Shown here: in pieces, positions 1-64,000 of the stretch
How positions within the stretch are numbered: the stretch's first letter is position 1
How the letters are laid out: the number at the start of each line of letters is the position of its first letter
NCBI RefSeq assembly: GCF_011764425.1
Contig: NZ_BLPF01000001.1
Location: 3,339,001 to 3,403,000 of the forward strand
Reading direction: 5' to 3'
Length of the DNA stretch: 64,000 nt
Source of the DNA: Phytohabitans houttuyneae
GTDB taxonomy: Bacteria > Actinomycetota > Actinomycetes > Mycobacteriales > Micromonosporaceae
Notes under the pieces: generated by a model
The model's input: only the letters and a program-made list of their open reading frames with translations
What the model was told of the DNA's origin: nothing
Database searches by the model: none
Position numbers and translations under genes: made by a program

Positions 1-335
1 ATGCTCACCAGGTCGTGATCACCGCCGCCACGCAGCACACCGCGCGCGCCGGCGGCGATGGCGGCCGCTGCCGTACGGGGATCCTCGGCGCCGAAGAGAA
101 TGATCACCGCCCCGGGCGCCCGGGCCAACGCCCGCCGGGTGAAGCCCACGCTGTCGCGCCTGGTCAGCGCGGTATCCGCGAGGATTATGTCGGCGGGGCG
201 CTCGGCCAGCCGGAGTAAAGCTTCGGTCTCCGACACGGCGGTACGCACGACGCCGCTCATCCCAAGGCGGGCGGCGGCGGATGCGACGGTCTGCGCCGCG
301 AGCGGTGTCCGGACACATACGAGGACGGTACGCAC
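1..335 (-). CDS. Response regulator receiver-like protein, 3' end outside window
   Basis: Only the first 111 codons are inside the window; the rest lies beyond base 1. The GTG start at 335 is preceded by a strong AGGAGG (minus strand, 341-347). The visible part alternates hydrophobic beta strands and helices like a CheY-type receiver, with the candidate phospho-acceptor Asp at residue 54 (IILADTAL) and a late LFGAEDPRTAAAAIAAGARG stretch typical of beta4-alpha4. The acidic pair normally found after beta1 is absent (VRTVLVCVRTPLAA), so phosphorylation may be impaired or atypical. It is divergent from whiD/whiB3. A LuxR/NarL-type output domain would be usual but cannot be seen here. Confidence 0.7.
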   Translation of the reverse strand, partial: MRTVLVCVRTPLAAQTVASAAARLGMSGVVRTAVSETEALLRLAERPADIILADTALTRRDSVGFTRRALARAPGAVIILFGAEDPRTAAAAIAAGARGVLRGGGDHDLVS

Positions 336-505
336 TGTGATCCTCCTCTTCCTCTGAGGAGGAGACCACGGAACCAACTGATCATTACGGGCTTTCGGAC
401 GAAAGAAGTTGAAAGTTCCCGACAGTAGACACGCCGGTTTCCCTACGGGCGTGCGCGGGTAATTCGTGTTCCGCGTGGCCGCAGTGCCTCGTGGGAGGAG
501 TGTCA

Positions 506-907
506 ATGTCCAACGTAGCTAGGTTGCCCGGCCCCATCGCCGACATCTGGGACTGGCAGCGGCTGGGCGCCTGCCGGGGTAGGGACAGCGCGCAGTTCTT
601 CCACCCGGATGGCGAGCGCGGATCTTCGCGCAACCGCCGGGAAGCGAAGGCCAAGTCCTTCTGCCACTCCTGCCCCGTGCGGGCGGAGTGCGCCGCACAC
701 GCACTGTCGGTTCGCGAGCCGTACGGCGTGTGGGGCGGATTCAGCGAGTCCGAACGGCTGCGGCTGCTCGCCGTGGGCTGGGAGGACCTCGCCGACCGCC
801 ATCACAACTGGGTCGACGTGACGCGCCTGGAGGCCCGGCTGGGCCGGCCGCACAAGTCGGTACCGGCGGCTATCCCACCTCAACGTTTACCGAGTGCCAC
901 CCGGTAG
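506..907 (+). CDS. whiB3: WhiB-family iron-sulfur regulator, WhiD/WhiB3 type
   Basis: The 133-residue protein is a [4Fe-4S] redox-sensing transcription factor; WhiD (Streptomyces) and WhiB3 (mycobacteria) act in sporulation or redox homeostasis by binding the principal sigma factor. The four cluster cysteines are C23, C53, C56 and C62, followed by the GVWGG turn. The opening LPGPIADIWDWQ and the FFHPDGERG stretch match WhiD/WhiB3 rather than WhiB1 or WblA. ATG 506 is chosen over GTG 491 because GGAGGAG at 493-500 sits just before it. The neighbouring groEL1 on the opposite strand reproduces the mycobacterial whiB3-groEL1 order. The 3' end overlaps the convergent oxidoreductase gene by 38 bases. 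Confidence 0.93.
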   Translation: MSNVARLPGPIADIWDWQRLGACRGRDSAQFFHPDGERGSSRNRREAKAKSFCHSCPVRAECAAHALSVREPYGVWGGFSESERLRLLAVGWEDLADRHHNWVDVTRLEARLGRPHKSVPAAIPPQRLPSATR

Positions 908-2372
908 CACCGTCCGGCGCGGGCGGCCTCTCCTCCTCCGGCTGCACCTCGCCGGTCGAGTCGGTGGCGCGTACCTGTAGCCGGTGCTTGCCCGGCGTCG
1001 CGTCCCACCGCCACGACCATTGCACCCACGTGTCGACCGAAACCGAGCGGGCCAATGTGGCTTCCTGCCACGGCCCGCCGTCGACGCGTACCTCGACCTT
1101 CTTGATGCCGCGGTGCTGCGCCCACGCGACACCCGCCACGGTCACCGGGCCGGCGGTGAGGTTGTTGCGTGAGCGCGGCGTGTCGATGCGGGACTGGGTC
1201 TTGATCGGCGCCTGGGCCGACCAGCCGCGCGGCACCCAGTACGCGTCGAAGTCGTCGAAGCTCGTCACCTCCAGCTCCGTGATCCATTTGCACGCGGACA
1301 CGTAGCCGTACAGCCCCGGCACGACCATCCGCGCCGGGAAGCCGTGCTGGATCGGGAGCGGCTCACCGTTCATGCCGACGGCCAGCAGCGCGTCGCGTCC
1401 GTCACGGAGCACCTCCGTCGGCGTACCGCAGGTCCACCCGTCCGCCGAGCGCCCCACCACCTGGTCGGCGCCGTCGAGCGGGCCGGCCTCGTCGAGCAGC
1501 TCCTTCAGCGGCACGCCGAGCCACAGCGCGTTGCCGATCAGGTCGCCGCCCACCTCGTTGGAGACGCAGGCCAGCGTCACGTACCGCTCGACCATCGGCC
1601 GGGCCAGCAGCTGGTCGAACGTGAGCGTGATCGGGTTGCGCACCCGGCCGTGGATCCGCAGCGTCCAGGTCTCCGGATCGACCTGCGGCAGCACGAGCGC
1701 GGTGTCGATGCGGTAGAAGGAGCGGTTCGACGTGACGTACGGCGCGAGCTGCGCGAGGTTGAGGTCCGCTCCGGCGGGTACCGCCGGTGCGGCGCCGGAG
1801 GCCACCGGCAGGCTCACTGCCCTGCGCGCCTCGGCGACGGTGCGCCGCGTGGCCAGCCAGCGACCGCCGAGGCCGCTCACCGCGGCCGCGCCGGCCACCA
1901 CGGCCACGCCGGTGAGAAAACGCCGGCGATCGACGGGATCGGCGGTCTCGGCGGGACCGGAGATCAGGCGCCACAGGACCACGCCGGCGACCGTGGCGCC
2001 GACAAGGGACGGCACCACCGCCTCCACGCCGGCGTTCGGCCTGGTCAAGGCGGCGGCGACGCCGATCACGCCGAAGAGCGCGATGCCGGCCACGCCGTAC
2101 CAGACGTTGCGGAGCGCGAGCCAGCCGATCAGCGCGGCAAACGCGGCGAGCAGCACCACGGTGCCGGTCAGGAGTGCGGTCTTGTCGTGGGTGCCGAACG
2201 TATCGATCGCAAACTGCTTGAGCGGTTCAGGCACGTGGTCGACGACGAACCCGCCTACCGCCACAAGTGGAGCGGAGCGGGCGCCCGTGAACACCGCCAC
2301 GAACTCCGCGAGCCCGAGGGCCACCGCGGCCGCGGCTATCCCCGCCAGCGCACCGCGCAAGCCTTTTCGCAT
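870..2372 (-). CDS. Membrane-anchored molybdopterin-dependent (sulfite oxidase-like) oxidoreductase
   Basis: A 500-residue protein. Residues 1-140 hold about four hydrophobic segments (roughly 9-30, 66-85, 88-108, 118-136). A Tat-like DRRRFLTG followed by a hydrophobic run lies at 148-170, suggesting an extracytoplasmic catalytic part. Residues about 205-500 are the sulfite oxidase/YedY-type domain: C269 in TLACVSNE is the expected molybdenum ligand, and a C-terminal dimerisation-like domain carries GIKKVEVRVDGGPW. The start is ATG 2372; upstream codons are out of character. The gene sits between the groEL terminator and whiB3. The substrate is unknown; members of the family reduce methionine sulfoxide or oxidise sulfite. 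Confidence 0.88.
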   Translation of the reverse strand: MRKGLRGALAGIAAAAVALGLAEFVAVFTGARSAPLVAVGGFVVDHVPEPLKQFAIDTFGTHDKTALLTGTVVLLAAFAALIGWLALRNVWYGVAGIALFGVIGVAAALTRPNAGVEAVVPSLVGATVAGVVLWRLISGPAETADPVDRRRFLTGVAVVAGAAAVSGLGGRWLATRRTVAEARRAVSLPVASGAAPAVPAGADLNLAQLAPYVTSNRSFYRIDTALVLPQVDPETWTLRIHGRVRNPITLTFDQLLARPMVERYVTLACVSNEVGGDLIGNALWLGVPLKELLDEAGPLDGADQVVGRSADGWTCGTPTEVLRDGRDALLAVGMNGEPLPIQHGFPARMVVPGLYGYVSACKWITELEVTSFDDFDAYWVPRGWSAQAPIKTQSRIDTPRSRNNLTAGPVTVAGVAWAQHRGIKKVEVRVDGGPWQEATLARSVSVDTWVQWSWRWDATPGKHRLQVRATDSTGEVQPEEERPPAPDGATGWHSVNVEVG

Positions 2373-2436
2373 GGCCCAAGTCTGCCGCGCCGCACGGCGC
2401 GATGTGGAGCCTCGTAAGGCGCCTGTAACCAATGAT

Positions 2437-2460
2437 GGGGCGCTCCCGAAGGAGCGCCCC
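2437..2460 (-). terminator. Terminator downstream of groEL
   Basis: A perfect 10-bp stem (GGGGCGCTCC / GGAGCGCCCC) with a 4-base loop lies 21 bases past the groEL stop and before the start of the oxidoreductase gene. There is only a weak T-rich tail, as is common in actinobacteria. Confidence 0.75.
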
Positions 2461-2481
2461 CAGCAAAAGGAGAGGTGAAAC

Positions 2482-4252
<1,771 letters not shown>

Positions 4253-4274
4253 GTAGCGCGGGAAAATCTGCCAG

Positions 4275-4589
4275 TCACTTCTCGATGACGGCGAGGACGT
4301 CGCGGGCGGAGAGCACCAGGTACTCCTCGCCGGCGTACTTGACCTCGGTGCCACCGTACTTCGAGTAGATGACCGTGTCGCCGACCTTGACGTCAACCGG
4401 GATCCGGTTGCCCTTGTCGTCGACGCGGCCGGGGCCGACAGCGAGGACGGTGCCCTCCTGCGGCTTCTCCTTGGCGGTGTCGGGGATCACGATGCCCGAC
4501 GCCGTGGTCGTCTCAGCCTCATTCGCCTGGACCAGAATCCGGTCCTCGAGCGGCTTGATCGCAACCTTGGTCGCGGTAGTCACGGGCAT
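4275..4589 (-). CDS. groES: 10 kDa co-chaperonin GroES
   Basis: A 104-residue Cpn10 lid protein that caps the GroEL ring. The sequence contains [18 protein letters not shown], the mobile loop [20 protein letters not shown], and the closing [29 protein letters not shown] 4589 is selected because GGAGGG lies directly upstream and the protein then starts like other actinobacterial GroES (MPVTTATKV). It is first in the heat-shock operon with groEL1, behind two CIRCE operators. Confidence 0.97.
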
Positions 4590-4701
4590 ACCCTCCTGGG
4601 GTACTTGTCTGGTAGCCGACCGGATCACTCCGGACGGCGGTCATGCTCTGCCTCATGCCACCGGGCGGTGCCGTCGTCGCGGGTGCCGGCGTGCCCGAGA
4701 G

Positions 4702-4728
4702 CTAGCACCCTCAGTTTGAGAGTGCTAA
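4702..4728 (-). promoter_or_regulatory. CIRCE operator 1 (HrcA site) upstream of groES
   Basis: On the minus strand TTAGCACTC-N9-GGGTGCTAG, 8 of 9 arm positions matching the CIRCE consensus (TTAGCACTC-N9-GAGTGCTAA). It lies about 113 bases before the groES start and just downstream of the predicted -10 box, where HrcA would block transcription initiation. Confidence 0.9.
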
Positions 4729-4733
4729 CTCGC

Positions 4734-4763
4734 AGGTTATGCCGGTGGCTAGCACTCCGTCAA
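4734..4763 (-). promoter_or_regulatory. groES promoter
   Basis: On the minus strand a -35 TTGACG (4758-4763) and -10 TAACCT (4734-4739) are separated by 18 bases. The -35 hexamer lies in the spacer of the second CIRCE and the likely start point falls at the first, so both operators clamp the promoter. Confidence 0.65.
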
Positions 4764-4775
4764 GGAGAGTGCCAG
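4749..4775 (-). promoter_or_regulatory. CIRCE operator 2 (HrcA site)
   Basis: On the plus strand CTAGCACTC-N9-GAGTGCCAG, a near-consensus CIRCE element 20 bases upstream of the first copy. Its N9 spacer contains the -35 box. Confidence 0.87.
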
Positions 4776-4865
4776 CGTGCCCCGAACCGATGGCGTGGCG
4801 GCCCGGTTTGCGGCATGGTCGGTAGGAGTACCCCGCAGCAGCCCGATCCGCGCGGAGGCGATGAC

Positions 4866-5054
4866 ATGCAGGCCACAGTCGGTGACCACTTGCACGTGCA
4901 CAGCAACTCGGTCGGCACCAGCGACCGGATCGCCGAGATCGTCGAGGTCCGCGGGGTGGACGGCCAGCCGCCCTACCTCGTCCGTTTCCCCGACGGCCAC
5001 GAAAGCCTGATCTTCCCTGGCCCGGACTGCGTGGTCGAGCCCACCGACCACTGA
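4866..5054 (+). CDS. DUF1918 small protein
   Basis: A 62-residue protein that reads as a single SH3-like beta barrel of the DUF1918 family (VGDHLHVHS, IVEVRGVDGQPPYLVRFPDGHESLIFPGPDCVVEP). The function is unknown. ATG 4866 is chosen because GGAGG at 4855-4859 precedes it; longer readings of the frame lack support. It is divergent from groES and lies just before the methyltransferase, with 27 bases between. Confidence 0.8.
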   Translation: MQATVGDHLHVHSNSVGTSDRIAEIVEVRGVDGQPPYLVRFPDGHESLIFPGPDCVVEPTDH

Positions 5055-5081
5055 CATCCGGGCGGAGCCGACAATCAGGCG

Positions 5082-6245
5082 GTGAATCCCGAGCAGCTCG
5101 CCGCGCTGCGTACCCCGGAAGGGGTGAAAGCCCTCGCGATGGCGGCCGAGCTGGCCAGCGGTGATCCGCTGTCCTCGGCCGCCGCACTCCGCTCCTCGGG
5201 CCTGCCCGCGGACCTCGCCGCCGCCGCACTCACCCAGGCCGACCTTCGGCGGCGGGCGGCCGGCAAGTTCGGTGCGGACGCCGACCGGATGTTCTTCACG
5301 CGCGCCGGGCTGGAGCAGGCGACGCGGTCCGCGGTGGCCGAGCGCCGCGCCGCGCGGTTACGCGCCGCGGGCGTGCGCACGCTCGCCGATCTCGGCTGCG
5401 GCATCGGGGCCGACGCGATAGCCGCCGCCCGTTCCGGCATCACGGTGTACGCGCTGGAGGCCGACCCGGGCACCGCGGCGGTGGCCGCCGCGAACGCCGA
5501 GGTGCTGGGGCTGGGCCGGATCACGGTGCGGCACGGTGACGCCACGGCGGCCGATCTATCCGATGTGGACGCGGTCTTCTGCGACCCGGCGCGGCGGCGG
5601 GGCGGGCGGCGGGTCTTCGACCCGGGTGCCTACTCCCCGCCGTGGGACTTCGTCGCCGCCCTCCCCGCGCGGGTGCCACGCACCGTGCTCAAGCTGGCCC
5701 CCGGCATCGACCACGGGCTCGTGCCACCCGGCGCGGAGGCGGAGTGGGTGAGCGTGCGGGGTGAGGTCGTGGAGGCGGCCTTCTGGTGCGGGCCGCTCGC
5801 GGAGGTGCCGCGCCGGGCCACGCTGGTCGGGTCGGCCGAGCTCACCGGCACCGGTGACGCCAAGGCGCCGGTGGGCACGCCGGCGGAGTACCTGTACGAC
5901 CCGGACGGAGCGGTGGTCCGCGCGCATCTGGTCGCCGAGTTCGCCGCGACCGTCGGCGGTCACCTCGCCGACCCGGAGATCGCGTACGTGTACGCCGCCA
6001 CGCCGGCGCCCACGCCCTACGCCCGCTGCATCAAGATCGAAGAGGTGCTGCCGTTTTCGCTGAAACGGTTGAGGGCGCGCCTCCGCGAACGAGGCGTCGG
6101 CCGCCTGGAGATCCTCAAGCGCGGCTCCGCCCTGGAGCCGGAAAAGCTCCGCCGCGACCTCCGCCTGACCGGCCCGGCCGGCGCGACGCTCGTCCTCACC
6201 CGCGTCGCCGGCGCCCCGACCGCCCTGATCGGCCAGCCGGTATAG
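5082..6245 (+). CDS. Class I SAM-dependent methyltransferase with THUMP-like C-terminal domain
   Basis: A 387-residue protein starting at GTG 5082. An N-terminal helical part (1-95) precedes a Rossmann methyltransferase fold: motif I DLGCGIGADA near 105-114, acidic YALEADPG after beta2, and VFCDPARR near motif IV. The last 75 residues (YARCIKIEEVLPFSLKRLRARLRERGVGRLEILKRG) match the THUMP-like domain seen in actinobacterial proteins of this type, suggesting an RNA substrate. The exact substrate is unknown. It is followed by the ybaK-type gene with 11 bases between, so the two are likely cotranscribed. Confidence 0.85.
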   Translation: MNPEQLAALRTPEGVKALAMAAELASGDPLSSAAALRSSGLPADLAAAALTQADLRRRAAGKFGADADRMFFTRAGLEQATRSAVAERRAARLRAAGVRTLADLGCGIGADAIAAARSGITVYALEADPGTAAVAAANAEVLGLGRITVRHGDATAADLSDVDAVFCDPARRRGGRRVFDPGAYSPPWDFVAALPARVPRTVLKLAPGIDHGLVPPGAEAEWVSVRGEVVEAAFWCGPLAEVPRRATLVGSAELTGTGDAKAPVGTPAEYLYDPDGAVVRAHLVAEFAATVGGHLADPEIAYVYAATPAPTPYARCIKIEEVLPFSLKRLRARLRERGVGRLEILKRGSALEPEKLRRDLRLTGPAGATLVLTRVAGAPTALIGQPV

Positions 6246-6256
6246 CCTCGGTCCCC

Positions 6257-6733
6257 GTGGCAGGTCAGGGCACTCCGGCGACGGCGCTCCTCGCGAAGCA
6301 GAAGGTCGCGCACACGACGCACCCATACTCGGTGTCGCCCGACTCGCCCAACTACGGCGCCGAGGTGGCCGCCGCGCTGGGTGTGCCGGCCGAGCGGGTC
6401 TTCAAGACCCTGGTCACCGAGGTCGACGGGGCGCTGACCGTGGCGGTCGTGCCGGTCACCGGCGACCTCGACCTCAAGGCGCTCGCCGCGGCGGCCGGGG
6501 GCAAGCGGGCGGTGCTCGCCGACCGGACGCTGGCCGAGCGGACCACGGGGTACGTGCGGGGCGGGATCAGCCCGCTCGGACAGCGCAAGCGCCTGCCGAC
6601 GGTGGTGGACGCGACCGCCGCCGACCACGGGACGATCTACGTTTCCGCAGGTCGCCGGGGCCTGCAGGTGGAGCTTTCGCCGCACGACCTCGTGCGACTG
6701 ACGGGCGCCACGCTCGCCGCCATCCGCAGCTGA
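6257..6733 (+). CDS. ybaK: Cys-tRNA(Pro)/Cys-tRNA(Cys) deacylase, YbaK type
   Basis: A 158-residue trans-editing enzyme that removes mischarged aminoacyl groups from tRNA. Seen: TPATALLAKQKVAHTTHPYSV, RVFKTLVTEVDG with the conserved Lys, VVPVTGDLDLKALA, GYVRGGISPLGQRKRLPTVVD and GRRGLQVELSPHDLVRLT, all diagnostic of the YbaK/EbsC family. The start is GTG 6257, right after the methyltransferase stop. Confidence 0.92.
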   Translation: MAGQGTPATALLAKQKVAHTTHPYSVSPDSPNYGAEVAAALGVPAERVFKTLVTEVDGALTVAVVPVTGDLDLKALAAAAGGKRAVLADRTLAERTTGYVRGGISPLGQRKRLPTVVDATAADHGTIYVSAGRRGLQVELSPHDLVRLTGATLAAIRS

Positions 6734-6831
6734 TCGATTTCGCCCCTTTTGCCCCGGTACTGGAGTTAAGGTGGCTGATGATCGAGTCGGACATGATCCG
6801 CGAACGGGCACATGTCGATCGCGTTGCTGAA

Positions 6832-6850
6832 TTGTTATCGCCGCCAACAA
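6832..6850. promoter_or_regulatory. Candidate operator upstream of the sugar ABC operon
   Basis: The inverted repeat TTGTT-N9-AACAA lies 145 bases before the binding-protein gene. AT-rich half-sites of this kind are plausible for the ROK repressor encoded at the end of the operon. The rest of the 261-base gap after ybaK has no gene. Confidence 0.3.
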
Positions 6851-6994
6851 ACTCATGGCGTCGGCGGTCTTGTGCGATTGCTCTGTGCCGCAATACGTTG
6901 CCGGGCACAACAAAAGTACGTGCCCACGACGCTCACCGCGCCTCGACGCGCGAAAAACCCACCACACCCACACTTCGATGAAAGGGCCCGTGCA

Positions 6995-8101
6995 ATGCGC
7001 AAAGGGATCCTCTCCATCGCTGCCGCCAGCCTGTTGGCAGTAGGGTCGCTCGCCGCGTGTGGCGACGACTCCGGCAGTGACTCCGGCACCGGTAACAACG
7101 GTGGCGGCAAGACACCCAAGATCGGCGTGATCCTTCCGGACAGCAAGTCCTCCGTCCGCTGGGAGACTGCCGACCGCAAGTACCTCGAAGAGGCCTTCAA
7201 GGCCGCCGGGGTGCAGTACGACATCCAGAACGCCCAGGGCGACAAGAACACGTTCCAGACCCTGGCCGACCAGATGATCACCAACGGCGCGACGGTCCTC
7301 ATGATCGTCAACCTCGACTCCGGCACCGGCAAGGCCGTGCTCGACAAGGCCAAGTCGCAGGGTGTCGCCACCATCGACTACGACCGGCTGACGCTCGGCG
7401 GCTCCGCCGAGTACTACGTCAGCTTCGACAACGTGGCCGTCGGCAAGCTGCAGGGCGAGGGCCTGGTCAAGTGCCTGACCGCCGCCAACGCGCAGAAGCC
7501 GGTCGTCGCCGAGCTCAACGGTTCGCAGACCGACAACAACGCGACCCTCTTCAAGGAGGGTTACGACTCGGTCCTCAAGCCGAAGTACGACGCCGGCGAG
7601 TACGTCCAGGGTCCGGACCAGTGGGTTCCGGACTGGGACAACGCCCAGGCGGGCACGATCTTCGAGCAGATGGTCACCCAGACCGGCGGCAAGATCAACG
7701 GCGTGCTGGCCGCCAACGACGGCCTCGGCAACGCGGTCATCTCCGTGCTCAAGAAGAACAAGCTCAACGGCAAGGTGCCGGTGACCGGCCAGGACGCCAC
7801 GGTCCAGGGCCTGCAGAACATCCTCGCGGGCGACCAGTGCATGACCGTCTACAAGGCGATCAAGCAGGAGGCCGACGCGGCCGCTGAGCTGGCCATCGGC
7901 CTGGCCAAGGGCGAGAAGAAGACCACCTCGCAGACGGTCAAGGACCCCGAGGGCGGCCGCGACGTGCCGTCGGTGCTGCTGACTCCGGTCGCCATCACCA
8001 AGGAGAACGTGAAGGACGTCGTCGCCGACGGCTTCGTCACCAAGGAAGAGCTGTGCACGGGCGCCTACGCGGCGGCGTGCACGCAGGCCGGCATCAGCTG
8101 A
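6995..8101 (+). CDS. Sugar ABC transporter substrate-binding lipoprotein (xylose type)
   Basis: A 368-residue periplasmic-binding-protein-like lipoprotein. The signal peptide ends in the lipobox LAAC with lipidated C22. The mature part has the type I sugar-binding fold: KIGVILPDSKSSVRWETADRKYLEEAF, VATIDYDRLTLGGSAEYYVSFDNVAVGKLQGE, VLAANDGLGNAVISVLKK and VTGQDATVQGLQNILAGDQCMTVYK. These match XylF-like proteins best, so D-xylose is the favoured but unproven ligand. ATG 6995 is chosen because AAGGG lies 8 bases upstream and the signal peptide follows directly. The ATPase, permease and ROK regulator follow on the same strand. Confidence 0.9.
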   Translation: MRKGILSIAAASLLAVGSLAACGDDSGSDSGTGNNGGGKTPKIGVILPDSKSSVRWETADRKYLEEAFKAAGVQYDIQNAQGDKNTFQTLADQMITNGATVLMIVNLDSGTGKAVLDKAKSQGVATIDYDRLTLGGSAEYYVSFDNVAVGKLQGEGLVKCLTAANAQKPVVAELNGSQTDNNATLFKEGYDSVLKPKYDAGEYVQGPDQWVPDWDNAQAGTIFEQMVTQTGGKINGVLAANDGLGNAVISVLKKNKLNGKVPVTGQDATVQGLQNILAGDQCMTVYKAIKQEADAAAELAIGLAKGEKKTTSQTVKDPEGGRDVPSVLLTPVAITKENVKDVVADGFVTKEELCTGAYAAACTQAGIS

Positions 8102-8118
8102 TCTGAGATACGGTCGAT

Positions 8119-8167
8119 CTAGGGCATATCGGCGCCGAACGATGGTTCGTGCGCTGGTATGCCCTAG
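8119..8167 (+). terminator. Hairpin after the binding-protein gene
   Basis: The arms CTAGGGCATA (8119-8128) and TATGCCCTAG (8158-8167) match over 10 bp, and CGAAC/GTTCG inside extends the structure. It lies 17 bases past the stop. Partial terminators or 3' stabilisers here commonly keep binding-protein mRNA more abundant than ATPase and permease mRNA. Confidence 0.6.
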
Positions 8168-8256
8168 GGCCTGTATCCAATCCTTGCCGGGCTGCGCCAG
8201 GCCCAGACACCGCCACGCGGCGTCGGGCGCGAGGCCGCAGATACAGGCCCTGTATC
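8167..8256 (+). repeat. Inverted repeat and palindrome in the sugar operon leader
   Basis: GGGCCTGTATC (8167-8177) is repeated inverted and perfectly as GATACAGGCCC (8240-8250). The second arm is also half of a palindrome GATACAGG-C-CCTGTATC (8240-8256). Two mutually exclusive pairings are therefore possible between the first and second cistron. Apart from the short ORF that follows, this 375-base gap shows no other gene. Confidence 0.5.
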
Positions 8257-8276
8257 AACGCTAAGGAGATGGCACC

Positions 8277-8480
8277 GTGAGCGAGCGGGTTGGCGCGGCG
8301 GCGTCTGGACTGAACCTTCTTCAACCTGAACCGCATGGTCCGCAACGCAACGACGGCGGCCACGCCGAGGTTGAAAGAGGTTCACTGGGCCGCCCCGCCG
8401 ACGAGATCGGGGTTTCGGGGCGGCGAGAGACGACGTCGCCTTTAGCGCCGCATGAGCGAGCGAACCTGGAGGCACAATGA
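8277..8480 (+). CDS. Possible short leader ORF before the ABC ATPase
   Basis: A 67-codon frame starts at GTG 8277 behind AAGGAG and ends in a TGA that overlaps the ATPase start (ATGA, 8477-8480). This arrangement suggests translational coupling. Against it: its composition is less biased than neighbouring genes, no family is recognised, and the ATPase has its own GGAGG. It may be non-coding. Confidence 0.25.
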   Translation: MSERVGAAASGLNLLQPEPHGPQRNDGGHAEVERGSLGRPADEIGVSGRRETTSPLAPHERANLEAQ

Positions 8481-9280
8481 CACCGCTGCTGGAAGCGCGC
8501 GGGATCGTGAAGCGGTTCGGCCCCGTACAGGTCCTGCAAGACGTGGATTTCTCAGTACCGCCCGGCGAGGTCACCGCGCTCGTCGGTGACAACGGCGCCG
8601 GCAAGTCGACGCTGGTCAAGTGCATCAGCGGCATCTACACGAGCGACGAAGGCGAGTACCTCTTCGAGGGCAACCCGGTCAACATCCACGGCCCGCGGGA
8701 CGCCGCCGCGCTCGGCATCGAGGTGGTTTACCAGGACCTGGCGCTCTGCGACAACCTCGACATCGTCCAAAACATGTTCCTCGGCCGGGAGAAGCGCTCC
8801 GGCCTGGTGCTGGACGAGCCGACGATGGAGCAGATGGCCGCCGAGACCCTCGCCGGTCTGTCCGTGCGCACCGTGAAGTCGCTCCGCCAGCACGTCGCCA
8901 GCCTCTCCGGTGGCCAGCGGCAGACGGTGGCGATCGCCAAGGCCGTGCTCTGGAACAGCAAGCTGGTCATCCTGGACGAGCCGACCGCCGCGCTCGGCGT
9001 GGCGCAGACCGCCCAGGTGCTCGAGCTGGTCCGCCGGCTGGCCGACAACGGCCTCGCCGTGGTCCTCATCTCTCACAACATGAACGACGTCTTCGCGGTC
9101 TCGGACAACATCGCGGCCCTCTTCCTGGGCCGGATGGTCGCGCAGGTCCGCACGACCGACGTGACCCACGCACAGGTGGTCGAGCTGATCACCGCTGGAC
9201 GCAGTGGCAACCTCGGCCTGCCCCCGGCGGAAAACGGCGCCGAGCTCGTCGAACCGACCATTCCGGGAGCGCAGCAATGA
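8477..9280 (+). CDS. Sugar ABC transporter ATP-binding protein
   Basis: A 267-residue protein with a single ATPase domain, shorter than the tandem-domain XylG/RbsA type, so it probably works as a homodimer. Walker A GDNGAGKST is near residue 38, signature LSGGQRQTVAIAKA near 139, Walker B LVILDEPTAAL near 163, and the switch His in VVLISHNM. The start ATG 8477 has GGAGG 4-5 bases upstream. The stop overlaps the permease start (ATGA). Confidence 0.92.
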   Translation: MTPLLEARGIVKRFGPVQVLQDVDFSVPPGEVTALVGDNGAGKSTLVKCISGIYTSDEGEYLFEGNPVNIHGPRDAAALGIEVVYQDLALCDNLDIVQNMFLGREKRSGLVLDEPTMEQMAAETLAGLSVRTVKSLRQHVASLSGGQRQTVAIAKAVLWNSKLVILDEPTAALGVAQTAQVLELVRRLADNGLAVVLISHNMNDVFAVSDNIAALFLGRMVAQVRTTDVTHAQVVELITAGRSGNLGLPPAENGAELVEPTIPGAQQ

Positions 9281-10536
9281 GTACGACCACGGCGCACCAC
9301 ATCGAGCCGGCGGCCGTAACGCCGAAGCCGACGGTGGCCAGCACCGTCTCGGACTATGTCGCCCGCATCCGAGGCGGTGACCTCGGCGCGCTGCCGGCCG
9401 TGCTCGGCCTGATCGTGCTCTGCACGTTCTTCGGCGTCATGCGGCCGGCGTTCTTCACGGAGCTCAACTTCGCCAACCTCTTCACCCAGGGTGCGGGTGT
9501 CGCGGTCATCGCCATGGGCCTTGTCTTCGTGCTGCTGCTCGGCGAGATCGACCTCTCGGCGGGCTTCGCGGCCGGCGTCTGCGCCGCCGTGCTGGCGCAG
9601 GTGGTCGCCGTGCACGGCTACCCGTGGTACGTCGCGGTCCTCGCCGCCCTCGCCACCGGCGTGGTGATCGGTCTGGTGCTCGGGTTCCTGGTGGCGAAGG
9701 TCGGCATACCGTCGTTCGTGGTGACGCTGGCCGGCTTCCTCGCGTTCCAGGGCACCGTGCTGCTGCTCATCAAGGGCGGCACCAACATCTCGATCGGCGA
9801 CGACGTGATCGTGGCCATCGAAAACAACAACCTGCCGCCGTGGCTGGGCTGGGTCCTCGTGGTGCTGGCCGGCGGCGGTTACGCGGCGGTCCAGCTGCTG
9901 AGCCACCAGCGGCGCCAGGCGCGCGGCCTGGTGGTCGAGCCGATCGCGATACCGATCGCCCGCGTCGTCGGTCTCGTGCTGGTCCTCGGCGGCTCGGTGT
10001 ACGTCCTCAACCTCGAACGCAGCATCAACCCCTTGATCAACTCACTCAAGGGCGTGCCGATCGTGGTGCCGATCATCGGCATCCTGCTGGTCGTCTGGAC
10101 GTTCGTCCTGCGGCGCACCTCGTACGGCCGGCACATCTACGCGGTCGGCGGCAACAAGGAAGCCGCCCGCCGGGCCGGCATCAACGTCGACCGGATCCGC
10201 ATCTCGGTCTTCGTGATCTGCTCGTTCATGGCGGCGATCGGCGGCATCATCCTGGCCAGCAAGGGGCGCTCGGTCGACCCGAACACCGGCGGCAGCAACG
10301 TCCTGCTCTACGCGGTCGGCGCGGCGGTCATCGGCGGCACGAGCCTCTTCGGTGGCAAGGGTCGCGTGGCCGACGCGGTCCTCGGCGGCGCCGTGATCGC
10401 CGTGATCGACAATGGCATGGGCCTCATGGAGCTCAGCTCCGGGCAGAAGTTCGTCTTCACGGGTTCGGTACTGCTGCTCGCGGCCGGCGTGGACGCCCTC
10501 TCCCGAAGGCGCGCCTCGGCAACTGGCATCAGGTAA
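9277..10536 (+). CDS. Sugar ABC transporter permease (XylH-like)
   Basis: A 419-residue inner-membrane permease of the BPD_transp_2 family with about ten hydrophobic segments. Seen: the N-terminal LGLIVLCTFFGVMRPAFFTELNFANLFTQGAGVAVIAMGLVFVLLLGEIDLS, FLVAKVGIPSFVVTLAGFLAFQG, the cytoplasmic coupling region YGRHIYAVGGNKEAARRAGINVDRIR, and VIGGTSLFGGKGR near the C terminus. The central insertion with IENNNLPPWLGW resembles XylH rather than RbsC. It overlaps the ATPase stop by 4 bases. Confidence 0.92.
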   Translation: MSTTTAHHIEPAAVTPKPTVASTVSDYVARIRGGDLGALPAVLGLIVLCTFFGVMRPAFFTELNFANLFTQGAGVAVIAMGLVFVLLLGEIDLSAGFAAGVCAAVLAQVVAVHGYPWYVAVLAALATGVVIGLVLGFLVAKVGIPSFVVTLAGFLAFQGTVLLLIKGGTNISIGDDVIVAIENNNLPPWLGWVLVVLAGGGYAAVQLLSHQRRQARGLVVEPIAIPIARVVGLVLVLGGSVYVLNLERSINPLINSLKGVPIVVPIIGILLVVWTFVLRRTSYGRHIYAVGGNKEAARRAGINVDRIRISVFVICSFMAAIGGIILASKGRSVDPNTGGSNVLLYAVGAAVIGGTSLFGGKGRVADAVLGGAVIAVIDNGMGLMELSSGQKFVFTGSVLLLAAGVDALSRRRASATGIR

Positions 10537-10568
10537 CGCCGTTCGTAATCGGGGAGGCTGGGCAACGG

Positions 10569-11753
10569 ATGCGCACGGGACCAAGCCAGGAGGAGGTGCG
10601 CCGGCAAAACCTCGGTGCGCTCCTTCGGTACGTGCACATCCACGGCCCGACCTCGCGTGCCGAGCTCACCTCTGAGCTGGGGCTCAACCGCAGCACGATC
10701 GGGGCGCTGACCGCCGACCTGGCCGGTGCGGGCCTGGTCACGGAGGCGGCGCCCCGGGAGACCGGCCGGGCCGGGCGACCTTCGCTGGTCGTCCGGCCGG
10801 AGTCGGAGCGGGTGTACGCGTACGCGTTCAGCATCGAGGTGGACCAGCTGCGGGCGGCCCGCGTCGGGCTGGGCGGCGAGGTGCTCGACCACCGCGCGGA
10901 CGACCGACCTGCCGGCCTGCCGGCGGCCGAGGCGGTGCCGCTGCTGGCGGAGTTTGTCAAGGATCTGCAGCAGGCGGTGCCGGACACCGCCGTGTACGTG
11001 GGCGGCGGCGTCTCGGTCTCCCGCATGATGCGCCGGGCCGACGGCAAGGCGGGGCTGAGCGGGGGCACCGACAGCGCCGCCGTGGCCGAGCCGCTGGGCG
11101 CGGTGCTCAACGCCGAGCTCGGCGCGGAACGCCCGCTGGTGATGGGAAACGCCGCCGACGTGGCCGCGCTGGCCGAGCACGCGAGAGGCGCGGCGGTGGG
11201 GTGCGACAACGTCATCTACCTGCACCGAGATGCCGGCGTCGACGCCGGCATCATCGTGGGTGGCCGCAGACTGACCGGCTACGCGGGGCAGGGCGGCCAG
11301 GTCGGCCACATGGTGGTGCTCCCCGGCGGCCGGCCGTGCAGCTGCGGCTCGCGCGGCTGCTGGGAGACCGAGATCGGCGACCGCGCATTGCTCAACGCCG
11401 CCGGCCGCGACGGCGACGGCGGCCGGGGCGCAGCGTTAGCCGTGGTCGACGCGGCCTCCCGCGGCGACGCGAGCGCCCAGGCGGCGGTGCGTCAGGTCGG
11501 CGACTGGCTCGGCTTCGGCCTGGCCAACCTGATCAACATCTTCGACCCCGAGATGGTCATCTTCGGCGGCACCCTCCGCGACGTCTACCTGGCCGCCGCC
11601 GCCCAGGTCCGCAGCCGCCTCAACTCGATGGCGCTGACCGCCGCCCGCGAGCACGTCCGCCTCCGCACCCCACAGCTCGGCGAGGACGCCGCCCTGATCG
11701 GCGCCGCGGAGCTGGCCTTCGAACGCCTCCTGGCCGACCCCCTCTCCAGCTGA
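10569..11753 (+). CDS. ROK-family transcriptional regulator (XylR-like)
   Basis: A 394-residue repressor-type protein. An N-terminal winged helix (residues 10-70, RQNLGALLRYVHIHGPTSRAELTSELGLNRSTIGALTADLAGAGLV) precedes a ROK sugar-sensing domain. The ROK zinc site GHMVVLPGGRPCSCGSRGCWE is intact with three Cys. It begins 32 bases after the permease stop, so it probably autoregulates the operon and responds to the transported sugar. Confidence 0.9.
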   Translation: MRTGPSQEEVRRQNLGALLRYVHIHGPTSRAELTSELGLNRSTIGALTADLAGAGLVTEAAPRETGRAGRPSLVVRPESERVYAYAFSIEVDQLRAARVGLGGEVLDHRADDRPAGLPAAEAVPLLAEFVKDLQQAVPDTAVYVGGGVSVSRMMRRADGKAGLSGGTDSAAVAEPLGAVLNAELGAERPLVMGNAADVAALAEHARGAAVGCDNVIYLHRDAGVDAGIIVGGRRLTGYAGQGGQVGHMVVLPGGRPCSCGSRGCWETEIGDRALLNAAGRDGDGGRGAALAVVDAASRGDASAQAAVRQVGDWLGFGLANLINIFDPEMVIFGGTLRDVYLAAAAQVRSRLNSMALTAAREHVRLRTPQLGEDAALIGAAELAFERLLADPLSS

Positions 11754-11822
11754 GCTTTCCGGATCAGGCTCGCGGCCAGCTCAGCCCGCGTCCCACATTT
11801 CCAGCGGATATGCCCCGGCCCG

Positions 11823-12041
11823 CGTCACCTGCGGACCGCGTGCGCGGGCCCCGGGGGAGACGTGGAGCGCAGCGGAGCGTCTTCTTTGGGTGCTTTCCCG
11901 CGGGCACCGCTCCGGCCGGCGGCTCGCCAGGGCTCGCCGAAACCCCCGACCTCCGCTGCCAGGTCCGCAGGCCAAGCCCGACCTCCGCGGACGGTGAGGC
12001 CGCGGGAGCGACGGTCCGGACCACCGCGGACATCGCGGTAG
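11823..12041 (+). repeat. Composite intergenic repeat: B unit plus 48-bp repeat A (copy 1)
   Basis: The 363-base gap after the ROK gene contains no convincing gene. It holds a B unit (about 11842-11904, containing CGTGGAGCGCAGCGGAGCGT) and then a 48-bp A unit at 11994-12041 with one mismatch to the common form. A degraded inverted A-like start (GCGGACCGCGTGCGCGGGCCCC) precedes B. The same order, inverted A then B then A, recurs in larger form at 21237-22040. Confidence 0.8.
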
Positions 12042-12116
12042 CTCGCATCTGCTCGATTCTCCAAGGGTGAGCGCCGCGGCCACCGCGCTCGTCGGGGCCG
12101 GTTTACCCTGAGGGCC

Positions 12117-12461
12117 GTGAGCACGCGCAGCGAGCCTGGACCCGAGCGGCCGGCGGTTGGGGCGGCGGTGAGTGAGATGCGGGCGTCCGATGAGGATCGG
12201 CACCGCGTGGTGGACGCGCTTCAGCGGCACACCGAGGCCGGGCGGCTGACGCTCGACGAGTTTACGGAGCGGGTCGACAGTGCCTACGCCGCCCGAACGC
12301 TCGGGGAGCTCGCCGCGGTGACGCGTGACCTACCCGCGGAGGCCGCCGTCGCCGCCGGGCCTGGCACCGCGGACACCGGCCGGCGCGATCTGCTGGTCAT
12401 CTTCGCCGTCGCCGGGGTCGCGCTCGTCCTGCTGATCGTCTTCATGGCGTTGACCCGCTGA
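12117..12461 (+). CDS. DUF1707 domain membrane protein
   Basis: A 114-residue protein starting at GTG 12117. Residues 20-73 (MRASDEDRHRVVDALQRHTEAGRLTLDEFTERVDSAYAARTLGELAAVTRDLP) are a full DUF1707 domain, a SHOCT-like module common in actinobacteria. A single C-terminal membrane segment (LLVIFAVAGVALVLLIVFMAL) follows. The function is unknown; the domain often occurs in small membrane or envelope-associated proteins. Its 3' end overlaps the convergent MFS gene by 132 bases. Confidence 0.85.
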   Translation: MSTRSEPGPERPAVGAAVSEMRASDEDRHRVVDALQRHTEAGRLTLDEFTERVDSAYAARTLGELAAVTRDLPAEAAVAAGPGTADTGRRDLLVIFAVAGVALVLLIVFMALTR

Positions 12462-13649
12462 GCGGTCCATCTCGCGCCACTCCGGCAGGACGAAGGGTGC
12501 GAGCGTGACCGCCAGATAGAGCGCGCCGAAGATCAGCCACGACTCGGTCAGGCCGAGCCACTGCACCGACCAACCGCCGAGCAGCGCGCCGATCGGGATG
12601 CCGCCCCAGGCGATGGCCAGTGAGATGCCGAGCACCCGCGCCCGCATCTCGTCCGGCACCCGCTCGTACTGCACGGCGGAGAGCACCGGGTTGATGCCGG
12701 CGATCGCGAAGCCCGCGACCAGCGCGACCGCGTAGACCACCCAGGTCTGGTCGGCCAGGGCCGGCGCGAAGAAGCGGGGCGCGCCGCCGATCAGCATGCC
12801 GAGCACGAACGTCGTGTACCGCGGGAGCCTCGGCGCGAGCGCCGCGAACACCGCGCTGCCGGCCACCGCACCCGCGCCGAAGGCGCCGAAGAGCAGCCCC
12901 AGCGCGGTGGCGGAGCCGGCGACCTCGCGCGCCCAGACCGGGGCGAGGACCGCCGAGTACGCCTGGTCGAGCAGGTTGGTCGCGAAGATCATGAGGGCCA
13001 GGCCGAGCACCAGCCGGTCGCGGCCGATGAAGCGCCAGCCCGCTCGCAGCGCCCGCAGGTACGGCTCGCGCCGCTGCGCCGCCTCGCCGCCGGGCACCAG
13101 CGCGGCGACAAGGACCGCGGCGATCGCAAACGAGGCGGCGTCGAGCAGCAGCACCGCTGTCGCGTCGAAGGCGGTCACCAGCAGGCCGGCGGCGGGCGGG
13201 CCAAGGAGCGTGGAGAGGCGGTACATGCCGTCGTGCAGGCCGGTCGCGCGGGTCGTGACGATGCCCGAGGCGGCGATCGTCCGCGGCAGCAGCACGCGCT
13301 TGGCCGAGTCGCCGAAGCCCCGCAGCGTGCCGAGCAGCGTCACGAGCGCCACAAGGCCGGCGTAGTCGAGCCCGGGGCCGTGGTGCAGCAGCGGGATCGC
13401 GCCCACCACCGCGGCGCTGCCGACGTCGCCCAGCAGGCTCACCCGGCGGTGGCCGAGGCGGTCGAGCAGTGGGCCGCCGAAGGCGCAGACCAGCACGTAC
13501 GGCAGCATCTCGGCGAACGCCACCACGCCGGTGCGGGCGGCGCTGCCGGACGTGCTCAGCACAAACCACGGCAGCGCCACGAACGCCATCCGGGTGCCTA
13601 CGAACGAGACACCCTCGGCGGCGAGGAGGCCGACAAACCCGCGCTTCAT
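12330..13649 (-). CDS. MFS transporter
   Basis: A 439-residue major facilitator with about 12 membrane segments, similar to the enterobactin-exporter/MFS_3 group (GVSFVGTRMAFVALPWFVLSTSGSAARTGVVAFAEMLPYVLVCAFGGPLLDRLGHRRVSLLGD). The start ATG 13649 overlaps the stop of the upstream ArsR gene (ATGA), so the two are translationally coupled. The last 45 residues are charged and unlike a transporter (RHEDDQQDERDPGDGEDDQQ); they are encoded opposite the DUF1707 gene and may be a late extension. The substrate is unknown, possibly a drug or metabolite. Confidence 0.87.
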   Translation of the reverse strand: MKRGFVGLLAAEGVSFVGTRMAFVALPWFVLSTSGSAARTGVVAFAEMLPYVLVCAFGGPLLDRLGHRRVSLLGDVGSAAVVGAIPLLHHGPGLDYAGLVALVTLLGTLRGFGDSAKRVLLPRTIAASGIVTTRATGLHDGMYRLSTLLGPPAAGLLVTAFDATAVLLLDAASFAIAAVLVAALVPGGEAAQRREPYLRALRAGWRFIGRDRLVLGLALMIFATNLLDQAYSAVLAPVWAREVAGSATALGLLFGAFGAGAVAGSAVFAALAPRLPRYTTFVLGMLIGGAPRFFAPALADQTWVVYAVALVAGFAIAGINPVLSAVQYERVPDEMRARVLGISLAIAWGGIPIGALLGGWSVQWLGLTESWLIFGALYLAVTLAPFVLPEWREMDRSAGQRHEDDQQDERDPGDGEDDQQIAPAGVRGARPGGDGGLRG

Positions 13650-14221
13650 CCGTCGTCCGCCCTTCGCACGAAGGGCATCAGCTCCACCTGCAGCGCGACG
13701 AGCTCGGCACCCTCGGGCGGGTCGGGCTCCGAGTGCTGCCGGTAGCTGTCGACAAGGGCGGTCAGCTCGGTGTGCAGCCGCGCCGCCTCGGCGGCGGTGA
13801 GCCGCAGCTTCCAGTCGCTGAGCGTGCTGCCCGCGCGCCACTCCTCGGGCAGCACCTGGCTCTCCCCCAGCCACCGCTCGACCGCGTCGGCGTAGCTGGC
13901 GGCGACCGCCCGCAGGTACGTCTCCGCGTCGGCCGGCGCCTGCCGCACCGTCTCCTCCTCCAGCACCGTGCCCACGTGGGCGGCTCGCCACCAGCGCTCC
14001 CGGCCGACCCCGCGGCCGGTCTCCTCGACCACGAAGCCGTAGGCCGCGAGCTGCCGCAGGTGATAGCTGGTCGCGCCGGTGGAGAGCCCGAGGCGCTCAG
14101 CCAGCGTGGTGGAGGTGGCCGGCCCGTCCTGCCGCAGCAGGCCGAGGATGCGCACCCGCAGCGGATGCGCCACCCCGCGCAGGGAGGTGGGGTCGAGCCG
14201 TACGCGATTGTCCCCAGACAT
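13646..14221 (-). CDS. ArsR-type helix-turn-helix regulator
   Basis: A 191-residue protein. The winged helix spans residues 10-85 (GVAHPLRVRILGLLRQDGPATSTTLAERLGLSTGATSYHLRQLAAYGFVVEE), followed by a helical C-terminal part with no metal-binding Cys cluster. It is the kind of regulator that pairs with an MFS exporter. ATG 14221 is preferred because the recognisable domain starts shortly after and the operator-like TTTGCAA repeats lie right upstream. It overlaps the MFS gene by 4 bases. Confidence 0.88.
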   Translation of the reverse strand: MSGDNRVRLDPTSLRGVAHPLRVRILGLLRQDGPATSTTLAERLGLSTGATSYHLRQLAAYGFVVEETGRGVGRERWWRAAHVGTVLEEETVRQAPADAETYLRAVAASYADAVERWLGESQVLPEEWRAGSTLSDWKLRLTAAEAARLHTELTALVDSYRQHSEPDPPEGAELVALQVELMPFVRRADDG

Positions 14222-14222
14222 G

Positions 14223-14258
14223 TTTGCAAAGGTAACCTTGCAAAGACTCCTTTGCAAG
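14223..14258 (-). promoter_or_regulatory. TTTGCAA operator cluster upstream of the ArsR gene
   Basis: A perfect inverted repeat CTTGCAAA-N6-TTTGCAAG (14237-14258) is followed by a third palindromic copy TTTGCAAA (14223-14230) ending 2 bases before the start codon. This is a likely autoregulatory site. The gap to the preceding ABC gene is only 45 bases. Confidence 0.55.
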
Positions 14259-14266
14259 ACGGCAGT

Positions 14267-16006
14267 CTATGAGCCGTGCCAGCTGCGCCACAGAGCCGCG
14301 TACGATCCGCCGGCCGCCACCAGCTCCGCGTGTGATCCCAGCTCGGTGATCCGGCCGTCCTCGACCACCGCCACCCGGTCGGCGTCGTGCGCGGAGAAGA
14401 GGCGGTGCGCGATCGCGATGACCGTGCGCCCCTCCAGCACCGCGGCCAGCGAGCGCTCCAGGTTGCGGGCCGCCCGCGGGTCGATCAGCGAGGTGGCCTC
14501 GTCGAGCACCAGCGTGTGCGGGTCGGCCAGGACCAGCCGGGCGAGCGCGAGCTGCTGCGCCTGCGCCGGCGGCAGGGCATGCCCACCCGCGCCGACGACC
14601 GTGTCCAGCCCGTCGGGCAGCGCGTCCGCCCAGGCGAGCGCGTCGACGGCGGCCAGCGCGGCGCGTACCTGCTCACCGGTCGCCGACGGGCGGGCCAGCA
14701 CCACGTTTTCCCGCAGCGTGCCGATGAACACGTGGTGCTCCTGGGTGACCAGCGCGACGTGCGAACGCAGCTCGTCGAGTGGAAGCTCGACAAGGGGTGC
14801 CCCGCCCACGGTGACCGAGCCGGCGCGCGGCCCGTGTATGCCGGCCAGCAGGCGGCCGAGCGTGCTCTTGCCCGCGCCCGACGGGCCCACCATCGCCAGC
14901 CGCTCCCCCGGCGCCACCGCCAGCGAGACGCCGTGCAGCACGTCGCGTCCCTCCACATAGGAGTACCGCACGTCGCGGGCGGCGAGGCCCTCACCGTCGG
15001 GCCGCACACCCGAAGCGGCGCGGTCCTCGGGCACCTCCGAGACGCCGAGGATCCGGGCCAGCGAGGCGCCACCGACCTGCAGCTCGTCCAGCCACGACAG
15101 GAAGCGGTCGAGCGGGTCGATGAGCACCTGCACGTACAGCGTCGCGGCGGTCACCTCGCCGAGCGTCACCCAGCCCTCCAGGTAGAACAGGCCACCCACC
15201 ACGAGCGTGGCGACGACCGGCGCCACGTAGGCCACCTCGGTCAGCGGCCACCAGACGGTGCGCAGCCGCAGCGTGTACCGCTCGGCGGCGTACTGCCGGC
15301 GGATGTCCTCGTCCGACCGCCGCCGGCGGCGGTCCTGCCTGCGCAGCGCCTCGGTCGTGCGTGAGCCCTCCACGGTCTCGGTGATGCCGTCGGTGATGTC
15401 CGAGTACGCGGCGTTCTCCCGCAGGTAGCCGTCCGGCGCGTAGCGCAGGTACCAGCGCGTGCTGAACCACAGGATCGGCACCGCGATGAGGCACGGCAGG
15501 CCGAGCAGCGGGTTGACGAGCAGCAGCGCGCCGACCGCGAAGGCACCGGTGGCCAGCGCGATGAGCGTCTCCGGCACCGCGAAGCGCACCGACTGGGAGA
15601 GCGCGGCGACGTCGCGGGAGGTGCGGGTCACGAGGTCTCCCGTGCCCGCACGCTCCACGGTGGACAGTGGGATGGCGAGGATCCGGTCGACGAAGTCCTC
15701 GCGCAGCTCGGCCAGCACCCGCTCGCCGAGCCGCGCGGAGGCGATGTGCGCAAACCGCGTTACCACCGCTTGCACCACCACGAACCCCGCGATGGCCAGC
15801 GCGATCCGGTCGACGGTCACGGTCGTGGTGCCCCGCTCGATCGCCTCGACGAGGTCGCCGATGAGCCGGGGCGCGGCGAGGCCGGCCACCGCGGCGAACA
15901 CGTGCAGCCCGATCGCGCCGGCCAGCGCCCGGGGGTGGCGGCGCATGAGCGCACGGGCGTACCGCCGCACCTGCCGCGCGTCCGCCACCGGCAAAGCCGC
16001 ACTCAC
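14267..16006 (-). CDS. ABC exporter subunit (membrane plus ATPase), degenerate signature
   Basis: A 579-residue type IV exporter half: about six membrane helices (1-320), then an ATPase domain. Walker A GPSGAGKST (near 375) and Walker B LVLDEATS with the catalytic Glu are intact. The signature, normally LSGGQ, reads LPPAQAQQ. Its partner has the opposite defects, so the pair forms one good and one degenerate ATP site, as in heterodimeric exporters. GTG 16006 overlaps the partner's stop (GTGA). The substrate is unknown. Confidence 0.9.
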   Translation of the reverse strand: MSAALPVADARQVRRYARALMRRHPRALAGAIGLHVFAAVAGLAAPRLIGDLVEAIERGTTTVTVDRIALAIAGFVVVQAVVTRFAHIASARLGERVLAELREDFVDRILAIPLSTVERAGTGDLVTRTSRDVAALSQSVRFAVPETLIALATGAFAVGALLLVNPLLGLPCLIAVPILWFSTRWYLRYAPDGYLRENAAYSDITDGITETVEGSRTTEALRRQDRRRRRSDEDIRRQYAAERYTLRLRTVWWPLTEVAYVAPVVATLVVGGLFYLEGWVTLGEVTAATLYVQVLIDPLDRFLSWLDELQVGGASLARILGVSEVPEDRAASGVRPDGEGLAARDVRYSYVEGRDVLHGVSLAVAPGERLAMVGPSGAGKSTLGRLLAGIHGPRAGSVTVGGAPLVELPLDELRSHVALVTQEHHVFIGTLRENVVLARPSATGEQVRAALAAVDALAWADALPDGLDTVVGAGGHALPPAQAQQLALARLVLADPHTLVLDEATSLIDPRAARNLERSLAAVLEGRTVIAIAHRLFSAHDADRVAVVEDGRITELGSHAELVAAGGSYAALWRSWHGS

Positions 16007-17729
16007 GACTCCTCCTCCCCTCTCGTGACGACCGCGGCGTACCGCGGCTCGGTCTCCAGCAGCTCCCGGTGACCGCCCTCGGCGACCACCTTCCCGTCTT
16101 CGACGAACACCACGTGGTCGGCCCGGTCCAGCACGAGCGGGCTCGTCGTGCAGACCACTGTGGTCCGCCCGGCCCGCGCGGCACCCAACCGCGCGGCGAT
16201 CCGCGCCTCGGTGTGCGCGTCGACCGCGCTCGTCGGCTCGACGAGCACCAGCACCTGCGGGTCGACCAGCAGCGCCCGCACCAGCCGCAGCCGCTGCTGC
16301 TGCCCGCCGGAAAACTCCCGGCCCCGCTCGGCCACCACCGTGTCCAACCCGTCCGGCAGCGCGTCGACGATGTCGGTCGCGCTCGCGGCGGCCAGCGCGG
16401 CGGCGATCCGCTGGTCGCGCGCGCCTGCCTCGCCGGGGCCCTCGGACGGACCCAGCAGCTCCGCGCGGAGCGGCCCGGAGAAGAGGCGTCCGTCGTTGTC
16501 GGCCACGAAGATCCGCTCCCGCACCGCCGCCAGCGACAGGTCCCGCAGCGGTACGCCGGAGAGCGTCACGTCGCCATCCAGGTACCGCCCGAGGCGGTCG
16601 GCGATGGTGGCCGAGTCCTCCGGGTTGTTCGCGGCGATCGCGGTGAGCCGGCCGGGGCGGACGACCACGCCGGACGCCACGTCGACAAGGTCGCCCTCGC
16701 CGTCGGGCGGGCGCACGGGACTGGCCGGCTCGGCAAGGTCGCGCCGCAGCGAGAGCATCGCCACCACCCGCCGCGCGGCGACATGCCCCGAGTGATCTTG
16801 TCGATCGTCTCGGTGATCGTCCGCAGCGGCGCGATCAGGAACGACGCGTACCCGTAGAACGACACGAGTTGGCCGGGCGTGATCTCGCCACGCAGCGCGA
16901 AGCGGGCGCCCAGCCACACGACCAGCACCACGAACGCGCCCGGCACGAACACCTGCGCCGCCTCCAGGACGGACTCGACCCGCGCCACGCGTACCCCCGC
17001 GGATCGCAGCGACTGCGACTCGGCGCGGTAGCGCGCCGCGAACGTCGCCTCGCCGCCGACGCCGCGCAACACCCGCAGTCCGGTGACGATGTCGCCGGCC
17101 CGGGTGGTGAGCTTGCCCTGCTGGTCGCGGTAGGCCTGCTGGCGGCGGTGCAGCGGCCGGATCAGCCCGCCGACGAGCACCATCAGCAGCGGCACGCCCA
17201 CGATGACCACGAGGCCGAGCGGCACCGAGACGTTGAAGAGGATCGCGGCGATCGTGATGATCGCGGCCACCGAGCCGGCGCCGCGAGCGGTCACGTCGAG
17301 CGCGTTGCCGATGTGGCTGATGTCCGCGGTGCCGATGCTGACCACCTCGCCGGTCGCCAGCCGCTTGGGCAGCGCGGCGCCGAGCCGGTTGGCCTGGACG
17401 ACGGTGAGCTGGATCGTCCGGTACGCCCCGGAGAGCCAGTTGAACAACGCGAGGCGGTGCCGGATGATGCCGGTCACCGCCTGCAGCAGGCCGAGTCCAA
17501 GTAGGACAGTGCCCCAGGCCAGCAGCGCACCGCGGTCGCGGTCGGCGAGTCCGGCGTCGACCGCCTTGCCGATCACGGCCGGCATCAGCGCCTGGCTGAC
17601 CATCCACACGATCCCCCAGGCGATGCCGCCCAGCATCGACGGCCACGTACGCACGGCCAGCCACCACAGATATCGGGTGGCTGACCGGTGATCGGGCACG
17701 CCGGGATCGGCGACCGGTAAGGAGCGCAT
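16003..17729 (-). pseudogene. ABC exporter partner subunit, broken by one single-base deletion
   Basis: The membrane domain (from ATG 17729, MRSLPVADPG) reads in one frame to ITRG. The ATPase half continues in another frame from HVAARRVVAMLSLRRDL. The break falls near the C4 run at 16786-16789. Adding one base gives a full 575-residue exporter half. Its Walker A is degenerate (AIAANNPEDSATIADRL), the signature FSGGQQQR is intact, and Walker B reads VLVLVEPTS with the catalytic Glu but not the Asp. A sequencing indel is as likely as a real mutation; the protein is otherwise undamaged. Confidence 0.8.
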
Positions 17730-17730
17730 A

Positions 17731-17746
17731 GTAACGAAGAAGTTAC
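17731..17746 (-). promoter_or_regulatory. Inverted repeat at the start of the ABC exporter operon
   Basis: GTAAC-GAAGAA-GTTAC ends one base before the start codon of the first exporter gene. A regulator bound here would block transcription or translation start, and the mRNA may be nearly leaderless. The site is seen; the role is inferred. Confidence 0.4.
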
Positions 17747-17783
17747 GAGATCAAATCCCTTCAACGCCACCGATTTTTGCTGC

Positions 17784-19220
17784 TCAGGCGAGGCAGCCGG
17801 CGGTCGGCACGCCCACCACCCGCCACCGGTCGCTGGTCCAGTCGAGGCTGACCATGCAGTTGGCGACGGTCAGTCCGGCGAGGCTTTCCCGCTCCACGCC
17901 GGTGCGGTCGAGCGTCGCGCGCGGGCTGCGGTCGAGCGTCGCCTCGTAGATCGGGGCGTCGAGCGTGAAGAGCCCGTTGGTGGCGACGTTCCGCACCACG
18001 TACACGCCGCCGCGCATCGAGCCGCCGTCGCCGTACGCGGTGTCGATGAGCTTCACCACCTGCTCGCATTCCCGGCAGCCCGGGCCGGCCACCGCCCGCA
18101 ACGGCTCCGTGTCGCCGGTCCCCTGGGCGTGGTTGACCAGCGAGAACCAGTACCTCACGAACGCCGCCCCACCCTCCCTCGAGTGCGCGCCGGCCGCCGC
18201 CGGAAGGGCTGGCGCCTTGGACGTGCGGGTCGCCGAGGCGGCGCCACCGGTCGACTCACTCGGTGTGCGCGTGGCGCCGCCGCCCTGGTCGCTCGCGGGC
18301 TCCCACGGTCGGGTCACCGCGAACGCGCCGAGCACCAGCAACACCGCCACGCCGAACGCGATCGCCAGGCGCGTCGGACTGCCGAACAGCCAGGCGGGGC
18401 CGCGCCCCCTCGGCCCGCCACGCGCGCGGGCGCGGGGCGGTCCGTCGCCGATCGCCGCGCGGGCCGGCGGGGCAGCGGCCACCGGCGCCGACTCCAGGCG
18501 GGTGGCCAGCATCCCCAGCTCGTGGCTGATTTCGGCGGCCGAGGGGCGCGCGCCCGGGTCGGCCCGCACGCACTCGTCGGCGATCATCCGCAGCCGCGCC
18601 GGCGAGTCGCCGGGCAGCATCTCGGCGAGCATCGCGCCGAACGCGTACACGTCGCTCGGCGGCACCGGGACAGCGCCGTCGGTCACTTCCGGAGCGCGGT
18701 ACCTGAGCCGCTCGAAGGGCTCGGGGTAGCGGCGCCCCGCGCGTACCAGAAGCATCACGGAGAAGTCGGTGAGGCGCGCCGCGCCCTCCCCCCGCGCCGG
18801 AACCACCACATTGGACGGTTTGACGTCGCCGTGAACGACGCCGAACTGATGCGCGGCGCTCAGCGCGTCGGCCACCGCGGCCCCCACCGCGGACGCGCTG
18901 CCGGCGTCGAGCGGCCCCTCCCGCGCGAGCCGCCGGCCCAGGTCGACCCCGGGCACAAGGTCTGACACGAGGGCCAGCGTCCCCTCCTCCACCACGATGT
19001 CGAGCAGCCGCGCGATGCTCGGATGCCACAACATGGTGAGCTGGCCACGTGCACGTACAAACCGGTCAACCAGCCGCGGGTCCGCGGCGAGATCGGGATA
19101 TAGAAGCTTTACCGCAACGGTACGGTCAGTGCCGAGATCGAGCGCCTGCCACACCTCGCCGGTATCCCCACCCGCCAGGAACTCATACAGCCGGTAACGG
19201 CCTCCCACCGTTCTAGTCAC
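17784..19220 (-). CDS. Membrane Ser/Thr protein kinase with DUF6318-like outer domain
   Basis: A 478-residue protein. The kinase domain is residues 5-245: Gly loop FLAGGDTGEVW, VAVKLL with K38, catalytic loop HGDVKPSN (D132, K134, N137), RAPEV. The Mg-binding DFG reads DFS (152-154), and HRD reads HGD, so activity may be altered. A membrane helix lies near 284-303. The extracellular part has FVRYWFSLVNHAQGTGDTEPLRAVAGPGCREC, typical of DUF6318 with its Cys pair. GTG 19220 is chosen with GGGGGA 9 bases upstream; GTG 19226 is possible. It is divergent from the VWA gene, sharing a 179-base control region. Confidence 0.85.
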   Translation of the reverse strand: MTRTVGGRYRLYEFLAGGDTGEVWQALDLGTDRTVAVKLLYPDLAADPRLVDRFVRARGQLTMLWHPSIARLLDIVVEEGTLALVSDLVPGVDLGRRLAREGPLDAGSASAVGAAVADALSAAHQFGVVHGDVKPSNVVVPARGEGAARLTDFSVMLLVRAGRRYPEPFERLRYRAPEVTDGAVPVPPSDVYAFGAMLAEMLPGDSPARLRMIADECVRADPGARPSAAEISHELGMLATRLESAPVAAAPPARAAIGDGPPRARARGGPRGRGPAWLFGSPTRLAIAFGVAVLLVLGAFAVTRPWEPASDQGGGATRTPSESTGGAASATRTSKAPALPAAAGAHSREGGAAFVRYWFSLVNHAQGTGDTEPLRAVAGPGCRECEQVVKLIDTAYGDGGSMRGGVYVVRNVATNGLFTLDAPIYEATLDRSPRATLDRTGVERESLAGLTVANCMVSLDWTSDRWRVVGVPTAGCLA

Positions 19221-19399
19221 GAACACCGTCCCCCAATATGACCATTGGCCTGCAGGATTGTGACCGTCATGGCCACCAACCCAGCCCCCGGGACCGTATG
19301 TTCGTATCACTGTGCAACCAACCTGGCGATAAGTCATCTATTTGCACGCAGCGCAATGGTGACTTCGCTGGGCGTATTGCGATGTGGGGGAGAACGGCC

Positions 19400-21169
19400 A
19401 TGGCGGAATCCGTCCTCCGGCACCGGCGCGCCAGCCGTAGCGGCCGGATGGCTGTAACCGCGGGCGCCGTGGTGCTCGCTGTCGGCGGCGGCACGGTGGG
19501 TTATTTCCAGCTCACCGGGAGCAACGAGGCATGCACCGGCACGCCGGTGGAAATCAGCGTCGTGGCTTCACCCGACCACTACCCCGTCGTCAACGAGCTC
19601 ACCGACCGGTGGAACGACTCCGGCCCCACCGTCGGCGACCGCTGCGTCTCGGCCACGGTGCGCGCGATGCCCTCCAGCGCGGTGGCCGCATCGATCGGGC
19701 CCAACTGGGACGAGGCGCGCGACGGACCCCGCCCGGACGTGTGGACGCCGGACTTCAGCGCCTGGCTGGCGCTCGCCGCCGGGCGTCCGGACGCGGCCGG
19801 CGTGCTGCCACAGGAGAAGCCGCCGAGCCTCGCCACCTCGCCGACGCTGATCGCGATGCAGCGGCCGATGGCGGAGGCTCTCGGCTGGCCCAAGCGCGCG
19901 CTCGGGTGGACCGACCTCGTCGGCGCGTTCCGCGAGGGCAAGACCTGGGGCGACTACGGCCACCCCGAGTGGGGTGCGATGCGCCTCGGCATGGCCGACC
20001 CCACCCGCTCCGGCGCGGGGCTGGCCGCCGCGATGACCCTCATGGACCCGGACAACAACCAGCAGCAGTCAAACGACGAGCTGTACATCGCGCTTTCCGC
20101 GTCGCAGCTCACCACGGTCACGGCCGAGGACCCGTCGGCGCTGCTGCGCGAGTACTCGGGCGCGGCCACCAACGAGCTGCCGACGCTGCCGGCCGCGATC
20201 CCGGTGCTGGAGCGCGAGCTGGCCGAGTACGCGGACGGCTCGCCGAGGGTGCCGCTCGTGCCGATCTACCCGAAGGAGGGCGTGGCGTACGCGGACTACC
20301 CGTTCGCCGTGCTCCGCGCGCCGTGGGTCGACGACCTGCGCCGGAAGGCGGCGGCCAGCCTGCTCGCCCACCTGCAGAAGCCGGAGAGCCGCAAGGCGTA
20401 CGAGGCGGCCGGCTTCCGCGACACCGGCCACGCCTCCGGCGACACCGCGCGCCTGGACCCGGAGCGCGGCTTCCAGGCGGCGATCGCCGGCCCGGAGCGC
20501 GCCGCCACCGCTCAGGCGCTCACGCAGATGCTCGCGGTGTGGGGCGTGCTGCAGCGTTCCAACAACGCGCTGCTCCTCCTCGACGTGTCCGGCTCGATGA
20601 ACGACCCGGTGCCGGGCACCAACCAGACCCGCCTCCAGCTCATCCAGCGGGCCGCTATCGCCGGGGCCGGGCTGCTCAACAACGGCACCGTCATCGGGCT
20701 CTGGGCGTTCGCCGCCGAGCTGACTCCCACCACCGACTACCGCGAGCTAGTCGCGCCCGGCCCGGCCGGCGGCATCGTCGGCGGCGTCCCCCGACGCCTA
20801 GCGGTGGCGGGCGCGGTGCAGGGCCTGCGGGCCACCGGCGGCACGGGGCTGTACGACACGATCGGCGCGGCGTACGACCGCATGCAGAAGGCGTGGAAGC
20901 CGAACGCCCAGAACATGGTCGTCGTGATGACCGACGGCAAGAACGAGGACGACTCAGGCCTGTCGCTGCAGCAGCTGCTCGCCAAGCTCAAGGCGTCGGC
21001 CCGCCCGGACCGCCCGCTGCCGATCCTGGCCATCGCGGTCGGCCCCAAGGCGGACGCGTCGGCGCTGGAGCAGATCACGAAGGTCACCGGCGGACGCACG
21101 TTCGTCGAACGCAACGACGTGAGCGCGATCCAGCAGATCATCCTCGCCTTCGCCGGCCGGGTCTCCTGA
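19400..21169 (+). CDS. Substrate-binding and VWA domain membrane protein
   Basis: A 589-residue protein: a basic N terminus and one signal anchor (MAVTAGAVVLAVGGGTVGYF), a solute-binding-protein-like region (about 50-370, VEISVVASPDHYPVVNELTDRWN), and a C-terminal von Willebrand A domain whose MIDAS motif DVSGSM begins at D395, with a later MTDGKNED. VWA domains bind partner proteins through a metal ion. ATG 19400 is preferred over ATG 19382 because GGGGGAG lies directly upstream. The ligand is unknown. Pairing with a membrane kinase suggests an extracytoplasmic sensing role. Confidence 0.85.
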   Translation: MAESVLRHRRASRSGRMAVTAGAVVLAVGGGTVGYFQLTGSNEACTGTPVEISVVASPDHYPVVNELTDRWNDSGPTVGDRCVSATVRAMPSSAVAASIGPNWDEARDGPRPDVWTPDFSAWLALAAGRPDAAGVLPQEKPPSLATSPTLIAMQRPMAEALGWPKRALGWTDLVGAFREGKTWGDYGHPEWGAMRLGMADPTRSGAGLAAAMTLMDPDNNQQQSNDELYIALSASQLTTVTAEDPSALLREYSGAATNELPTLPAAIPVLERELAEYADGSPRVPLVPIYPKEGVAYADYPFAVLRAPWVDDLRRKAAASLLAHLQKPESRKAYEAAGFRDTGHASGDTARLDPERGFQAAIAGPERAATAQALTQMLAVWGVLQRSNNALLLLDVSGSMNDPVPGTNQTRLQLIQRAAIAGAGLLNNGTVIGLWAFAAELTPTTDYRELVAPGPAGGIVGGVPRRLAVAGAVQGLRATGGTGLYDTIGAAYDRMQKAWKPNAQNMVVVMTDGKNEDDSGLSLQQLLAKLKASARPDRPLPILAIAVGPKADASALEQITKVTGGRTFVERNDVSAIQQIILAFAGRVS

Positions 21170-21453
21170 CCTCAGCACCAGGCTCGCCGCAACAGATCGT
21201 GGTACCTATCCGCCACCCTCGAGACCTTTCGGCGGGCAACCGCGACGTCCGTCGTGGTCCGGACCGTTGCGCGGGGCCCCCGGGGAAACGTGGAGCGCAG
21301 CGGAGCGTTTTCTTGGGGTGCGTTCCCGCGGCCACCCTCCGCGGTCGCCCAGCTCAACCCAAGCGGCCGGCTCCGCCGGATCTGCAGAGACTTCGGGAAG
21401 GGGGTCAACGCGGTTGCCGGCTTGCCGCCGCGCCCAACCGCCCGATGGACACC

Positions 21454-21501
21454 GATCGTGGTACTTGCCTGTAGCCAGCACTACAGGCAAGTACCACGAT
21501 C
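21454..21501. repeat. Perfect 21-bp hairpin
   Basis: The arms at 21454-21474 and 21481-21501 are perfectly complementary (core ATCGTGGTACTTGCCTGTAG) around the loop CCAGCA. A partial single arm (ATCGTGGTACCTATC) occurs at about 21196, so the motif is locally repeated. No gene is associated. Confidence 0.85.
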
Positions 21502-21813
21502 CGCCCGGTCGCGGGGCTTGGCCTGCGGACCTGGCAGCGGCGGTCGGGAAGTCGGCGAGCCCTGACGAGCCGCCGACTGCAGCGGTGCCGCGGGAGCATG
21601 CGGTCAGCAGGTGATGCGGACCCGCGGCAAAGCTGCTGCTAGGTCTTGGTTGGTTGCGGTCCTCAGATAGGCCTTCGCGCTCGTGGACGTCCGCCGGCAC
21701 GCGCTGGAAGGGCAGCCAACGTCCCCGAGTTAGAGGGGGGCTGCCGCTGTGCACGCGGTTGGCGCCTCACGCTCCGCGGTCGCCCGGCTCGACCCAGGAG
21801 CCCGCTCCGGCAG

Positions 21814-21858
21814 ATCTTGGTGAGTTAGCGTCGAAATGGCGCGCAAACTCACCAAGAT
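21814..21858. repeat. 13-bp inverted repeat ATCTTGGTGAGTT / AACTCACCAAGAT
   Basis: Perfect arms at 21814-21826 and 21846-21858 enclose a 19-base spacer. The sequence is AT-richer than its surroundings and looks like a REP-type palindromic unit. No transposase is nearby. Confidence 0.75.
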
Positions 21859-22099
21859 TCGAAGCTCACACCGACCCAACTGATCGACAGTCACCGACCG
21901 CGACGACGGCGCCGGTCTGCGGGGACTCGCGCACTCCCGCCTCGATCTGCGGGAGCTGGCTTTTCGGGGGCTGAGCTGGGCGACCGCGGAGGGTGAGGCC
22001 GCGGGAGCAACGGTCCGGACCACGGCGGACATCGCGGTAGCTCACATCTCGTTTCGGGGTTGGACCTTTACCAGAAGCTCACGCTGACCGCGAAGGTCT

Positions 22100-22366
22100 C
22101 TAGCGGTCGACCTGGGTGAAGTCCCAGACGTGAGGCTTGCGGGCGACCAGGTCCTTCGGCGGGTCAGGCATCGGGGTCGGCGAGCTGCGCCACTTCGAGA
22201 TGACCACCACCCGGTGGTCGGTGGAGGAGAAGACCTCGCTCGAGATGTGGAGCGGCTCGACCTCGATGCGCGGCACGGCCGTATCGCAGACCCACGCGAT
22301 CAGGTCGGCGAACTTCGCGGACTCGCCGCGTACCTCCCACATCCGGACGATCACGTCGCCGGACAC
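22100..22366 (-). CDS. Small hypothetical protein coupled to tsaD
   Basis: An 88-residue protein ([48 protein letters not shown]) of unassigned function. The alternating strands and amphipathic helix resemble the ferredoxin-like antibiotic monooxygenase (ABM) fold, but this is only an impression. GTG 22366 overlaps the tsaD stop by one base (TAGTG), so it is the last gene of the tsa operon. Downstream lies the repeat island. Confidence 0.65.
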   Translation of the reverse strand: MSGDVIVRMWEVRGESAKFADLIAWVCDTAVPRIEVEPLHISSEVFSSTDHRVVVISKWRSSPTPMPDPPKDLVARKPHVWDFTQVDR

Positions 22367-23409
22367 TACACGCTCACGATCGTCAGTGGCATTGCCGAAT
22401 CGGCGGGAAGGTCGAGCCGGCTCGGGGCGACGCCGCGCGCGACCAGGTGGGAGCCGAGTGCGGCGACCATCGCGCCGTTGTCGGTGCAGAGTTTGGGGCG
22501 GGGCGCGCGGACCGTGATGCCGTGCTTGGCGCAGCGCGTCTCGGCGAGTGCGCGCAGCCGGGAGTTGGCCGCCACGCCGCCGCCGATCACCAGCGTCTCG
22601 ATGCCGCGGTCGCGGCACGCGTCCACGGCCTTGGCGACCAGCACGTCGCACACGGCCTCCTGGAAGGAGGCGGCAACATCCGCGATCGGGACGGGCTCGC
22701 CGAGGCGTTCGCGCGCTTCCACCCAGCGGGCCACGGCGGTCTTCAGGCCGGAGAACGAGAAGTCGAAGCGATGCGCGGCGAGATCCTTGGGCGCGGTGAG
22801 GCCGCGCGGAAACGGGATCGCCGCCGGGTCGCCCTCGCGGGCCGCGCGGTCGATCGGCGGGCCGCCCGGAAACGGCATGCCGAGCAGCCGCGCCACCTTG
22901 TCGAACGCCTCGCCCGCGGCGTCGTCGATCGTCGCGCCGAGCGGGGTCACGCCGTTGGCGAGGTCGTCGACCTCCAGCAGCGACGAGTGGCCGCCGGAGA
23001 CCAGCAGCGCGATCGCCGGCTCGGGCAGCGGGCCGTGCTCCAGCGTGTCCACCGCCACGTGTGCGGCCAGGTGGTTGACGCCGTAGATGGGCTTTTCGGC
23101 CGCGAGCGCGTACCCCTTGGCGGCGGCGACCCCGACGAGCAGCGCGCCCGCGAGGCCGGGCCCCGCGGTCACGGCGATCGCGTCGATGTCGGCGAGGGTG
23201 ACGCCGGCCTCCTTCAGCGCCCGCTCCATCGTGGGCACGATGGCCTCAAGGTGAGCCCGGCTGGCCACCTCGGGCACCACACCGCCGAACCGCGCGTGCT
23301 CGTCCACACTGGACGCCAGCGCGTCGGCGAGGAGCGTGTGCCCGCGCACCACGCCCACGCCGGTCTCGTCGCACGAGGTCTCGATTCCCAGTACCAGCGG
23401 CTCAGTCAT
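22366..23409 (-). CDS. tsaD: tRNA N6-threonylcarbamoyladenosine transferase TsaD
   Basis: A 347-residue catalytic subunit that transfers the threonylcarbamoyl group to A37 of ANN-decoding tRNAs. Seen: [32 protein letters not shown], the metal-binding NHLAAHV His pair, [34 protein letters not shown] and the C-terminal [12 protein letters not shown]. It works with TsaB and TsaE encoded upstream in the same operon. The start ATG 23409 lies inside the end of rimI (8-base overlap). Confidence 0.97.
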
Positions 23410-23844
23410 CTTGTCTCATCATCACCAGCGCGTCGGTGTTGCTCGGTTGGTAGTACCCGCGGCGGAGGCCGACGGCCTCGAAACCGTAGGCACCGTAAAG
23501 CTTCTGTGCCGGTCCATTGTCGACGGCGACTTCGAGCAGCACCTTGCGTACGCCACGCCGCGCCGCCTCGGCCAGCAGCGCCTCCAGCAGCGTGCGCCCG
23601 ATGCCGCGGCGCTGGGCGTCACGGCGGACCGCGATGTTTTGCACCCACGCCTCGTCGGGCGGCTGCACGGCCAGGCCCGCGTACCCGAGGATCTCCCCCG
23701 GTCGCCGGTGGCCACGAGGTAGTGGTGGCCGCCGGCCAGTTCGTTCCAGAACATGGTCGCCGACCACTGCTCGGCACCGAAGAGGTCGGCCTCCAGGACC
23801 AGCACCTCGTCGATGTGCCACCAGCGAAACGGCCGAATCTTCAT
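23402..23844 (-). pseudogene. rimI: RimI-type protein N-acetyltransferase, single-base frameshift
   Basis: GNAT acetyltransferase that modifies ribosomal protein S18 and probably other N termini. The first part (MKIRPFRWWHIDEVLVLEADLFGAEQWSATMFWNELAGGHHYLVATGD) is in one frame. The rest (GEILGYAGLAVQPPDEAWVQNIAV, acetyl-CoA motif RRDAQRRGIGRTLLEALL, YGAYGFEAVGLRRGYYQPSNTDALVM) is in another. The break is at the C5 run 23695-23699; a sixth base restores a normal 147-residue RimI. ATG 23844 overlaps the tsaB stop and the end overlaps tsaD, so the operon is intact. A sequence error is the simplest explanation. Confidence 0.85.
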
Positions 23845-24512
23845 CGCAGGACCGGTTTGCGGCCCGCCGCCGCCACAGCGTCCGGCCGCCGCAGGTAGAG
23901 GGGGGTGAGCCGCTCGCTCGGCCCCTTCGCCCGGATCCGCTCGGCGGCCAGCTCGGCGAGCGCGGCGGCCGGCGGGTACATCGGCTCGTCGCGGACCGGG
24001 AGCCCGAGGACGTCCGCGTACTTGTGCGCGCCCTCGCCCACCGCGCCGGTCACGCCCAGCGCCGCCACCCGCTCGGCCACCGACCCGGGCAGGTCGACGT
24101 CGGGCTCGGTGATCCGCGCGCCGCCGTCGTACGCGGCCCAGTAGACCTCTTTGCGCCGCGCGTCGGTGGCGGCCAGGATCCGACCGGCCCCGGCGGCGCG
24201 GCCGAGCGCGTCGAGGGAGCAGACGCCGTAGGTGGGGATGTCGAGGGTCTGGCCCATGCTGGCCGCGGTGACGAGGCCCACGCGCAGGCCGGTGAACGGG
24301 CCGGGCCCGAGGCCGGCCACCACCGCGTCCAGGTCACGCGGCCCGGCGCCGATCTCGCCGAGGACCGCGTGGACGGCGGGCGCGAGCAGCTCACCGTGCG
24401 CCTTGGCGTCCACGGCCTGCCGCTGCGCGCGCATGACGACGCCGTGGTCGGCGACCTCCACGAGCGCCGCCGTCACCGCCGGAGTCGACGAGTCCACCAC
24501 GAGTACGAGCAC
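23841..24512 (-). CDS. tsaB: tRNA t6A biosynthesis protein TsaB
   Basis: A 223-residue scaffold protein of the t6A complex; related to TsaD but without the full active site. Seen: VLVVDSSTPAVTAALVEV, AHGELLAPAVHAVL, GLGPGPFTGLRVGLVTAASMG and a variable C terminus. GTG 24512 is chosen, with AGGG 8 bases upstream; GTG 24521 in the same frame is possible. It lies 29 bases after ung and overlaps rimI by 4 bases. Confidence 0.92.
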   Translation of the reverse strand: MLVLVVDSSTPAVTAALVEVADHGVVMRAQRQAVDAKAHGELLAPAVHAVLGEIGAGPRDLDAVVAGLGPGPFTGLRVGLVTAASMGQTLDIPTYGVCSLDALGRAAGAGRILAATDARRKEVYWAAYDGGARITEPDVDLPGSVAERVAALGVTGAVGEGAHKYADVLGLPVRDEPMYPPAAALAELAAERIRAKGPSERLTPLYLRRPDAVAAAGRKPVLR

Positions 24513-24541
24513 GATATGCACCCTATCCGGGCGCCCAGGAG

Positions 24542-25221
24542 CTACAGCCGGGACCACTCGATCGGGGGCAGTCCGGCGTCGGCGAGGGCCTTGTTCGTCG
24601 CGCTGAACGGGCGGCTGCCCAGGAAGCCGCGCGGGTTCATCGGGCTGGGGTGGCCGGCCTCCAGCACGACGTGCGTCGGGTTGGTCACCAGCTCGGCCTT
24701 CTTGCGGGCGTAGCCGCCCCACAGCAGAAACACCACGCGCTCGTCGCGGTCGTTCAGCGCGCGGATCGTGGCGTCCGTGAAGTCTTCCCAGCCGCGGTTG
24801 GCGTGCGAGCCGGGCTTGCCCTCGCGGACGGTGAGCACCGCGTTGAGCAGGAGTACGCCCTGTGCGGCCCAGCCGCGAAGGTCGCCGGAGCGGGACGGGG
24901 GCACGTCGAGGTCGGCGGCCAGCTCCTTGTAGACGTTGCGCAGCGACGGAGGCACCGCGACGCCCGGACGGACGCTGAAGCTCAACCCGTGCGCCTGGCC
25001 CGCCTTGTGGTACGGGTCCTGCCCCAGGATCAGCACGCGGCAGGACTCGGGGCGCACAGCCGGTACGCGGAGAAGAGGTCCTCCAGCGGCGGGTAACACG
25101 GGCCAGCCGCGAACTCGGCCTCGACGTAAGCGGCCAGCTCGGCCATCCGGGCGGGGTCGAGGTACGGCTCCAGCGCCGACCGCCACCCCGCCGGCAGCAA
25201 CGTCATCAGGTCGAGTGTCAC
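24542..25221 (-). pseudogene. ung: Uracil-DNA glycosylase, single-base frameshift
   Basis: Family 1 UDG, which removes uracil from DNA. The N terminus (MTLDLMTLLPAGWRSALEPYL to SAYRLCAP) is in one frame. The catalytic part is in another: water-activating GQDPYH, GWAAQGVLLLNAVLTV, FLLWGGYARKK and the HPSPMNPRGFLGS loop with the catalytic His. The break is at the G4 run 25049-25052; one extra base restores a 226-residue protein of normal length with every motif. GTG 25221, with GGAGG upstream, overlaps the tsaE stop (GTGA). Probably a sequencing indel. Confidence 0.85.
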
Positions 25222-25685
25222 AAGTCCTCCACGCGTGCCGTCCAGTCCCCACCGTGGGGCTCGAGTCGGACCTCGCGGGAGTCGTCGTCACGGCGGTCGA
25301 TGCGGACCTGGAGGTGCGCGTCGGACAGCTGCTCCACCACGCCCTCGCCCCACTCCACCACGGTGACCGAGTCGTCCACCGAGGCGTCCAGGTCGAGGTC
25401 GTCGATCTCCGCCCGCGGGTCGACCGCCGAGCCTAGCCGGTACGCGTCCGCGTGCACGAGAGCGACGCGGCCACCCTTCGCCGGGTCTGGCTTGTGCACG
25501 CGGGCGATGACGAACGTCGGCGAGGTGATGTCGCCGCGTACGCCCAGGCCTGCGCCGATGCCGCGGACCAGCGCGGTCTTGCCGGCACCGAGCGGGCCGG
25601 TCAGCAGGATCAGGTCGCCGGCGCGCAGGATCGCGCCGAGGCGGCGGCCGAACGCTTCCGTGTCGGACACAGTGGACAGGTTCAC
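25218..25685 (-). CDS. tsaE: tRNA t6A biosynthesis ATPase TsaE
   Basis: A 155-residue P-loop ATPase that drives turnover of the TsaB-TsaD complex. Walker A GPLGAGKT (near residue 30), SPTFVIARVHKP, HADAYRL and VVEWGEGV are the expected motifs. GTG 25685 overlaps the hydrolase stop and its own stop overlaps ung. Confidence 0.95.
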   Translation of the reverse strand: MNLSTVSDTEAFGRRLGAILRAGDLILLTGPLGAGKTALVRGIGAGLGVRGDITSPTFVIARVHKPDPAKGGRVALVHADAYRLGSAVDPRAEIDDLDLDASVDDSVTVVEWGEGVVEQLSDAHLQVRIDRRDDDSREVRLEPHGGDWTARVEDL

Positions 25686-26818
25686 GCGGTCAGTTTCTCC
25701 AGAAACGCGGTGAGCACGGCGTTGACCTCGTCGGCGTGTTCGAGCATCACCACGTGCCCGCTGTCCGGCACCTTCACGAACTCGGCGTCCGGCAGCTGCC
25801 GCAGGATCTCCTCCGAATGGGTCACCGGCGTAATCATGTCCTGGTCGCCGACGATGACCAGCGCGGGCGCGTTGCGCAGGGCCTTGAGCGCCGGGTAGCG
25901 GGCGTGCGTGTAGAGCGTGCGCAGGTAGCGGGCGACCGTCTCGGTGGAGGTGCGCGAGTTCATCTCCTCCACATAGGACACCAGCGCCGGGCTGGGCTTG
26001 GTGTCGCCGAACCCGTACCGTCGGGTGAGCAGCCAGGCCAGGTCGGACGAGGCGTGCCGGGCCCGGTCGATGACGCCGCCGCTGAGCCGGGTGGCGCTGT
26101 TGACCAGCGGGAGCAGTGGTGCGCCGGCCTTGGCGATCAGCGCGGGCAGGCCGAACTTGGTCTCCTCCAGCCGGCCGCCCGAGGTGGACATCAGCACGGT
26201 CGCCACGACGCGGCTGCCGAAGTACTCCGGGTGCTGCTCGGCGAAGGCCATGATGGTCATGCCGCCCATCGAGTGTCCGATCAGCACGATCGGCCCCTCC
26301 GGCACGGTCTCGTCGAGCACCGCCCTCAGGCCCTCGCCGAGTGCGGGCAGCTCGTACTCGCCGGACTCCAGCTTGCCGGAGTGGCCGTGCCCCGGCTGGT
26401 CGTAGAAGACCATCCGGTAGTCGCCGCGGCGGGTCAGCTCCTTGCGCTGGAAGTGGAACGTGCCCATGTCGAGGCAGAACCCGTGCACGAAGACGAGCGT
26501 GGGCTCCAGCGAGGTCATCGCGCCGGTCACCTCGGCCACGAAGTCGGCGTCCAGCTCCACGCCGTCGGTCGGCTCGACGATCTCGACGTACAGCGAGGTG
26601 CCGTCCTGGGTGGTGACGGTCAGCGCCTCGTCGTACGCGAGGTGGCCGAACTCCTCGCCCGCGTACGGGTCGTCGGGCGCGCGCTTGGAACGGCGCACCA
26701 GCGCCCGCTCGGCCACGACACCGGCCGCCACGCCCACGGCGGCGATGCCCACGACCGCGCCCAGCAGGCCGGCCCGCTTGCGCATCGACCGGCTGGCGAT
26801 GCCTCCCGCCCGGCTCAT
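25682..26818 (-). CDS. Alpha/beta hydrolase with N-terminal membrane anchor
   Basis: A 378-residue protein. A single N-terminal hydrophobic helix (LLGAVVGIAAVGVAAGVVAE) follows a basic start, so it is anchored or exported. The alpha/beta-hydrolase core has the oxyanion region FVHGFCLDMGTFHF, the nucleophile elbow GHSMGG, the acid in VIVGDQDMITPVTHS and the catalytic His in VPDSGHVVMLEH. The substrate is unknown. The same gene lies between alr and tsaE in related actinobacteria. The start overlaps the alr stop (ATGA). Confidence 0.88.
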   Translation of the reverse strand: MSRAGGIASRSMRKRAGLLGAVVGIAAVGVAAGVVAERALVRRSKRAPDDPYAGEEFGHLAYDEALTVTTQDGTSLYVEIVEPTDGVELDADFVAEVTGAMTSLEPTLVFVHGFCLDMGTFHFQRKELTRRGDYRMVFYDQPGHGHSGKLESGEYELPALGEGLRAVLDETVPEGPIVLIGHSMGGMTIMAFAEQHPEYFGSRVVATVLMSTSGGRLEETKFGLPALIAKAGAPLLPLVNSATRLSGGVIDRARHASSDLAWLLTRRYGFGDTKPSPALVSYVEEMNSRTSTETVARYLRTLYTHARYPALKALRNAPALVIVGDQDMITPVTHSEEILRQLPDAEFVKVPDSGHVVMLEHADEVNAVLTAFLEKLTA

Positions 26819-27933
26819 GCTCCGGCTCCGTCGTAGTGGCGGGGCACCCGCACCCCGCCGAAGCGGGTCACGATCTCGTAGTTGATCGTGCCGACAGCCT
26901 CGGCCCAGTCGTCGGCGGTCGGCTCGCCGCCGGCGCCGCTGCCGAAGAGCGTCGCCACGTCGCCGGCCGCCACCGGGTCGTCGCCGCAGTCGAGCACCAC
27001 CTGGTCCATGCACACCCGCCCCGCGATCCGCCGCACCTTGCCGCCGAGCTGGATGGGACCGGAGTTGGAGGCGTGCCGCGGTACCCCGTCGGCATATCCG
27101 AGAGGGACCACCGCGAGCGTGGTCTCCCGCTCGGTGTAGTAGGTGTGGCCGTAGGAGACGCCCTGCCCGGCCGGCACCCGCTTGGTGAGCATCACGCGGG
27201 CGCGTGCGGTCATCGCCGGCCGCAGCCCGTAGCGCTCACCCGCGACGGGTGAGAGGCCGTAGACCGCGATGCCCGGCCGCACCAGGTCGAAGTGGGCGTC
27301 GGGGCGGGTGAGGGTCGCTGCGGAGTTGGCGATGTGCTTGTAGGGGGCGTCGACACCGAGGCGCTCGGCGGTCGCCACGCCCTCGCGGAAGACGTCGAGC
27401 TGGCTGTCGATGGTCTCGTGGCCGGGGGCGTCCGCGTACACGAAGTGGCTCCAGATCCCGACGACCTCGACCGTCCCGTCGGCCGCCGCCTTCGCGGCGG
27501 CCTCTACCAGCGCCGGCCAGTCGGCGGGTGTCGCGCCGCCGCGCGCGAGGCCCGTGTCGATCTTCAGGTGTACCCGAGCCGGCCGGCCTGCCGTGCGTGC
27601 CGCGTCGACCATCTCGCCGAGCTGTGCGAGCCCGGCGACCCCGAGATCCACACCAGCCGTGACACCCTCGTGCAGCGGCAACCCGGGTGTCAGCAGCCAG
27701 GCGAGCACCGGGGCGGTGATGCCGGCACGCCGCAGCGCGAGGGCCTCGTCGAGAGTGCACACACCCAGCCAGCTCGCGCCCGACTCAAGAGCGGCTCGAG
27801 CCACCGGCAGCATGCCGTGCCCGTAAGCGTCCGCCTTGACCACCGCCATTACCTCGGCGGTGGTGCCGTCGCGCAACAGAGCCACGTTGTCGCGTATCGC
27901 GTCCAGGTCGACGCGGACCTCGGCCTGCCACAT
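26815..27933 (-). CDS. alr: Alanine racemase
   Basis: A 372-residue PLP enzyme making D-alanine for peptidoglycan. The PLP lysine is in VMAVVKADAYGHG (near residue 34), the substrate-side Tyr in VSYGHTYYTERET, and GRVCMDQVVLDCG is the conserved C-terminal motif. ATG 27933 is the first codon of the recognisable protein (MWQAEVRVDLDAIRDNV). It heads the alr-hydrolase-tsaE-ung-tsaB-rimI-tsaD operon and is divergent from the glycosyltransferase with only 42 bases between. Confidence 0.96.
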   Translation of the reverse strand: MWQAEVRVDLDAIRDNVALLRDGTTAEVMAVVKADAYGHGMLPVARAALESGASWLGVCTLDEALALRRAGITAPVLAWLLTPGLPLHEGVTAGVDLGVAGLAQLGEMVDAARTAGRPARVHLKIDTGLARGGATPADWPALVEAAAKAAADGTVEVVGIWSHFVYADAPGHETIDSQLDVFREGVATAERLGVDAPYKHIANSAATLTRPDAHFDLVRPGIAVYGLSPVAGERYGLRPAMTARARVMLTKRVPAGQGVSYGHTYYTERETTLAVVPLGYADGVPRHASNSGPIQLGGKVRRIAGRVCMDQVVLDCGDDPVAAGDVATLFGSGAGGEPTADDWAEAVGTINYEIVTRFGGVRVPRHYDGAGA

Positions 27934-27975
27934 GCAGATCAGACTACTGGCCCGCGAAGCCGTAACATCCTGTAC

Positions 27976-28947
27976 ATGCGCCTGTCGGTCGTGGTGCCGT
28001 GCTTCAACGAGGAGGCGTCCGTTGAGCGGCTGCACGCCGCGGTCACGGCCGCCACCTCGGGGATAACCGCTGAGATCGAAGTGGTCTTCGTCGATGACGG
28101 CAGCGACGACGGCACACTGGTGGCGCTGCGCGGCCTCGCCACCCGGGACAAATCGGTCAAGTACACCTCGCTGAGCCGCAACTTCGGCAAGGAAGCGGCG
28201 ATGTTGGCCGGCCTCGAGCGGGCCACCGGCGACGCAGTCGTGATCATGGATGCCGATCTCCAGCACCCGCCGCACCTGCTGCCCCGCATGATCGACCTCT
28301 TCGAGCAGGGGTACGACCAGGTGATCGCCTGCCGCGACCGGCGGGGCGACCACTTCTTCCGCACGCTCGCGTCGCGCGCCTTTTACCGCATGGTCAACCG
28401 CCTTGTCGACGTGCAGCTCACCGACGGCGCCGGCGACTTCCGGCTGCTCTCCCGGCGGGCCGTCGACGCGGTGCTCTCGCTGCCGGAGTACAACCGCTTC
28501 TCCAAGGGCCTCTACTCCTGGATCGGCTTCAACACGGTCGCGTTCGCGTACACGAACGAGGCGCGCCAGGGCGGCCAGAGCAAATGGACAATCGGCAAGC
28601 TCTTCAACTACGCGCTCGACGGGCTGCTTTCGTTCAACAACCGGCCGCTGCGCCTGGCGATCTACGCCGGGCTGACGCTGACCGTGCTCGCCGTCGTGTA
28701 CATGGCGTGGGTCGTGGTGAGCGCGTTCGTGCGCGGCGTCGACATGCCCGGTTACACCACGATCATCGTCAGCGTGATCGGGCTGGGCGGCATCCAGATG
28801 GTCATCCTCGGCATCATCGGCGAGTACATCGGCCGGCTCTACTACGAGACCAAGCGCCGGCCGCACTACCTGGCCAAGGAGACCGAGGCGTCGACCGTCC
28901 GGCCGCCGAGCGCCCGCCGCCCCTCGTCGGAGTCCTCCCTTCCGTAG
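27976..28947 (+). CDS. Family 2 glycosyltransferase, GtrB/DPM1-like, with two membrane helices
   Basis: A 323-residue protein. The GT-A domain has VVPCFNEEASV, VVFVDDGSDDGT, SRNFGKEAAMLAGLERATGDAVVIMDADLQHPP and the acceptor-side QLTDGAGDFRLLSRRAVDAV. Two C-terminal membrane helices (LAIYAGLTLTVLAVVYMAWVVVSAF; TIIVSVIGLGGIQMVILGIIGEYIGRLY) are typical of polyprenyl-phosphate glycosyltransferases that load a sugar on undecaprenyl phosphate for envelope glycosylation. Start is ATG 27976. Confidence 0.9.
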   Translation: MRLSVVVPCFNEEASVERLHAAVTAATSGITAEIEVVFVDDGSDDGTLVALRGLATRDKSVKYTSLSRNFGKEAAMLAGLERATGDAVVIMDADLQHPPHLLPRMIDLFEQGYDQVIACRDRRGDHFFRTLASRAFYRMVNRLVDVQLTDGAGDFRLLSRRAVDAVLSLPEYNRFSKGLYSWIGFNTVAFAYTNEARQGGQSKWTIGKLFNYALDGLLSFNNRPLRLAIYAGLTLTVLAVVYMAWVVVSAFVRGVDMPGYTTIIVSVIGLGGIQMVILGIIGEYIGRLYYETKRRPHYLAKETEASTVRPPSARRPSSESSLP

Positions 28948-29053
28948 TCACTTGGTGACGCAACCCTTGACAAGCGCGCTTGACCAGGGGCTACGTTCCG
29001 AGAGGAGGTGCGGCCTAGGCCCACCTGGGCCGCTGGCCACGAAGGGGGCGGCC

Positions 29054-29476
29054 ATGGGAAATATTGATACTCATCGCGCCACAATGGAAGCGTTCAACCG
29101 CCGCGATTTCGAGGGCGCGGCCGGGCCCATGCGAGAGGACGCGACCTACACCGACCACGCCCGCGGGACCACGGCGAAAGGCCCCGTCGAGAGCATTGAC
29201 AACCTGAAGGGCTGGGCGGAGGCCTTTCCGGACGGGCAGGCCACCGAGCTTCAGTTCATCGACGGTGGCGACCACACGGTCTGCCTCTTCCACGCGCGCG
29301 GTACCAACGACGGGCCAATGGGCTCTCTGCCGGCCACCGGAAGGCGGGTGGACGTGCCGTTCTGCGAAATCCTGCACTTCGACGCCCAAGGCAAGATCAC
29401 CAGTGGGGAGATGTTCTACGACAGCATGTCGTTGATGGTCCAGTTGGGTCACATGCAGCCCCCACCACAGGGCTGA
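29054..29476 (+). CDS. SnoaL-like/NTF2-fold protein
   Basis: A 140-residue protein with the SnoaL-like pattern (HRATMEAFNRRDFEGAAGPMREDATYTDHARGTTAKGPVESIDNLKGWAEAFPDGQATELQFIDGGDHTVCLFHARGTNDGP). Members include polyketide cyclases and steroid isomerase-like proteins as well as non-enzymatic forms. The activity is unknown. ATG 29054 is in good initiation context. The cupin gene follows after 13 bases, so the two probably act together. Confidence 0.82.
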   Translation: MGNIDTHRATMEAFNRRDFEGAAGPMREDATYTDHARGTTAKGPVESIDNLKGWAEAFPDGQATELQFIDGGDHTVCLFHARGTNDGPMGSLPATGRRVDVPFCEILHFDAQGKITSGEMFYDSMSLMVQLGHMQPPPQG

Positions 29477-29489
29477 CGGGGTGGATGCC

Positions 29490-29852
29490 ATGAACAGCAT
29501 CGAGATGAAGAACTTCGACAAGGCCGACGAGACGCGCACTTTCGAAGGCCACGGGTTCGCGGACTTCGTCATGGTCGGCGGGCGGACGGTGGCCCGGGGT
29601 CACTTCGAGCCGGGCTGGCGGTGGTCTCAGGACGTCAAGCCGATCGTCGGCACAGACCTGTGCCAGGTGTCGCACCTCGGCTACTGCCTTGCGGGGCGGA
29701 TGCGGGTGACGATGAGCGACGGCACCGAGCAGGAGCTCACGCCGGGCGAGGTCGCCGCGATCCCGCCGGGCCACGACGCCGAGGTGGTCGGCGACGAGAC
29801 CTGCGTGTTCCTGGACTTCGGGGAAATCGCCGAATACGCGATGCGCAAGTAG
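29490..29852 (+). CDS. Cupin-domain protein
   Basis: A 120-residue single-domain cupin. The second motif is recognisable in GRMRVTMSDGTEQELTPGEVAAIPPGHDAEVVGDETCVFLDFG, and the first is atypical (SHLGYCLAGRM). It may bind a metal or small molecule. ATG 29490 is preferred to GTG 29481 because GGGGTGG directly precedes it. It is coupled with the SnoaL-like gene; the role is unknown. Confidence 0.8.
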   Translation: MNSIEMKNFDKADETRTFEGHGFADFVMVGGRTVARGHFEPGWRWSQDVKPIVGTDLCQVSHLGYCLAGRMRVTMSDGTEQELTPGEVAAIPPGHDAEVVGDETCVFLDFGEIAEYAMRK

Positions 29853-29981
29853 GGCGGCGCCTTTCGGCGAGGTCGCCGAGCAGGCGTAGCGCGACGCCTT
29901 TTGGCGAGATCGCCGGGCGGGCGGTGCGCGGCGTCAGAGCGACGCCTTTCGGTGAGGTCGCCTGGGTGACGGTGCGTGCCG

Positions 29982-31415
29982 TCAGAGCGACGCCGGCACC
30001 ACGTCGCGGAGGGCGGCGGCGACGTCGGGCGCGGTCACGGGGCCGCGCCGGGCGGCTTCGCGTCCGGCCAGCCCGTGCAGGTACGCGGCGGCGACCGCTG
30101 CCCGCTCCGGCGAGACCCGGGCGGCGAGCAGCGAGCCGAGCAGCCCCGCCAGCACGTCGCCGGTACCGCCGGTGGACAGCGCCGGGGTGCCGGTCGGGTT
30201 GGCCCACGCGTGGCCGGCCGGCGTGGCGACGATCGTGCGGTCGCCCTTGAGCAGCACGACCGCGTTCATCCACGAGGCCAGCCGGAGGGCGGCGCCGACC
30301 CGGTCGCTGCCGGGCTCGCCGCCGGCCAGCCGGGCGAACTCGCGGTCGTGCGGGGTCACCACGATCGGCGCGTCGCGGCCCCGCAGTTGGTCGGCCATCG
30401 AGCCGTCGACAAGCAGTGTCAGAGCGTCAGCGTCGAGTACGACGGGAAGGGAGGTGGCCAGCACGGTACGAAGCTCGGTGGCGGCCGCCTCGTCGGTGCC
30501 CAGCCCGGAGCCGCACACCCAGGCCTGCACCCGACCGGCGTCCGCCACCCGCTTCGTCGCGATCACGGATGGGTGGTGGCGCAGCACATGCCCGGCCGCG
30601 CCGCCCGCGTAGCGCACCATGCCCGTCGGGCCGGCCAGCGCGCCGCCCACGGACAGGACGGCCGCGCCCGGATAGGTCGCCGAGCCGGTGGCGATGCCGA
30701 CCACGCCACGGTTGTACTTTTCCGAGGTGGCCTCCAGCCGCGGCCACCACCCCTCGATGTCCGGCCACTCGGGCACGGCGAGGGCGGCGTCCGCCCGCAG
30801 CCAGGGCCCGAGACCGATGTCGACGAGCTCCACCTCACCGGCGTACGGCGCGGCCGGCCCCGCCACGAGCGCCGGCTTGAGGCAGCCGAACGTCACGGTC
30901 AGGTCGGCCTGTACCGCCGGGCCGTTCACATCGCCGGTGTCCACGTCCACCCCGCTGGGGACGTCCACGGCGACAATCGTGGTGCGCCCCGCCCTGAGCA
31001 GCCGCACCGCGGCCTCGGCGGCGGGGCGCAGGCCGCCCGAGCTGCCCAGCCCGGCGATGCCGTCGACGGCGAGGTCGAGGTCGCGCGGGACCGCGTCGAC
31101 CACCCGGCCGCCGGCCTGCCGGAGCGTGGCCAGCCCGCCCTGGTGCACCCGGTCCGGCGCGAGCAGCAGCGCGGACACGGCGACGCCGCGGCGGGCGAGA
31201 AAGGCGCCGGCGTACAGGGCGTCGCCGCCGTTGTTGCCCGCGCCGACGAGCAGGAGCACGCGTGAGCCGTACACACCGCCGCGCTCGGCGAGCAGCAGCG
31301 CGCAGCGGCGGGCCAGCCCGGCGGCCGCGCGCTGCATGAGCGAGCCCTCGGGCACGGTGCGCATCAACGCTTCCTCGGCCGCGCGTACGTCACTGACCCG
31401 CCAGGCCCGCCTCAC
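29982..31415 (-). CDS. nnr: Bifunctional NAD(P)H-hydrate repair enzyme (epimerase plus dehydratase)
   Basis: A 477-residue fusion. The N-terminal YjeF_N epimerase domain (residues 1-210) has [25 protein letters not shown] and [17 protein letters not shown]. The C-terminal ribokinase-like dehydratase domain has [46 protein letters not shown] and the active-site [12 protein letters not shown]. It repairs hydrated NAD(P)H. GTG 31415 overlaps the acpS stop (GTGA). Same order (nnr-acpS-glmS region) as other actinobacteria. Confidence 0.95.
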
Positions 31416-31804
31416 GATGCAGCCACCTCTTCCGCCAGTCGTTCCGCTACCACCATGGCGGACGCGATGCCCCCATCGTGGGACAACGACAGATGCCAGC
31501 GGGTGATCCCACGCTCGGTGGCGACGGCGGCGACCGTACCGGAGACGGTCAGCCACGGGCGGCCGTCCGGGTCGGCGACGATCTCGCAGTCGTGCCAGCG
31601 CAGCCCCACCGGCGCGCCCAGCGCCTTCGCCACCGCCTCCTTCGCGGCGAAGCGGGCCGCGAGCGACTCCGGCGAGCGCGGGTTGCCCGACGCCGTGTAC
31701 CGCTCCGCCTCCGTGAAGAGCCGGTCGGCCAGCAGCGGGGTGCGGGTGAGCGCACCGGTGAACCGTTCGACCAGGACCACGTCGATGCCGACAGCGACGA
31801 TCAC
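31412..31804 (-). CDS. acpS: Holo-[acyl-carrier-protein] synthase
   Basis: A 130-residue phosphopantetheinyl transferase that activates ACP. Conserved: [13 protein letters not shown] with the Mg-binding Asp, [18 protein letters not shown], and [18 protein letters not shown] 31804 starts 24 bases downstream of the glmS stop. Confidence 0.95.
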
Positions 31805-31828
31805 GCCGCCAACCCTAGTGTCCTGGGC

Positions 31829-33700
31829 TCACTCCACCGTGACGGACTTGGCCAGGTTGCGTGGCTGGTCGACGTCGTGGCCGCGGGCGGCCGCGATCTC
31901 GCAGGCGAGCACCTGGAGCGGCACCGTGGTCACCAGCGGGGCGAGGAGGGTCGGCGTGCGCGGCACGCGGACCAGGTGATCCGCGTACGGCACGACGGAC
32001 TCGTCGCCCTCCTCGGCGATCACGATCGTGCGGGCGCCGCGGGCGCGCACCTCCTGGATGTTGGAGACGATCTTGTCGTGGAGCACGCCCCGGCCGGCCG
32101 GTGAGGGCACCACGCACACCACCGGGCAGCCCTCGTCGACCAAGGCGATCGGGCCGTGCTTGAGCTCGCCGGCCGCGAAGCCCTCGGCGTGCATGTACGC
32201 CAGCTCCTTGAGCTTGAGCGCGCCCTCCAGGGCCACCGGGTAGCCGACGTGGCGGCCGATGAACAGCACGCTCTTCGCCTCGGCCAGCGAGCGGGCCAGC
32301 TCGCGCACCGGCTCCATCGTGCCGAGCACCTCCTGGAGCTTGCCGGGCATCTCCTGGAGCTGTGCGACGACGGCGGCGACCTCGTCCGCGTACTTGATCC
32401 CGCGCACCTGCGCCAGGTGCAGCCCGACGAGGTAGCAGGCGACAAGCTGGGTGAGGAACGCCTTTGTGGACGCGACCGCGATCTCCGGGCCGGCGTGGGT
32501 GTAGAGCACCGCGTCCGACTCGCGCGGGATCGTGGAGCCGTTGGTGTTGCAGATCGCGAGCACGCGCGCCTTCTGCTCCTTGGCGTGGCGCAGCGCCATC
32601 AGCGTGTCCATCGTCTCGCCGGACTGGCTGATCGCCACCACGAGCGTCGACCGGTCGAGCACGGGGTCGCGGTAGCGGAACTCGCTGGCCAGCTCCACCT
32701 CGCAGGGGATGCGGGTCCAGTGCTCGATCGCGTACTTGGCGACGAGGCCGGCGTGGTACGCCGTACCGCAGGCGACGATGAAGACCTTGTCGACATCGCG
32801 GAGGTCCTGGTCGGTGAGGCGCACCTCGTCGAGGACGATCTCGCCGCTCTCGGTGAGGCGGCCGAGCAGCGTGTCGGCGACCGCCTGCGGCTGCTCGGCG
32901 ATCTCCTTGAGCATGAAGTAGTCGTAGCCGCCCTTTTCCGCGGCGGAGGCGTCCCAGTCGATGTGGAAGTCCTTGCCGCTCGCGGCCTGACCAGAGAAGT
33001 CGGTGATCTCGATGCCGTCGGGCGTGATCAGCACAACCTGGTCCTGTCCCAGCTCGACCGCCTCGCGGGTGTGCTCGATGAAGGCGGACACGTCGCTGGC
33101 CAGGTAGTTTTCCCCGTCTCCGCGGCCGACGACCAGCGGCGAGTTGCGCCGGGCGCCGACCACCGCGCCGGGCACGGCCGAGTCGACGGCGAGCAGCGTG
33201 AACGCGCCCTCCAGCCGCTGGCAGACCCGGCGCATCGCCGCGGCCAGCCCTTCCGCGCTGGCCTCGCCCTGGTCGGCCAGCTCGACGGCGAGCAGGTGGG
33301 CGGCGCACTCGGTGTCGGTGTCGCTGGCGAACTCGATGCCCTCGGCCTCGAGCTCCGCGCGGAGCTTGGCGAAGTTTTCGATGATGCCGTTGTGGATCAC
33401 CGCCACGCGGCCGTCGCGGGACATGTGTGGATGGGCGTTTCGGTCGGTGGGGCCGCCGTGGGTGGCCCACCGGGTGTGGCCGATCGCGGTGGTGCCCTCG
33501 CCGATGCCGGCGGTGGGTGTCTCGGCCAGGATCTTTTCCAGGTTGGACAGCTTGCCGGCCCGCTTTTCGGTCAGCAGGCGGTCGCCGGCCACCACGGCGA
33601 CGCCCGCCGAGTCATACCCTCGGTATTCGAGCCGGCGCAGCCCGTCCAGCACGATGCCCAGCGCCGGTCGGGCGCCGACGTAGCCCACGATTCCACACAT
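31829..33700 (-). CDS. glmS: Glutamine-fructose-6-phosphate aminotransferase (isomerizing)
   Basis: A 623-residue enzyme making glucosamine-6-phosphate, the entry to UDP-GlcNAc. The N-terminal nucleophile C2 is in MCGIVGYVG, with LRRLEYRGYDSAGVAVV and GHTRWATHGGPTDRNAHPH. Two SIS domains follow (ACGTAYHAGLVAKYAIEHW, AISQSGETMDTL, FIGRHVGYPVALEGALKLKE), ending in the conserved PRNLAKSVTVE. glmM in the same pathway lies 12.5 kb away, beyond the accessory island. Confidence 0.97.
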   Translation of the reverse strand: MCGIVGYVGARPALGIVLDGLRRLEYRGYDSAGVAVVAGDRLLTEKRAGKLSNLEKILAETPTAGIGEGTTAIGHTRWATHGGPTDRNAHPHMSRDGRVAVIHNGIIENFAKLRAELEAEGIEFASDTDTECAAHLLAVELADQGEASAEGLAAAMRRVCQRLEGAFTLLAVDSAVPGAVVGARRNSPLVVGRGDGENYLASDVSAFIEHTREAVELGQDQVVLITPDGIEITDFSGQAASGKDFHIDWDASAAEKGGYDYFMLKEIAEQPQAVADTLLGRLTESGEIVLDEVRLTDQDLRDVDKVFIVACGTAYHAGLVAKYAIEHWTRIPCEVELASEFRYRDPVLDRSTLVVAISQSGETMDTLMALRHAKEQKARVLAICNTNGSTIPRESDAVLYTHAGPEIAVASTKAFLTQLVACYLVGLHLAQVRGIKYADEVAAVVAQLQEMPGKLQEVLGTMEPVRELARSLAEAKSVLFIGRHVGYPVALEGALKLKELAYMHAEGFAAGELKHGPIALVDEGCPVVCVVPSPAGRGVLHDKIVSNIQEVRARGARTIVIAEEGDESVVPYADHLVRVPRTPTLLAPLVTTVPLQVLACEIAAARGHDVDQPRNLAKSVTVE

Positions 33701-33898
33701 GGCCCGCAGCGTAACCCACTTTCGCTCACCACGCTTGCTCGAAAGCCCCCCTATCGCTCACCCGACATGAGCGTTTGCGGCAATCGAGGGAAGAATCGGA
33801 CACCGGACTTGCCCAGCGGGCCGATCGTGGAACACCGTGACTCGCCGCCGTCCTTATCCGGGGAAGATCCGGAGTTTTATCCGGGGGGACAACACCCG

Positions 33899-34531
33899 AT
33901 GACATACCCGCCGCCGTACGAGCCGCAACCTGGCACGCATCCGACCCAGCCGGTGCCGCCCCCGCCCACGTCGTCGCCGCCCACCACGCCTTACCCGGCC
34001 TACCTCGGTGCACCCGCCGCGCCGCCCCGGCCGCCCCGGTCCAACGGGCCGATCCTGGCGGTGGTGATCGCGCTGGCCGTGCTGCTCGTGGGCGGCGCCG
34101 TGACCGCCGGTGTGCTGCTGGTCCGCAGCGGCGACGACCCCGGCACGATCACCACGGACCCCACGCGGGACATCGAGACACCGCGGGTCGAGCAGACCGA
34201 GCCGGAGCCCGGCGCCACCGGTGGCTACGGCGCCGACAACCCGGGCGCCGGCCAGAAGGTGGTGTACGAGGTGACCGGCGACGGTCCGGTGAGTCTCGTC
34301 TTCGTCAAGGACGACGGCCGGACGCCGGAGCGGGCCACCGACACCGACCTGCCGTGGCGCAAGGAGCTCACGCTCGCGGAGGGCGCCGCCCTGGTCAGCG
34401 TGACCGCCATCCGCAGCGCCGGCGGTGAGGGCAGCATCGAGTGCCGGATCACCATCGACGGCGAGGAGGTCGCGAAGAAGTCCGCGAGCGGCACCTTCGC
34501 CACCGCCACGTGCTCGAAGCTCATCTTCTAG
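33899..34531 (+). CDS. MmpS-like membrane protein
   Basis: A 210-residue protein: a proline-rich cytoplasmic N terminus (1-55), one membrane helix (ILAVVIALAVLLVGGAVTAGVLLVR), then an exported beta domain (KVVYEVTGDGPVSLVFVKDDGR, DTDLPWRKELTL, SIECRITIDGEEVAKKSASGTFATATCSK) with the paired Cys of the MmpS family. Mycobacterial MmpS proteins assist MmpL lipid and siderophore export; no MmpL gene is nearby. ATG 33899 follows a GGGGGGAC ribosome-binding site. Confidence 0.82.
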   Translation: MTYPPPYEPQPGTHPTQPVPPPPTSSPPTTPYPAYLGAPAAPPRPPRSNGPILAVVIALAVLLVGGAVTAGVLLVRSGDDPGTITTDPTRDIETPRVEQTEPEPGATGGYGADNPGAGQKVVYEVTGDGPVSLVFVKDDGRTPERATDTDLPWRKELTLAEGAALVSVTAIRSAGGEGSIECRITIDGEEVAKKSASGTFATATCSKLIF

Positions 34532-34552
34532 GCACGCCGTTACGCTGGCCCG

Positions 34553-35743
34553 GTGACCACCATCGACAGCGATCCCGGCGTGCACCGGATGCGGGTCTTC
34601 GGCACCACGATCTTCGCCGAGATGTCGGCCCTGGCCGTGCGCCACGGTGCGGTCAACCTGGGCCAGGGCTTCCCGGACACCGACGGGCCGCCGGAGATGC
34701 TGGAGGCGGCCGTCGAGGCGCTGCGCACCGGGCACAACCAGTACCCGCCCGGCGCCGGCGTCCCCGCGCTCAGGGCGGCCGTCTCGGCACACCAGCGGCG
34801 GTTCTGGGGGCTTGAGTACGACCCGAACGGCGAGGTGCTGGTCACCGCCGGCGCCACCGAAGCCATCGCGGCGGCGATCCTGGGCCTGTGCGAGCCCGGC
34901 GACGAGGTGGTCTGCTTCGAGCCCTACTACGACTCGTACGCGGCCTCGATCGCGCTCGCCGGCGCGGTCCGGCGGCCGGTGACACTCCGCCCCGGCGCCG
35001 GCGGGCGGTACGCGTTCGACCCCGCCGAGCTGCGCGCGGCGTTCGGGCCGCGCACCCGGCTGGTGCTGCTCAACTCGCCGCACAACCCCACCGGCAAGGT
35101 CTTCACCCGGTCCGAGCTCACCCAGATCGCCGAGCTGTGCCAGGAGCACGGTGCGTACGCGGTGACCGACGAGGTGTACGAGCACCTTGTCTTCACCGAC
35201 GCGAGGGACGCGCACATCCCGCTCGCCACCCTGCCCGGCATGCGCGAGCGCACCGTGCGCATCTCCTCGGCGGGCAAGACCTTCTCGTGTACCGGCTGGA
35301 AGATCGGCTGGGCGAGCGGCCCCGCCGCCCTGGTCACCGCGGTGACGCGGGTCAAGCAGTTCCTCACGTACGTCAACGGTGGGCCGTTCCAGCCCGCCGT
35401 GGCCGTGGCGCTGGATCTGCCGGACAGCTACTACGAGGGCTTCCGCGCCGGGCTGCAGGCGCAGCGCGACCAGCTCGTGGCCGGCCTGACCGACGCCGGC
35501 TTCGGTGTGCTCCCGTCCGAGGGCACCTACTTCGTGACCACCGACATCAGCCCGCTGGGCGGTACGGACGGCATGGAGTTCTGCCGCTCGCTGCCCGAGC
35601 GCCTGGGTGTCGCGGCCGTGCCGACCGAGGTGTTCTACGACGACCCGCAGGCGGGAAAGCGGCTCGTCCGTTTTGCCTTCTGCAAGCGCCCGGAAGTGAT
35701 CGACGAGGCCGTGCGCCGCCTGCGCGGAGCGCGAGCGGGCTGA
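34553..35743 (+). CDS. PLP-dependent class I/II aminotransferase
   Basis: A 396-residue fold-type I aminotransferase starting at GTG 34553, 21 bases after the MmpS-like gene. Seen: NLGQGFPDTDGPPEMLEAA, HNQYPPGAGVPALR, LNSPHNPTGKVF, VTDEVYEHLVF and the PLP lysine in ISSAGKTFSCTGWKIGW. It most resembles actinobacterial N-succinyldiaminopimelate/kynurenine-type aminotransferases; the exact substrate cannot be assigned from sequence. Confidence 0.9.
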   Translation: MTTIDSDPGVHRMRVFGTTIFAEMSALAVRHGAVNLGQGFPDTDGPPEMLEAAVEALRTGHNQYPPGAGVPALRAAVSAHQRRFWGLEYDPNGEVLVTAGATEAIAAAILGLCEPGDEVVCFEPYYDSYAASIALAGAVRRPVTLRPGAGGRYAFDPAELRAAFGPRTRLVLLNSPHNPTGKVFTRSELTQIAELCQEHGAYAVTDEVYEHLVFTDARDAHIPLATLPGMRERTVRISSAGKTFSCTGWKIGWASGPAALVTAVTRVKQFLTYVNGGPFQPAVAVALDLPDSYYEGFRAGLQAQRDQLVAGLTDAGFGVLPSEGTYFVTTDISPLGGTDGMEFCRSLPERLGVAAVPTEVFYDDPQAGKRLVRFAFCKRPEVIDEAVRRLRGARAG

Positions 35744-35762
35744 GCGTGACCAGCGGCGCGGG

Positions 35763-35810
35763 GTGAGGCCGCGGGAGCAACGGTCCGGACCACCGCGGAC
35801 ATCGCGGTAG
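35763..35810 (+). repeat. 48-bp repeat A (copy at left end of the FxSxx island)
   Basis: Identical over 48 bp to the copies at 46140 and 53031. It contains the palindrome GGTCCGGACC and the hairpin CCGCG-GACAT-CGCGG, and lies 20 bases after the aminotransferase stop. Confidence 0.9.
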
Positions 35811-36172
35811 CTCGGGTCTTCTCGCTCTTGCTCTTAAAGAACCGTCAGCGCAACTCCTTCTGCGCGGGTTCGGACGCCGCGTCGGGCTGTGGGCAGCGGG
35901 TGGCGGGCCGGCCGTGACCGGGTGGCGCGGGCGGGCGAGGCCGAGCCGGTGGTCCGCTAACGACGTGTCCCGTGAGCTGGTTTTTCGTACGTTCGACCAT
36001 GGCGGATCACCCGGCTGCGATTGTTCTTGAGCGAAGCGTCGTCGATCTCGGTCAAAACAGAAAATCCGTTTGTGCCCAAGAAGTGGTGGTCGTCAGCGAA
36101 GCGCTTGGTCAGGCCGGGAATTCCGTTTACCATTCGTGGCAGACATTCGGATCGCGTGGGAAATGAGCACCC
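35811..36172 (+). other. Gene-free leader upstream of the first FxsT gene
   Basis: After the repeat, about 360 bases separate the aminotransferase from the large NB-ARC-TPR gene. Composition is visibly lower in G+C than the neighbours, especially 36000-36150. A 64-codon frame at 35972-36166 shows no actinobacterial codon bias or similarity and is not called. The region probably carries the promoter of the following gene. Confidence 0.5.
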
Positions 36173-39100
36173 GTGTCAGAAACCGCGACGGCGGACAAGC
36201 CGTTTGATGCCCTGGTAGAGGTGTTGTTGCAGGTCCCCGCGCTGAGGGATCAGGCCGAGCGCGACCGCGTGGTCAACGATACCGCCGCTGTCCTGCGTCG
36301 CGCGTTCACGACTCGACGCGCTTCCGATACGCGCGGTGATCTGTTATCGCTGATCCATTCCTACAGCCTGCTCAGCGGCGGCGTGGTGGCCTTCAGCAGC
36401 ATCGTGGCGGACCGGTATCCGGAACCGTCGGCTCTGCGTGCGCACGACCTGGCCCGCGAAATCAGGGGATCGTTGCTGCTCTCGGCACCTGATCGTCAGG
36501 ATCTGTGTCGAATGCTCGGCGAGGTTGGCATTACGGCGGTTTTCAAGGCGCGCGGCGAGCTGTCCGAGGTGCCGGAGCTCAAGGACTTCGGCGTCTGGGA
36601 GGACTGGGCCGCCGTAATCCGGATCATGGAGCGGCAGCCTGCCCCCGAGGGCGAGGCGCCACCGCTGCTCGGATTCGTCGTACGCCTCGCCGACCTCGTC
36701 GACCGCACGCGGGCCGGTGCCCTGCGGCGCTGGGCGGCGAGCGTCGCCGGCGGTCTCGGTGCCACCGAGTCGATCGCCGCGGCGCTGGGGCCAGAGGAGC
36801 GGGACGACGAGGACCTCGGCGCGCCACGCCGGCGCCCGGCCGGCGCCCGCACGATCCGGGGCGGCGTGCCCCTTCAAAACCGCAACTTCACCGGCCGGGT
36901 GGAGCTGCTCGACCGCCTCGCCCGCACCCTCGCCTCGGGGTCCAAGGCGGCGGTGCTTCCGCACGCTGTTCACGGCATGGGTGGCGTCGGCAAGACCCAG
37001 CTGGTGCTCGAGTACGTGTACCGCCACCTGGATGACTACAACCTCGTCTGGTGGTTGCCCGCCGACTCCGCCTCCGGCGTGCTGACCTCGCTGGAGCAGC
37101 TCGCCCGGGAGCTCGGGATCCGACCGGGCGACAACGCGCAGCAGACCGCCCGCCTGGTGCTCGACGCCCTCGCCGCCGGAGCGCTGAAGTGGCTGCTGGT
37201 GTACGACAACGCCAACGACCTCGACTCGATCGACGAGTACGTGCCCTCCACCGGTGGAGATGTCGTCGTCACGACGCGCAACAGGGAGTGGGCGGCCGTC
37301 GGTCTGTCCATCGAGGTTGACGTCTTCCAGCGCGAAGAGAGTGTCGAGCTGCTGCGGCGGCGGACCGGAAACGGGATCAGCGAGGAGGACGCCGACCGCC
37401 TGGCCGAGCGCCTCGGCGACCTGCCGCTGGCGCTGGAGCAGGCGGCGGCCTGGCACCTGCTCACCCAGATGCCGGTCAGCCAGTACATCGGTCTGCTGGA
37501 GCAGCATCAGAAGGAGCTGCTGTCGGAGGGGAAACCGGCCGGTTACCCCATGTCGGTGGTCACGTTCGTGACGCTGGCGCTGGATAAGCTGCGCGCTGAC
37601 GCCCCGGCCACGGCGCAGCTGCTGGAGCTCTTCGCCTTCCTGGGTGGTGAGGGAGTCTCGGTGTCGCTGCTGCGCTACGGCCGCGACGCGGACGTCGTGC
37701 AGCCCTTGCGCGCGCTGCTGGGCGACACGATCAGGATCAACCGCGCGGTCCGCGACCTCAACCAGTACGGCTTGGTCAAGGTCGACAACGACCAGCGCCT
37801 CGAGGTGCACCGCCTCGTCCAGAGCGTGCTCCACGACCTGCTCGACGAGCAGCGGGCCGCGGAGACGCTGCGCAGCGCCCAAAACCTGCTGGCCAAGGCC
37901 AACCCGGGAGACCCCGACGAGGAGGACGACCGCACCGCCCTCGACCGGCAGCGCGAGATCGGCCCGCACCTGCGCCCGGCCAAGATGATCACGGCGAAGC
38001 GGATGGAGGCGCGGTCGACGGTGCTCGACCATATCCGCTACCTGTACAACATGGGCGACTACGAGAACAGCCGCCGGCTCGCCGACGACGCGGTCAAGGA
38101 ATGGGAGAGCGACGACAGCCACCCGCGGTTGGGTCCGGACGGCGAGTTGACGCTCCAGGCCAAGGCCCACATCGCGAACGCCATGCGCGCGCTCGGTGAA
38201 AGCGCGCCGGCCGACGAGCTGACCAACGACACCTACGCGCGCATGCGGCGGTTTCTCGGCGAGACCGCCAAGTCGACCCTGGTGCTGGGCAACCAGATCG
38301 GCCAGGCCATGCGTATCCGTGGCGAGTACGCGGACTCGCTTACATTCGATCGGGAGTCGCTCGACCGGCACAAGGAGGTGAAGGATCTACCGGAGCACTA
38401 CATCCTGCGTGCGCAGTCCAACCTGGCGGTCGCCCACCGCATGGTCGGCGACTTCGTCGAGGCGGCGCGGCTGGACCGGGAGATCGTCGATCGGATCGAG
38501 GCCAGGGGCCGCTCCGACAACAGCTTCCGCGCCCTGGAGACGTACATCAACATCGCCCGTGACTACTACGGGCTCGGTGCCTATCAGGCCGGGCTCGCGG
38601 TGCTGGAAGGGTGGCGCGGTGCGCTGATGGAGAGGCGCAGCAGCGGCCACCGCATCGTGCTGCTGTCCGGCCGGACGTACGGCATCACGCTGCGCAAGGC
38701 CGGCCGGCTGCGGGAGGCGGCCGACGTGCTGGGCGAAAACCTGGAGCAGACCCGGCGCCGGTTCGGCGAAAACCACGAGTACACCGTGGCCGCCCTGTCG
38801 AGCTACGGCAACGCGCTGCGGCAGCTGGGTGACGTGTCCGGCGCGCTGGAGCTGATCGTGGACGCCTCAGGCCGCTACCGCGAGTTTTTCGGCGAGCACC
38901 ACCCCTTGACGCTCATCACCGACATCAACGAGGCCGTGGCCCGGCGGGCCCAAGGTGACAACGACGCCGCGTTGGCACTGGACCTCCGCGCGTACGAGCT
39001 GCTCGCCGAGGTGCTCGGGAGCGACCACCCGTACACGCTCTGCGCGGGTACGTCGCTCGCCACCGACTACGCCCTGCACGGCGAGGCGGCCAGAGCCCGG

Positions 39101-39370
39101 GCCTTGTCGACGGAGGTGCTGGAGCGCAGCCGGGTGACATCGGGCGGTCCGCACGAGGCGCGCGACAACGCCGAGCACCCGTACCTGCTGGCTCGCGCGG
39201 TCAACCTCGCTCACGACATGCGCGCGACCGGCGACGGGGACGAGGCGGCGGCACTCCTGCGCGACGCGGTGTCCGGCCTGCGCCAGACGTTGGGCGCCAC
39301 CCATCCCGAGGTCGTCGACGCGGAGCAGGGCAAGCGGCTCGAGGGCGACGTCGAGGCGCCGCCCACCTGA
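36173..39370 (+). CDS. fxsT: FxSxx-COOH system STAND/NB-ARC tetratricopeptide protein (first copy)
   Basis: A 1065-residue signal-transduction ATPase. The N-terminal 230 residues are helical. An NB-ARC domain follows GRVELLDRLARTL with the P-loop GMGGVGKT (268-275), Walker B-like KWLLVYDNAND, VVVTTRNREW and LPLALEQAAAW. After a winged-helix-like region come about 8-10 TPR repeats (LREAADVLGENLEQTRRRFGENHEYTVAALSSYGNALRQLGD). The end DVEAPPT matches the D-x-EPPP-like C terminus usual in FxSxx-associated proteins. It starts at GTG 36173 and converges on the HExxH gene with 12 bases between. Confidence 0.88.
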   Translation: MSETATADKPFDALVEVLLQVPALRDQAERDRVVNDTAAVLRRAFTTRRASDTRGDLLSLIHSYSLLSGGVVAFSSIVADRYPEPSALRAHDLAREIRGSLLLSAPDRQDLCRMLGEVGITAVFKARGELSEVPELKDFGVWEDWAAVIRIMERQPAPEGEAPPLLGFVVRLADLVDRTRAGALRRWAASVAGGLGATESIAAALGPEERDDEDLGAPRRRPAGARTIRGGVPLQNRNFTGRVELLDRLARTLASGSKAAVLPHAVHGMGGVGKTQLVLEYVYRHLDDYNLVWWLPADSASGVLTSLEQLARELGIRPGDNAQQTARLVLDALAAGALKWLLVYDNANDLDSIDEYVPSTGGDVVVTTRNREWAAVGLSIEVDVFQREESVELLRRRTGNGISEEDADRLAERLGDLPLALEQAAAWHLLTQMPVSQYIGLLEQHQKELLSEGKPAGYPMSVVTFVTLALDKLRADAPATAQLLELFAFLGGEGVSVSLLRYGRDADVVQPLRALLGDTIRINRAVRDLNQYGLVKVDNDQRLEVHRLVQSVLHDLLDEQRAAETLRSAQNLLAKANPGDPDEEDDRTALDRQREIGPHLRPAKMITAKRMEARSTVLDHIRYLYNMGDYENSRRLADDAVKEWESDDSHPRLGPDGELTLQAKAHIANAMRALGESAPADELTNDTYARMRRFLGETAKSTLVLGNQIGQAMRIRGEYADSLTFDRESLDRHKEVKDLPEHYILRAQSNLAVAHRMVGDFVEAARLDREIVDRIEARGRSDNSFRALETYINIARDYYGLGAYQAGLAVLEGWRGALMERRSSGHRIVLLSGRTYGITLRKAGRLREAADVLGENLEQTRRRFGENHEYTVAALSSYGNALRQLGDVSGALELIVDASGRYREFFGEHHPLTLITDINEAVARRAQGDNDAALALDLRAYELLAEVLGSDHPYTLCAGTSLATDYALHGEAARARALSTEVLERSRVTSGGPHEARDNAEHPYLLARAVNLAHDMRATGDGDEAAALLRDAVSGLRQTLGATHPEVVDAEQGKRLEGDVEAPPT

Positions 39371-39382
39371 CCGCGAGCCTTC

Positions 39383-40663
39383 TCAGGTGGCGTTGGCGGC
39401 CCGCCAGCGCTCGTGCAGCTGACGCTGGCGCTGCTCGGCACGTCGCGCCACGGCGGTCGGCACCGGCTCGGCGAGCAGCGCGTCGGTGAAGTGCCGCAGG
39501 TGCGCGGCGAACCGGGCACCGACCGGCGTGAGCGCTCCCGAGCCTTCCAGCGTCGCGAGGCTCTGAGCCACCTGGAGGCGTGCGTTCGCGAACTCCTGCT
39601 CCGCCGCGTCGGTCACGCCGGGTACACCCCGCAGCGCCCGCCACGTGTCCGCCACGCCGGCGAACGCGTACACACCCTGCAACAGGCCGGCCAGCGGCCG
39701 GGCGTCGGTCCGCCACGGGGCGAAGTACCGGCGTTCGTCGGCCGGGTCGCTCAGCTGCACGAGGTCGAGCAGGGCGCTGAGCTTCGCGTGCTGGTACTCG
39801 TGGACCAAGGTGACCGCGAAGTCCGCGGCGGTGGCCGGCCGGGTCAACCCGAAGACGCCGAACACGTGCCGGATCGTGGCGCTGCGTGCCGAGCGGCCGT
39901 CGCCTTGCAGGGGCACGAGCGCGCGCAGGCCGGCGGCGATCTCGGCGGCCCGGTACGGCACGCGCTCGGTGAGCAGGTGCCAGGCCTCGGTGAAGAGCTC
40001 CTGCCAGTGTGCGAACTCGGCGGCCGACAGGCGGGGGGCCGGGGGAGCGTGGTAGCCGTGCCGGTAGGGATCGACATCGTCGAGCGCCAGCTTCGCCCGG
40101 ACCGTGCCGGAGCCGGCCACGAGCGTCCGGACCGGTTGCCAGCCGTCGTCCGCCGCGCCGGTCACGGTGACGGGGCCGCGGCCGGCGTCGACGGTCAGCG
40201 TCCCGCCCGCGCTGGTGACCCGGGCGTGACGGGCCTCGCCGACCGCCAGCCGGCCCACTCCGGGCAGCGCGACGGCGCCGTCGCGGACCGGCACCGTCAT
40301 CTCGGTGTCCACGCGAGCGGCGGCGCAGGTGACGGCCGCGACCGCGCCGAGGTGCGCCACGTCGTCCCGCTCGGCGCGTCCCTGCGCGACCGCCCGGCTG
40401 ACGATGGCGACCCAGGCCCCGACCAGCGGCGAGCCCAGCACCCGGGCCGCCTCGGCGGACGCGGCCGCCCGGGCCGCCTCCAGCGCGTGCACGATGCGGT
40501 CCCGGTCCGCCGCCGGCCCCGACCACCGCCGCAGCAGGTTGGCGATCAGCAGGAGGTGCTTGCTCAGCTGCGCCTCGGCGAGCGCCCGGGACGCGCCACG
40601 CCCGCCGGTGCTCGCGGCGAGCCCGCTGAGCAGGGTCGCGGGGAGCCGGTGGTACGCCGTCAC
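39383..40663 (-). CDS. HEXXH motif-containing peptide modification protein of the FxSxx system
   Basis: A 426-residue protein. The defining motif HEYQH (H288, E289, H292) lies in DFAVTLVHEYQHAKLSALLDLV. The N terminus is helical (HRLPATLLSGLAAS, AQLSKHLLLIANLLRRW). Databases place such proteins beside radical SAM maturases as putative peptide-modifying enzymes, more recently as 2-oxoglutarate-dependent peptide beta-hydroxylases; I rely on recall for that assignment. GTG 40663 overlaps the fxsB stop (GTGA), so it is third in the fxsA-fxsB-HExxH unit. Confidence 0.85.
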   Translation of the reverse strand: MTAYHRLPATLLSGLAASTGGRGASRALAEAQLSKHLLLIANLLRRWSGPAADRDRIVHALEAARAAASAEAARVLGSPLVGAWVAIVSRAVAQGRAERDDVAHLGAVAAVTCAAARVDTEMTVPVRDGAVALPGVGRLAVGEARHARVTSAGGTLTVDAGRGPVTVTGAADDGWQPVRTLVAGSGTVRAKLALDDVDPYRHGYHAPPAPRLSAAEFAHWQELFTEAWHLLTERVPYRAAEIAAGLRALVPLQGDGRSARSATIRHVFGVFGLTRPATAADFAVTLVHEYQHAKLSALLDLVQLSDPADERRYFAPWRTDARPLAGLLQGVYAFAGVADTWRALRGVPGVTDAAEQEFANARLQVAQSLATLEGSGALTPVGARFAAHLRHFTDALLAEPVPTAVARRAEQRQRQLHERWRAANAT

Positions 40664-41865
40664 GCGGTCACCGCCCCGGCGAGAGCCCGCACGTCCGTGG
40701 CCACCCGCGCCCGCACGTGGTCGACGAACAGCCGCAGGTCGGCACAGTAGACGGACGGGTTCCGGAACCCGGCGCCCGGCCGGTACCGGTGCGCGTAGTG
40801 GCCGCCTCCGCACACGCGACGCACCGGGCAGGCGGCGCACTCCTGGCCGAGGGCGGCCAGGCCGATCTGGCGGGCCACCACGCCGGGGTGGGTCAGGGCC
40901 GTGTCGAACTCGTCGTCGCGCACGTTCAGCCCGGTGGCGCACGCCCCCTCGTACGCCGACTTCAACGCGTCGACCTGCTCGATCGCGCCATCCGACTCGA
41001 CGACGACGAGGGCGGCGGGACTGAGCCCGATCTGCTCCGACCGGGAGGCGCCGCCGAGTGTCAGGTCCACGACACTCTCGAACAGCCGGACCGGCACCGC
41101 GTCCGGATCGCCGTGCCACGCGTCGAACGCGCCGACCAGCCACCTGCCGTAGGCCGTCGGGCTGTCGCCCGGTCGTGCGGGAGGGGAGCCCCAGTTGGCG
41201 TGGGGCAGCAGGAAGTCGATCCCCGGCGGGTCGAACGCGCGCAGGCTCCGGTAGCACGCAACCGGGTCCGTGTCGGGCGCGACGGTGCAGAGCAGACCGC
41301 CGAAGCCGTCGCGGTGCTCCGGCCGGGCCAGCAGCTCCAGCGCCCGGCGCACCGACGCGAAGCTGCCGCGGCCCGCGTGGGTGACGCGGTGGCGGTCATG
41401 GGTCTCGGCGACGCCGTCCACGCTCACGGCGACCGTGATGCGGTGCCGGCGCAGCTCGCGCAGCGCCGCCTCGTCCAGCAGGACCCCGTTGGTCTGTAGC
41501 CCCAGGCGCAGGTCGCAGCCGGGGGGCAGCGCCGCACGCAGCGCGGCGGCCAGCTGACCGAGCTTGGCAGCGCCGAGCAGCATCGGCTCGCCGCCGTGCA
41601 GCACCACCTGTACACGGCGCAGGTCATGGGCGCGCACGTGGCGGCCGAGTCGATCGGCGAACGCGGTGAACACCGCGGCCGGCATCACGTCCGGGCGGCC
41701 GCGCCAGGTCTGGTCGGCGTGCGTGTAGACGTAGCAGTACGAGCACGCCAGATTGCACCGCTGATGGACCTTGACGATGAACTCATGGAACGGCCGCGGC
41801 CGCCAACCCCCGTCGAGGAGAGCCGCCACGTCGAAATCCTGGTACGGCCAGCCGGCCGATGTCAT
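40660..41865 (-). CDS. fxsB: FxsB-type cyclophane-forming radical SAM/SPASM peptide maturase
   Basis: A 401-residue radical SAM enzyme. The [4Fe-4S]/SAM motif is C37-x3-C41-x2-C44 (CNLACSYCYVY). Then VVLHGGEPMLLG, VAVSVDGVAETHDRHRVTHAGRGSF, and a C-terminal SPASM region with auxiliary-cluster cysteines (CAACPVRRVCGGGHYAHRYRPGAGFRNPSVYC). FxsB enzymes form C-C cyclophane links in the precursor F-x-S region. ATG 41865 overlaps the precursor stop (ATGA), so the two are translated together. Confidence 0.93.
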   Translation of the reverse strand: MTSAGWPYQDFDVAALLDGGWRPRPFHEFIVKVHQRCNLACSYCYVYTHADQTWRGRPDVMPAAVFTAFADRLGRHVRAHDLRRVQVVLHGGEPMLLGAAKLGQLAAALRAALPPGCDLRLGLQTNGVLLDEAALRELRRHRITVAVSVDGVAETHDRHRVTHAGRGSFASVRRALELLARPEHRDGFGGLLCTVAPDTDPVACYRSLRAFDPPGIDFLLPHANWGSPPARPGDSPTAYGRWLVGAFDAWHGDPDAVPVRLFESVVDLTLGGASRSEQIGLSPAALVVVESDGAIEQVDALKSAYEGACATGLNVRDDEFDTALTHPGVVARQIGLAALGQECAACPVRRVCGGGHYAHRYRPGAGFRNPSVYCADLRLFVDHVRARVATDVRALAGAVTA

Positions 41866-42062
41866 GACTCGTCAAGAAAGGAGCTGAAAGCCGACAGCAC
41901 CCCATTGGGATCGTTGAGGCCGGATTGCAGGCGCCGGATGGAGCGCAGGACCGGCGAGTCGCCGTCAGCATCCAGTAGATGATTGAGGGAAATCCCTGCG
42001 ACATCGACGAGCCCGGCGTCCTGCGGCGTGGAGCCCGCGCCTGATCCAGCTGCATCCACCAC
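41862..42062 (-). CDS. fxsA: FxSxx-COOH-type RiPP precursor peptide
   Basis: Short peptide directly in front of fxsB. The leader has LVDVAGISLNHLLDADGDSPVLRSIRRLQSGLNDP; the C terminus reads GVLSAFSSFLDES. The F-x-S tripeptide (FSS) is thus 8 residues from the end, while the last five residues, FLDES, have Asp where the family has Ser. GTG 42062 or 42059 is favoured because GGAGGA (42069-42074) stands 6-9 bases upstream; ATG 42086 (74 residues) lacks a ribosome-binding site. The stop overlaps fxsB by 4 bases. Confidence 0.82.
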   Translation of the reverse strand: MVDAAGSGAGSTPQDAGLVDVAGISLNHLLDADGDSPVLRSIRRLQSGLNDPNGVLSAFSSFLDES

Positions 42063-42210
42063 CGGCTGTCCTCCACCATATGGCATGTCCGTTCAACCCC
42101 CGCAGCCAAGCGCATCATGAAACGGCCGGGCGGCGTAAGACGCCGTCCAGCCCGAATTGGTTCCAGTGTTCACTCCATTGGAGGATCTTGGCGGTCCGAC
42201 CATCAGCTGG

Positions 42211-42227
42211 TTGACAAGACTTGTCAA
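42211..42227. promoter_or_regulatory. Perfect 17-bp palindrome upstream of fxsA
   Basis: TTGACAAG-A-CTTGTCAA lies 3 bases past the end of the second fxsT and about 150 bases before the precursor. With a 1-base centre it cannot form an RNA hairpin, so a protein operator is more likely. The arm contains a TTGACA -35-like hexamer, and a similar ACTTGACAA occurs in front of the second fxsT. Confidence 0.5.
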
Positions 42228-42230
42228 AAC

Positions 42231-45095
42231 TTAAAGCAGCGGTGGCTCGATGACGCAGTCCAATCTATCCCCGCGTGTGATAGTGGAAACCATCGGATGA
42301 TCTTGGCCGTAGAGGCCTTCCACTTGTTGCAGCACCCGCTGGCGCGTGCTCGACGCCTTGGGACCGTCGACCGCGATGAGGTCGACCGCCAGATTGGCCT
42401 CGGCCGCGATCACGTCCGGATGGTCGGGGCGGGGGTGTACCCGTTTCGCGAGCTCGACGGCCCGCCGGGAGGCGGTCAGCCGGTTCGGGTGCCCGCTCTG
42501 GGCGTAGTCCGAGGCCAGGTTCACCGCCGCCGCGACGGCGAACGGATGATCCTGTCCAACCTTGTCGAGCAGTGCCTCGCTGCTCGCGCCGTCGATACGC
42601 ATGGCCTGGCCGAGCTCACCCCGGGCCCGCAGCACGTTGGCCAGGTTGATCTGGGCCGCGACGGTCAACGGGTTGCGGGGTCCGAACAGCCGGCCATAGC
42701 TGTCGATCACACTGGACGCCTGCTCGATCGCGTCGTCCGCCCGGCCGAGCAGGTGCAACGTGTTCGCCCGGCTCATCTGGAGCGCCAGCGGGTACTCGTG
42801 GTGCTCCCCGAACAGCCTCGCGCACTCGTCGTACGAGGTGTCCAGCAGCGCCAGCGCATCCTCCAGCCGCCCGATGCCGCGCCGCGCCAGGGCCAGCGCC
42901 CGCCGGGCGAACATCAGCCCGCGCTCCATCCTTGTCCGCTCGCGCGTCTCGATGCGTTCCAGCATCGGCTCGACCTCGTTGAGAACGTCCTGGTAGCGCC
43001 CCTGCCCGTTGAGGTCTTCGGCCAGCGCGTTGATCGACAACAGTGTCTGCCAGTTGTCCTCGCCGAAGGCGTCCCGGTGCTGCCGCAACGCGATCCGGTC
43101 GACCTCCTCGGCCTCCCGGAACCGACCGGTGAGCCGCAAGCTGATCGCGAAGTTGTGCCGGCTCATGATGGTGCGCGGCTGGTCGTCGCCGATGCTGTCG
43201 CGACATTGCCTGAGAGTGTCCTCGTCGAACTCAAGCGCCCGCCGGTAGTCACCGGCGATGCGCAGGTCCGCGGCCCGGCTGCCGGCCGTCGCCAGCGTGT
43301 AGGAGTGCCTCTCGCCGTACGCCGGGTCGACGCGGAGCTCGCTCATGGCGCTGCGGGTGAGCTCCGCGGCCTTCTCGTAGCGGCCGACCGCGCGGAGCGC
43401 GTTCGCCCACTCCTGCGAGGTGCGCAGCACGAGGTGGTCGTCGCCGGACGGGTCGTTTCCCACCCGCCAGGCGCGGTAGGCCCGCTCCCCGAGGTCGCAG
43501 GCCGCCGTGTACTCGCCGTACAGGTAGTGGAACCGGATCTGGTGGTACACCGTCGTGCGGGCCTTGAGCTCCGCGGACGTCACCAGGTCGGTGGCATCCA
43601 GGTGGGCGGCGATCTCGCGGTAGATCTCGACGGGACGCAGGTCGTCGGGCGGGCCGGGGTCGGCGGTGGCCAGGAGGGTATGGGCGTGGCAGCGTGCCCG
43701 CTCGGCCTCGCCACCGGAGAGCGCGTGCCGGACGACATGTCGCACCAGCGGCAGCACCTCGACCTGCCGACCGCCGTCGGCGTAGCGGACCAGTCCGTGC
43801 CGGCGGAGCTCGATGATCGCCTTGTTCAGCGCCAGCTCACCCTGCGGCATCTCGGTGGGAGTCTCGTTCTGGGCGACCGTGCCCCGGCCGAGGAGGTCCT
43901 TGGAGACGGGCGCCGCGGCGAAGAAGGAGAGGGCTTCGAGCAGCACCAGGGCCTGGCGGCTCGCGGCCTCGAGACGGTCGAGCGCGAACAGCACCGTCAG
44001 CGACGCGCTTCGGCCGTAGCCGTCCACCGCTCCGGCGGCCATGCGATAGGCCAGCAGGGCGCCGTCTGACCACTCCACTGGCACGGTGGTATCCCGCCAC
44101 CAGGCGACCGTCTGGCGAAGCGCCAGTGGATTTCGCCCGTAGGCCTCGACGACCTTTTCCCGCGCCTCGGGAGCCGCATCCGGTATGTGCTCGCGCAGGA
44201 GCAGTTCCGCTTCGTCGTCGGTGAGATCAGGCACCTCGACACCGATCCGCGAACCGTTGTCACCGAGAGCGGGATCGCGGGTAGTGATGATGACGTGACC
44301 ACCGTTGGGCACCAGGCTCAAAAGACCCGGCTCGTCAAGTCCGTCGAAGACCATCAGATAGGGAAACCGGCGTGACGCGAGCCCGTCCAACACCAGCTTT
44401 ACCGTGCGATCGACGCGATGATGACGCTCAATCTTGAGTGCTGCCGCGAGGTCGATCAGGGACGTCCGGGCGGCGTCGGTCGTCGCGGACGGGACCCACC
44501 ACACCGGGTCATCCGCGGCGGTATGACGATCGAGATACTGGAGGACCGCCTGCGTCTTTCCCGCACCTATCGGTCCGTGCAGCACCAGCCGCACGTCCGG
44601 TCCGCTGTGCAGCGTGGTGTGAATGGACTCGATGAGCCCTTCGCGACCGATGAAACCCGGGGCGGCCGATGGCCGGAATCCGATCAGCGGGGCGGGCTCT
44701 TCCCGCTCCGCGACGGTCGCCGCCGGCGCGATCGGACGGGCTCGCTCCTCGCCGTGAGGTGGCACCGTGTCCTGCAACTCGTGCCGCGCACGCCGCCACA
44801 GCTCGACCGTCCGCTGCTCCAGGAGGGTGCTGTCGTAGTCGAAAGGTGCCATCGATGCGAGCACGTGCAACATCGATCTGACCTTTTCCCAGGCCGGGAC
44901 CGTACTGGCCCGCAACATCGCGCTCGCCGTCTCGTGCGAGACGGACTGGAATTCACTGGGAAGTGCGACCGTGGCCTTGGCGATCACCCGGGCGGCCGGC
45001 TGTCCGGCCACGTCATAGATTTCGTGTATGGCCGCGACGAAGTCGCGTAATGGTCCTTCGGGTAGCTTGTCAAGACCCGGCAATGGGATAGCCAC
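42231..45095 (-). CDS. fxsT: FxSxx-COOH system STAND/NB-ARC tetratricopeptide protein (second copy)
   Basis: A 954-residue protein with the same plan as the first copy but a different N terminus (MAIPLPGLDKLPEGPLRDFVAAIHEIYDVAGQPAARVIAKATV). P-loop GPIGAGKT is at 174-181, then Walker B-like YLMVFDGLDEPG, HVIITTRDPALG and NPLALRQTVAWW. About ten TPRs of the Kinesin-light-chain type follow (RFREAEEVDRIALRQHRDAFGEDNWQTLLSINALAEDLNGQGRYQDVL). The end, DCVIEPPLL, is the FxsT-type tail. It lies upstream of and codirectional with fxsA, so it may share transcription or regulation. Confidence 0.88.
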   Translation of the reverse strand: MAIPLPGLDKLPEGPLRDFVAAIHEIYDVAGQPAARVIAKATVALPSEFQSVSHETASAMLRASTVPAWEKVRSMLHVLASMAPFDYDSTLLEQRTVELWRRARHELQDTVPPHGEERARPIAPAATVAEREEPAPLIGFRPSAAPGFIGREGLIESIHTTLHSGPDVRLVLHGPIGAGKTQAVLQYLDRHTAADDPVWWVPSATTDAARTSLIDLAAALKIERHHRVDRTVKLVLDGLASRRFPYLMVFDGLDEPGLLSLVPNGGHVIITTRDPALGDNGSRIGVEVPDLTDDEAELLLREHIPDAAPEAREKVVEAYGRNPLALRQTVAWWRDTTVPVEWSDGALLAYRMAAGAVDGYGRSASLTVLFALDRLEAASRQALVLLEALSFFAAAPVSKDLLGRGTVAQNETPTEMPQGELALNKAIIELRRHGLVRYADGGRQVEVLPLVRHVVRHALSGGEAERARCHAHTLLATADPGPPDDLRPVEIYREIAAHLDATDLVTSAELKARTTVYHQIRFHYLYGEYTAACDLGERAYRAWRVGNDPSGDDHLVLRTSQEWANALRAVGRYEKAAELTRSAMSELRVDPAYGERHSYTLATAGSRAADLRIAGDYRRALEFDEDTLRQCRDSIGDDQPRTIMSRHNFAISLRLTGRFREAEEVDRIALRQHRDAFGEDNWQTLLSINALAEDLNGQGRYQDVLNEVEPMLERIETRERTRMERGLMFARRALALARRGIGRLEDALALLDTSYDECARLFGEHHEYPLALQMSRANTLHLLGRADDAIEQASSVIDSYGRLFGPRNPLTVAAQINLANVLRARGELGQAMRIDGASSEALLDKVGQDHPFAVAAAVNLASDYAQSGHPNRLTASRRAVELAKRVHPRPDHPDVIAAEANLAVDLIAVDGPKASSTRQRVLQQVEGLYGQDHPMVSTITRGDRLDCVIEPPLL

Positions 45096-45109
45096 GTCGA
45101 ACGCTCCGG

Positions 45110-45139
45110 GCCCTAGGACGCCACGTCACTTTTTGTCAA
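45110..45139 (-). promoter_or_regulatory. Candidate promoter of the second fxsT
   Basis: On the minus strand TTGACA (45134-45139) is followed after 17-18 bases by CTAGGG/TAGGGC. The -35 match is perfect and the -10 is poor. The spacing to the GTG start is short (about 15 bases from the -10), implying a short leader. Confidence 0.3.
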
Positions 45140-45426
45140 GTTCCAGGATCTCATGCGAGGCTCGCTGGAGCCAATGGGCCGGCGAACCCAAATTTGGACA
45201 TCGATTGGCGATTTTATGACGGAGGACGCCACTGTAGAAGATGACCATCCGCTGCCCCTCCATGATTCAAGTTGGCCTCAACTGACAGCTCATCCTCACA
45301 ACGCTGGACACGAGCGGACGAATTGGGCTCGTCAAGACATGTTGGTATCAGCTCCGGAACCTTTCACTTGACTGGCACGCAATTCAACCTGGGTGACGAC
45401 GCCATCGGACACCGAGGAGCCGACAC

Positions 45427-45807
45427 ATGATGGAGCTGCCCGATCCACTTACGCTTTTCACGTTGGTCCGCTTATTCAGGGACGCCGTCGCCATCGCCGC
45501 CGGGGTTGGCGTGTGGTCGCGAAAGATGTCTCGCCCCCGCCCGGTCCGGCGGATGATCCGGGTGCTCCGCCGCCGTCCGGAGGACCGAGTCCGGGCGGGG
45601 AGGCGTCGCCGCACCGCCCCGCGGAGGACCGTGCGGTGCGGCCAGGCGGACGGATCACGGCGACCCTGCTCCGGTCGGTGGGACGCGTCCGCTCCGGCGG
45701 CCGGCTCCCGACGGCGATGTCCCGGCTTCCGGGCCGGTCAGCGTCAGGGTCCAGCCTGTCGACGTCGATGCCGCCGACCCGGCTGGCCGCCGCCGGGGCG
45801 GTGCTGA
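45427..45807 (+). CDS. Doubtful ORF in the 45.1-46.2 kb remnant region
   Basis: ATG 45427 follows GAGGAG by 7 bases. The first 33 residues (MMELPDPLTLFTLVRLFRDAVAIAAGVGVW) look like a real hydrophobic N terminus. Beyond that the frame becomes Arg/Pro-rich, and a more protein-like proline linker (SPPPGPADDPGAPPPSGGPSPGG) reads in another frame, so an interrupted gene is possible. No family is recognised. The rest of 45096-45426 is lower in G+C and shows no convincing gene. Confidence 0.25.
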   Translation: MMELPDPLTLFTLVRLFRDAVAIAAGVGVWSRKMSRPRPVRRMIRVLRRRPEDRVRAGRRRRTAPRRTVRCGQADGSRRPCSGRWDASAPAAGSRRRCPGFRAGQRQGPACRRRCRRPGWPPPGRC

Positions 45808-45845
45808 GGTCCGCGGGCGGCTTGACTCTGACACCGTGTCAGCCG

Positions 45846-46131
45846 GCAGCATCGATCTCGTGTTCGGGATCGGGGACTTCGCCGCGCTGGGACGGGTGTC
45901 CGTGCGGATGCTGCGGCACTACGACGCGATCGGGCTGTTGCTGGCCGGCCAGGACGGATCCGGCCAGCGGATGCCGCTACTCCGAGGCAGACCAGCTGCG
46001 TCGCCTCAACCGGATCATTGCGATGAAGGACCTCGGCTAACGCTCGGCCAGGTCGCGGAAGCTCCTCGACGACAAGGGCGCCGTCGAGGAGCTGTACGGC
46101 ATGCTCCGGCGGAGATGGTGGCGCAGCTGGC
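45846..46131 (+). pseudogene. MerR-family regulator remnant
   Basis: Pieces of one MerR-type protein lie in order in three frames: FGIGDFAALGRVSVRMLRHYDAIGLL (winged helix), then DPASGCRYSEADQLRRLNRIIAMKDLG ending in TAA, then LTLGQV, then LLDDKGAVEELYGMLRR. The intact relative would run through all of these as a MerR DNA-binding domain plus start of the coiled coil. Several indels and a stop make this a true pseudogene. It runs directly into repeat A. Confidence 0.8.
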
Positions 46132-46139
46132 CGCGGAGG

Positions 46140-46187
46140 GTGAGGCCGCGGGAGCAACGGTCCGGACCACCGCGGACATCGCGGTAG
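46140..46187 (+). repeat. 48-bp repeat A (copy at right end of the FxSxx island)
   Basis: Identical to the copies at 35763 and 53031, same orientation. It lies between the MerR remnant and the glmM stop (19 bases away). One plus-strand frame reads through it as EAAGATVRTTADIAVARI. Confidence 0.9.
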
Positions 46188-46206
46188 CCCGCATATTGCT
46201 CTTGAT

Positions 46207-47553
46207 CTAGACCGGGCTGGCCTCGCGGACGACGGCGGCGATCCGCTCGGCGACCGACCTGGCGGTCTCGACCGTGGCGGCCTCGACCATGACCCGCACC
46301 AGCGGCTCGGTGCCGGACGGGCGCAGCAGCACGCGACCGGTCTCGCCCAGCTCGGCCTCGGCCTCGGCGGTCGCGGCCAGCACCGGCGCCGCGGACGCAC
46401 CCGCCGCGCGGTCGCCGACCGGCACGTTGACCAGGACCTGGGGCAGCTTGGTGATCACCGACGCGAGGTCGGCGAGCGAGCGGCCGGTGGCGGCCATCCG
46501 GGACATGAGGTGCAGGCCGGTGAGGACGCCGTCGCCGGTGGTCGCGTACGCCGGCATCACGATGTGCCCGCTCTGCTCGCCGCCGAGGCCGAGCGCCGAG
46601 GCGCGCAGCTCCTCCAGCACGTACCGGTCGCCGACCTTGGTCTCGATCAGGCGGATGCCCTCGCGCGACATGGCCAGGCGCAGGCCGAGGTTGCTCATCA
46701 CGGTGGCCACGAGCGTGTCGGCTGTCAGCGCGCCGCTATCCCGCATCGCCAGCGCGAGGATCGCCATGATCTCGTCGCCGTCGACCTCCGCGCCCTCGGC
46801 GGTGACGGCCAGGCACCGGTCGGCGTCGCCGTCGTGGGCGATGCCCAGGTGCGCGCCGTGCTCCAGTACCGCCGCCTTGACCGGCTCCAGGTGGGTGGAG
46901 CCGCAGCCCTCGTTGATGTTCAGGCCGTCGGGCTCGGCGTGGATGGCGATCACCTCGGCGCCGGCCTCGCGGTACGCCAGCGGCGCGACGTCGGACGCCG
47001 CCCCGTTGGCACAGTCGACCACGATCTTCAGCCCGTCGAGCCGGTGCGGGACCGTGCCGACCAGGTGCTGCACGTAGTGCTCCGCGCCGTCGAGCAGGTC
47101 ATGCACGCGCCCCACCCCGCCGCCGGTCGGGCGGGTCCACGACACACCCTCGGCGACCGCCGCCTCGATCCTGTGCTCGACCTCGTCGGGCAGCTTGTGC
47201 CCGCCGGCCGCGAAGAGCTTGATGCCGTTGTCGGGCATGGGGTTGTGCGACGCGGAGAGCATCACGCCGAGGTCGGCCTTGGCCTCGCTCACCAGGAAGG
47301 CCACGCCGGGCGTCGGGAGCACGCCCACGCGCACCACGTTTGCGCCGGCACTCGCCAGGCCGGCCACCACCGCCGCTTCGAGCATCTCGCCGCTGGCCCG
47401 CGGGTCGCGGCCGACGACCGCGAGCGGCGGGTGGCTACGGTCGGACTCCGCGAGCGTACGGGCTGCGGCCACCGCCACCGCCATCGCCAGCTCGGGCGTG
47501 AGGTCGGCGTTGGCCCGGCCGCGAACGCCGTCGGTGCCGAAGAGACGCGCCAT
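46207..47553 (-). CDS. glmM: Phosphoglucosamine mutase
   Basis: A 448-residue enzyme converting GlcN-6-P to GlcN-1-P for UDP-GlcNAc. Seen: [24 protein letters not shown], the phosphoserine loop [16 protein letters not shown], Mg-binding [15 protein letters not shown] and the C-terminal [15 protein letters not shown] phosphate-binding loop. It follows rpsI on the same strand after a terminator. Confidence 0.97.
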
Positions 47554-47579
47554 GTGCCCTACTTCCTCGGAGCAACAGA

Positions 47580-47622
47580 ACGGCCGGTGCCGCCCATGCT
47601 TTCACAGGGGCGACCCGGCCGT
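47580..47622 (-). terminator. Terminator between rpsI and glmM
   Basis: The outer arms ACGGCCGG (47580-47587) and CCGGCCGT (47615-47622) pair, and CGCCC/GGGCG pairs inside. The hairpin is 23 bases past the rpsI stop and would separate ribosomal-protein expression from glmM. Confidence 0.6.
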
Positions 47623-47645
47623 GTGTTTCAGCGGTACAAAACGCG

Positions 47646-48116
47646 TCAGCGCTTGGAGTACTGAGGAGCCTTGCGGGCCTTCTTCAGACCGTACTTCTTG
47701 CTCTCCTTGACGCGCGCGTCACGGGTGAGGAAGCCGGCCTTCTTCAGCGCCGGGCGGTCGTCGAGGTCGTTGGCGCAGAGCGCGCGGGCGATGCCCAGCC
47801 GCAGCGCGCCGGCCTGGCCGGTGATGCCGCCACCGCGCAGGTTGGCGACCACGTCGAAGGCCTCGACCTTTTCGGCGGTCACCAGCGGCTCCTTGATGAG
47901 CTGCTGGTGCACCTTGCTCGGGAAGTACTCCTCGAGCTCGCGACCGTTGCAGGTGATCTTGCCGGTGCCGGGCACGATGCGCACCCGGACGATGGCCTCC
48001 TTGCGGCGGCCGACGGTCTGGATGGGACGGTCACCACGGGGCACGCGAGCGACGGCGGGCGCCGGGGCGGTCTCGACGGCCGGCGGCGCCGGAGTCGGGA
48101 CGACGGTGTCGGTCAT
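47646..48116 (-). CDS. rpsI: 30S ribosomal protein S9
   Basis: A 156-residue protein with an Ala/Pro-rich actinobacterial N-terminal extension, then [53 protein letters not shown] and the basic tail ending QYSKR that contacts P-site tRNA. ATG 48116 is supported by AAGGAAG just upstream. Second gene of the rplM-rpsI operon. Confidence 0.97.
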
Positions 48117-48136
48117 GCTGCTTCCTTCGTCCGCGC

Positions 48137-48580
48137 TCACTGCGCGATCTGCTTGATCTCGAACGGCACCGGCTTCTGGGCGGCGTGCGGGTGCTCGGCG
48201 CCGGCGTAGACCTTCAGCTTCTTGATGAGCTTTCGGCCAAGACGGTTGTGCGGGAGCATGCCCCTGACGGCCAGCTCGATGGCACGGTCGGGGCGCTTGG
48301 CGAGCAGCTCGTCGTAGCCCACCTGCTTCAGACCACCCGGGTAGCCGGAGTGGCGGTAGGCGACCTTGGTCTGCCGCTTGTTACCGGTCAGCGCAACCTT
48401 GCCCGCATTGACGATCACCACGAAGTCACCGGTGTCGACGTGCGGCGCGAAGGTCGGCTTGTGCTTGCCGCGCAGCAGCGTGGCGGCGTGGGTCGCCAGA
48501 CGGCCCAGCACGACGTCAGAGGCGTCGATGACGTGCCACTGACGCTCGATCTCACCCGGCTTCGGGCTGTACGTACGCAC
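48137..48580 (-). CDS. rplM: 50S ribosomal protein L13
   Basis: A 147-residue protein: [104 protein letters not shown] 48580 gives the family length. It is first in the operon; the 231 bases up to narK hold the divergent promoters, and no further gene is seen there. Confidence 0.97.
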
Positions 48581-48811
48581 AGGTTTACCTTGTCTCGTCG
48601 TCGGTCTGGGGGCGCACGCCGAGGGCGCCGCTCTTGGGCAGCGCGTCCGGCATAAGCACAACAGCAGGCAACGATACCCGGTGCCAGGCGGAGGATGCAA
48701 AACGGGCCTCCATCCTCACAACGGCCGGCGCCGTCGTGGTGCGGCGCGGTTTACCGCCCGGGTACGCGGAGTGGAACCCTCTGGCAAAGTCAGCTCCGTA
48801 ACTTGCCTGCC

Positions 48812-50176
48812 ATGAGTACGACACTGACCCCCACCGTGGCCGCCGCCGCGGCTGCCCCGGCCGGTAAGGGCCGGTGGCTCACCCATTGGGAGCCGGAGAA
48901 CGAGGAGTTCTGGGCCACCACAGGACGCCGGGTGGCCCGGCGAAACCTGGTGTTCTCGATCTTCGCGGAGCACCTCGGGTTTTCCGTGTGGACCATCTGG
49001 AGCGTCGTGGTTGTGGCGCTCCCGCCGGCCCTCTTCCCCTACTCCGTCGACCAGCGCTTCTGGCTGGTCGCGCTCCCCAACCTCATCGGCGCGCTGATGC
49101 GCATCCCCTACACGTTCGCGGTCACCCGCTTCGGCGGCCGCACGTGGACCATGATCAGCGCACTTCTGCTGCTCATCCCGCTCGCCGGCCTCATGTACGC
49201 GGTGACCGCCCGGCCACCGTACTGGGTGGTGCTCGCCTGCGCGGCCACGGCTGGCTTCGGCGGCGGCAACTTCGCCTCGTCCATGACCAACATCTCGTTC
49301 TTCTACCCCGAGCGGAAGAAGGGCGCGGCGCTGGGCTTCAACGCGGCCGGCGGCAACATCGGCATCAGCACGATGCAGCTGTTCGTACCGCTTGTCATCG
49401 CCGCCGGCCTCGTCTACGGCGGCCTGATGTGGGTGCCGCTCGTGCTGGCGGCGTCCGTCGGGGCGTACCTGTTCATGAACAACCTGGCCATGGCCAAGAC
49501 GCCGTTCCGCGCCCAGTTCGCCACCGTCAAGCGGCCGCACACCTGGGTCATGTCGTTCCTCTACATCGGCACCTTCGGATCGTTCCTCGGCTACTCGGCC
49601 GCGTTCCCCTTGGTGCTCAAGCTGCAGTTCCCGGACGCGCCGACCGCGCACTGGGGTGCGGCGACGATCACGCTGGCGTTCACCGGCCCGCTGGTCGGCT
49701 CGCTGTCCCGCCCCTTCGGCGGCTGGCTCTCCGACCGGATCGGCGGCGCCCGCGTCACCGCGGCCTGCTTCACGCTGATGGCCCTCGGCTCGTACGGCGT
49801 TGTCACGGCGGCCGGCAGCAAGAACATGGGGCTGTTCCTCGCCTCGTTCTGGCTGCTCTTCACGGCGGCCGGAGCGGGCAACGGCTCGACGTACCGGATG
49901 ATCCCGGCCATCTTCGCGGCGAAGTCGCCGGACCTGGTCACCGCCAAGCGCGAGTCGGCGGCAACGCTCGGCATCGCGGGGGCGGTCGGCGCGATGGGCG
50001 GTTTCTACCTGCCGCGGGCCATCAGCGACTCGTACTCCGCGACCGGCGGCATCTCGACCGCCTTCACCTGGTTCGGCGTCATGTACGGCGCCTGCCTCGC
50101 CGTCACCTGGTGGTGCTACCTGCGCCGCCGCGTCCTGATCAGCCAGGTGCCGAGCCTGGCGCACGCCTCCATCTGA
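48812..50176 (+). CDS. narK: Nitrate/nitrite transporter NarK
   Basis: A 454-residue MFS transporter with about 12 membrane helices. The nitrate signatures are present: GFGGGNFASSMTNISFFYPERKKGAALGFNAAGGNIG (first) and TAAGAGNGSTYRMIPAIF (second), plus the WEPENEEFW N terminus usual in actinobacterial NarK2/NarK. It supplies nitrate to the nas operon 3 kb downstream, though the two are separated by unrelated genes. Confidence 0.95.
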   Translation: MSTTLTPTVAAAAAAPAGKGRWLTHWEPENEEFWATTGRRVARRNLVFSIFAEHLGFSVWTIWSVVVVALPPALFPYSVDQRFWLVALPNLIGALMRIPYTFAVTRFGGRTWTMISALLLLIPLAGLMYAVTARPPYWVVLACAATAGFGGGNFASSMTNISFFYPERKKGAALGFNAAGGNIGISTMQLFVPLVIAAGLVYGGLMWVPLVLAASVGAYLFMNNLAMAKTPFRAQFATVKRPHTWVMSFLYIGTFGSFLGYSAAFPLVLKLQFPDAPTAHWGAATITLAFTGPLVGSLSRPFGGWLSDRIGGARVTAACFTLMALGSYGVVTAAGSKNMGLFLASFWLLFTAAGAGNGSTYRMIPAIFAAKSPDLVTAKRESAATLGIAGAVGAMGGFYLPRAISDSYSATGGISTAFTWFGVMYGACLAVTWWCYLRRRVLISQVPSLAHASI

Positions 50177-50188
50177 CCCGCTCGTAGG

Positions 50189-50217
50189 TCGGGGGTGCCG
50201 CTCGTGGGCACCCCCGA
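50189..50217. terminator. Bidirectional terminator between narK and the toxin gene
   Basis: 11-bp arms TCGGGGGTGCC / GGCACCCCCGA with a 7-base loop, placed between two convergent genes, 12 bases after the narK stop and 9 before the toxin stop. Confidence 0.8.
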
Positions 50218-50225
50218 TCGCATTG

Positions 50226-50519
50226 TCAAAGGTCCTGGATGATGCGGAGCGCGCGCGAGACCCGGGCCATCGTGTCGGTGTCCGCGAAGTCGACGCACTC
50301 GGTGAACCACTTCTTCATGGGTGAGGAGAGGCGGTCGGGCATCACCACGTACTGCCCCATCGAGACCGCCAGCGGGGAGTCGCGCAGCAACTCCTCCTCG
50401 ACCACCTCGGCGACGAGGACGATGGGCACGTCGGTGCTGTTGTAGACGTCTGAGCTGATCACCAGGCCGAGCCGCTCGCGGGCTCCCTCGACGCGCCAGA
50501 CCTCGCCCCTACGCAGCAC
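50226..50519 (-). CDS. MazF/PemK-type toxin, probable endoribonuclease
   Basis: A 97-residue protein with the PemK/MazF barrel: RRGEVWRVEGARERLGLVISSDVYNSTDVPIVLVAEVV, then LVAEVVEEELLRDSPLAVSMGQYVVMPDRLSSPMKKWFTECVDF and TMARVSRALRIIQDL. GTG 50519 overlaps the end of the antitoxin gene by 11 bases, giving translational coupling. MazF toxins cut mRNA at short sequences; the target here is unknown. Confidence 0.82.
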   Translation of the reverse strand: MLRRGEVWRVEGARERLGLVISSDVYNSTDVPIVLVAEVVEEELLRDSPLAVSMGQYVVMPDRLSSPMKKWFTECVDFADTDTMARVSRALRIIQDL

Positions 50520-50754
50520 GGAAGATCGCTGCGTCAACCATCGCCACCTCGCGCTCGTCGGCCAGCGCCGCGGCCTCCAGGTCGAAGCCGGCGCGCTGCA
50601 CCGCCGCGGCGTGCGCGGCGAAGACCTCGCGCAGCGCCTTTTCTCTCGCGGCCTGATCCATCCAGGCGGACAGCGTCATGCCGTCGCGCTCGGCGAACCG
50701 TCGTGCCTCTTCGATCGTGTCGTCGGGGAACGACAGGGTCACCTTCTTGGTCAT
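50509..50754 (-). CDS. Ribbon-helix-helix-type antitoxin
   Basis: An 81-residue partner of the MazF-like toxin. The N-terminal KKVTLSFPDDTIEEARRFAERDGMTLSAWMDQAAREKAL is an RHH-type DNA-binding strand and helices; the acidic C-terminal half (DLEAAALADEREVAMVDAAIF) would wrap the toxin. ATG 50754 gives the compact protein. It is probably autoregulated with the toxin. Confidence 0.8.
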   Translation of the reverse strand: MTKKVTLSFPDDTIEEARRFAERDGMTLSAWMDQAAREKALREVFAAHAAAVQRAGFDLEAAALADEREVAMVDAAIFRAA

Positions 50755-50952
50755 GCGCCTGAGCATACCCGCGGTATGACCAGGCGCCATCCGAGCCGGA
50801 CGCCCCCCGCACCCACCGCTTATGGGTGCGCTCCCATAGATATCGGCCATGCGGGACGTAGCATGACGCGGGTCGCATACGCCACTACAGCACCTCCAGC
50901 CATCACACAACCCATCGTGATGGGCAAATTTTCGGTGCTCGGGCCGGGCTTG

Positions 50953-50970
50953 ACTGACTCCTCAGTCAGT
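50953..50970. promoter_or_regulatory. TetR-like operator in the gap before the roadblock cluster
   Basis: ACTGACT-CCTC-AGTCAGT, a perfect 7-bp inverted repeat overlapping a TTGACT -35-like hexamer (50950-50955). The shape is typical of TetR-family sites, but no TetR gene is in the window. The 371-base gap (50755-51125) otherwise shows no gene. Confidence 0.45.
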
Positions 50971-51125
50971 ATTCGGCGCGGCTGCTGCGTGAAGCCGATC
51001 ACCGTGCAAGATTCCGAATGGAACTGGCGTCAGGCCGACCGCCGCCCCCATGCAACACCCCCACGCACACGCTCCCCAGGGCTGCGGTGACGCCTCATCA
51101 TTTCGATCATTGGAGGCAATGAACC

Positions 51126-51497
51126 ATGGCTGCACTGGACACGGCCCTCAAAGACGCGATGAGCATCGAGGGCGCGCTCGGTGTCGCGCTCGTCGACTAC
51201 TCCAGCGGCATGACGCTCGGCACCGCCGGCGGCTCCCCCGAACTGGACCTCGGCATGGCCGCGGCGGGCAACACCGACGTGGTCCGGGCGAAGATGCGGA
51301 CGCTCGAAATGCTCAAGATCGAAGACTCGATCGAGGACATCCTGATCACGCTGGACACGCAGTACCACCTGATCCGGCCGCTCAGCTCGCGGGCCGGCAA
51401 GGGCCTGTTCATCTACCTCGCGCTGAACAAGTCGCGGGCCAACCTGGGCCTGGCGCGCCACCAGCTGCGCCTGATCGAAGCCTCGATCGAAATCTGA
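51126..51497 (+). CDS. Small roadblock/LC7-like protein 1
   Basis: A 123-residue protein (ALDTALKDAMSIEGALGVALVDYSSGMTLGTAGGSPELDLGMAAAGNTDVVRAKMRTLEML) with the roadblock alpha-beta layout: helix, then VALVDYSSGMTLGT strand-turn-strand, helix, and a two-strand end (LITLDTQYHLIRPLS, LFIYLALNK). Such proteins modulate small GTPases. GGAGG stands directly upstream of ATG 51126. First of four similar genes. Confidence 0.75.
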   Translation: MAALDTALKDAMSIEGALGVALVDYSSGMTLGTAGGSPELDLGMAAAGNTDVVRAKMRTLEMLKIEDSIEDILITLDTQYHLIRPLSSRAGKGLFIYLALNKSRANLGLARHQLRLIEASIEI

Positions 51498-51501
51498 GCC
51501 G

Positions 51502-51930
51502 ATGACCGAGGTCAGCATCAGCCAGGTCGTCACCAACGTGGTGCGCGAGTTCCGGCAGAGCGTTCCCGAGTGCGTCGCGGCCGGCATCGTGGACATGTCC
51601 ACCGGCATGCTGCTCGCCGTCGACACCCTCGACTCCCACCCGTCCGAGGTACTCGACCTCCTCGCCGCCGCGACCTTCGACATGTTCCAGGGCCGCAACG
51701 TGGTGATGATCGAGGAGATGTTCAACAAGCGGCGCGGTATCGAGAAGGAGGGGCACTACTTCCGGGAGATCCTGGTCAACAGCGACAACCTGGTGCACCT
51801 CTTCATGCGCAGCGTCGCGACGGACGACATGGTGGCCGTGGTCGTGTGCCGGCGGTCGGTCAACATCGGCATGCTGTTCGCCCAGGCCCGGCTCGTGATG
51901 CGGGGTCTGGACACCGGCATCGGTGGCTGA
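51502..51930 (+). CDS. Small roadblock/LC7-like protein 2
   Basis: A 142-residue protein, 4 bases after gene 1. The same layout is visible: ECVAAGIVDMSTGMLLAVDTLDSHPSEVLDLLAAATFDMFQGRNVVMIEEMF, then ILVNSDNLVHLFMRSVATDDMVAVVVCRRSVNIGM. It may heterodimerise with its neighbours. No enzymatic motif is seen. Confidence 0.72.
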   Translation: MTEVSISQVVTNVVREFRQSVPECVAAGIVDMSTGMLLAVDTLDSHPSEVLDLLAAATFDMFQGRNVVMIEEMFNKRRGIEKEGHYFREILVNSDNLVHLFMRSVATDDMVAVVVCRRSVNIGMLFAQARLVMRGLDTGIGG

Positions 51931-51975
51931 TGCCTCGGCGGGGCGGCCATAGGTCATGTCGATCGAGGAAGTCAA

Positions 51976-52545
51976 TTGGGGGACGCGCTACGGATCACCG
52001 GTGCGCGCGCTGTGATCGTGACGGCCATCGACACCCGAAAGCCGCTCCGGTCGGCGACCATCGAGGCCCTCCCCGACGCGGAGAGCGTCGCGGAGATGGC
52101 CGCCGCCATGGCCGAGACGGCCGTGGAGCTGGTACGGCTGACGGGCGCCGACACGGCGATGGACGACCTGCTCGTGACCAGCCGCGGCTGGTTTCATGTG
52201 CTCCGGGTCGTCGAGGGTGACGATGACGGCGGGTGCGTCGCCCACCTGCTGCTCGACCGGCGGGAGGCCAACCTCGCCATGGCCCGCCGCGACTTCCGGG
52301 AACTGGTCGGCGGGGCGGTACGCGTCCCGCCCGAACCCGTCCCGGAGCCCGCGGCCCCGGAGGCCGTGGAGCTGACGCTCGCCGGCGGGCTGCCGCGGCG
52401 TACGCCCTCGACGACCGGACCGTGGGACCGCGGCGCCCAGCCGGAGGGCACGCCTTCCTGGTTTGCGAAGTTCGCGGGGCACCCGTTCGACTCGGGCGGC
52501 CGGACGGTGGAGCGGGTGCGGGACGGCCTGCACCGGCTGGAGTGA
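51976..52545 (+). CDS. Small roadblock-associated hypothetical protein 3
   Basis: A 189-residue protein starting at TTG 51976, which has GAGGAAG 5 bases upstream; the ATG at 51955 is out of frame. Residues 1-115 have a roadblock-like fold (GARAVIVTAIDTRKPLRSATIEALPDAESVAEMAAAMAETAVELVR, WFHVLRVVEGDDDGGCVAHLLLDR). The remainder is a Pro-rich linker and a short conserved-looking tail (TPSWFAKFAGHPFDSGGRTVERVRDGLHRLE). Function unknown. Confidence 0.7.
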   Translation: MGDALRITGARAVIVTAIDTRKPLRSATIEALPDAESVAEMAAAMAETAVELVRLTGADTAMDDLLVTSRGWFHVLRVVEGDDDGGCVAHLLLDRREANLAMARRDFRELVGGAVRVPPEPVPEPAAPEAVELTLAGGLPRRTPSTTGPWDRGAQPEGTPSWFAKFAGHPFDSGGRTVERVRDGLHRLE

Positions 52546-52575
52546 CACGGCATTACTCACAGAGGGGGACTAGGC

Positions 52576-52992
52576 ATGGCGGACACCGCCGAGGACGAAG
52601 CGGCGTACGGGGCGGCGTACGCCGAGATGGCGTCGCTGAAGCAGGCGGTCAGCGGCGTGGTGGGCTCGGTGATCGCCGGTGTCGACGGCCTGCTGCTCCT
52701 GCACGACCTGACCAGCGGCCCGGAGCCGCACGACATCGCGGCGCTCGCGGCCGCGACGTTCGGGCTCGGTCGGCAGACCGGCCTGGCACTGCGGCAGGGG
52801 CCCTTCCGGGAGTCCACCGTCCGCAGCCACCGGGGCTACTTCTCCGTGTACGCGGTCGGCGACGCGGCACTCCTCGCCGTGCTGGGCGGTGAAGGGCTCA
52901 ACATCGCCCGCCTGCACATCGAGGCACGCCAGGTGACCGCCCGGCTGATCAGGATGCTGGACGTCCACGTAGCGTCACAGGCCCGCCTCTAG
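52576..52992 (+). CDS. Roadblock/LC7 domain protein 4
   Basis: A 138-residue protein, the clearest roadblock domain of the set: LKQAVSGVVGSVIAGVDGLLLLHDL, PHDIAALAAATFGLGRQTGLAL, STVRSHRGYFSVYAVGDAALLAVLGGEGLNIARLHIEAR. The pattern VAGVDGLLL...AALAAA...L matches the CvnB-type family. GAGGGGG lies upstream of ATG 52576. Confidence 0.8.
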   Translation: MADTAEDEAAYGAAYAEMASLKQAVSGVVGSVIAGVDGLLLLHDLTSGPEPHDIAALAAATFGLGRQTGLALRQGPFRESTVRSHRGYFSVYAVGDAALLAVLGGEGLNIARLHIEARQVTARLIRMLDVHVASQARL

Positions 52993-53030
52993 AGTGCGCA
53001 CAAAGGGGTTCAGGTCGCCCATCGCGGAGG

Positions 53031-53078
53031 GTGAGGCCGCGGGAGCAACGGTCCGGACCACCGCGGACATCGCGGTAG
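53031..53078 (+). repeat. 48-bp repeat A (copy before the nas operon)
   Basis: Identical to the copies at 35763 and 46140, same orientation, between the last roadblock gene and nasA. Confidence 0.9.
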
Positions 53079-53106
53079 CCCAAATCCCTTGGAAAAGATC
53101 ATCTAC

Positions 53107-53179
53107 GGCCTGCTTGAAACGCCGCCTAGCTGCACCTGTCCCTCTTCCGAGGGGTGCAGTGAACGCCTCTTAGCAGGCC
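53107..53179 (+). promoter_or_regulatory. Structured leader upstream of nasA
   Basis: Nested pairing: outer GGCCTGCT (53107-53114) / AGCAGGCC (53172-53179), middle CTGCAC / GTGCAG (53130-53135 / 53154-53159), inner CCCTC-TTCC-GAGGG (53140-53153). A competing stem CCCG / CGGG (53178-53181 / 53189-53192) shares bases with the outer stem. It ends 50 bases before the nasA start. It could be a leader RNA, but no known riboswitch class is recognised. Confidence 0.45.
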
Positions 53180-53229
53180 CGAAACAATCGGGACCCGGTT
53201 GCGAAACGGCCTCTCGGCAGGCTTTCGGC

Positions 53230-55311
53230 ATGGCAGGCGCGGTGGAGAGTCTGGTGGTGACCCGGGAGGTCGCCACCCACTGTCCCTACTGCGCGCTTCA
53301 GTGCGGCATGACCCTCCGGGCGGCGCCGGAGGGTCGCGTCGAGGTCGCGGCCCGCCAGTTTCCGACCAACCGGGGCGGCCTGTGCCAGAAGGGCTGGACC
53401 GCGGCCGACCTGCTCGACCACCCCGACCGGCTGACCACCCCGCTGGTCCGGGATGGCGGCGAGCTGCGCCCGGCGACGTGGGCGGAGGCGCTGGACCGGG
53501 TGACCGAGGGCATCCTGGCCACCCAGTCGGCGCACGGGCGCGACGCGGTGGCGGTCTTCGGCGGCGGCGGCCTGACCAACGAGAAGGCGTACGCGCTGGG
53601 CAAGTTCGCCCGGGTCGCGCTCCGCACGAAAAACATCGACTACAACGGCCGCTTCTGCATGTCGTCGGCGGCCGCGGCGGGCATGCGGGCGTTCGGGCTC
53701 GACCGGGGGCTGCCCTTTCCGCTCGCCGACATCGGCCAGGCCGACACGCTCGTGCTCGTCGGTGCCAACGTGGCCGAGACGATGCCGCCGTTCGCGCGCT
53801 ACCTGACCGAGCAGAAGGCGCGTGGCGGCACGCTCATCGTGATCGACCCGCGGGCCACCGCGACCGCGCGGCAGGCAACGCTCCACCTGCAGCCGACGCC
53901 CGGCACCGACCTGGCGCTGGCCAACGCGCTGCTGCACATCGTGCTCGGCGAGGGCTGGGCCGACGAGGCGTACATCGAGGGCCGCACCACCGGCTTCGAC
54001 GAGGTGCGCCGCACGGTGGCGAGCTACTGGCCGGCCCGGGTGGAGCGGTTGACCGGCGTGCCGGTCGCCGACCTGGAGGCGGCCGCCCACGCGCTGGCCA
54101 GCGCGCAGACCGCGATCATCCTGACCGCGCGCGGCGCGGAGCAGCACTCCAAGGGCGTCGACACGGTCACCGCGTTCATCAATCTCGCGCTCGCGCTCGG
54201 CCTGCCCGGACGGCCGGGTTCCGGCTACGGCTGCCTCACCGGCCAGGGCAACGGGCAGGGCGGGCGCGAGCACGGACAGAAGGCCGACCAGCTCCCGGGG
54301 TACCGCAAGATCGACGACCCGGCCGCCCGCGCGCACGTGGCGTCGGTGTGGGGCGTCGACCCCGACGACCTGCCCGGACCCGGCCCCTCGGCGTACGAGC
54401 TGCTGACCGGCGACGAGATGCGCACGCTGCTGGTCTTCGGCTCCAACCCGGTCGTCTCCGCACCCCGCGCGGCACGCGTCGAGGCCCGCCTGCGCGACCT
54501 CGACATGCTTGTCGTCTCCGACTTCGTGCTCTCCGAGACCGCGGCAATCGCCGACGTGGTGCTGCCGACCGCGCAGTGGGCCGAGGAGGACGGCACGATG
54601 ACCAACCTGGAGGGCCGGGTGCTGCGGCGCCACGCCCTCCGCCAGCCACCGCCAGATGTGAGGACGGATCTGGCGGTGATTGCCGAGCTGGCCTCCCGGC
54701 TCGGCGCCGGCAAGTGGTTCACCACCGAACCGCAAGCCGTGTTCGAGGAGCTGCGGCGTGCTTCTGCCGGGGGTACGGCGGACTACGCAGGCGTGACGTG
54801 GGAGCGGGTCGACGCCGAGGACGGCGTGTTCTGGCCGTGCCCATCGGTGGACCGGCCGGGTACGCCGCGGCTTTTCCTCGACACCTTCGCCACGCCGGAC
54901 GGGCGGGCCCGGTTTCTGCCGGTCGAGCACCGGCCGGCCGCGGAGGAGGTCGACGCGGAGTACCCGCTCTACCTCACCACCGGCCGGGTGCTCGCGCAGT
55001 ACCAGTCGGGCGCGCAGACGCGGCGGATCGAGGCGCTGCGCCGCGCGGCGCCGAACGCGTTCGTCGAGCTCCACCCCGACCTGGCCGCCCGCATCGGTGT
55101 GGGAGCCGGCGACGAGGTCGTGGTCACCAGCAGGCGCGGCGAGATGCGGGCGCCCGCCCGCCTGACCGAGACCATCCGACCGGACACACTCTTCGCGCCG
55201 TTCCACTGGGGCGGCGCCGCCCGGGCCAACTCACTGACGAGTGACGCCCTCGACCCGACGTCTCGAATGCCGGAGTTCAAGGTGTGCGCAGTCAAGGTGA
55301 GGGCAGCATGA
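53230..55311 (+). CDS. nasA: Assimilatory nitrate reductase catalytic subunit (molybdopterin, 4Fe-4S)
   Basis: A 693-residue cytoplasmic enzyme reducing nitrate to nitrite. The N-terminal cluster motif C-x2-C-x3-C (CPYCALQCGM) with the fourth Cys in GGLCQKGW comes first. Then the molybdopterin dinucleotide domains: NGRFCMSSAAAAGMRAFG, VLVGANVAETMPPFARYL, LTGQGNGQGGREHGQKADQLPGYR, VLPTAQWAEEDGTMTNLEGRVLRR, and a C-terminal dinucleotide-binding barrel (LTTGRVLAQYQSGAQTRR). ATG 53230 is chosen so that the Cys motif falls 20 residues in; a longer reading through the structured leader is unlikely. Confidence 0.93.
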   Translation: MAGAVESLVVTREVATHCPYCALQCGMTLRAAPEGRVEVAARQFPTNRGGLCQKGWTAADLLDHPDRLTTPLVRDGGELRPATWAEALDRVTEGILATQSAHGRDAVAVFGGGGLTNEKAYALGKFARVALRTKNIDYNGRFCMSSAAAAGMRAFGLDRGLPFPLADIGQADTLVLVGANVAETMPPFARYLTEQKARGGTLIVIDPRATATARQATLHLQPTPGTDLALANALLHIVLGEGWADEAYIEGRTTGFDEVRRTVASYWPARVERLTGVPVADLEAAAHALASAQTAIILTARGAEQHSKGVDTVTAFINLALALGLPGRPGSGYGCLTGQGNGQGGREHGQKADQLPGYRKIDDPAARAHVASVWGVDPDDLPGPGPSAYELLTGDEMRTLLVFGSNPVVSAPRAARVEARLRDLDMLVVSDFVLSETAAIADVVLPTAQWAEEDGTMTNLEGRVLRRHALRQPPPDVRTDLAVIAELASRLGAGKWFTTEPQAVFEELRRASAGGTADYAGVTWERVDAEDGVFWPCPSVDRPGTPRLFLDTFATPDGRARFLPVEHRPAAEEVDAEYPLYLTTGRVLAQYQSGAQTRRIEALRRAAPNAFVELHPDLAARIGVGAGDEVVVTSRRGEMRAPARLTETIRPDTLFAPFHWGGAARANSLTSDALDPTSRMPEFKVCAVKVRAA

Positions 55312-56750
55312 ACGTTGTCGTGGTGGGGTACGGCATGGCCGGCTCCCGGCTCGCGGCCGAGCTGCGTGACCGGGGTCCCCACATGAAAATCACGGTGCTG
55401 GGGGCCGAGCGGCACCGCGCGTACAACCGGATCATGCTGTCGAGCGTGCTCGCCGGCAAGGTCCGCGAGCGCGACGTCGAGATCACCGAGGCCGCCGGCC
55501 ACGGCATCGACCTGCGCCCCGGCGTGGTGGTCACCGCGATCGACCGGGCCGCCCGGATGGTGACGACCGGCGATGGCGACCGCATCGAGTACGACCATCT
55601 GGTGCTCGCCACCGGCAGCCGCGCGCTCATCCCGCCGCTGACCGGCCTCGACCGCGAGCACCTGCCCGAGCGGGTGGCGGTGTTCCGCACGCTCGACGAC
55701 TGCCGCCGCATCCTCGCCACCGCCTCGGAGGCGCGCAGCGCGCTCGTGCTCGGCGGGGGTCTTTTGGGCCTCGAAGCCGCCCGCGGCCTGGCCGCCCGGG
55801 GCATCGCCACCGAGGTGGTGCACGCGGTCGGCCACCTCATGGAGCGGCAGCTCGACCCGGGTGCCAGCGCGGTCCTCGTGCGCACGCTCTCCGGCCTCGG
55901 CATCACCGCGCACCTCGACGCGATGGCCGCCTCCGTGGCCGCCGACGCGGACGGGGTGACGCTCGGCCTCGCCGACGGGCGCGAGCTCCGCGCCGACCTG
56001 CTCGTCGTGGCCTGCGGCGTGCGGCCGGAGACCGGGCTGGCCGGCGACGCCGGGCTCGCCGTCGAGCGGGGCATCGTCGTCGACGACCACATGCGCACCA
56101 GCGACCCGCACATCTCCGCGATCGGCGACTGCGCACAGCACGACGGCGTGGTGAGCGGCCTCGTGGCGCCGGCTTGGGAGCAGGCCAGGATCGTCGCGCG
56201 GGTCCTCGGCGGGGAAGACCCGCTCGCGAGGTACCGGCCGCTTCCGGTGGTCACGCGCCTCAAGGCCGCGGGCATCGACCTGGCCGCCATGGGTACCTCC
56301 GGACCCGCCGAAGGCGCCGAAGGCGCCGAGGAGCTGAGCTTCGCCGACCCCGTCCGGGGTACCTACGCCAAGCTCACGATCGTCGGCGAGCGGCTGACCG
56401 GCGCGATCATGCTTGGCGACAACCCGTCCGTGGGCGCGGTGATCCAGCTCTTCGACCGCGGCTCCCCCGTGCCGACCGACCGCCGCGCGCTGCTGCTCGG
56501 GCGCGCGATCGGCGTACCCGCCGCCACGCAGGCGGAGTCGCCGGCGCTGATGCCCGACGCGGCGACGGTCTGCCAGTGCAACACCGTGAGCAAGGGTGCG
56601 CTGGTGCGCTGCTGGCGCGCCGGCGCGAGGTCCGTCGACGACGTGGTCGCCGCGACCAGGGCCACGACCGGCTGCGGCACCTGCCGCGACGCCGTCGAGG
56701 GCATCGTCGATTGGCTATCCACAGTGGACTCTCCGGAGGTCGCCGCATGA
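55308..56750 (+). CDS. FAD-dependent NAD(P)H oxidoreductase with BFD-like [2Fe-2S] domain (nas electron donor)
   Basis: A 480-residue protein resembling the front half of NirB: FAD site VVVVGYGMAGSRLAAELRDRG, ATGSRALIPPLTG, NAD site ALVLGGGLLGLEAARGLAARG, and GDCAQHDG. A C-terminal BFD-like domain with paired Cys follows (CQCNTVSKGALVR, TTGCGTCRDAVEGI). It probably passes electrons from NAD(P)H to NasA. The start overlaps the nasA stop (ATGA) and the end overlaps the nirB start (ATGA). Confidence 0.88.
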   Translation: MNVVVVGYGMAGSRLAAELRDRGPHMKITVLGAERHRAYNRIMLSSVLAGKVRERDVEITEAAGHGIDLRPGVVVTAIDRAARMVTTGDGDRIEYDHLVLATGSRALIPPLTGLDREHLPERVAVFRTLDDCRRILATASEARSALVLGGGLLGLEAARGLAARGIATEVVHAVGHLMERQLDPGASAVLVRTLSGLGITAHLDAMAASVAADADGVTLGLADGRELRADLLVVACGVRPETGLAGDAGLAVERGIVVDDHMRTSDPHISAIGDCAQHDGVVSGLVAPAWEQARIVARVLGGEDPLARYRPLPVVTRLKAAGIDLAAMGTSGPAEGAEGAEELSFADPVRGTYAKLTIVGERLTGAIMLGDNPSVGAVIQLFDRGSPVPTDRRALLLGRAIGVPAATQAESPALMPDAATVCQCNTVSKGALVRCWRAGARSVDDVVAATRATTGCGTCRDAVEGIVDWLSTVDSPEVAA

Positions 56751-59265
56751 CCGCGAACCTTGTCGTCGTGGGCAACGGCATGGTCGGCCAGCGCTTCGTC
56801 GAGGCGTTGCGCTCGCGCGACACCAGCGGCGAGTGGCGGGTCACCGTCCTGGCCGAGGAGGGGCGACCGGCCTACGACCGGGTGCGGCTCTCCGCCTTCT
56901 TCGACGGCGTGTCGGCCGAGGAGCTGAGCCTGCACACCCCCGACGACGGCGTCGACCTGCGGCTCGGCGAGCCGGTCGTGCACATCGACCGGGAGCGCCG
57001 GGTCGCGGTGACCGGCGACGGGGAGTACCCGTACGACGCGCTGGTCTTCGCCACCGGCTCGTACCCCTTCGTGCCACCTGTCGACGGCGCCGACCTGCGC
57101 GGGGTCTTCGTCTACCGCACGCTCGACGACCTGGAGGCGATCCGCGACCACGCCAAGGGCCGGCGCACCGGCGCGGTGATCGGCGGCGGCCTTCTCGGGC
57201 TGGAGGCGGCGAACGCGCTGCGGCTGCTGGGCCTCACCACGCACGTGGTGGAGTTCGCTCCGCGGCTGATGCCGGTGCAGGTCGACGAGGCCGGCGGTTC
57301 GATGCTCCGGCGGTACGTGGAGGAGATCGGCGTCAAGGTCCACACGGGCACCGCGACGACCGCGATCCGGCCGCGCAACGACGGCGACGGGCTCTACGGC
57401 CTCACGCTCTCCGACGGCTCCTGGATCCAGGCGGACCTCGTGGTCGTCGCGGCTGGCATCCGCCCTCGCGACGACGTGGCCCGCGCGGCCGGGCTGGACG
57501 TCGGCGAGCGCGGCGGGATCACTGTCGACAGCGCGTGCCGTACCTCCGACGAGCGGATCTGGGCGATCGGCGAGTGCGCGGCCGTCGAAGGCCGCTGCTA
57601 CGGCCTCGTCGCGCCCGGGTACGCGATGGCCGAGGTGGTGGCCGACCGGCTGCTCGGCGGGCAGGCGACGTTCCCCGGCGCGGACATGTCCACAAAGCTC
57701 AAGCTGCTCGGCGTCGACGTCGCGTCCTTCGGCGACGCACACGGCACGACCGAGGGCTGCCTGGACGTCACGTTCACCGACCCGGCAACCCGCGTGTACG
57801 CCAAGCTGGTCCTCTCCGACGACGCGAAGACGCTGCTCGGCGGCGTGCTGGTGGGCGACGCGTCGGCGTACCCCACGCTGCGGGCCAGCGTCGGCGGCCC
57901 GCTGCCCGGTGCACCGCTCGCGCTGCTCGCTCCGGAGTCGGGCGGCTCGGGCACCGGCGCCGGCATCGCCGCGCTGCCCGGCGGCGCGCAGGTCTGCTCG
58001 TGCAACGCGGTCACCAAGGACCAGATCGTCGGCGCGATCCACGAGGGCTGCACCGACGTGGCGGCCATCAAGGCGTGCACCCGCGCGGGCACCAGCTGCG
58101 GCTCCTGCGTACCCATGCTCAAGCAGCTCCTCGCCGTCTCCGGCGTGCAGCTCTCCAAGGCCCTGTGCGAGCACTTCGACCACAGCCGGCAGGAGCTCTT
58201 CGAGATCGTCCGGGCGCGGGGCATCCGCACCTTCTCGCAGCTCGTGACCGAGCACGGGCAGGGGCGCGGCTGCGACATCTGCAAGCCCGCGGTGGCCTCG
58301 ATCCTCGCGTCGCTGGGCAACGGCTACGTGCTCGACGGCGAGCAGGCGACCCTCCAGGACACCAACGACCACTTCCTGGCGAATATCCAGCGCGACGGCA
58401 CGTACTCGGTGGTGCCCCGCATCCCCGGCGGCGAGATCACGCCGGACAAGCTCATCGTGATCGGTGAGGTGGCCCGCGACTTCAACCTCTACACGAAGAT
58501 CACGGGCGGCCAGCGGATCGACCTTTTCGGCGCGCGCGTGGAGCAGCTGCCGCAGATCTGGCGGCGCCTTGTCGACGCCGGGTTCGAGTCAGGCCACGCG
58601 TACGGCAAGGCACTGCGCACGGTCAAGTCCTGCGTCGGCTCTACGTGGTGCCGGTACGGGGTGCAGGACTCGGTCGGTCTGGCGGTGGCGCTCGAGCTGC
58701 GCTACCGCGGGCTGCGCGCGCCACACAAAATCAAGTCGGCGGTCTCCGGGTGCGCACGCGAGTGCGCCGAGGCGCGGAGCAAGGACTTCGGCATCATCGC
58801 CACCGACAACGGATGGAACCTCTACGTCGGCGGCAACGGCGGCTTCCGCCCGCGCCACGCCGACCTTTTCGCCAGCGATCTGTCCACTGAGGAACTTGTG
58901 CGGTACGTGGACAGGTTCCTCATGTTCTACATCCGTACCGCGGACCGGCTGCAGCGCACGGCCGCGTGGATCGAGGCGATGGATGGCGGCCTCGACCACC
59001 TGCGCGCCGTGATCGTCGACGACTCGCTCGGCATCTGCGCGGACCTGGACGCGGCCATGGCCCGCCACGTCGACTCGTACGAGGACGAGTGGCGCGCCAC
59101 CGTCGAGGACCCGGAGCGCGTGCGCCGGTTCACCTCCTTCGTCAACGCACCGGACACCCCCGACCCGTCGATCACCTTCGAGGTGGAGCGGGCCAGCCGG
59201 TGCCGGCACTTGGCGAGCGCCGCCCCGTGGTGCTCGGTCTACCGACCATGGGAGTACGCCGATGA
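56747..59265 (+). pseudogene. nirB: Nitrite reductase large subunit, single-base frameshift near the end
   Basis: NAD(P)H-dependent sirohaem enzyme reducing nitrite to ammonium. In order: FAD domain (VVVGNGMVGQRFVEALRSR), NAD domain (GAVIGGGLLGLEAANALRL), BFD-like [2Fe-2S] (CSCNAVTKDQIVGAI), and sirohaem/4Fe-4S ligands in KSCVGSTWCRYG and SGCARECAEA. At the GGG run 59190-59192 the frame leaves the family sequence. Adding one G gives GQPVPALGERRPVVLGLPTMGVRR and a stop that overlaps nirD (ATGA), total 839 residues. As written the frame runs on, antisense-like, to about 59665. Probably a sequence error. Confidence 0.9.
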
Positions 59266-59606
59266 CGGACACAATGACCGCACGCTGGGAAGCGATCTGC
59301 CCGTACGAGGTGGTGGAGCCCGAGCGGGGCGTGGCCGCGCTCGTCGGCGGGGCGCAGGTGGCCATCTTCCGCACGTTCGACGGTGGTCTATACGCCATCG
59401 ACAACCGCGACCCGATCGCCGGCGCGCACGTGATGTCGCGCGGCATCGTCGGCAGCCGCGGCGACGTGCCGACCGTGGCGTCCCCGCTGCACAAGGAGGT
59501 GTACAGCCTGCTCACGGGCGAGTGCCTCGACGTGCCGGGCGTAGCGGTGCGCACCTTCCCGGTGCGGGTGCGGGACGGCATGGTCGAAGTGGGCGCCGGC
59601 TCATGA
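59262..59606 (+). CDS. nirD: Nitrite reductase small subunit
   Basis: A 114-residue Rieske-fold protein that supports NirB. ATG 59262 overlaps the corrected nirB stop. Seen: WEAICPYEVVEPERGVAALVGGAQVAIFRTFDGGLYAIDNRDPIAGAHVMSRGIVGSRGDVPTVASPLHKEVYSLLTGECLD. The Cys/His cluster ligands of true Rieske proteins are absent, as expected for NirD. Confidence 0.95.
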   Translation: MTDTMTARWEAICPYEVVEPERGVAALVGGAQVAIFRTFDGGLYAIDNRDPIAGAHVMSRGIVGSRGDVPTVASPLHKEVYSLLTGECLDVPGVAVRTFPVRVRDGMVEVGAGS

Positions 59607-59657
59607 CCTCGGCACCCTTCGAGCCTCGCGGGCGCCCGCAGCGAAGCGAGGACGGCC

Positions 59658-60746
59658 GTGAGTGATGAGCTTTCGGGCTTCACGGTTGGGGTGACCGCGG
59701 ACCGGCGTCGCGACGAGCTGGCGGCCCTCCTCGAGCGGCGGGGCGCACGCGTCGTGCTCGCGCCGGCGCTGCGGATCGTCCCGCTCGCCGACGACACCGA
59801 GCTGCGCGCCGCCACCCGCGCCTGCCTCGACCACCCGCCGAACGTGGTGATGGCCAACACCGGCATCGGCATGCGCGGCTGGCTGGAGGCCGCCGAGGGG
59901 TGGGGGCTCGCCGAGCCGCTCCGCTCGGTGCTCGGCCAGGCGTACATCGTGGCCCGCGGCCCCAAGGCCCGCGGCGCCATCCGCGCCGCCGGACTGCACG
60001 ACGAGTGGTCGCCCGCGTCGGAGAGCTGCGAGGAGGTCATCGAACACCTCCAGCGCCGCGGCGTCGAGGGGCAGGTCGTGGCCATGCAGCTGCACGGCGA
60101 ACGGCAACCCGAGTGCACCGCCGCCCTGGAGGCCGCGGGCGCCACCGTCATCGAGGTGCCCGTGTACCGCTGGGCGCCGCCCACCGACCCCGCCCCGCTG
60201 CACCGCCTCGTCGACCTGATCACCGGCCGCTTGGTGGATGCCGTGACGTTCACCTCGGCCCCCGCCGCGGGCGCGCTGCTGCGGGCCGCCGGTGCCAGCG
60301 GCGACGCGGTGCTGGACGCCCTCCGCTCGGACGTGCTGGCCGCATGCGTCGGCCCGGTCACCGCCGCCCCGCTGCGCCGCCACGGCGTGCCGGTGGCGGC
60401 GCCTACCCGTGCACGGCTGGGCGCGCTCGTGCGCACGATCGTCGACGAACTCCCGCAACGCGCGGTCAACCTCAAGGTCGCCGGCCACGTACTCACCCTC
60501 CGCGGGCACGCCGCGGTGGTGGACGGCGAGCTGCGACCGCTGGCGCCGGCACCGATGTCGGTACTGCGCGCGCTGGCCGCCACGCCGGGCCGGGTGCTCT
60601 CCCGCGCCGCCCTGCTGCGCACCCTTCCCCGCGGCGCCGACGAGCACGCGGTGGAAATGGCCGTCGCCCGCCTACGCGCCGGCTTGGGCGCGCCCGGTGT
60701 GGTACAGACCGTGGTGAAGCGCGGCTACCGCCTCCCCGTCGACTAG
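59658..60746 (+). CDS. nnaR: Uroporphyrinogen-III synthase-like regulator with C-terminal winged helix (NnaR type)
   Basis: A 362-residue fusion. Residues 1-255 are a HemD-like fold (FTVGVTADRRRDELAALLERRG, VVMANTGIGMRGWLEAAEG, AVTFTSAPAAGALLRAAG). Residues 270-362 are an OmpR-type winged helix (RPLAPAPMSVLRALAATPGRVLSRAALLRTLPRGADEHAVEMAVARLRAGLG, VVQTVVKRGYRL). This architecture and the position after nirBD match NnaR, a co-activator of nitrate/nitrite genes with GlnR in Streptomyces and mycobacteria. A sirohaem-precursor role is possible but less likely. GTG 59658 start. Confidence 0.88.
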   Translation: MSDELSGFTVGVTADRRRDELAALLERRGARVVLAPALRIVPLADDTELRAATRACLDHPPNVVMANTGIGMRGWLEAAEGWGLAEPLRSVLGQAYIVARGPKARGAIRAAGLHDEWSPASESCEEVIEHLQRRGVEGQVVAMQLHGERQPECTAALEAAGATVIEVPVYRWAPPTDPAPLHRLVDLITGRLVDAVTFTSAPAAGALLRAAGASGDAVLDALRSDVLAACVGPVTAAPLRRHGVPVAAPTRARLGALVRTIVDELPQRAVNLKVAGHVLTLRGHAAVVDGELRPLAPAPMSVLRALAATPGRVLSRAALLRTLPRGADEHAVEMAVARLRAGLGAPGVVQTVVKRGYRLPVD

Positions 60747-60800
60747 GCCCAGGGTCGTCAAGATCCCAGCAATATCCCGCACGGTGGGGAGAAACGGCGA

Positions 60801-60829
60801 ACGCCGCGTGCCGGGCCGGCACGCGGCGT
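60801..60829. terminator. Bidirectional terminator between nnaR and the conservon
   Basis: 12-bp arms ACGCCGCGTGCC / GGCACGCGGCGT with the loop GGGCC, centred between two convergent operons; no poly-T tail. Confidence 0.8.
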
Positions 60830-60842
60830 GGTGAGGGCTGGC

Positions 60843-61469
60843 TCAGCCGACCGGCGTGGGGCGGCGACCGCCGCCGCGCTCGGCGCGGAGGGTCATCATC
60901 GCGTGCTCGACGACGTTGACCAGGACGTGCTTGACCGAGTCGCGGTGCCGGGCGTCGCACAGCACGAGGGGCACGTGAGGGGCGATGGCCAGCGCCTCGC
61001 GGATCTCCTCGACCTCGTACTGCGGGGAGCCGTCGAAGACGTTCAGCGCCACCACGTACGGCAGGTGCCGGTTTTCGAAGTAGTCCAGCGGTGCGAAAGC
61101 GTCCGCGATCCGGCGGGTGTCGACCAGCACGGCCGCGCCCACCGCGCCTCGGATGATCTCGTCCCACATGAACCAGAAGCGGGTCTGACCGGGCGTGCCG
61201 AAGAGGTAGAGGATGAGGTCTTCGGCCATGGTGATGCGGCCGAAGTCCATCGCGACCGTGGTGGTCTCCTTGCCCGGCACCTTCGAGGGGTCGTCGATCC
61301 CCACGCCGGCCGCGGTCATGACCGCTTCCGTGGTCAGCGGGGTGATCTCGGAGACGGCGCCCACGAGCGTCGTCTTACCGACGCCGAAGCCTCCCGCGAT
61401 CACGATCTTGGCGGACGTGATGCCTCGGTTTCGGCGCGCCCCTGCGGCGTTATAGCCTGCGAAGTCCAC
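60843..61469 (-). CDS. Conservon small GTPase (CvnD type)
   Basis: A 208-residue Ras-like GTPase. G1 GGFGVGKTTLV (near residue 26), Thr-rich switch KETTTVAMDFGR, G3 replaced by LFGTPGQTRF, ALNVFDGS in the G4 position. It is the fourth gene of a conservon, a complex thought to work like a eukaryotic G-protein-coupled system in actinobacteria. GTG 61469 overlaps the DUF742 gene by 20 bases. Confidence 0.92.
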   Translation of the reverse strand: MDFAGYNAAGARRNRGITSAKIVIAGGFGVGKTTLVGAVSEITPLTTEAVMTAAGVGIDDPSKVPGKETTTVAMDFGRITMAEDLILYLFGTPGQTRFWFMWDEIIRGAVGAAVLVDTRRIADAFAPLDYFENRHLPYVVALNVFDGSPQYEVEEIREALAIAPHVPLVLCDARHRDSVKHVLVNVVEHAMMTLRAERGGGRRPTPVG

Positions 61470-61818
61470 TCAGCACCCTCTCAAGCAGTTCCATCCGCTC
61501 CTCATAGGCTTCTACCGGAGCGGCACTGTGCAGCGTCAGCAAGCCCTCTGCCACCATGTCGGCGACGAGCACACGGGCAACGCCCAGCGGGAGCCGGGTG
61601 TAGGCCGCTATCTCCGCCAGCGACTGCGCACGGTTTTCGCAGACGGTGGCGATGCGGTGCTTGTCGTGGCCCGCAAACCGCGACTCCTGCACGGCGGCCG
61701 GGTCCGCCACGAGCACCGCTTCCAGGGCGATGTCGCGGCGTGGCTCGGTGCGCCCGCGGGTGACCGCGTACGGTCGGACCAGCGCACCTCTCGGGTCTTC
61801 CCGTGGTTGGTCCACCAT
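61450..61818 (-). CDS. Conservon DUF742 protein (CvnC type)
   Basis: A 122-residue protein with the DUF742 winged helix: LVRPYAVTRGRTEP, HRIATVCENRAQSLAEIAAYTRLPLGVARVLVADMVAEGLLTLHSAA and the end ERVLSGLRRL. It is third in the conservon between the roadblock protein and the GTPase. Confidence 0.92.
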   Translation of the reverse strand: MVDQPREDPRGALVRPYAVTRGRTEPRRDIALEAVLVADPAAVQESRFAGHDKHRIATVCENRAQSLAEIAAYTRLPLGVARVLVADMVAEGLLTLHSAAPVEAYEERMELLERVLSGLRRL

Positions 61819-61875
61819 GACGCGGTCACCTCCTTCTGCAATAGTCGCGGCTGCACCCTCATTATCTACTTAGGA

Positions 61876-62283
61876 CTAGCGCGACACTGCCTCTCGGGTC
61901 GCCGGCGACAGGGCCGCCCCGACCCGTTCGACGAGCAGAGCCATCTCGTAACCCACCTGGCCCACGTCGCAGCTGCGCGCGGCCAGTACTGCCATCGAGG
62001 AACCGTCGCTGATGGACATGAGGAACAGGTAGCCGCTGTCCATCTCGATGACGGTCTGGAGCACCCCACCAGCGCTGAACATCCGCGAGGCGCCATCGGT
62101 GAGGCTCACCACACCCGACGTGATCGCGGCCAGCTGGTCCGCGCGGTCCGCCGGCAGGTCACGCGACGACGCGAGGAGCAGGCCGTCGGCCGACACCGCG
62201 ACGACGTGGGCGATCCCGGCCACGCTGTCGGCGAAGTTGCTGAGCAGCCAACTCATGTCCTGCATCGCTGCTGGCCTCGTCAT
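61876..62283 (-). CDS. Conservon roadblock/LC7 protein (CvnB type)
   Basis: A 135-residue protein: DMSWLLSNFADSVAGIAHVVAVSADGLLLASSRDLPADRADQLAAITSGVVSLTDGASRMFSAGGVLQTVIEMDSGYLFLMSISDGSSMAVLA, the full roadblock pattern. It likely acts on the GTPase encoded two genes later. ATG 62283 overlaps the sensor gene's stop by one base (TGATG). Confidence 0.93.
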   Translation of the reverse strand: MTRPAAMQDMSWLLSNFADSVAGIAHVVAVSADGLLLASSRDLPADRADQLAAITSGVVSLTDGASRMFSAGGVLQTVIEMDSGYLFLMSISDGSSMAVLAARSCDVGQVGYEMALLVERVGAALSPATREAVSR

Positions 62284-64000
62284 CAACTGGTCTCCTTGGT
62301 AGAGGTGCTCCCGTTTTCCTGGCTGCCGGCCGAACGGCCGCGCTGCACGCCGCGGTGGTACGCGGAGAGCAGGCCGCGGACCTCGTCCGGCGTACGCCTC
62401 GCGCGCTCGCGGCTGGCCGAGGTTTCGACGCCACCGGGAACGAGCTGGGCCTGGGGTACACGCTTGGGCAGACCCGACCGCGTGGTGCCCGCGGCGACCG
62501 GCTCAGCGGCCTTCTCAGCCCGCTTCCAGCCCTCGTCAGCCGCGGTGCGCCACGGCGCGTCGGCGGAGTCGCGCTGGCGTGGCACCGCGCCGACGCCGGA
62601 GTCGGTCGGATTCTGCGCGGCGGGCGGCACAACCGGTGGCGCGTACGCGGCCGGTGGTGGCGGTGCCGCGGCGGGCTGCGGGGTGGGTGTGCGGGTCGGC
62701 AGCGAGCCGCCGAGCCCGCCGTTGCCGAGCCCGGAGCCACCGCTCATCCCGCCACCGTTGCCGAGCCCGGAACCTCCGCTCAGGCCACCACCGTTGCCGA
62801 GGCTGGTGCCGCTCGAAAGTCCCGAAGACCCACCGGACAGACCGGAAGAGCCGGAGTAGCCCGAGGCGGCCGGCGCGCTGGACGACGACGCGTAGCTGCC
62901 GGCCGGGCTGGCCGTGGCGCCGCTGGGGCTCACCGCCGAGAAGATCTGCGTCGACGCCTGGCCGTGCGAACGGAACCAGACCGCCTCCATCTCCCGGTAG
63001 ATCGGCACCTCACCGCCGTCGTCGGGACGGGGCGAGACACCGGGTGAACCGGCAACCGGGCCGGCCGGCAACCCGGACGGTGGCAGCACGGCGGGCGTCA
63101 TCGGGTGTGCCGTCGCCGGGATCGCGGCGGTCTGACCGCGCTGTGGCAGGCCGGAGGACTGCACGGTCGGGTACGCCACCGTGGGCGAACCCATCCCGCC
63201 CTGCGGCTGGCCGAGCGTGGCTCCGCCCGACTGCCCGACCGTGGGGAACGCGCTGGTCGCGGCCGAAGCGTTGACCGGTACCGCGGACGTGTCCCACGAG
63301 GGCGTCTGGCTCGGCCACTGGTCGGCGAGCGTGGCGGCCGACGAGCGGGCGGCCGGTGCGGCGGCCTGCGGCCACCCGCCGGACGTGGGTGCCGCGGACG
63401 CGCTGGTCTCGACCGCGAGCGGCGAGCGGGGGCGGGTGAGCACCTGCTCCCGGGTGCGCGGCTTGGGCAGTACGACGATGCCGCTCGGCAGCGTCACCTG
63501 TGCCACGGTGCCGCCCTCGACGTTCGGGCGCAGCTCGACGCGGATCCCGTACCGCGAGGCGAGGCGGCCGACGACCGCCAGACCCATCAGCCGGAACGCG
63601 GCCACGTCGACCGTGGGCGGCTGCCCGAGCCGGTGGTTGAGCGCTTCGAGCTGGTCTTCGGTGAGGCCCAGACCGCGGTCTTCGATCTGGATCAGCACGT
63701 AGTCGCGGATGCGCCGGGCGTCCGCGACGACCACCGTGTTGGGCGGCGAGAACCGGGTCGCGTTGTCGAGCAGCTCGGCGACGAGCCGCACGACGTCGTT
63801 GACGGCGTGCGCCGCGATCGAGATGTCCGTGTCGACAGTGCCGAACTCGATGCGGTTGTAGAGCTCCACCTCGGACTGTGCGGCGCGGAGCGCGTCGACC
63901 AGCAGCGCGTCGTCACGCCGCGGCGCGGTGGAGTCGGCACCCGCGAGCACCAGCAGGTTTTCGTCGTTGCGGCGCATTCGGGTGGCCAGGTGGTCCAGCT
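62283..64000 (-). CDS. Conservon sensor histidine kinase-like ATPase (CvnA type), 5' end outside window
   Basis: At least 571 C-terminal residues are visible. The HATPase domain has the N box VRLVAELLDNATRFSPPNTVV, G1 QIEDRGLGLTEDQL and G2-like GLAVVGRLASRYGIRVELR. Upstream, TRMRRNDENLLVLAG resembles the phospho-acceptor helix region of nitrate-sensor-like kinases, without an obvious acceptor His in the visible part. The C-terminal 340 residues are a long Gly/Ser/Pro-rich tail with near-repeats (GNGGGLSGGSGLGNGGGMSGG). The membrane sensor part lies beyond 64000. Confidence 0.9.
   Translation of the reverse strand, partial: LDHLATRMRRNDENLLVLAGADSTAPRRDDALLVDALRAAQSEVELYNRIEFGTVDTDISIAAHAVNDVVRLVAELLDNATRFSPPNTVVVADARRIRDYVLIQIEDRGLGLTEDQLEALNHRLGQPPTVDVAAFRLMGLAVVGRLASRYGIRVELRPNVEGGTVAQVTLPSGIVVLPKPRTREQVLTRPRSPLAVETSASAAPTSGGWPQAAAPAARSSAATLADQWPSQTPSWDTSAVPVNASAATSAFPTVGQSGGATLGQPQGGMGSPTVAYPTVQSSGLPQRGQTAAIPATAHPMTPAVLPPSGLPAGPVAGSPGVSPRPDDGGEVPIYREMEAVWFRSHGQASTQIFSAVSPSGATASPAGSYASSSSAPAASGYSGSSGLSGGSSGLSSGTSLGNGGGLSGGSGLGNGGGMSGGSGLGNGGLGGSLPTRTPTPQPAAAPPPPAAYAPPVVPPAAQNPTDSGVGAVPRQRDSADAPWRTAADEGWKRAEKAAEPVAAGTTRSGLPKRVPQAQLVPGGVETSASRERARRTPDEVRGLLSAYHRGVQRGRSAGSQENGSTSTKETS

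Follow-up and report, generated by a model that had tools for sequence, protein, structure and literature searches.

In the stretch of 64,000 nucleotides of the Phytohabitans houttuyneae genome analysed here (the window; G000:C1:3339001-3403000 of an 11.34-Mb genome), two STAND proteins of different types, an FxsT with an EAD2-type front end (FxsT1) and an FxsT with a predicted XRE-type HTH (FxsT2), are paired around a single FxSxx peptide unit. The coupling of FxSxx peptides to STAND proteins has already been proposed and is a known kind; the pairing of an EAD2-type with an HTH-type FxsT around one such unit is a conserved variant of it, and we read the window, with a probability of about one half, as carrying a self-regulating peptide-signalling cassette. 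The window shares the precursor motif, the maturase, the HExxH enzyme and the STAND-TPR partner with the FxSxx-COOH system (TIGR04268, TIGR04269, TIGR04267, NF040586; PMC7159879), and differs from it in having two divergent FxsT paralogs, neither with ParA/TIR, in the EAD2/VMAP-M0 domains of FxsT1, in the predicted XRE-type HTH of FxsT2 and the operator-like repeats, and in a precursor that has three residues past FxSxx and scores below the TIGR04268 cut-off. The earlier note on this DNA had called the product and its role undescribed, which was too strong, as Kaur 2020 (PMC7159879, section 24) proposed that FxSxx peptides coupled to AP-ATPase-TPR proteins act as a toxin or signal, in conflict or signal modules, and NCBIfam covers all the parts. 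A limited search of the open literature, with most subscription papers outside it, returned no paper on the two-FxsT form, the HTH-FxsT or its sites, and no experimentally assigned role for FxSxx loci was found in the literature searched.

The five genes occupy positions 36173-45095, with FxsT1 (36173-39370, 1065 aa; EAD2 - VMAP-M0 - NB-ARC/STAND - TPR; NF040586, PF19956, PF19916, PF00931 and TPR_12) on the plus strand, facing four genes on the minus strand: FxsT2 (42231-45095, 954 aa; predicted XRE-type HTH - STAND - TPR), the FxSxx-type precursor (41862-42086, 74 aa from a putative start codon), the cyclophane-forming radical SAM/SPASM maturase FxsB (40660-41865) and the aKG-HExxH peptide hydroxylase-type enzyme (39383-40663). 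The precursor and FxsB overlap by ATGA, and FxsB and the HExxH gene by GTGA, the GTG start of the latter lying on the FxsB stop, while the ends of the HExxH and FxsT1 genes are convergent and 12 bp apart. All five parts are covered by NCBIfam models, and only the precursor falls under the cut-off. The description of an overlapping precursor-FxsB-HExxH unit bracketed by FxsTs of 1065 and 954 residues, given in the earlier note, agrees with the coordinates, which held on re-check, with the overlaps and with the NCBIfam scores. Among the ten neighbours scanned, those to one side include YjeF, AcpS, an aminotransferase and a GlmS-type protein, and those to the other side S9, L13 and a GlmM-type protein.

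All five other same-genus genomes have the aminotransferase gene directly beside glmM. In the window the two lie about 10.4 kb apart, and the cassette island between them (35744-46206, edges approximate) is an insertion that is absent from those five genomes; at the empty site of L183, the aminotransferase is reversed. A 62-bp direct repeat is located directly inside both island edges, with the left copy at 35753-35814 and the right at 46130-46191 (both plus strand, 94% alike), and a partial copy was observed at the empty site of the same-genus genome L181. As a mark of the insertion these repeats are weak, since the window contains three or more additional copies and relatives have copies as well; given this dispersal within the genus, no insertion mechanism is claimed. 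The dispersed repeat, 50-60 bp with palindromic parts, was seen in the window at 11986-12045, 21991-22043, 35753-35814, 46130-46191 and 53029-53079, and also elsewhere in the genome and the genus, in the loci L013, L016, L125, L180 and L181. Fragments resembling a MerR-type regulator, spotted by eye in the translation, spread over two frames at 45840-46210, at the right island edge.

With residues 1-223 of FxsT1 as the query, matches were obtained in 29 of 250 Micromonosporaceae genomes, belonging to 12 of 44 genera of this family, while none of the 395 other genomes of the phylum matched, a result that is weak as it comes from a single-sequence search. The loci fetched were 20 matching this FxsT1 N terminus and 20 hand-picked from FxsB matches, partly for an FxsT1 N-terminal hit, the latter not being an unbiased sample; these hand-picked loci comprised seven with the two-FxsT set, one with a T1-like protein only, three with another FxsT type, one with fragments and eight without FxsT. 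The tree of 68 FxsT rows, from which the FxsT rows of L016, L017, L018 and L020 were dropped beforehand, revealed an FxsT1-type group of 27 rows (support 94) and an FxsT2-type group of 25 rows (support 96), which largely mirror each other in their inner branching. Though L070_9385 had been a T1 candidate by score, it was rejected as such, since the tree puts it in the T2 clade; the cassette genes of L070 stand in tandem order. Co-occurrence of both FxsTs, a point raised in the earlier note, was observed in 25 of the 27 T1-clade loci, with the T2 of L056 being a piece at a contig end; of the other two, L063 runs into the end of its contig and L064 has only T1. Both enzymes, FxsB and HExxH, were also present in 25 of 27 (missing in L051 and L064), and T2 together with both enzymes in 24 of 27, window included, which places the arrangement beyond chance.

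Of the 79 named loci, which are those found with FxsT1-type relatives and come from many actinomycete genera, 66 show an FxsT gene that converges on the enzyme genes, five show no such arrangement and eight have no enzyme. At least two FxsT rows occur in 31 of them, 12 of these lacking an HTH-type FxsT (the HTH start of L127 was mis-called), and HTH-type FxsTs occur in 18. Two FxsTs at a locus are therefore not special, and what sets this gene content apart from other FxSxx loci is the EAD2-type and HTH-type pairing. A third STAND gene adjoins the set in L057, L058, L060, L061, L062 and L063, with ParA-like N termini in L057 and L062, the two scanned, and also a TIR match in L057. FxsT matches over the cut-off were seen at nine places of the own genome, including the two of the window, and another locus of this genome, L013 (G000:C1:1901500-1921000), contains two FxsB genes, one of them paired with HExxH and enclosed by two FxsTs that lie on opposite strands. 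In L081, L083, L084, L085, L086, L092, L093 and L098, FxsB is 57-72% identical to that of the window and no FxsT lies in the fetched stretch; these eight also have no HExxH gene or convincing precursor except L083, which keeps a precursor-like ORF, an FxsT2 C-terminal end and an HExxH-like piece.

The distances of T1, T2, FxsB and HExxH were compared across 24 loci in which all four proteins occur, a set that includes two near-identical pairs and also L100, whose T1 partner falls outside the T1 clade. They correlate with r from 0.73 to 0.93, each pair of proteins being matched by 0 of 1000 permutations, and T2 shows greater divergence than T1 in all 276 locus pairs. The correlated distances are a sign of co-inheritance and no proof of interaction or contact. 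Two loci contain the FxsT pair without the peptide core: in L051 T2 and T1 lie 187 bp apart without enzymes or precursor, the genome (G076) having two FxsB genes elsewhere, and in L106 (Actinoplanes sp. KI2) T1 and T2 occur without enzymes, with a 470-bp gap and no precursor seen there. The FxsTs are therefore tolerated even where no peptide is encoded beside them, and an antitoxin role of the peptide becomes less likely; these coreless loci also fit a peptide-independent role. Beyond FxsT, FxsB and HExxH, no family was found in at least eight of 34 loci, counted over genes of at least 70 aa within about 10 kb, and four families reached 4-7 loci; there is therefore no shared exporter or protease and no sixth conserved gene in that range. 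An ordinary RiPP antibiotic cluster, with the FxsTs as immunity proteins or cluster regulators, would account for the complete set of maturation genes, but the absence of an exporter or leader-protease family at this threshold and the persistence of the FxsTs after the biosynthetic genes in L051 and L106 make it very improbable.

The precursor has the C-terminus ...DPNGVLSAFSSFLDES, ending SAFSSFLDES, in which FSSFL is followed by DES, so it does not end exactly in FxSxx-COOH, and it scores 15.5 bits against the TIGR04268 cut-off of 28. Judged by position, motif and relatives, it is a variant precursor of the FxSxx system. Precursor-like ORFs precede FxsB in all 25 T1-clade loci with FxsB; their ends read SAFxSF or much like it, their motif is FxS or FxN, and they run on for one to about seven residues past FxSxx. 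Several tails are acidic after the aromatic residue. An aryl-to-beta-carbon link in an F-x-S/N motif is three-residue cyclophane chemistry. FxsB (TIGR04269, 474 bits, cut-off 370) has ChlB (PDB 9gm3, 263 bits) as its closest solved structure by sequence, while the HExxH enzyme (TIGR04267, 164 bits, cut-off 40) matches PDB 22nu at 192 bits and ChlH (8s5f) weakly at 31 bits. As compared with the ChlB/ChlH pair of cyclophane synthase and aKG-HExxH hydroxylase, the window enzymes are separate overlapping genes and the precursor differs, being FxSxx-type. None of the 24 loci compared has lost the CxxxCxxC, HExxH or Walker A motif. According to PMC12636437, an aKG-HExxH protein formerly taken for a metallopeptidase depends on alpha-ketoglutarate and, once the cyclophane has formed, hydroxylates Asp and His; two of its relatives also perform oxidative backbone cleavage. 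Kaur 2020 (PMC7159879) still took the HExxH protein as a peptidase. Six second-set loci were inspected for a precursor after HExxH, with a precursor-like ORF present in L109 and L112, where one T2 promoter could therefore serve the whole unit, and no clear precursor there in the other four.

FxsT2 scores 722 bits against NF040586 (cut-off 300), with the match beginning at residue 142, and has its STAND region between the HTH and the TPRs, with DUF7779 at 375-460. Its N-terminal stretch is conserved and was modelled by AlphaFold2 as five helices with a pLDDT of 95.4. In a Foldseek search with residues 1-110, XRE-type regulators took ranks 1-5, ClgR having a probability of 0.90-0.94 at an E-value of 0.2; all E-values were above 0.001, ComR was among the weak hits and the lower ranks hold unrelated folds. 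By sequence, the TPR region is matched by the TPR structures of kinesin light chains. Kinesin light chain TPRs bind short peptides, and their ligands are aromatic-acidic, of which the acidic precursor tails are reminiscent. FxsT2 is probably peptide-sensing, and with a STAND ATPase, TPR sensor repeats, a predicted HTH whose PDB matches are weak, and an operator pattern nearby, the best reading of its sequence would make it a STAND regulator that acts on transcription of both fxsT2 and the peptide operon. The RRNPP regulators, which join an XRE HTH to TPRs (e.g., ComR), provide intracellular control by short peptides, and STAND regulators such as MalT are also known. FxsT2 likewise joins HTH and TPR, a likeness in working that is set apart from sequence kinship; it differs from RRNPP proteins in the STAND ATPase between the two, which places it outside that family, and its ligand would be a RiPP. 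Where FxsT2 has the predicted HTH and FxsT1 has EAD2 and VMAP-M0, the FxsT scanned in L013 has a ParA-TIR front, in the order ParA/CbiA - TIR - NB-ARC - TPR, in agreement with Kaur 2020 (PMC7159879). The TIR module of such a canonical FxsT is presumed to be toxic.

Two operator-like sites flank FxsT2. The palindrome TTGACAAGACTTGTCAA (42211-42227) lies 3 bp past the FxsT2 stop and about 125 bp before the precursor start, and is the only match in its own genome at up to two mismatches, while the repeat TTGACAAAAAGTGACG (45124-45139, minus strand) holds two half-sites 10 bp apart directly before the FxsT2 start. A promoter/terminator scan of window 41800-45500 gave one weak promoter-like site and no terminator. 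The motif came from 7-mer counts around T2 in the first set, which gave CTTGTCA-like words, and the 10-bp pairs were seen on reading the regions; nine named loci repeating others and four near-identical loci were removed before counting. With six half-site words (TGACA, TGTCA, TGCCA, TGGCA, TGACG and CGTCA), half-site pairs before T2 numbered 29 at spacing 10 and 16 at spacing 20, with 0-3 at every other spacing from 6 to 21. By the same words, the 10-bp pair was found before T2 in 18 of 34 loci and after it in 13 of 34, as compared with 1/26 before T1, 1/71 before other FxsTs and 5/254 before other genes of the same loci, these last control regions being richer in G+C (0.69 vs 0.61 and 0.64). 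The Fisher values of 3e-15 (upstream) and 5e-10 (downstream) are descriptive, the word set and spacing having been chosen after reading 25 first-set regions and the loci being related. This loose set placed a pair on either side of T2 in 25 of 34 loci and none in nine, while exact TGACA/TGTCA gave the 10-bp pair upstream in 1/34 and downstream in 7/34 (controls 0/26 and 0/71). Among 11 T2 genes outside the motif definition, the upstream pair appeared at spacing 10 in nine and at spacing 20 in seven, the count at any remaining spacing between 6 and 21 being 0-1, and a downstream pair was seen in one. FxsB upstream regions behind T2 contain 27 exact hexamers against 4.7 in shuffles (35 T2 loci, seven doubles included), or 18 against about 3.9 with doubles removed.

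The half-site TTGACA resembles, and overlaps, the -35 consensus, upstream pairs with exact half-sites are few, the Foldseek hits of the HTH are weak, and many actinobacterial proteins carry HTH-like N termini, all of which would suit promoter elements, or the sites of another regulator, beside an FxsT2 HTH that does not bind DNA. Promoter elements would, however, hardly be expected to occur in inverted as well as direct pairs with spacing peaks only at 10 and 20, nor to be nearly absent before T1, other FxsTs and other genes; FxsB upstream regions without T2 show seven exact hexamers against 8.5 expected (doubles included), and the gene-content count left no other family as a common regulator at its threshold, so this explanation seems distinctly improbable. 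The candidate operator pattern supports FxsT2-based regulation. In the clade of L058, L060, L061, L062 and L065, the downstream site has the form YGYCA-N5-TGCCA in five of five loci, a form that no other first-set locus has there, and the recognition helix reads VSHETYRAAL as against VSHETVSAxL; this joint change of half-site and helix is one evolutionary event in a pattern made after reading, and is suggestive only.

FxsT1 scores 842 bits against NF040586 (FxSxx_TPR, cut-off 300), with Pfam matches to EAD2 at residues 15-90 and to VMAP-M0 at 142-203, so that both of the unlike N termini pointed out in the earlier note can be identified, the other being the predicted HTH. Among the relatives scanned, EAD2 alone was detected in those from loci L082 and L087 and VMAP-M0 alone in those from L112 and L127; enzymatic effectors in place of the FxsT1 N terminus were rejected, as the relatives examined have EAD2 with M0, EAD2 alone or M0 alone. 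A death-fold match was also rejected, the AF2 model (pLDDT 89.6) having no PDB hit at E<=0.001 and the vFLIP and PYD rows being at noise level. In Phytohabitans flavus (L125:7849-10367), FxsT1 is split into two ORFs, while FxsT2 there is one ORF. Searches for EAD2 in the 26 genomes with T1 or the cassette gave T1 as the sole hit in 12 and two hits that were both T1s in two more, so that no EAD2 protein other than T1 was found in 14 of 26; 11 had others besides T1, and G057 gave no hit. In the own genome EAD2 was found in FxsT1 only, and a homotypic EAD2 partner was rejected, the expected partner being missing in those 14 genomes.

EAD2 and VMAP-M0 belong to the conflict network, the cassette is inserted and patchy in the family (29/250 genomes by the FxsT1 N terminus), and a conflict reading of FxSxx/AP-ATPase coupling is laid out in PMC7159879 section 24; a suicide or antiviral system of that kind would have the peptide as a toxin or alarm amplifying AP-ATPase effectors, with both FxsTs as effectors and the HTH only as an attachment domain. 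We consider it unlikely, as neither window FxsT has a TIR, nuclease or protease domain (Pfam), VMAP-C was not found in the own genome and passed the cut-off in 13 of the 26 genomes searched, PADLOC matched neither FxsT, and the operator pattern would be left unexplained. FxsB gave weak pVip hits in PADLOC (up to 46 bits), read as the shared radical-SAM fold. Though VMAP ternary conflict systems also have the EAD2 and VMAP-M0 of FxsT1, the lack of VMAP-C in the genome, and of vWA or MoxR among the ten scanned neighbours, places the window outside them. The signalling or defence circuit suggested in the earlier note is supported for signalling by the predicted FxsT2 HTH and the operator-like sites before FxsT2 and the precursor; defence finds no direct support, with no PADLOC match to either FxsT and no TIR in them.

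With the cassette, the co-inheritance and the operator pattern read from the sequences and the HTH fold from a prediction, the self-regulating peptide-signalling cassette might work as follows. By analogy with relatives, FxsB would form a Phe-x-Ser/Asn cyclophane near the end of the precursor, and this cyclophane-bearing tail would then be hydroxylated by the HExxH enzyme. The XRE-type HTH of FxsT2 would bind the half-site pairs of two promoters, that of fxsT2 and that of precursor-FxsB-HExxH. We infer, along the lines of the earlier note, that the FxsTs read the mature peptide, with the TPR arrays probably sensing it as ligand; it would shift FxsT2 between DNA-binding states, in a direction that may be either activating or repressing, and may trigger ATP-dependent assembly of FxsT1, which would be the output arm of the cassette through its EAD2/VMAP-M0 front end. 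We advance more tentatively, as a possibility with the odds against it, that the cyclophane RiPP is an intracellular autoinducer of an NLR-like STAND-TPR transcription factor that controls peptide synthesis, and that the RiPP also licenses another NLR-like protein, whose front end is an effector adaptor. This would be a priming circuit of two receptors, with one paralog setting expression and the other executing, and the coreless T1-T2 pairs would eavesdrop on peptides encoded at other places of their genomes. The FxsT2 variant has a predicted HTH at the place of the canonical TIR module, and the two short DNA sites allow a direct test of regulation. If this is confirmed, a reporter on these sites could serve the search for the natural trigger, and the cassette would be a case of a RiPP whose genes are controlled by the STAND receptors that read it, a link between NLR-like proteins and signalling by peptides.
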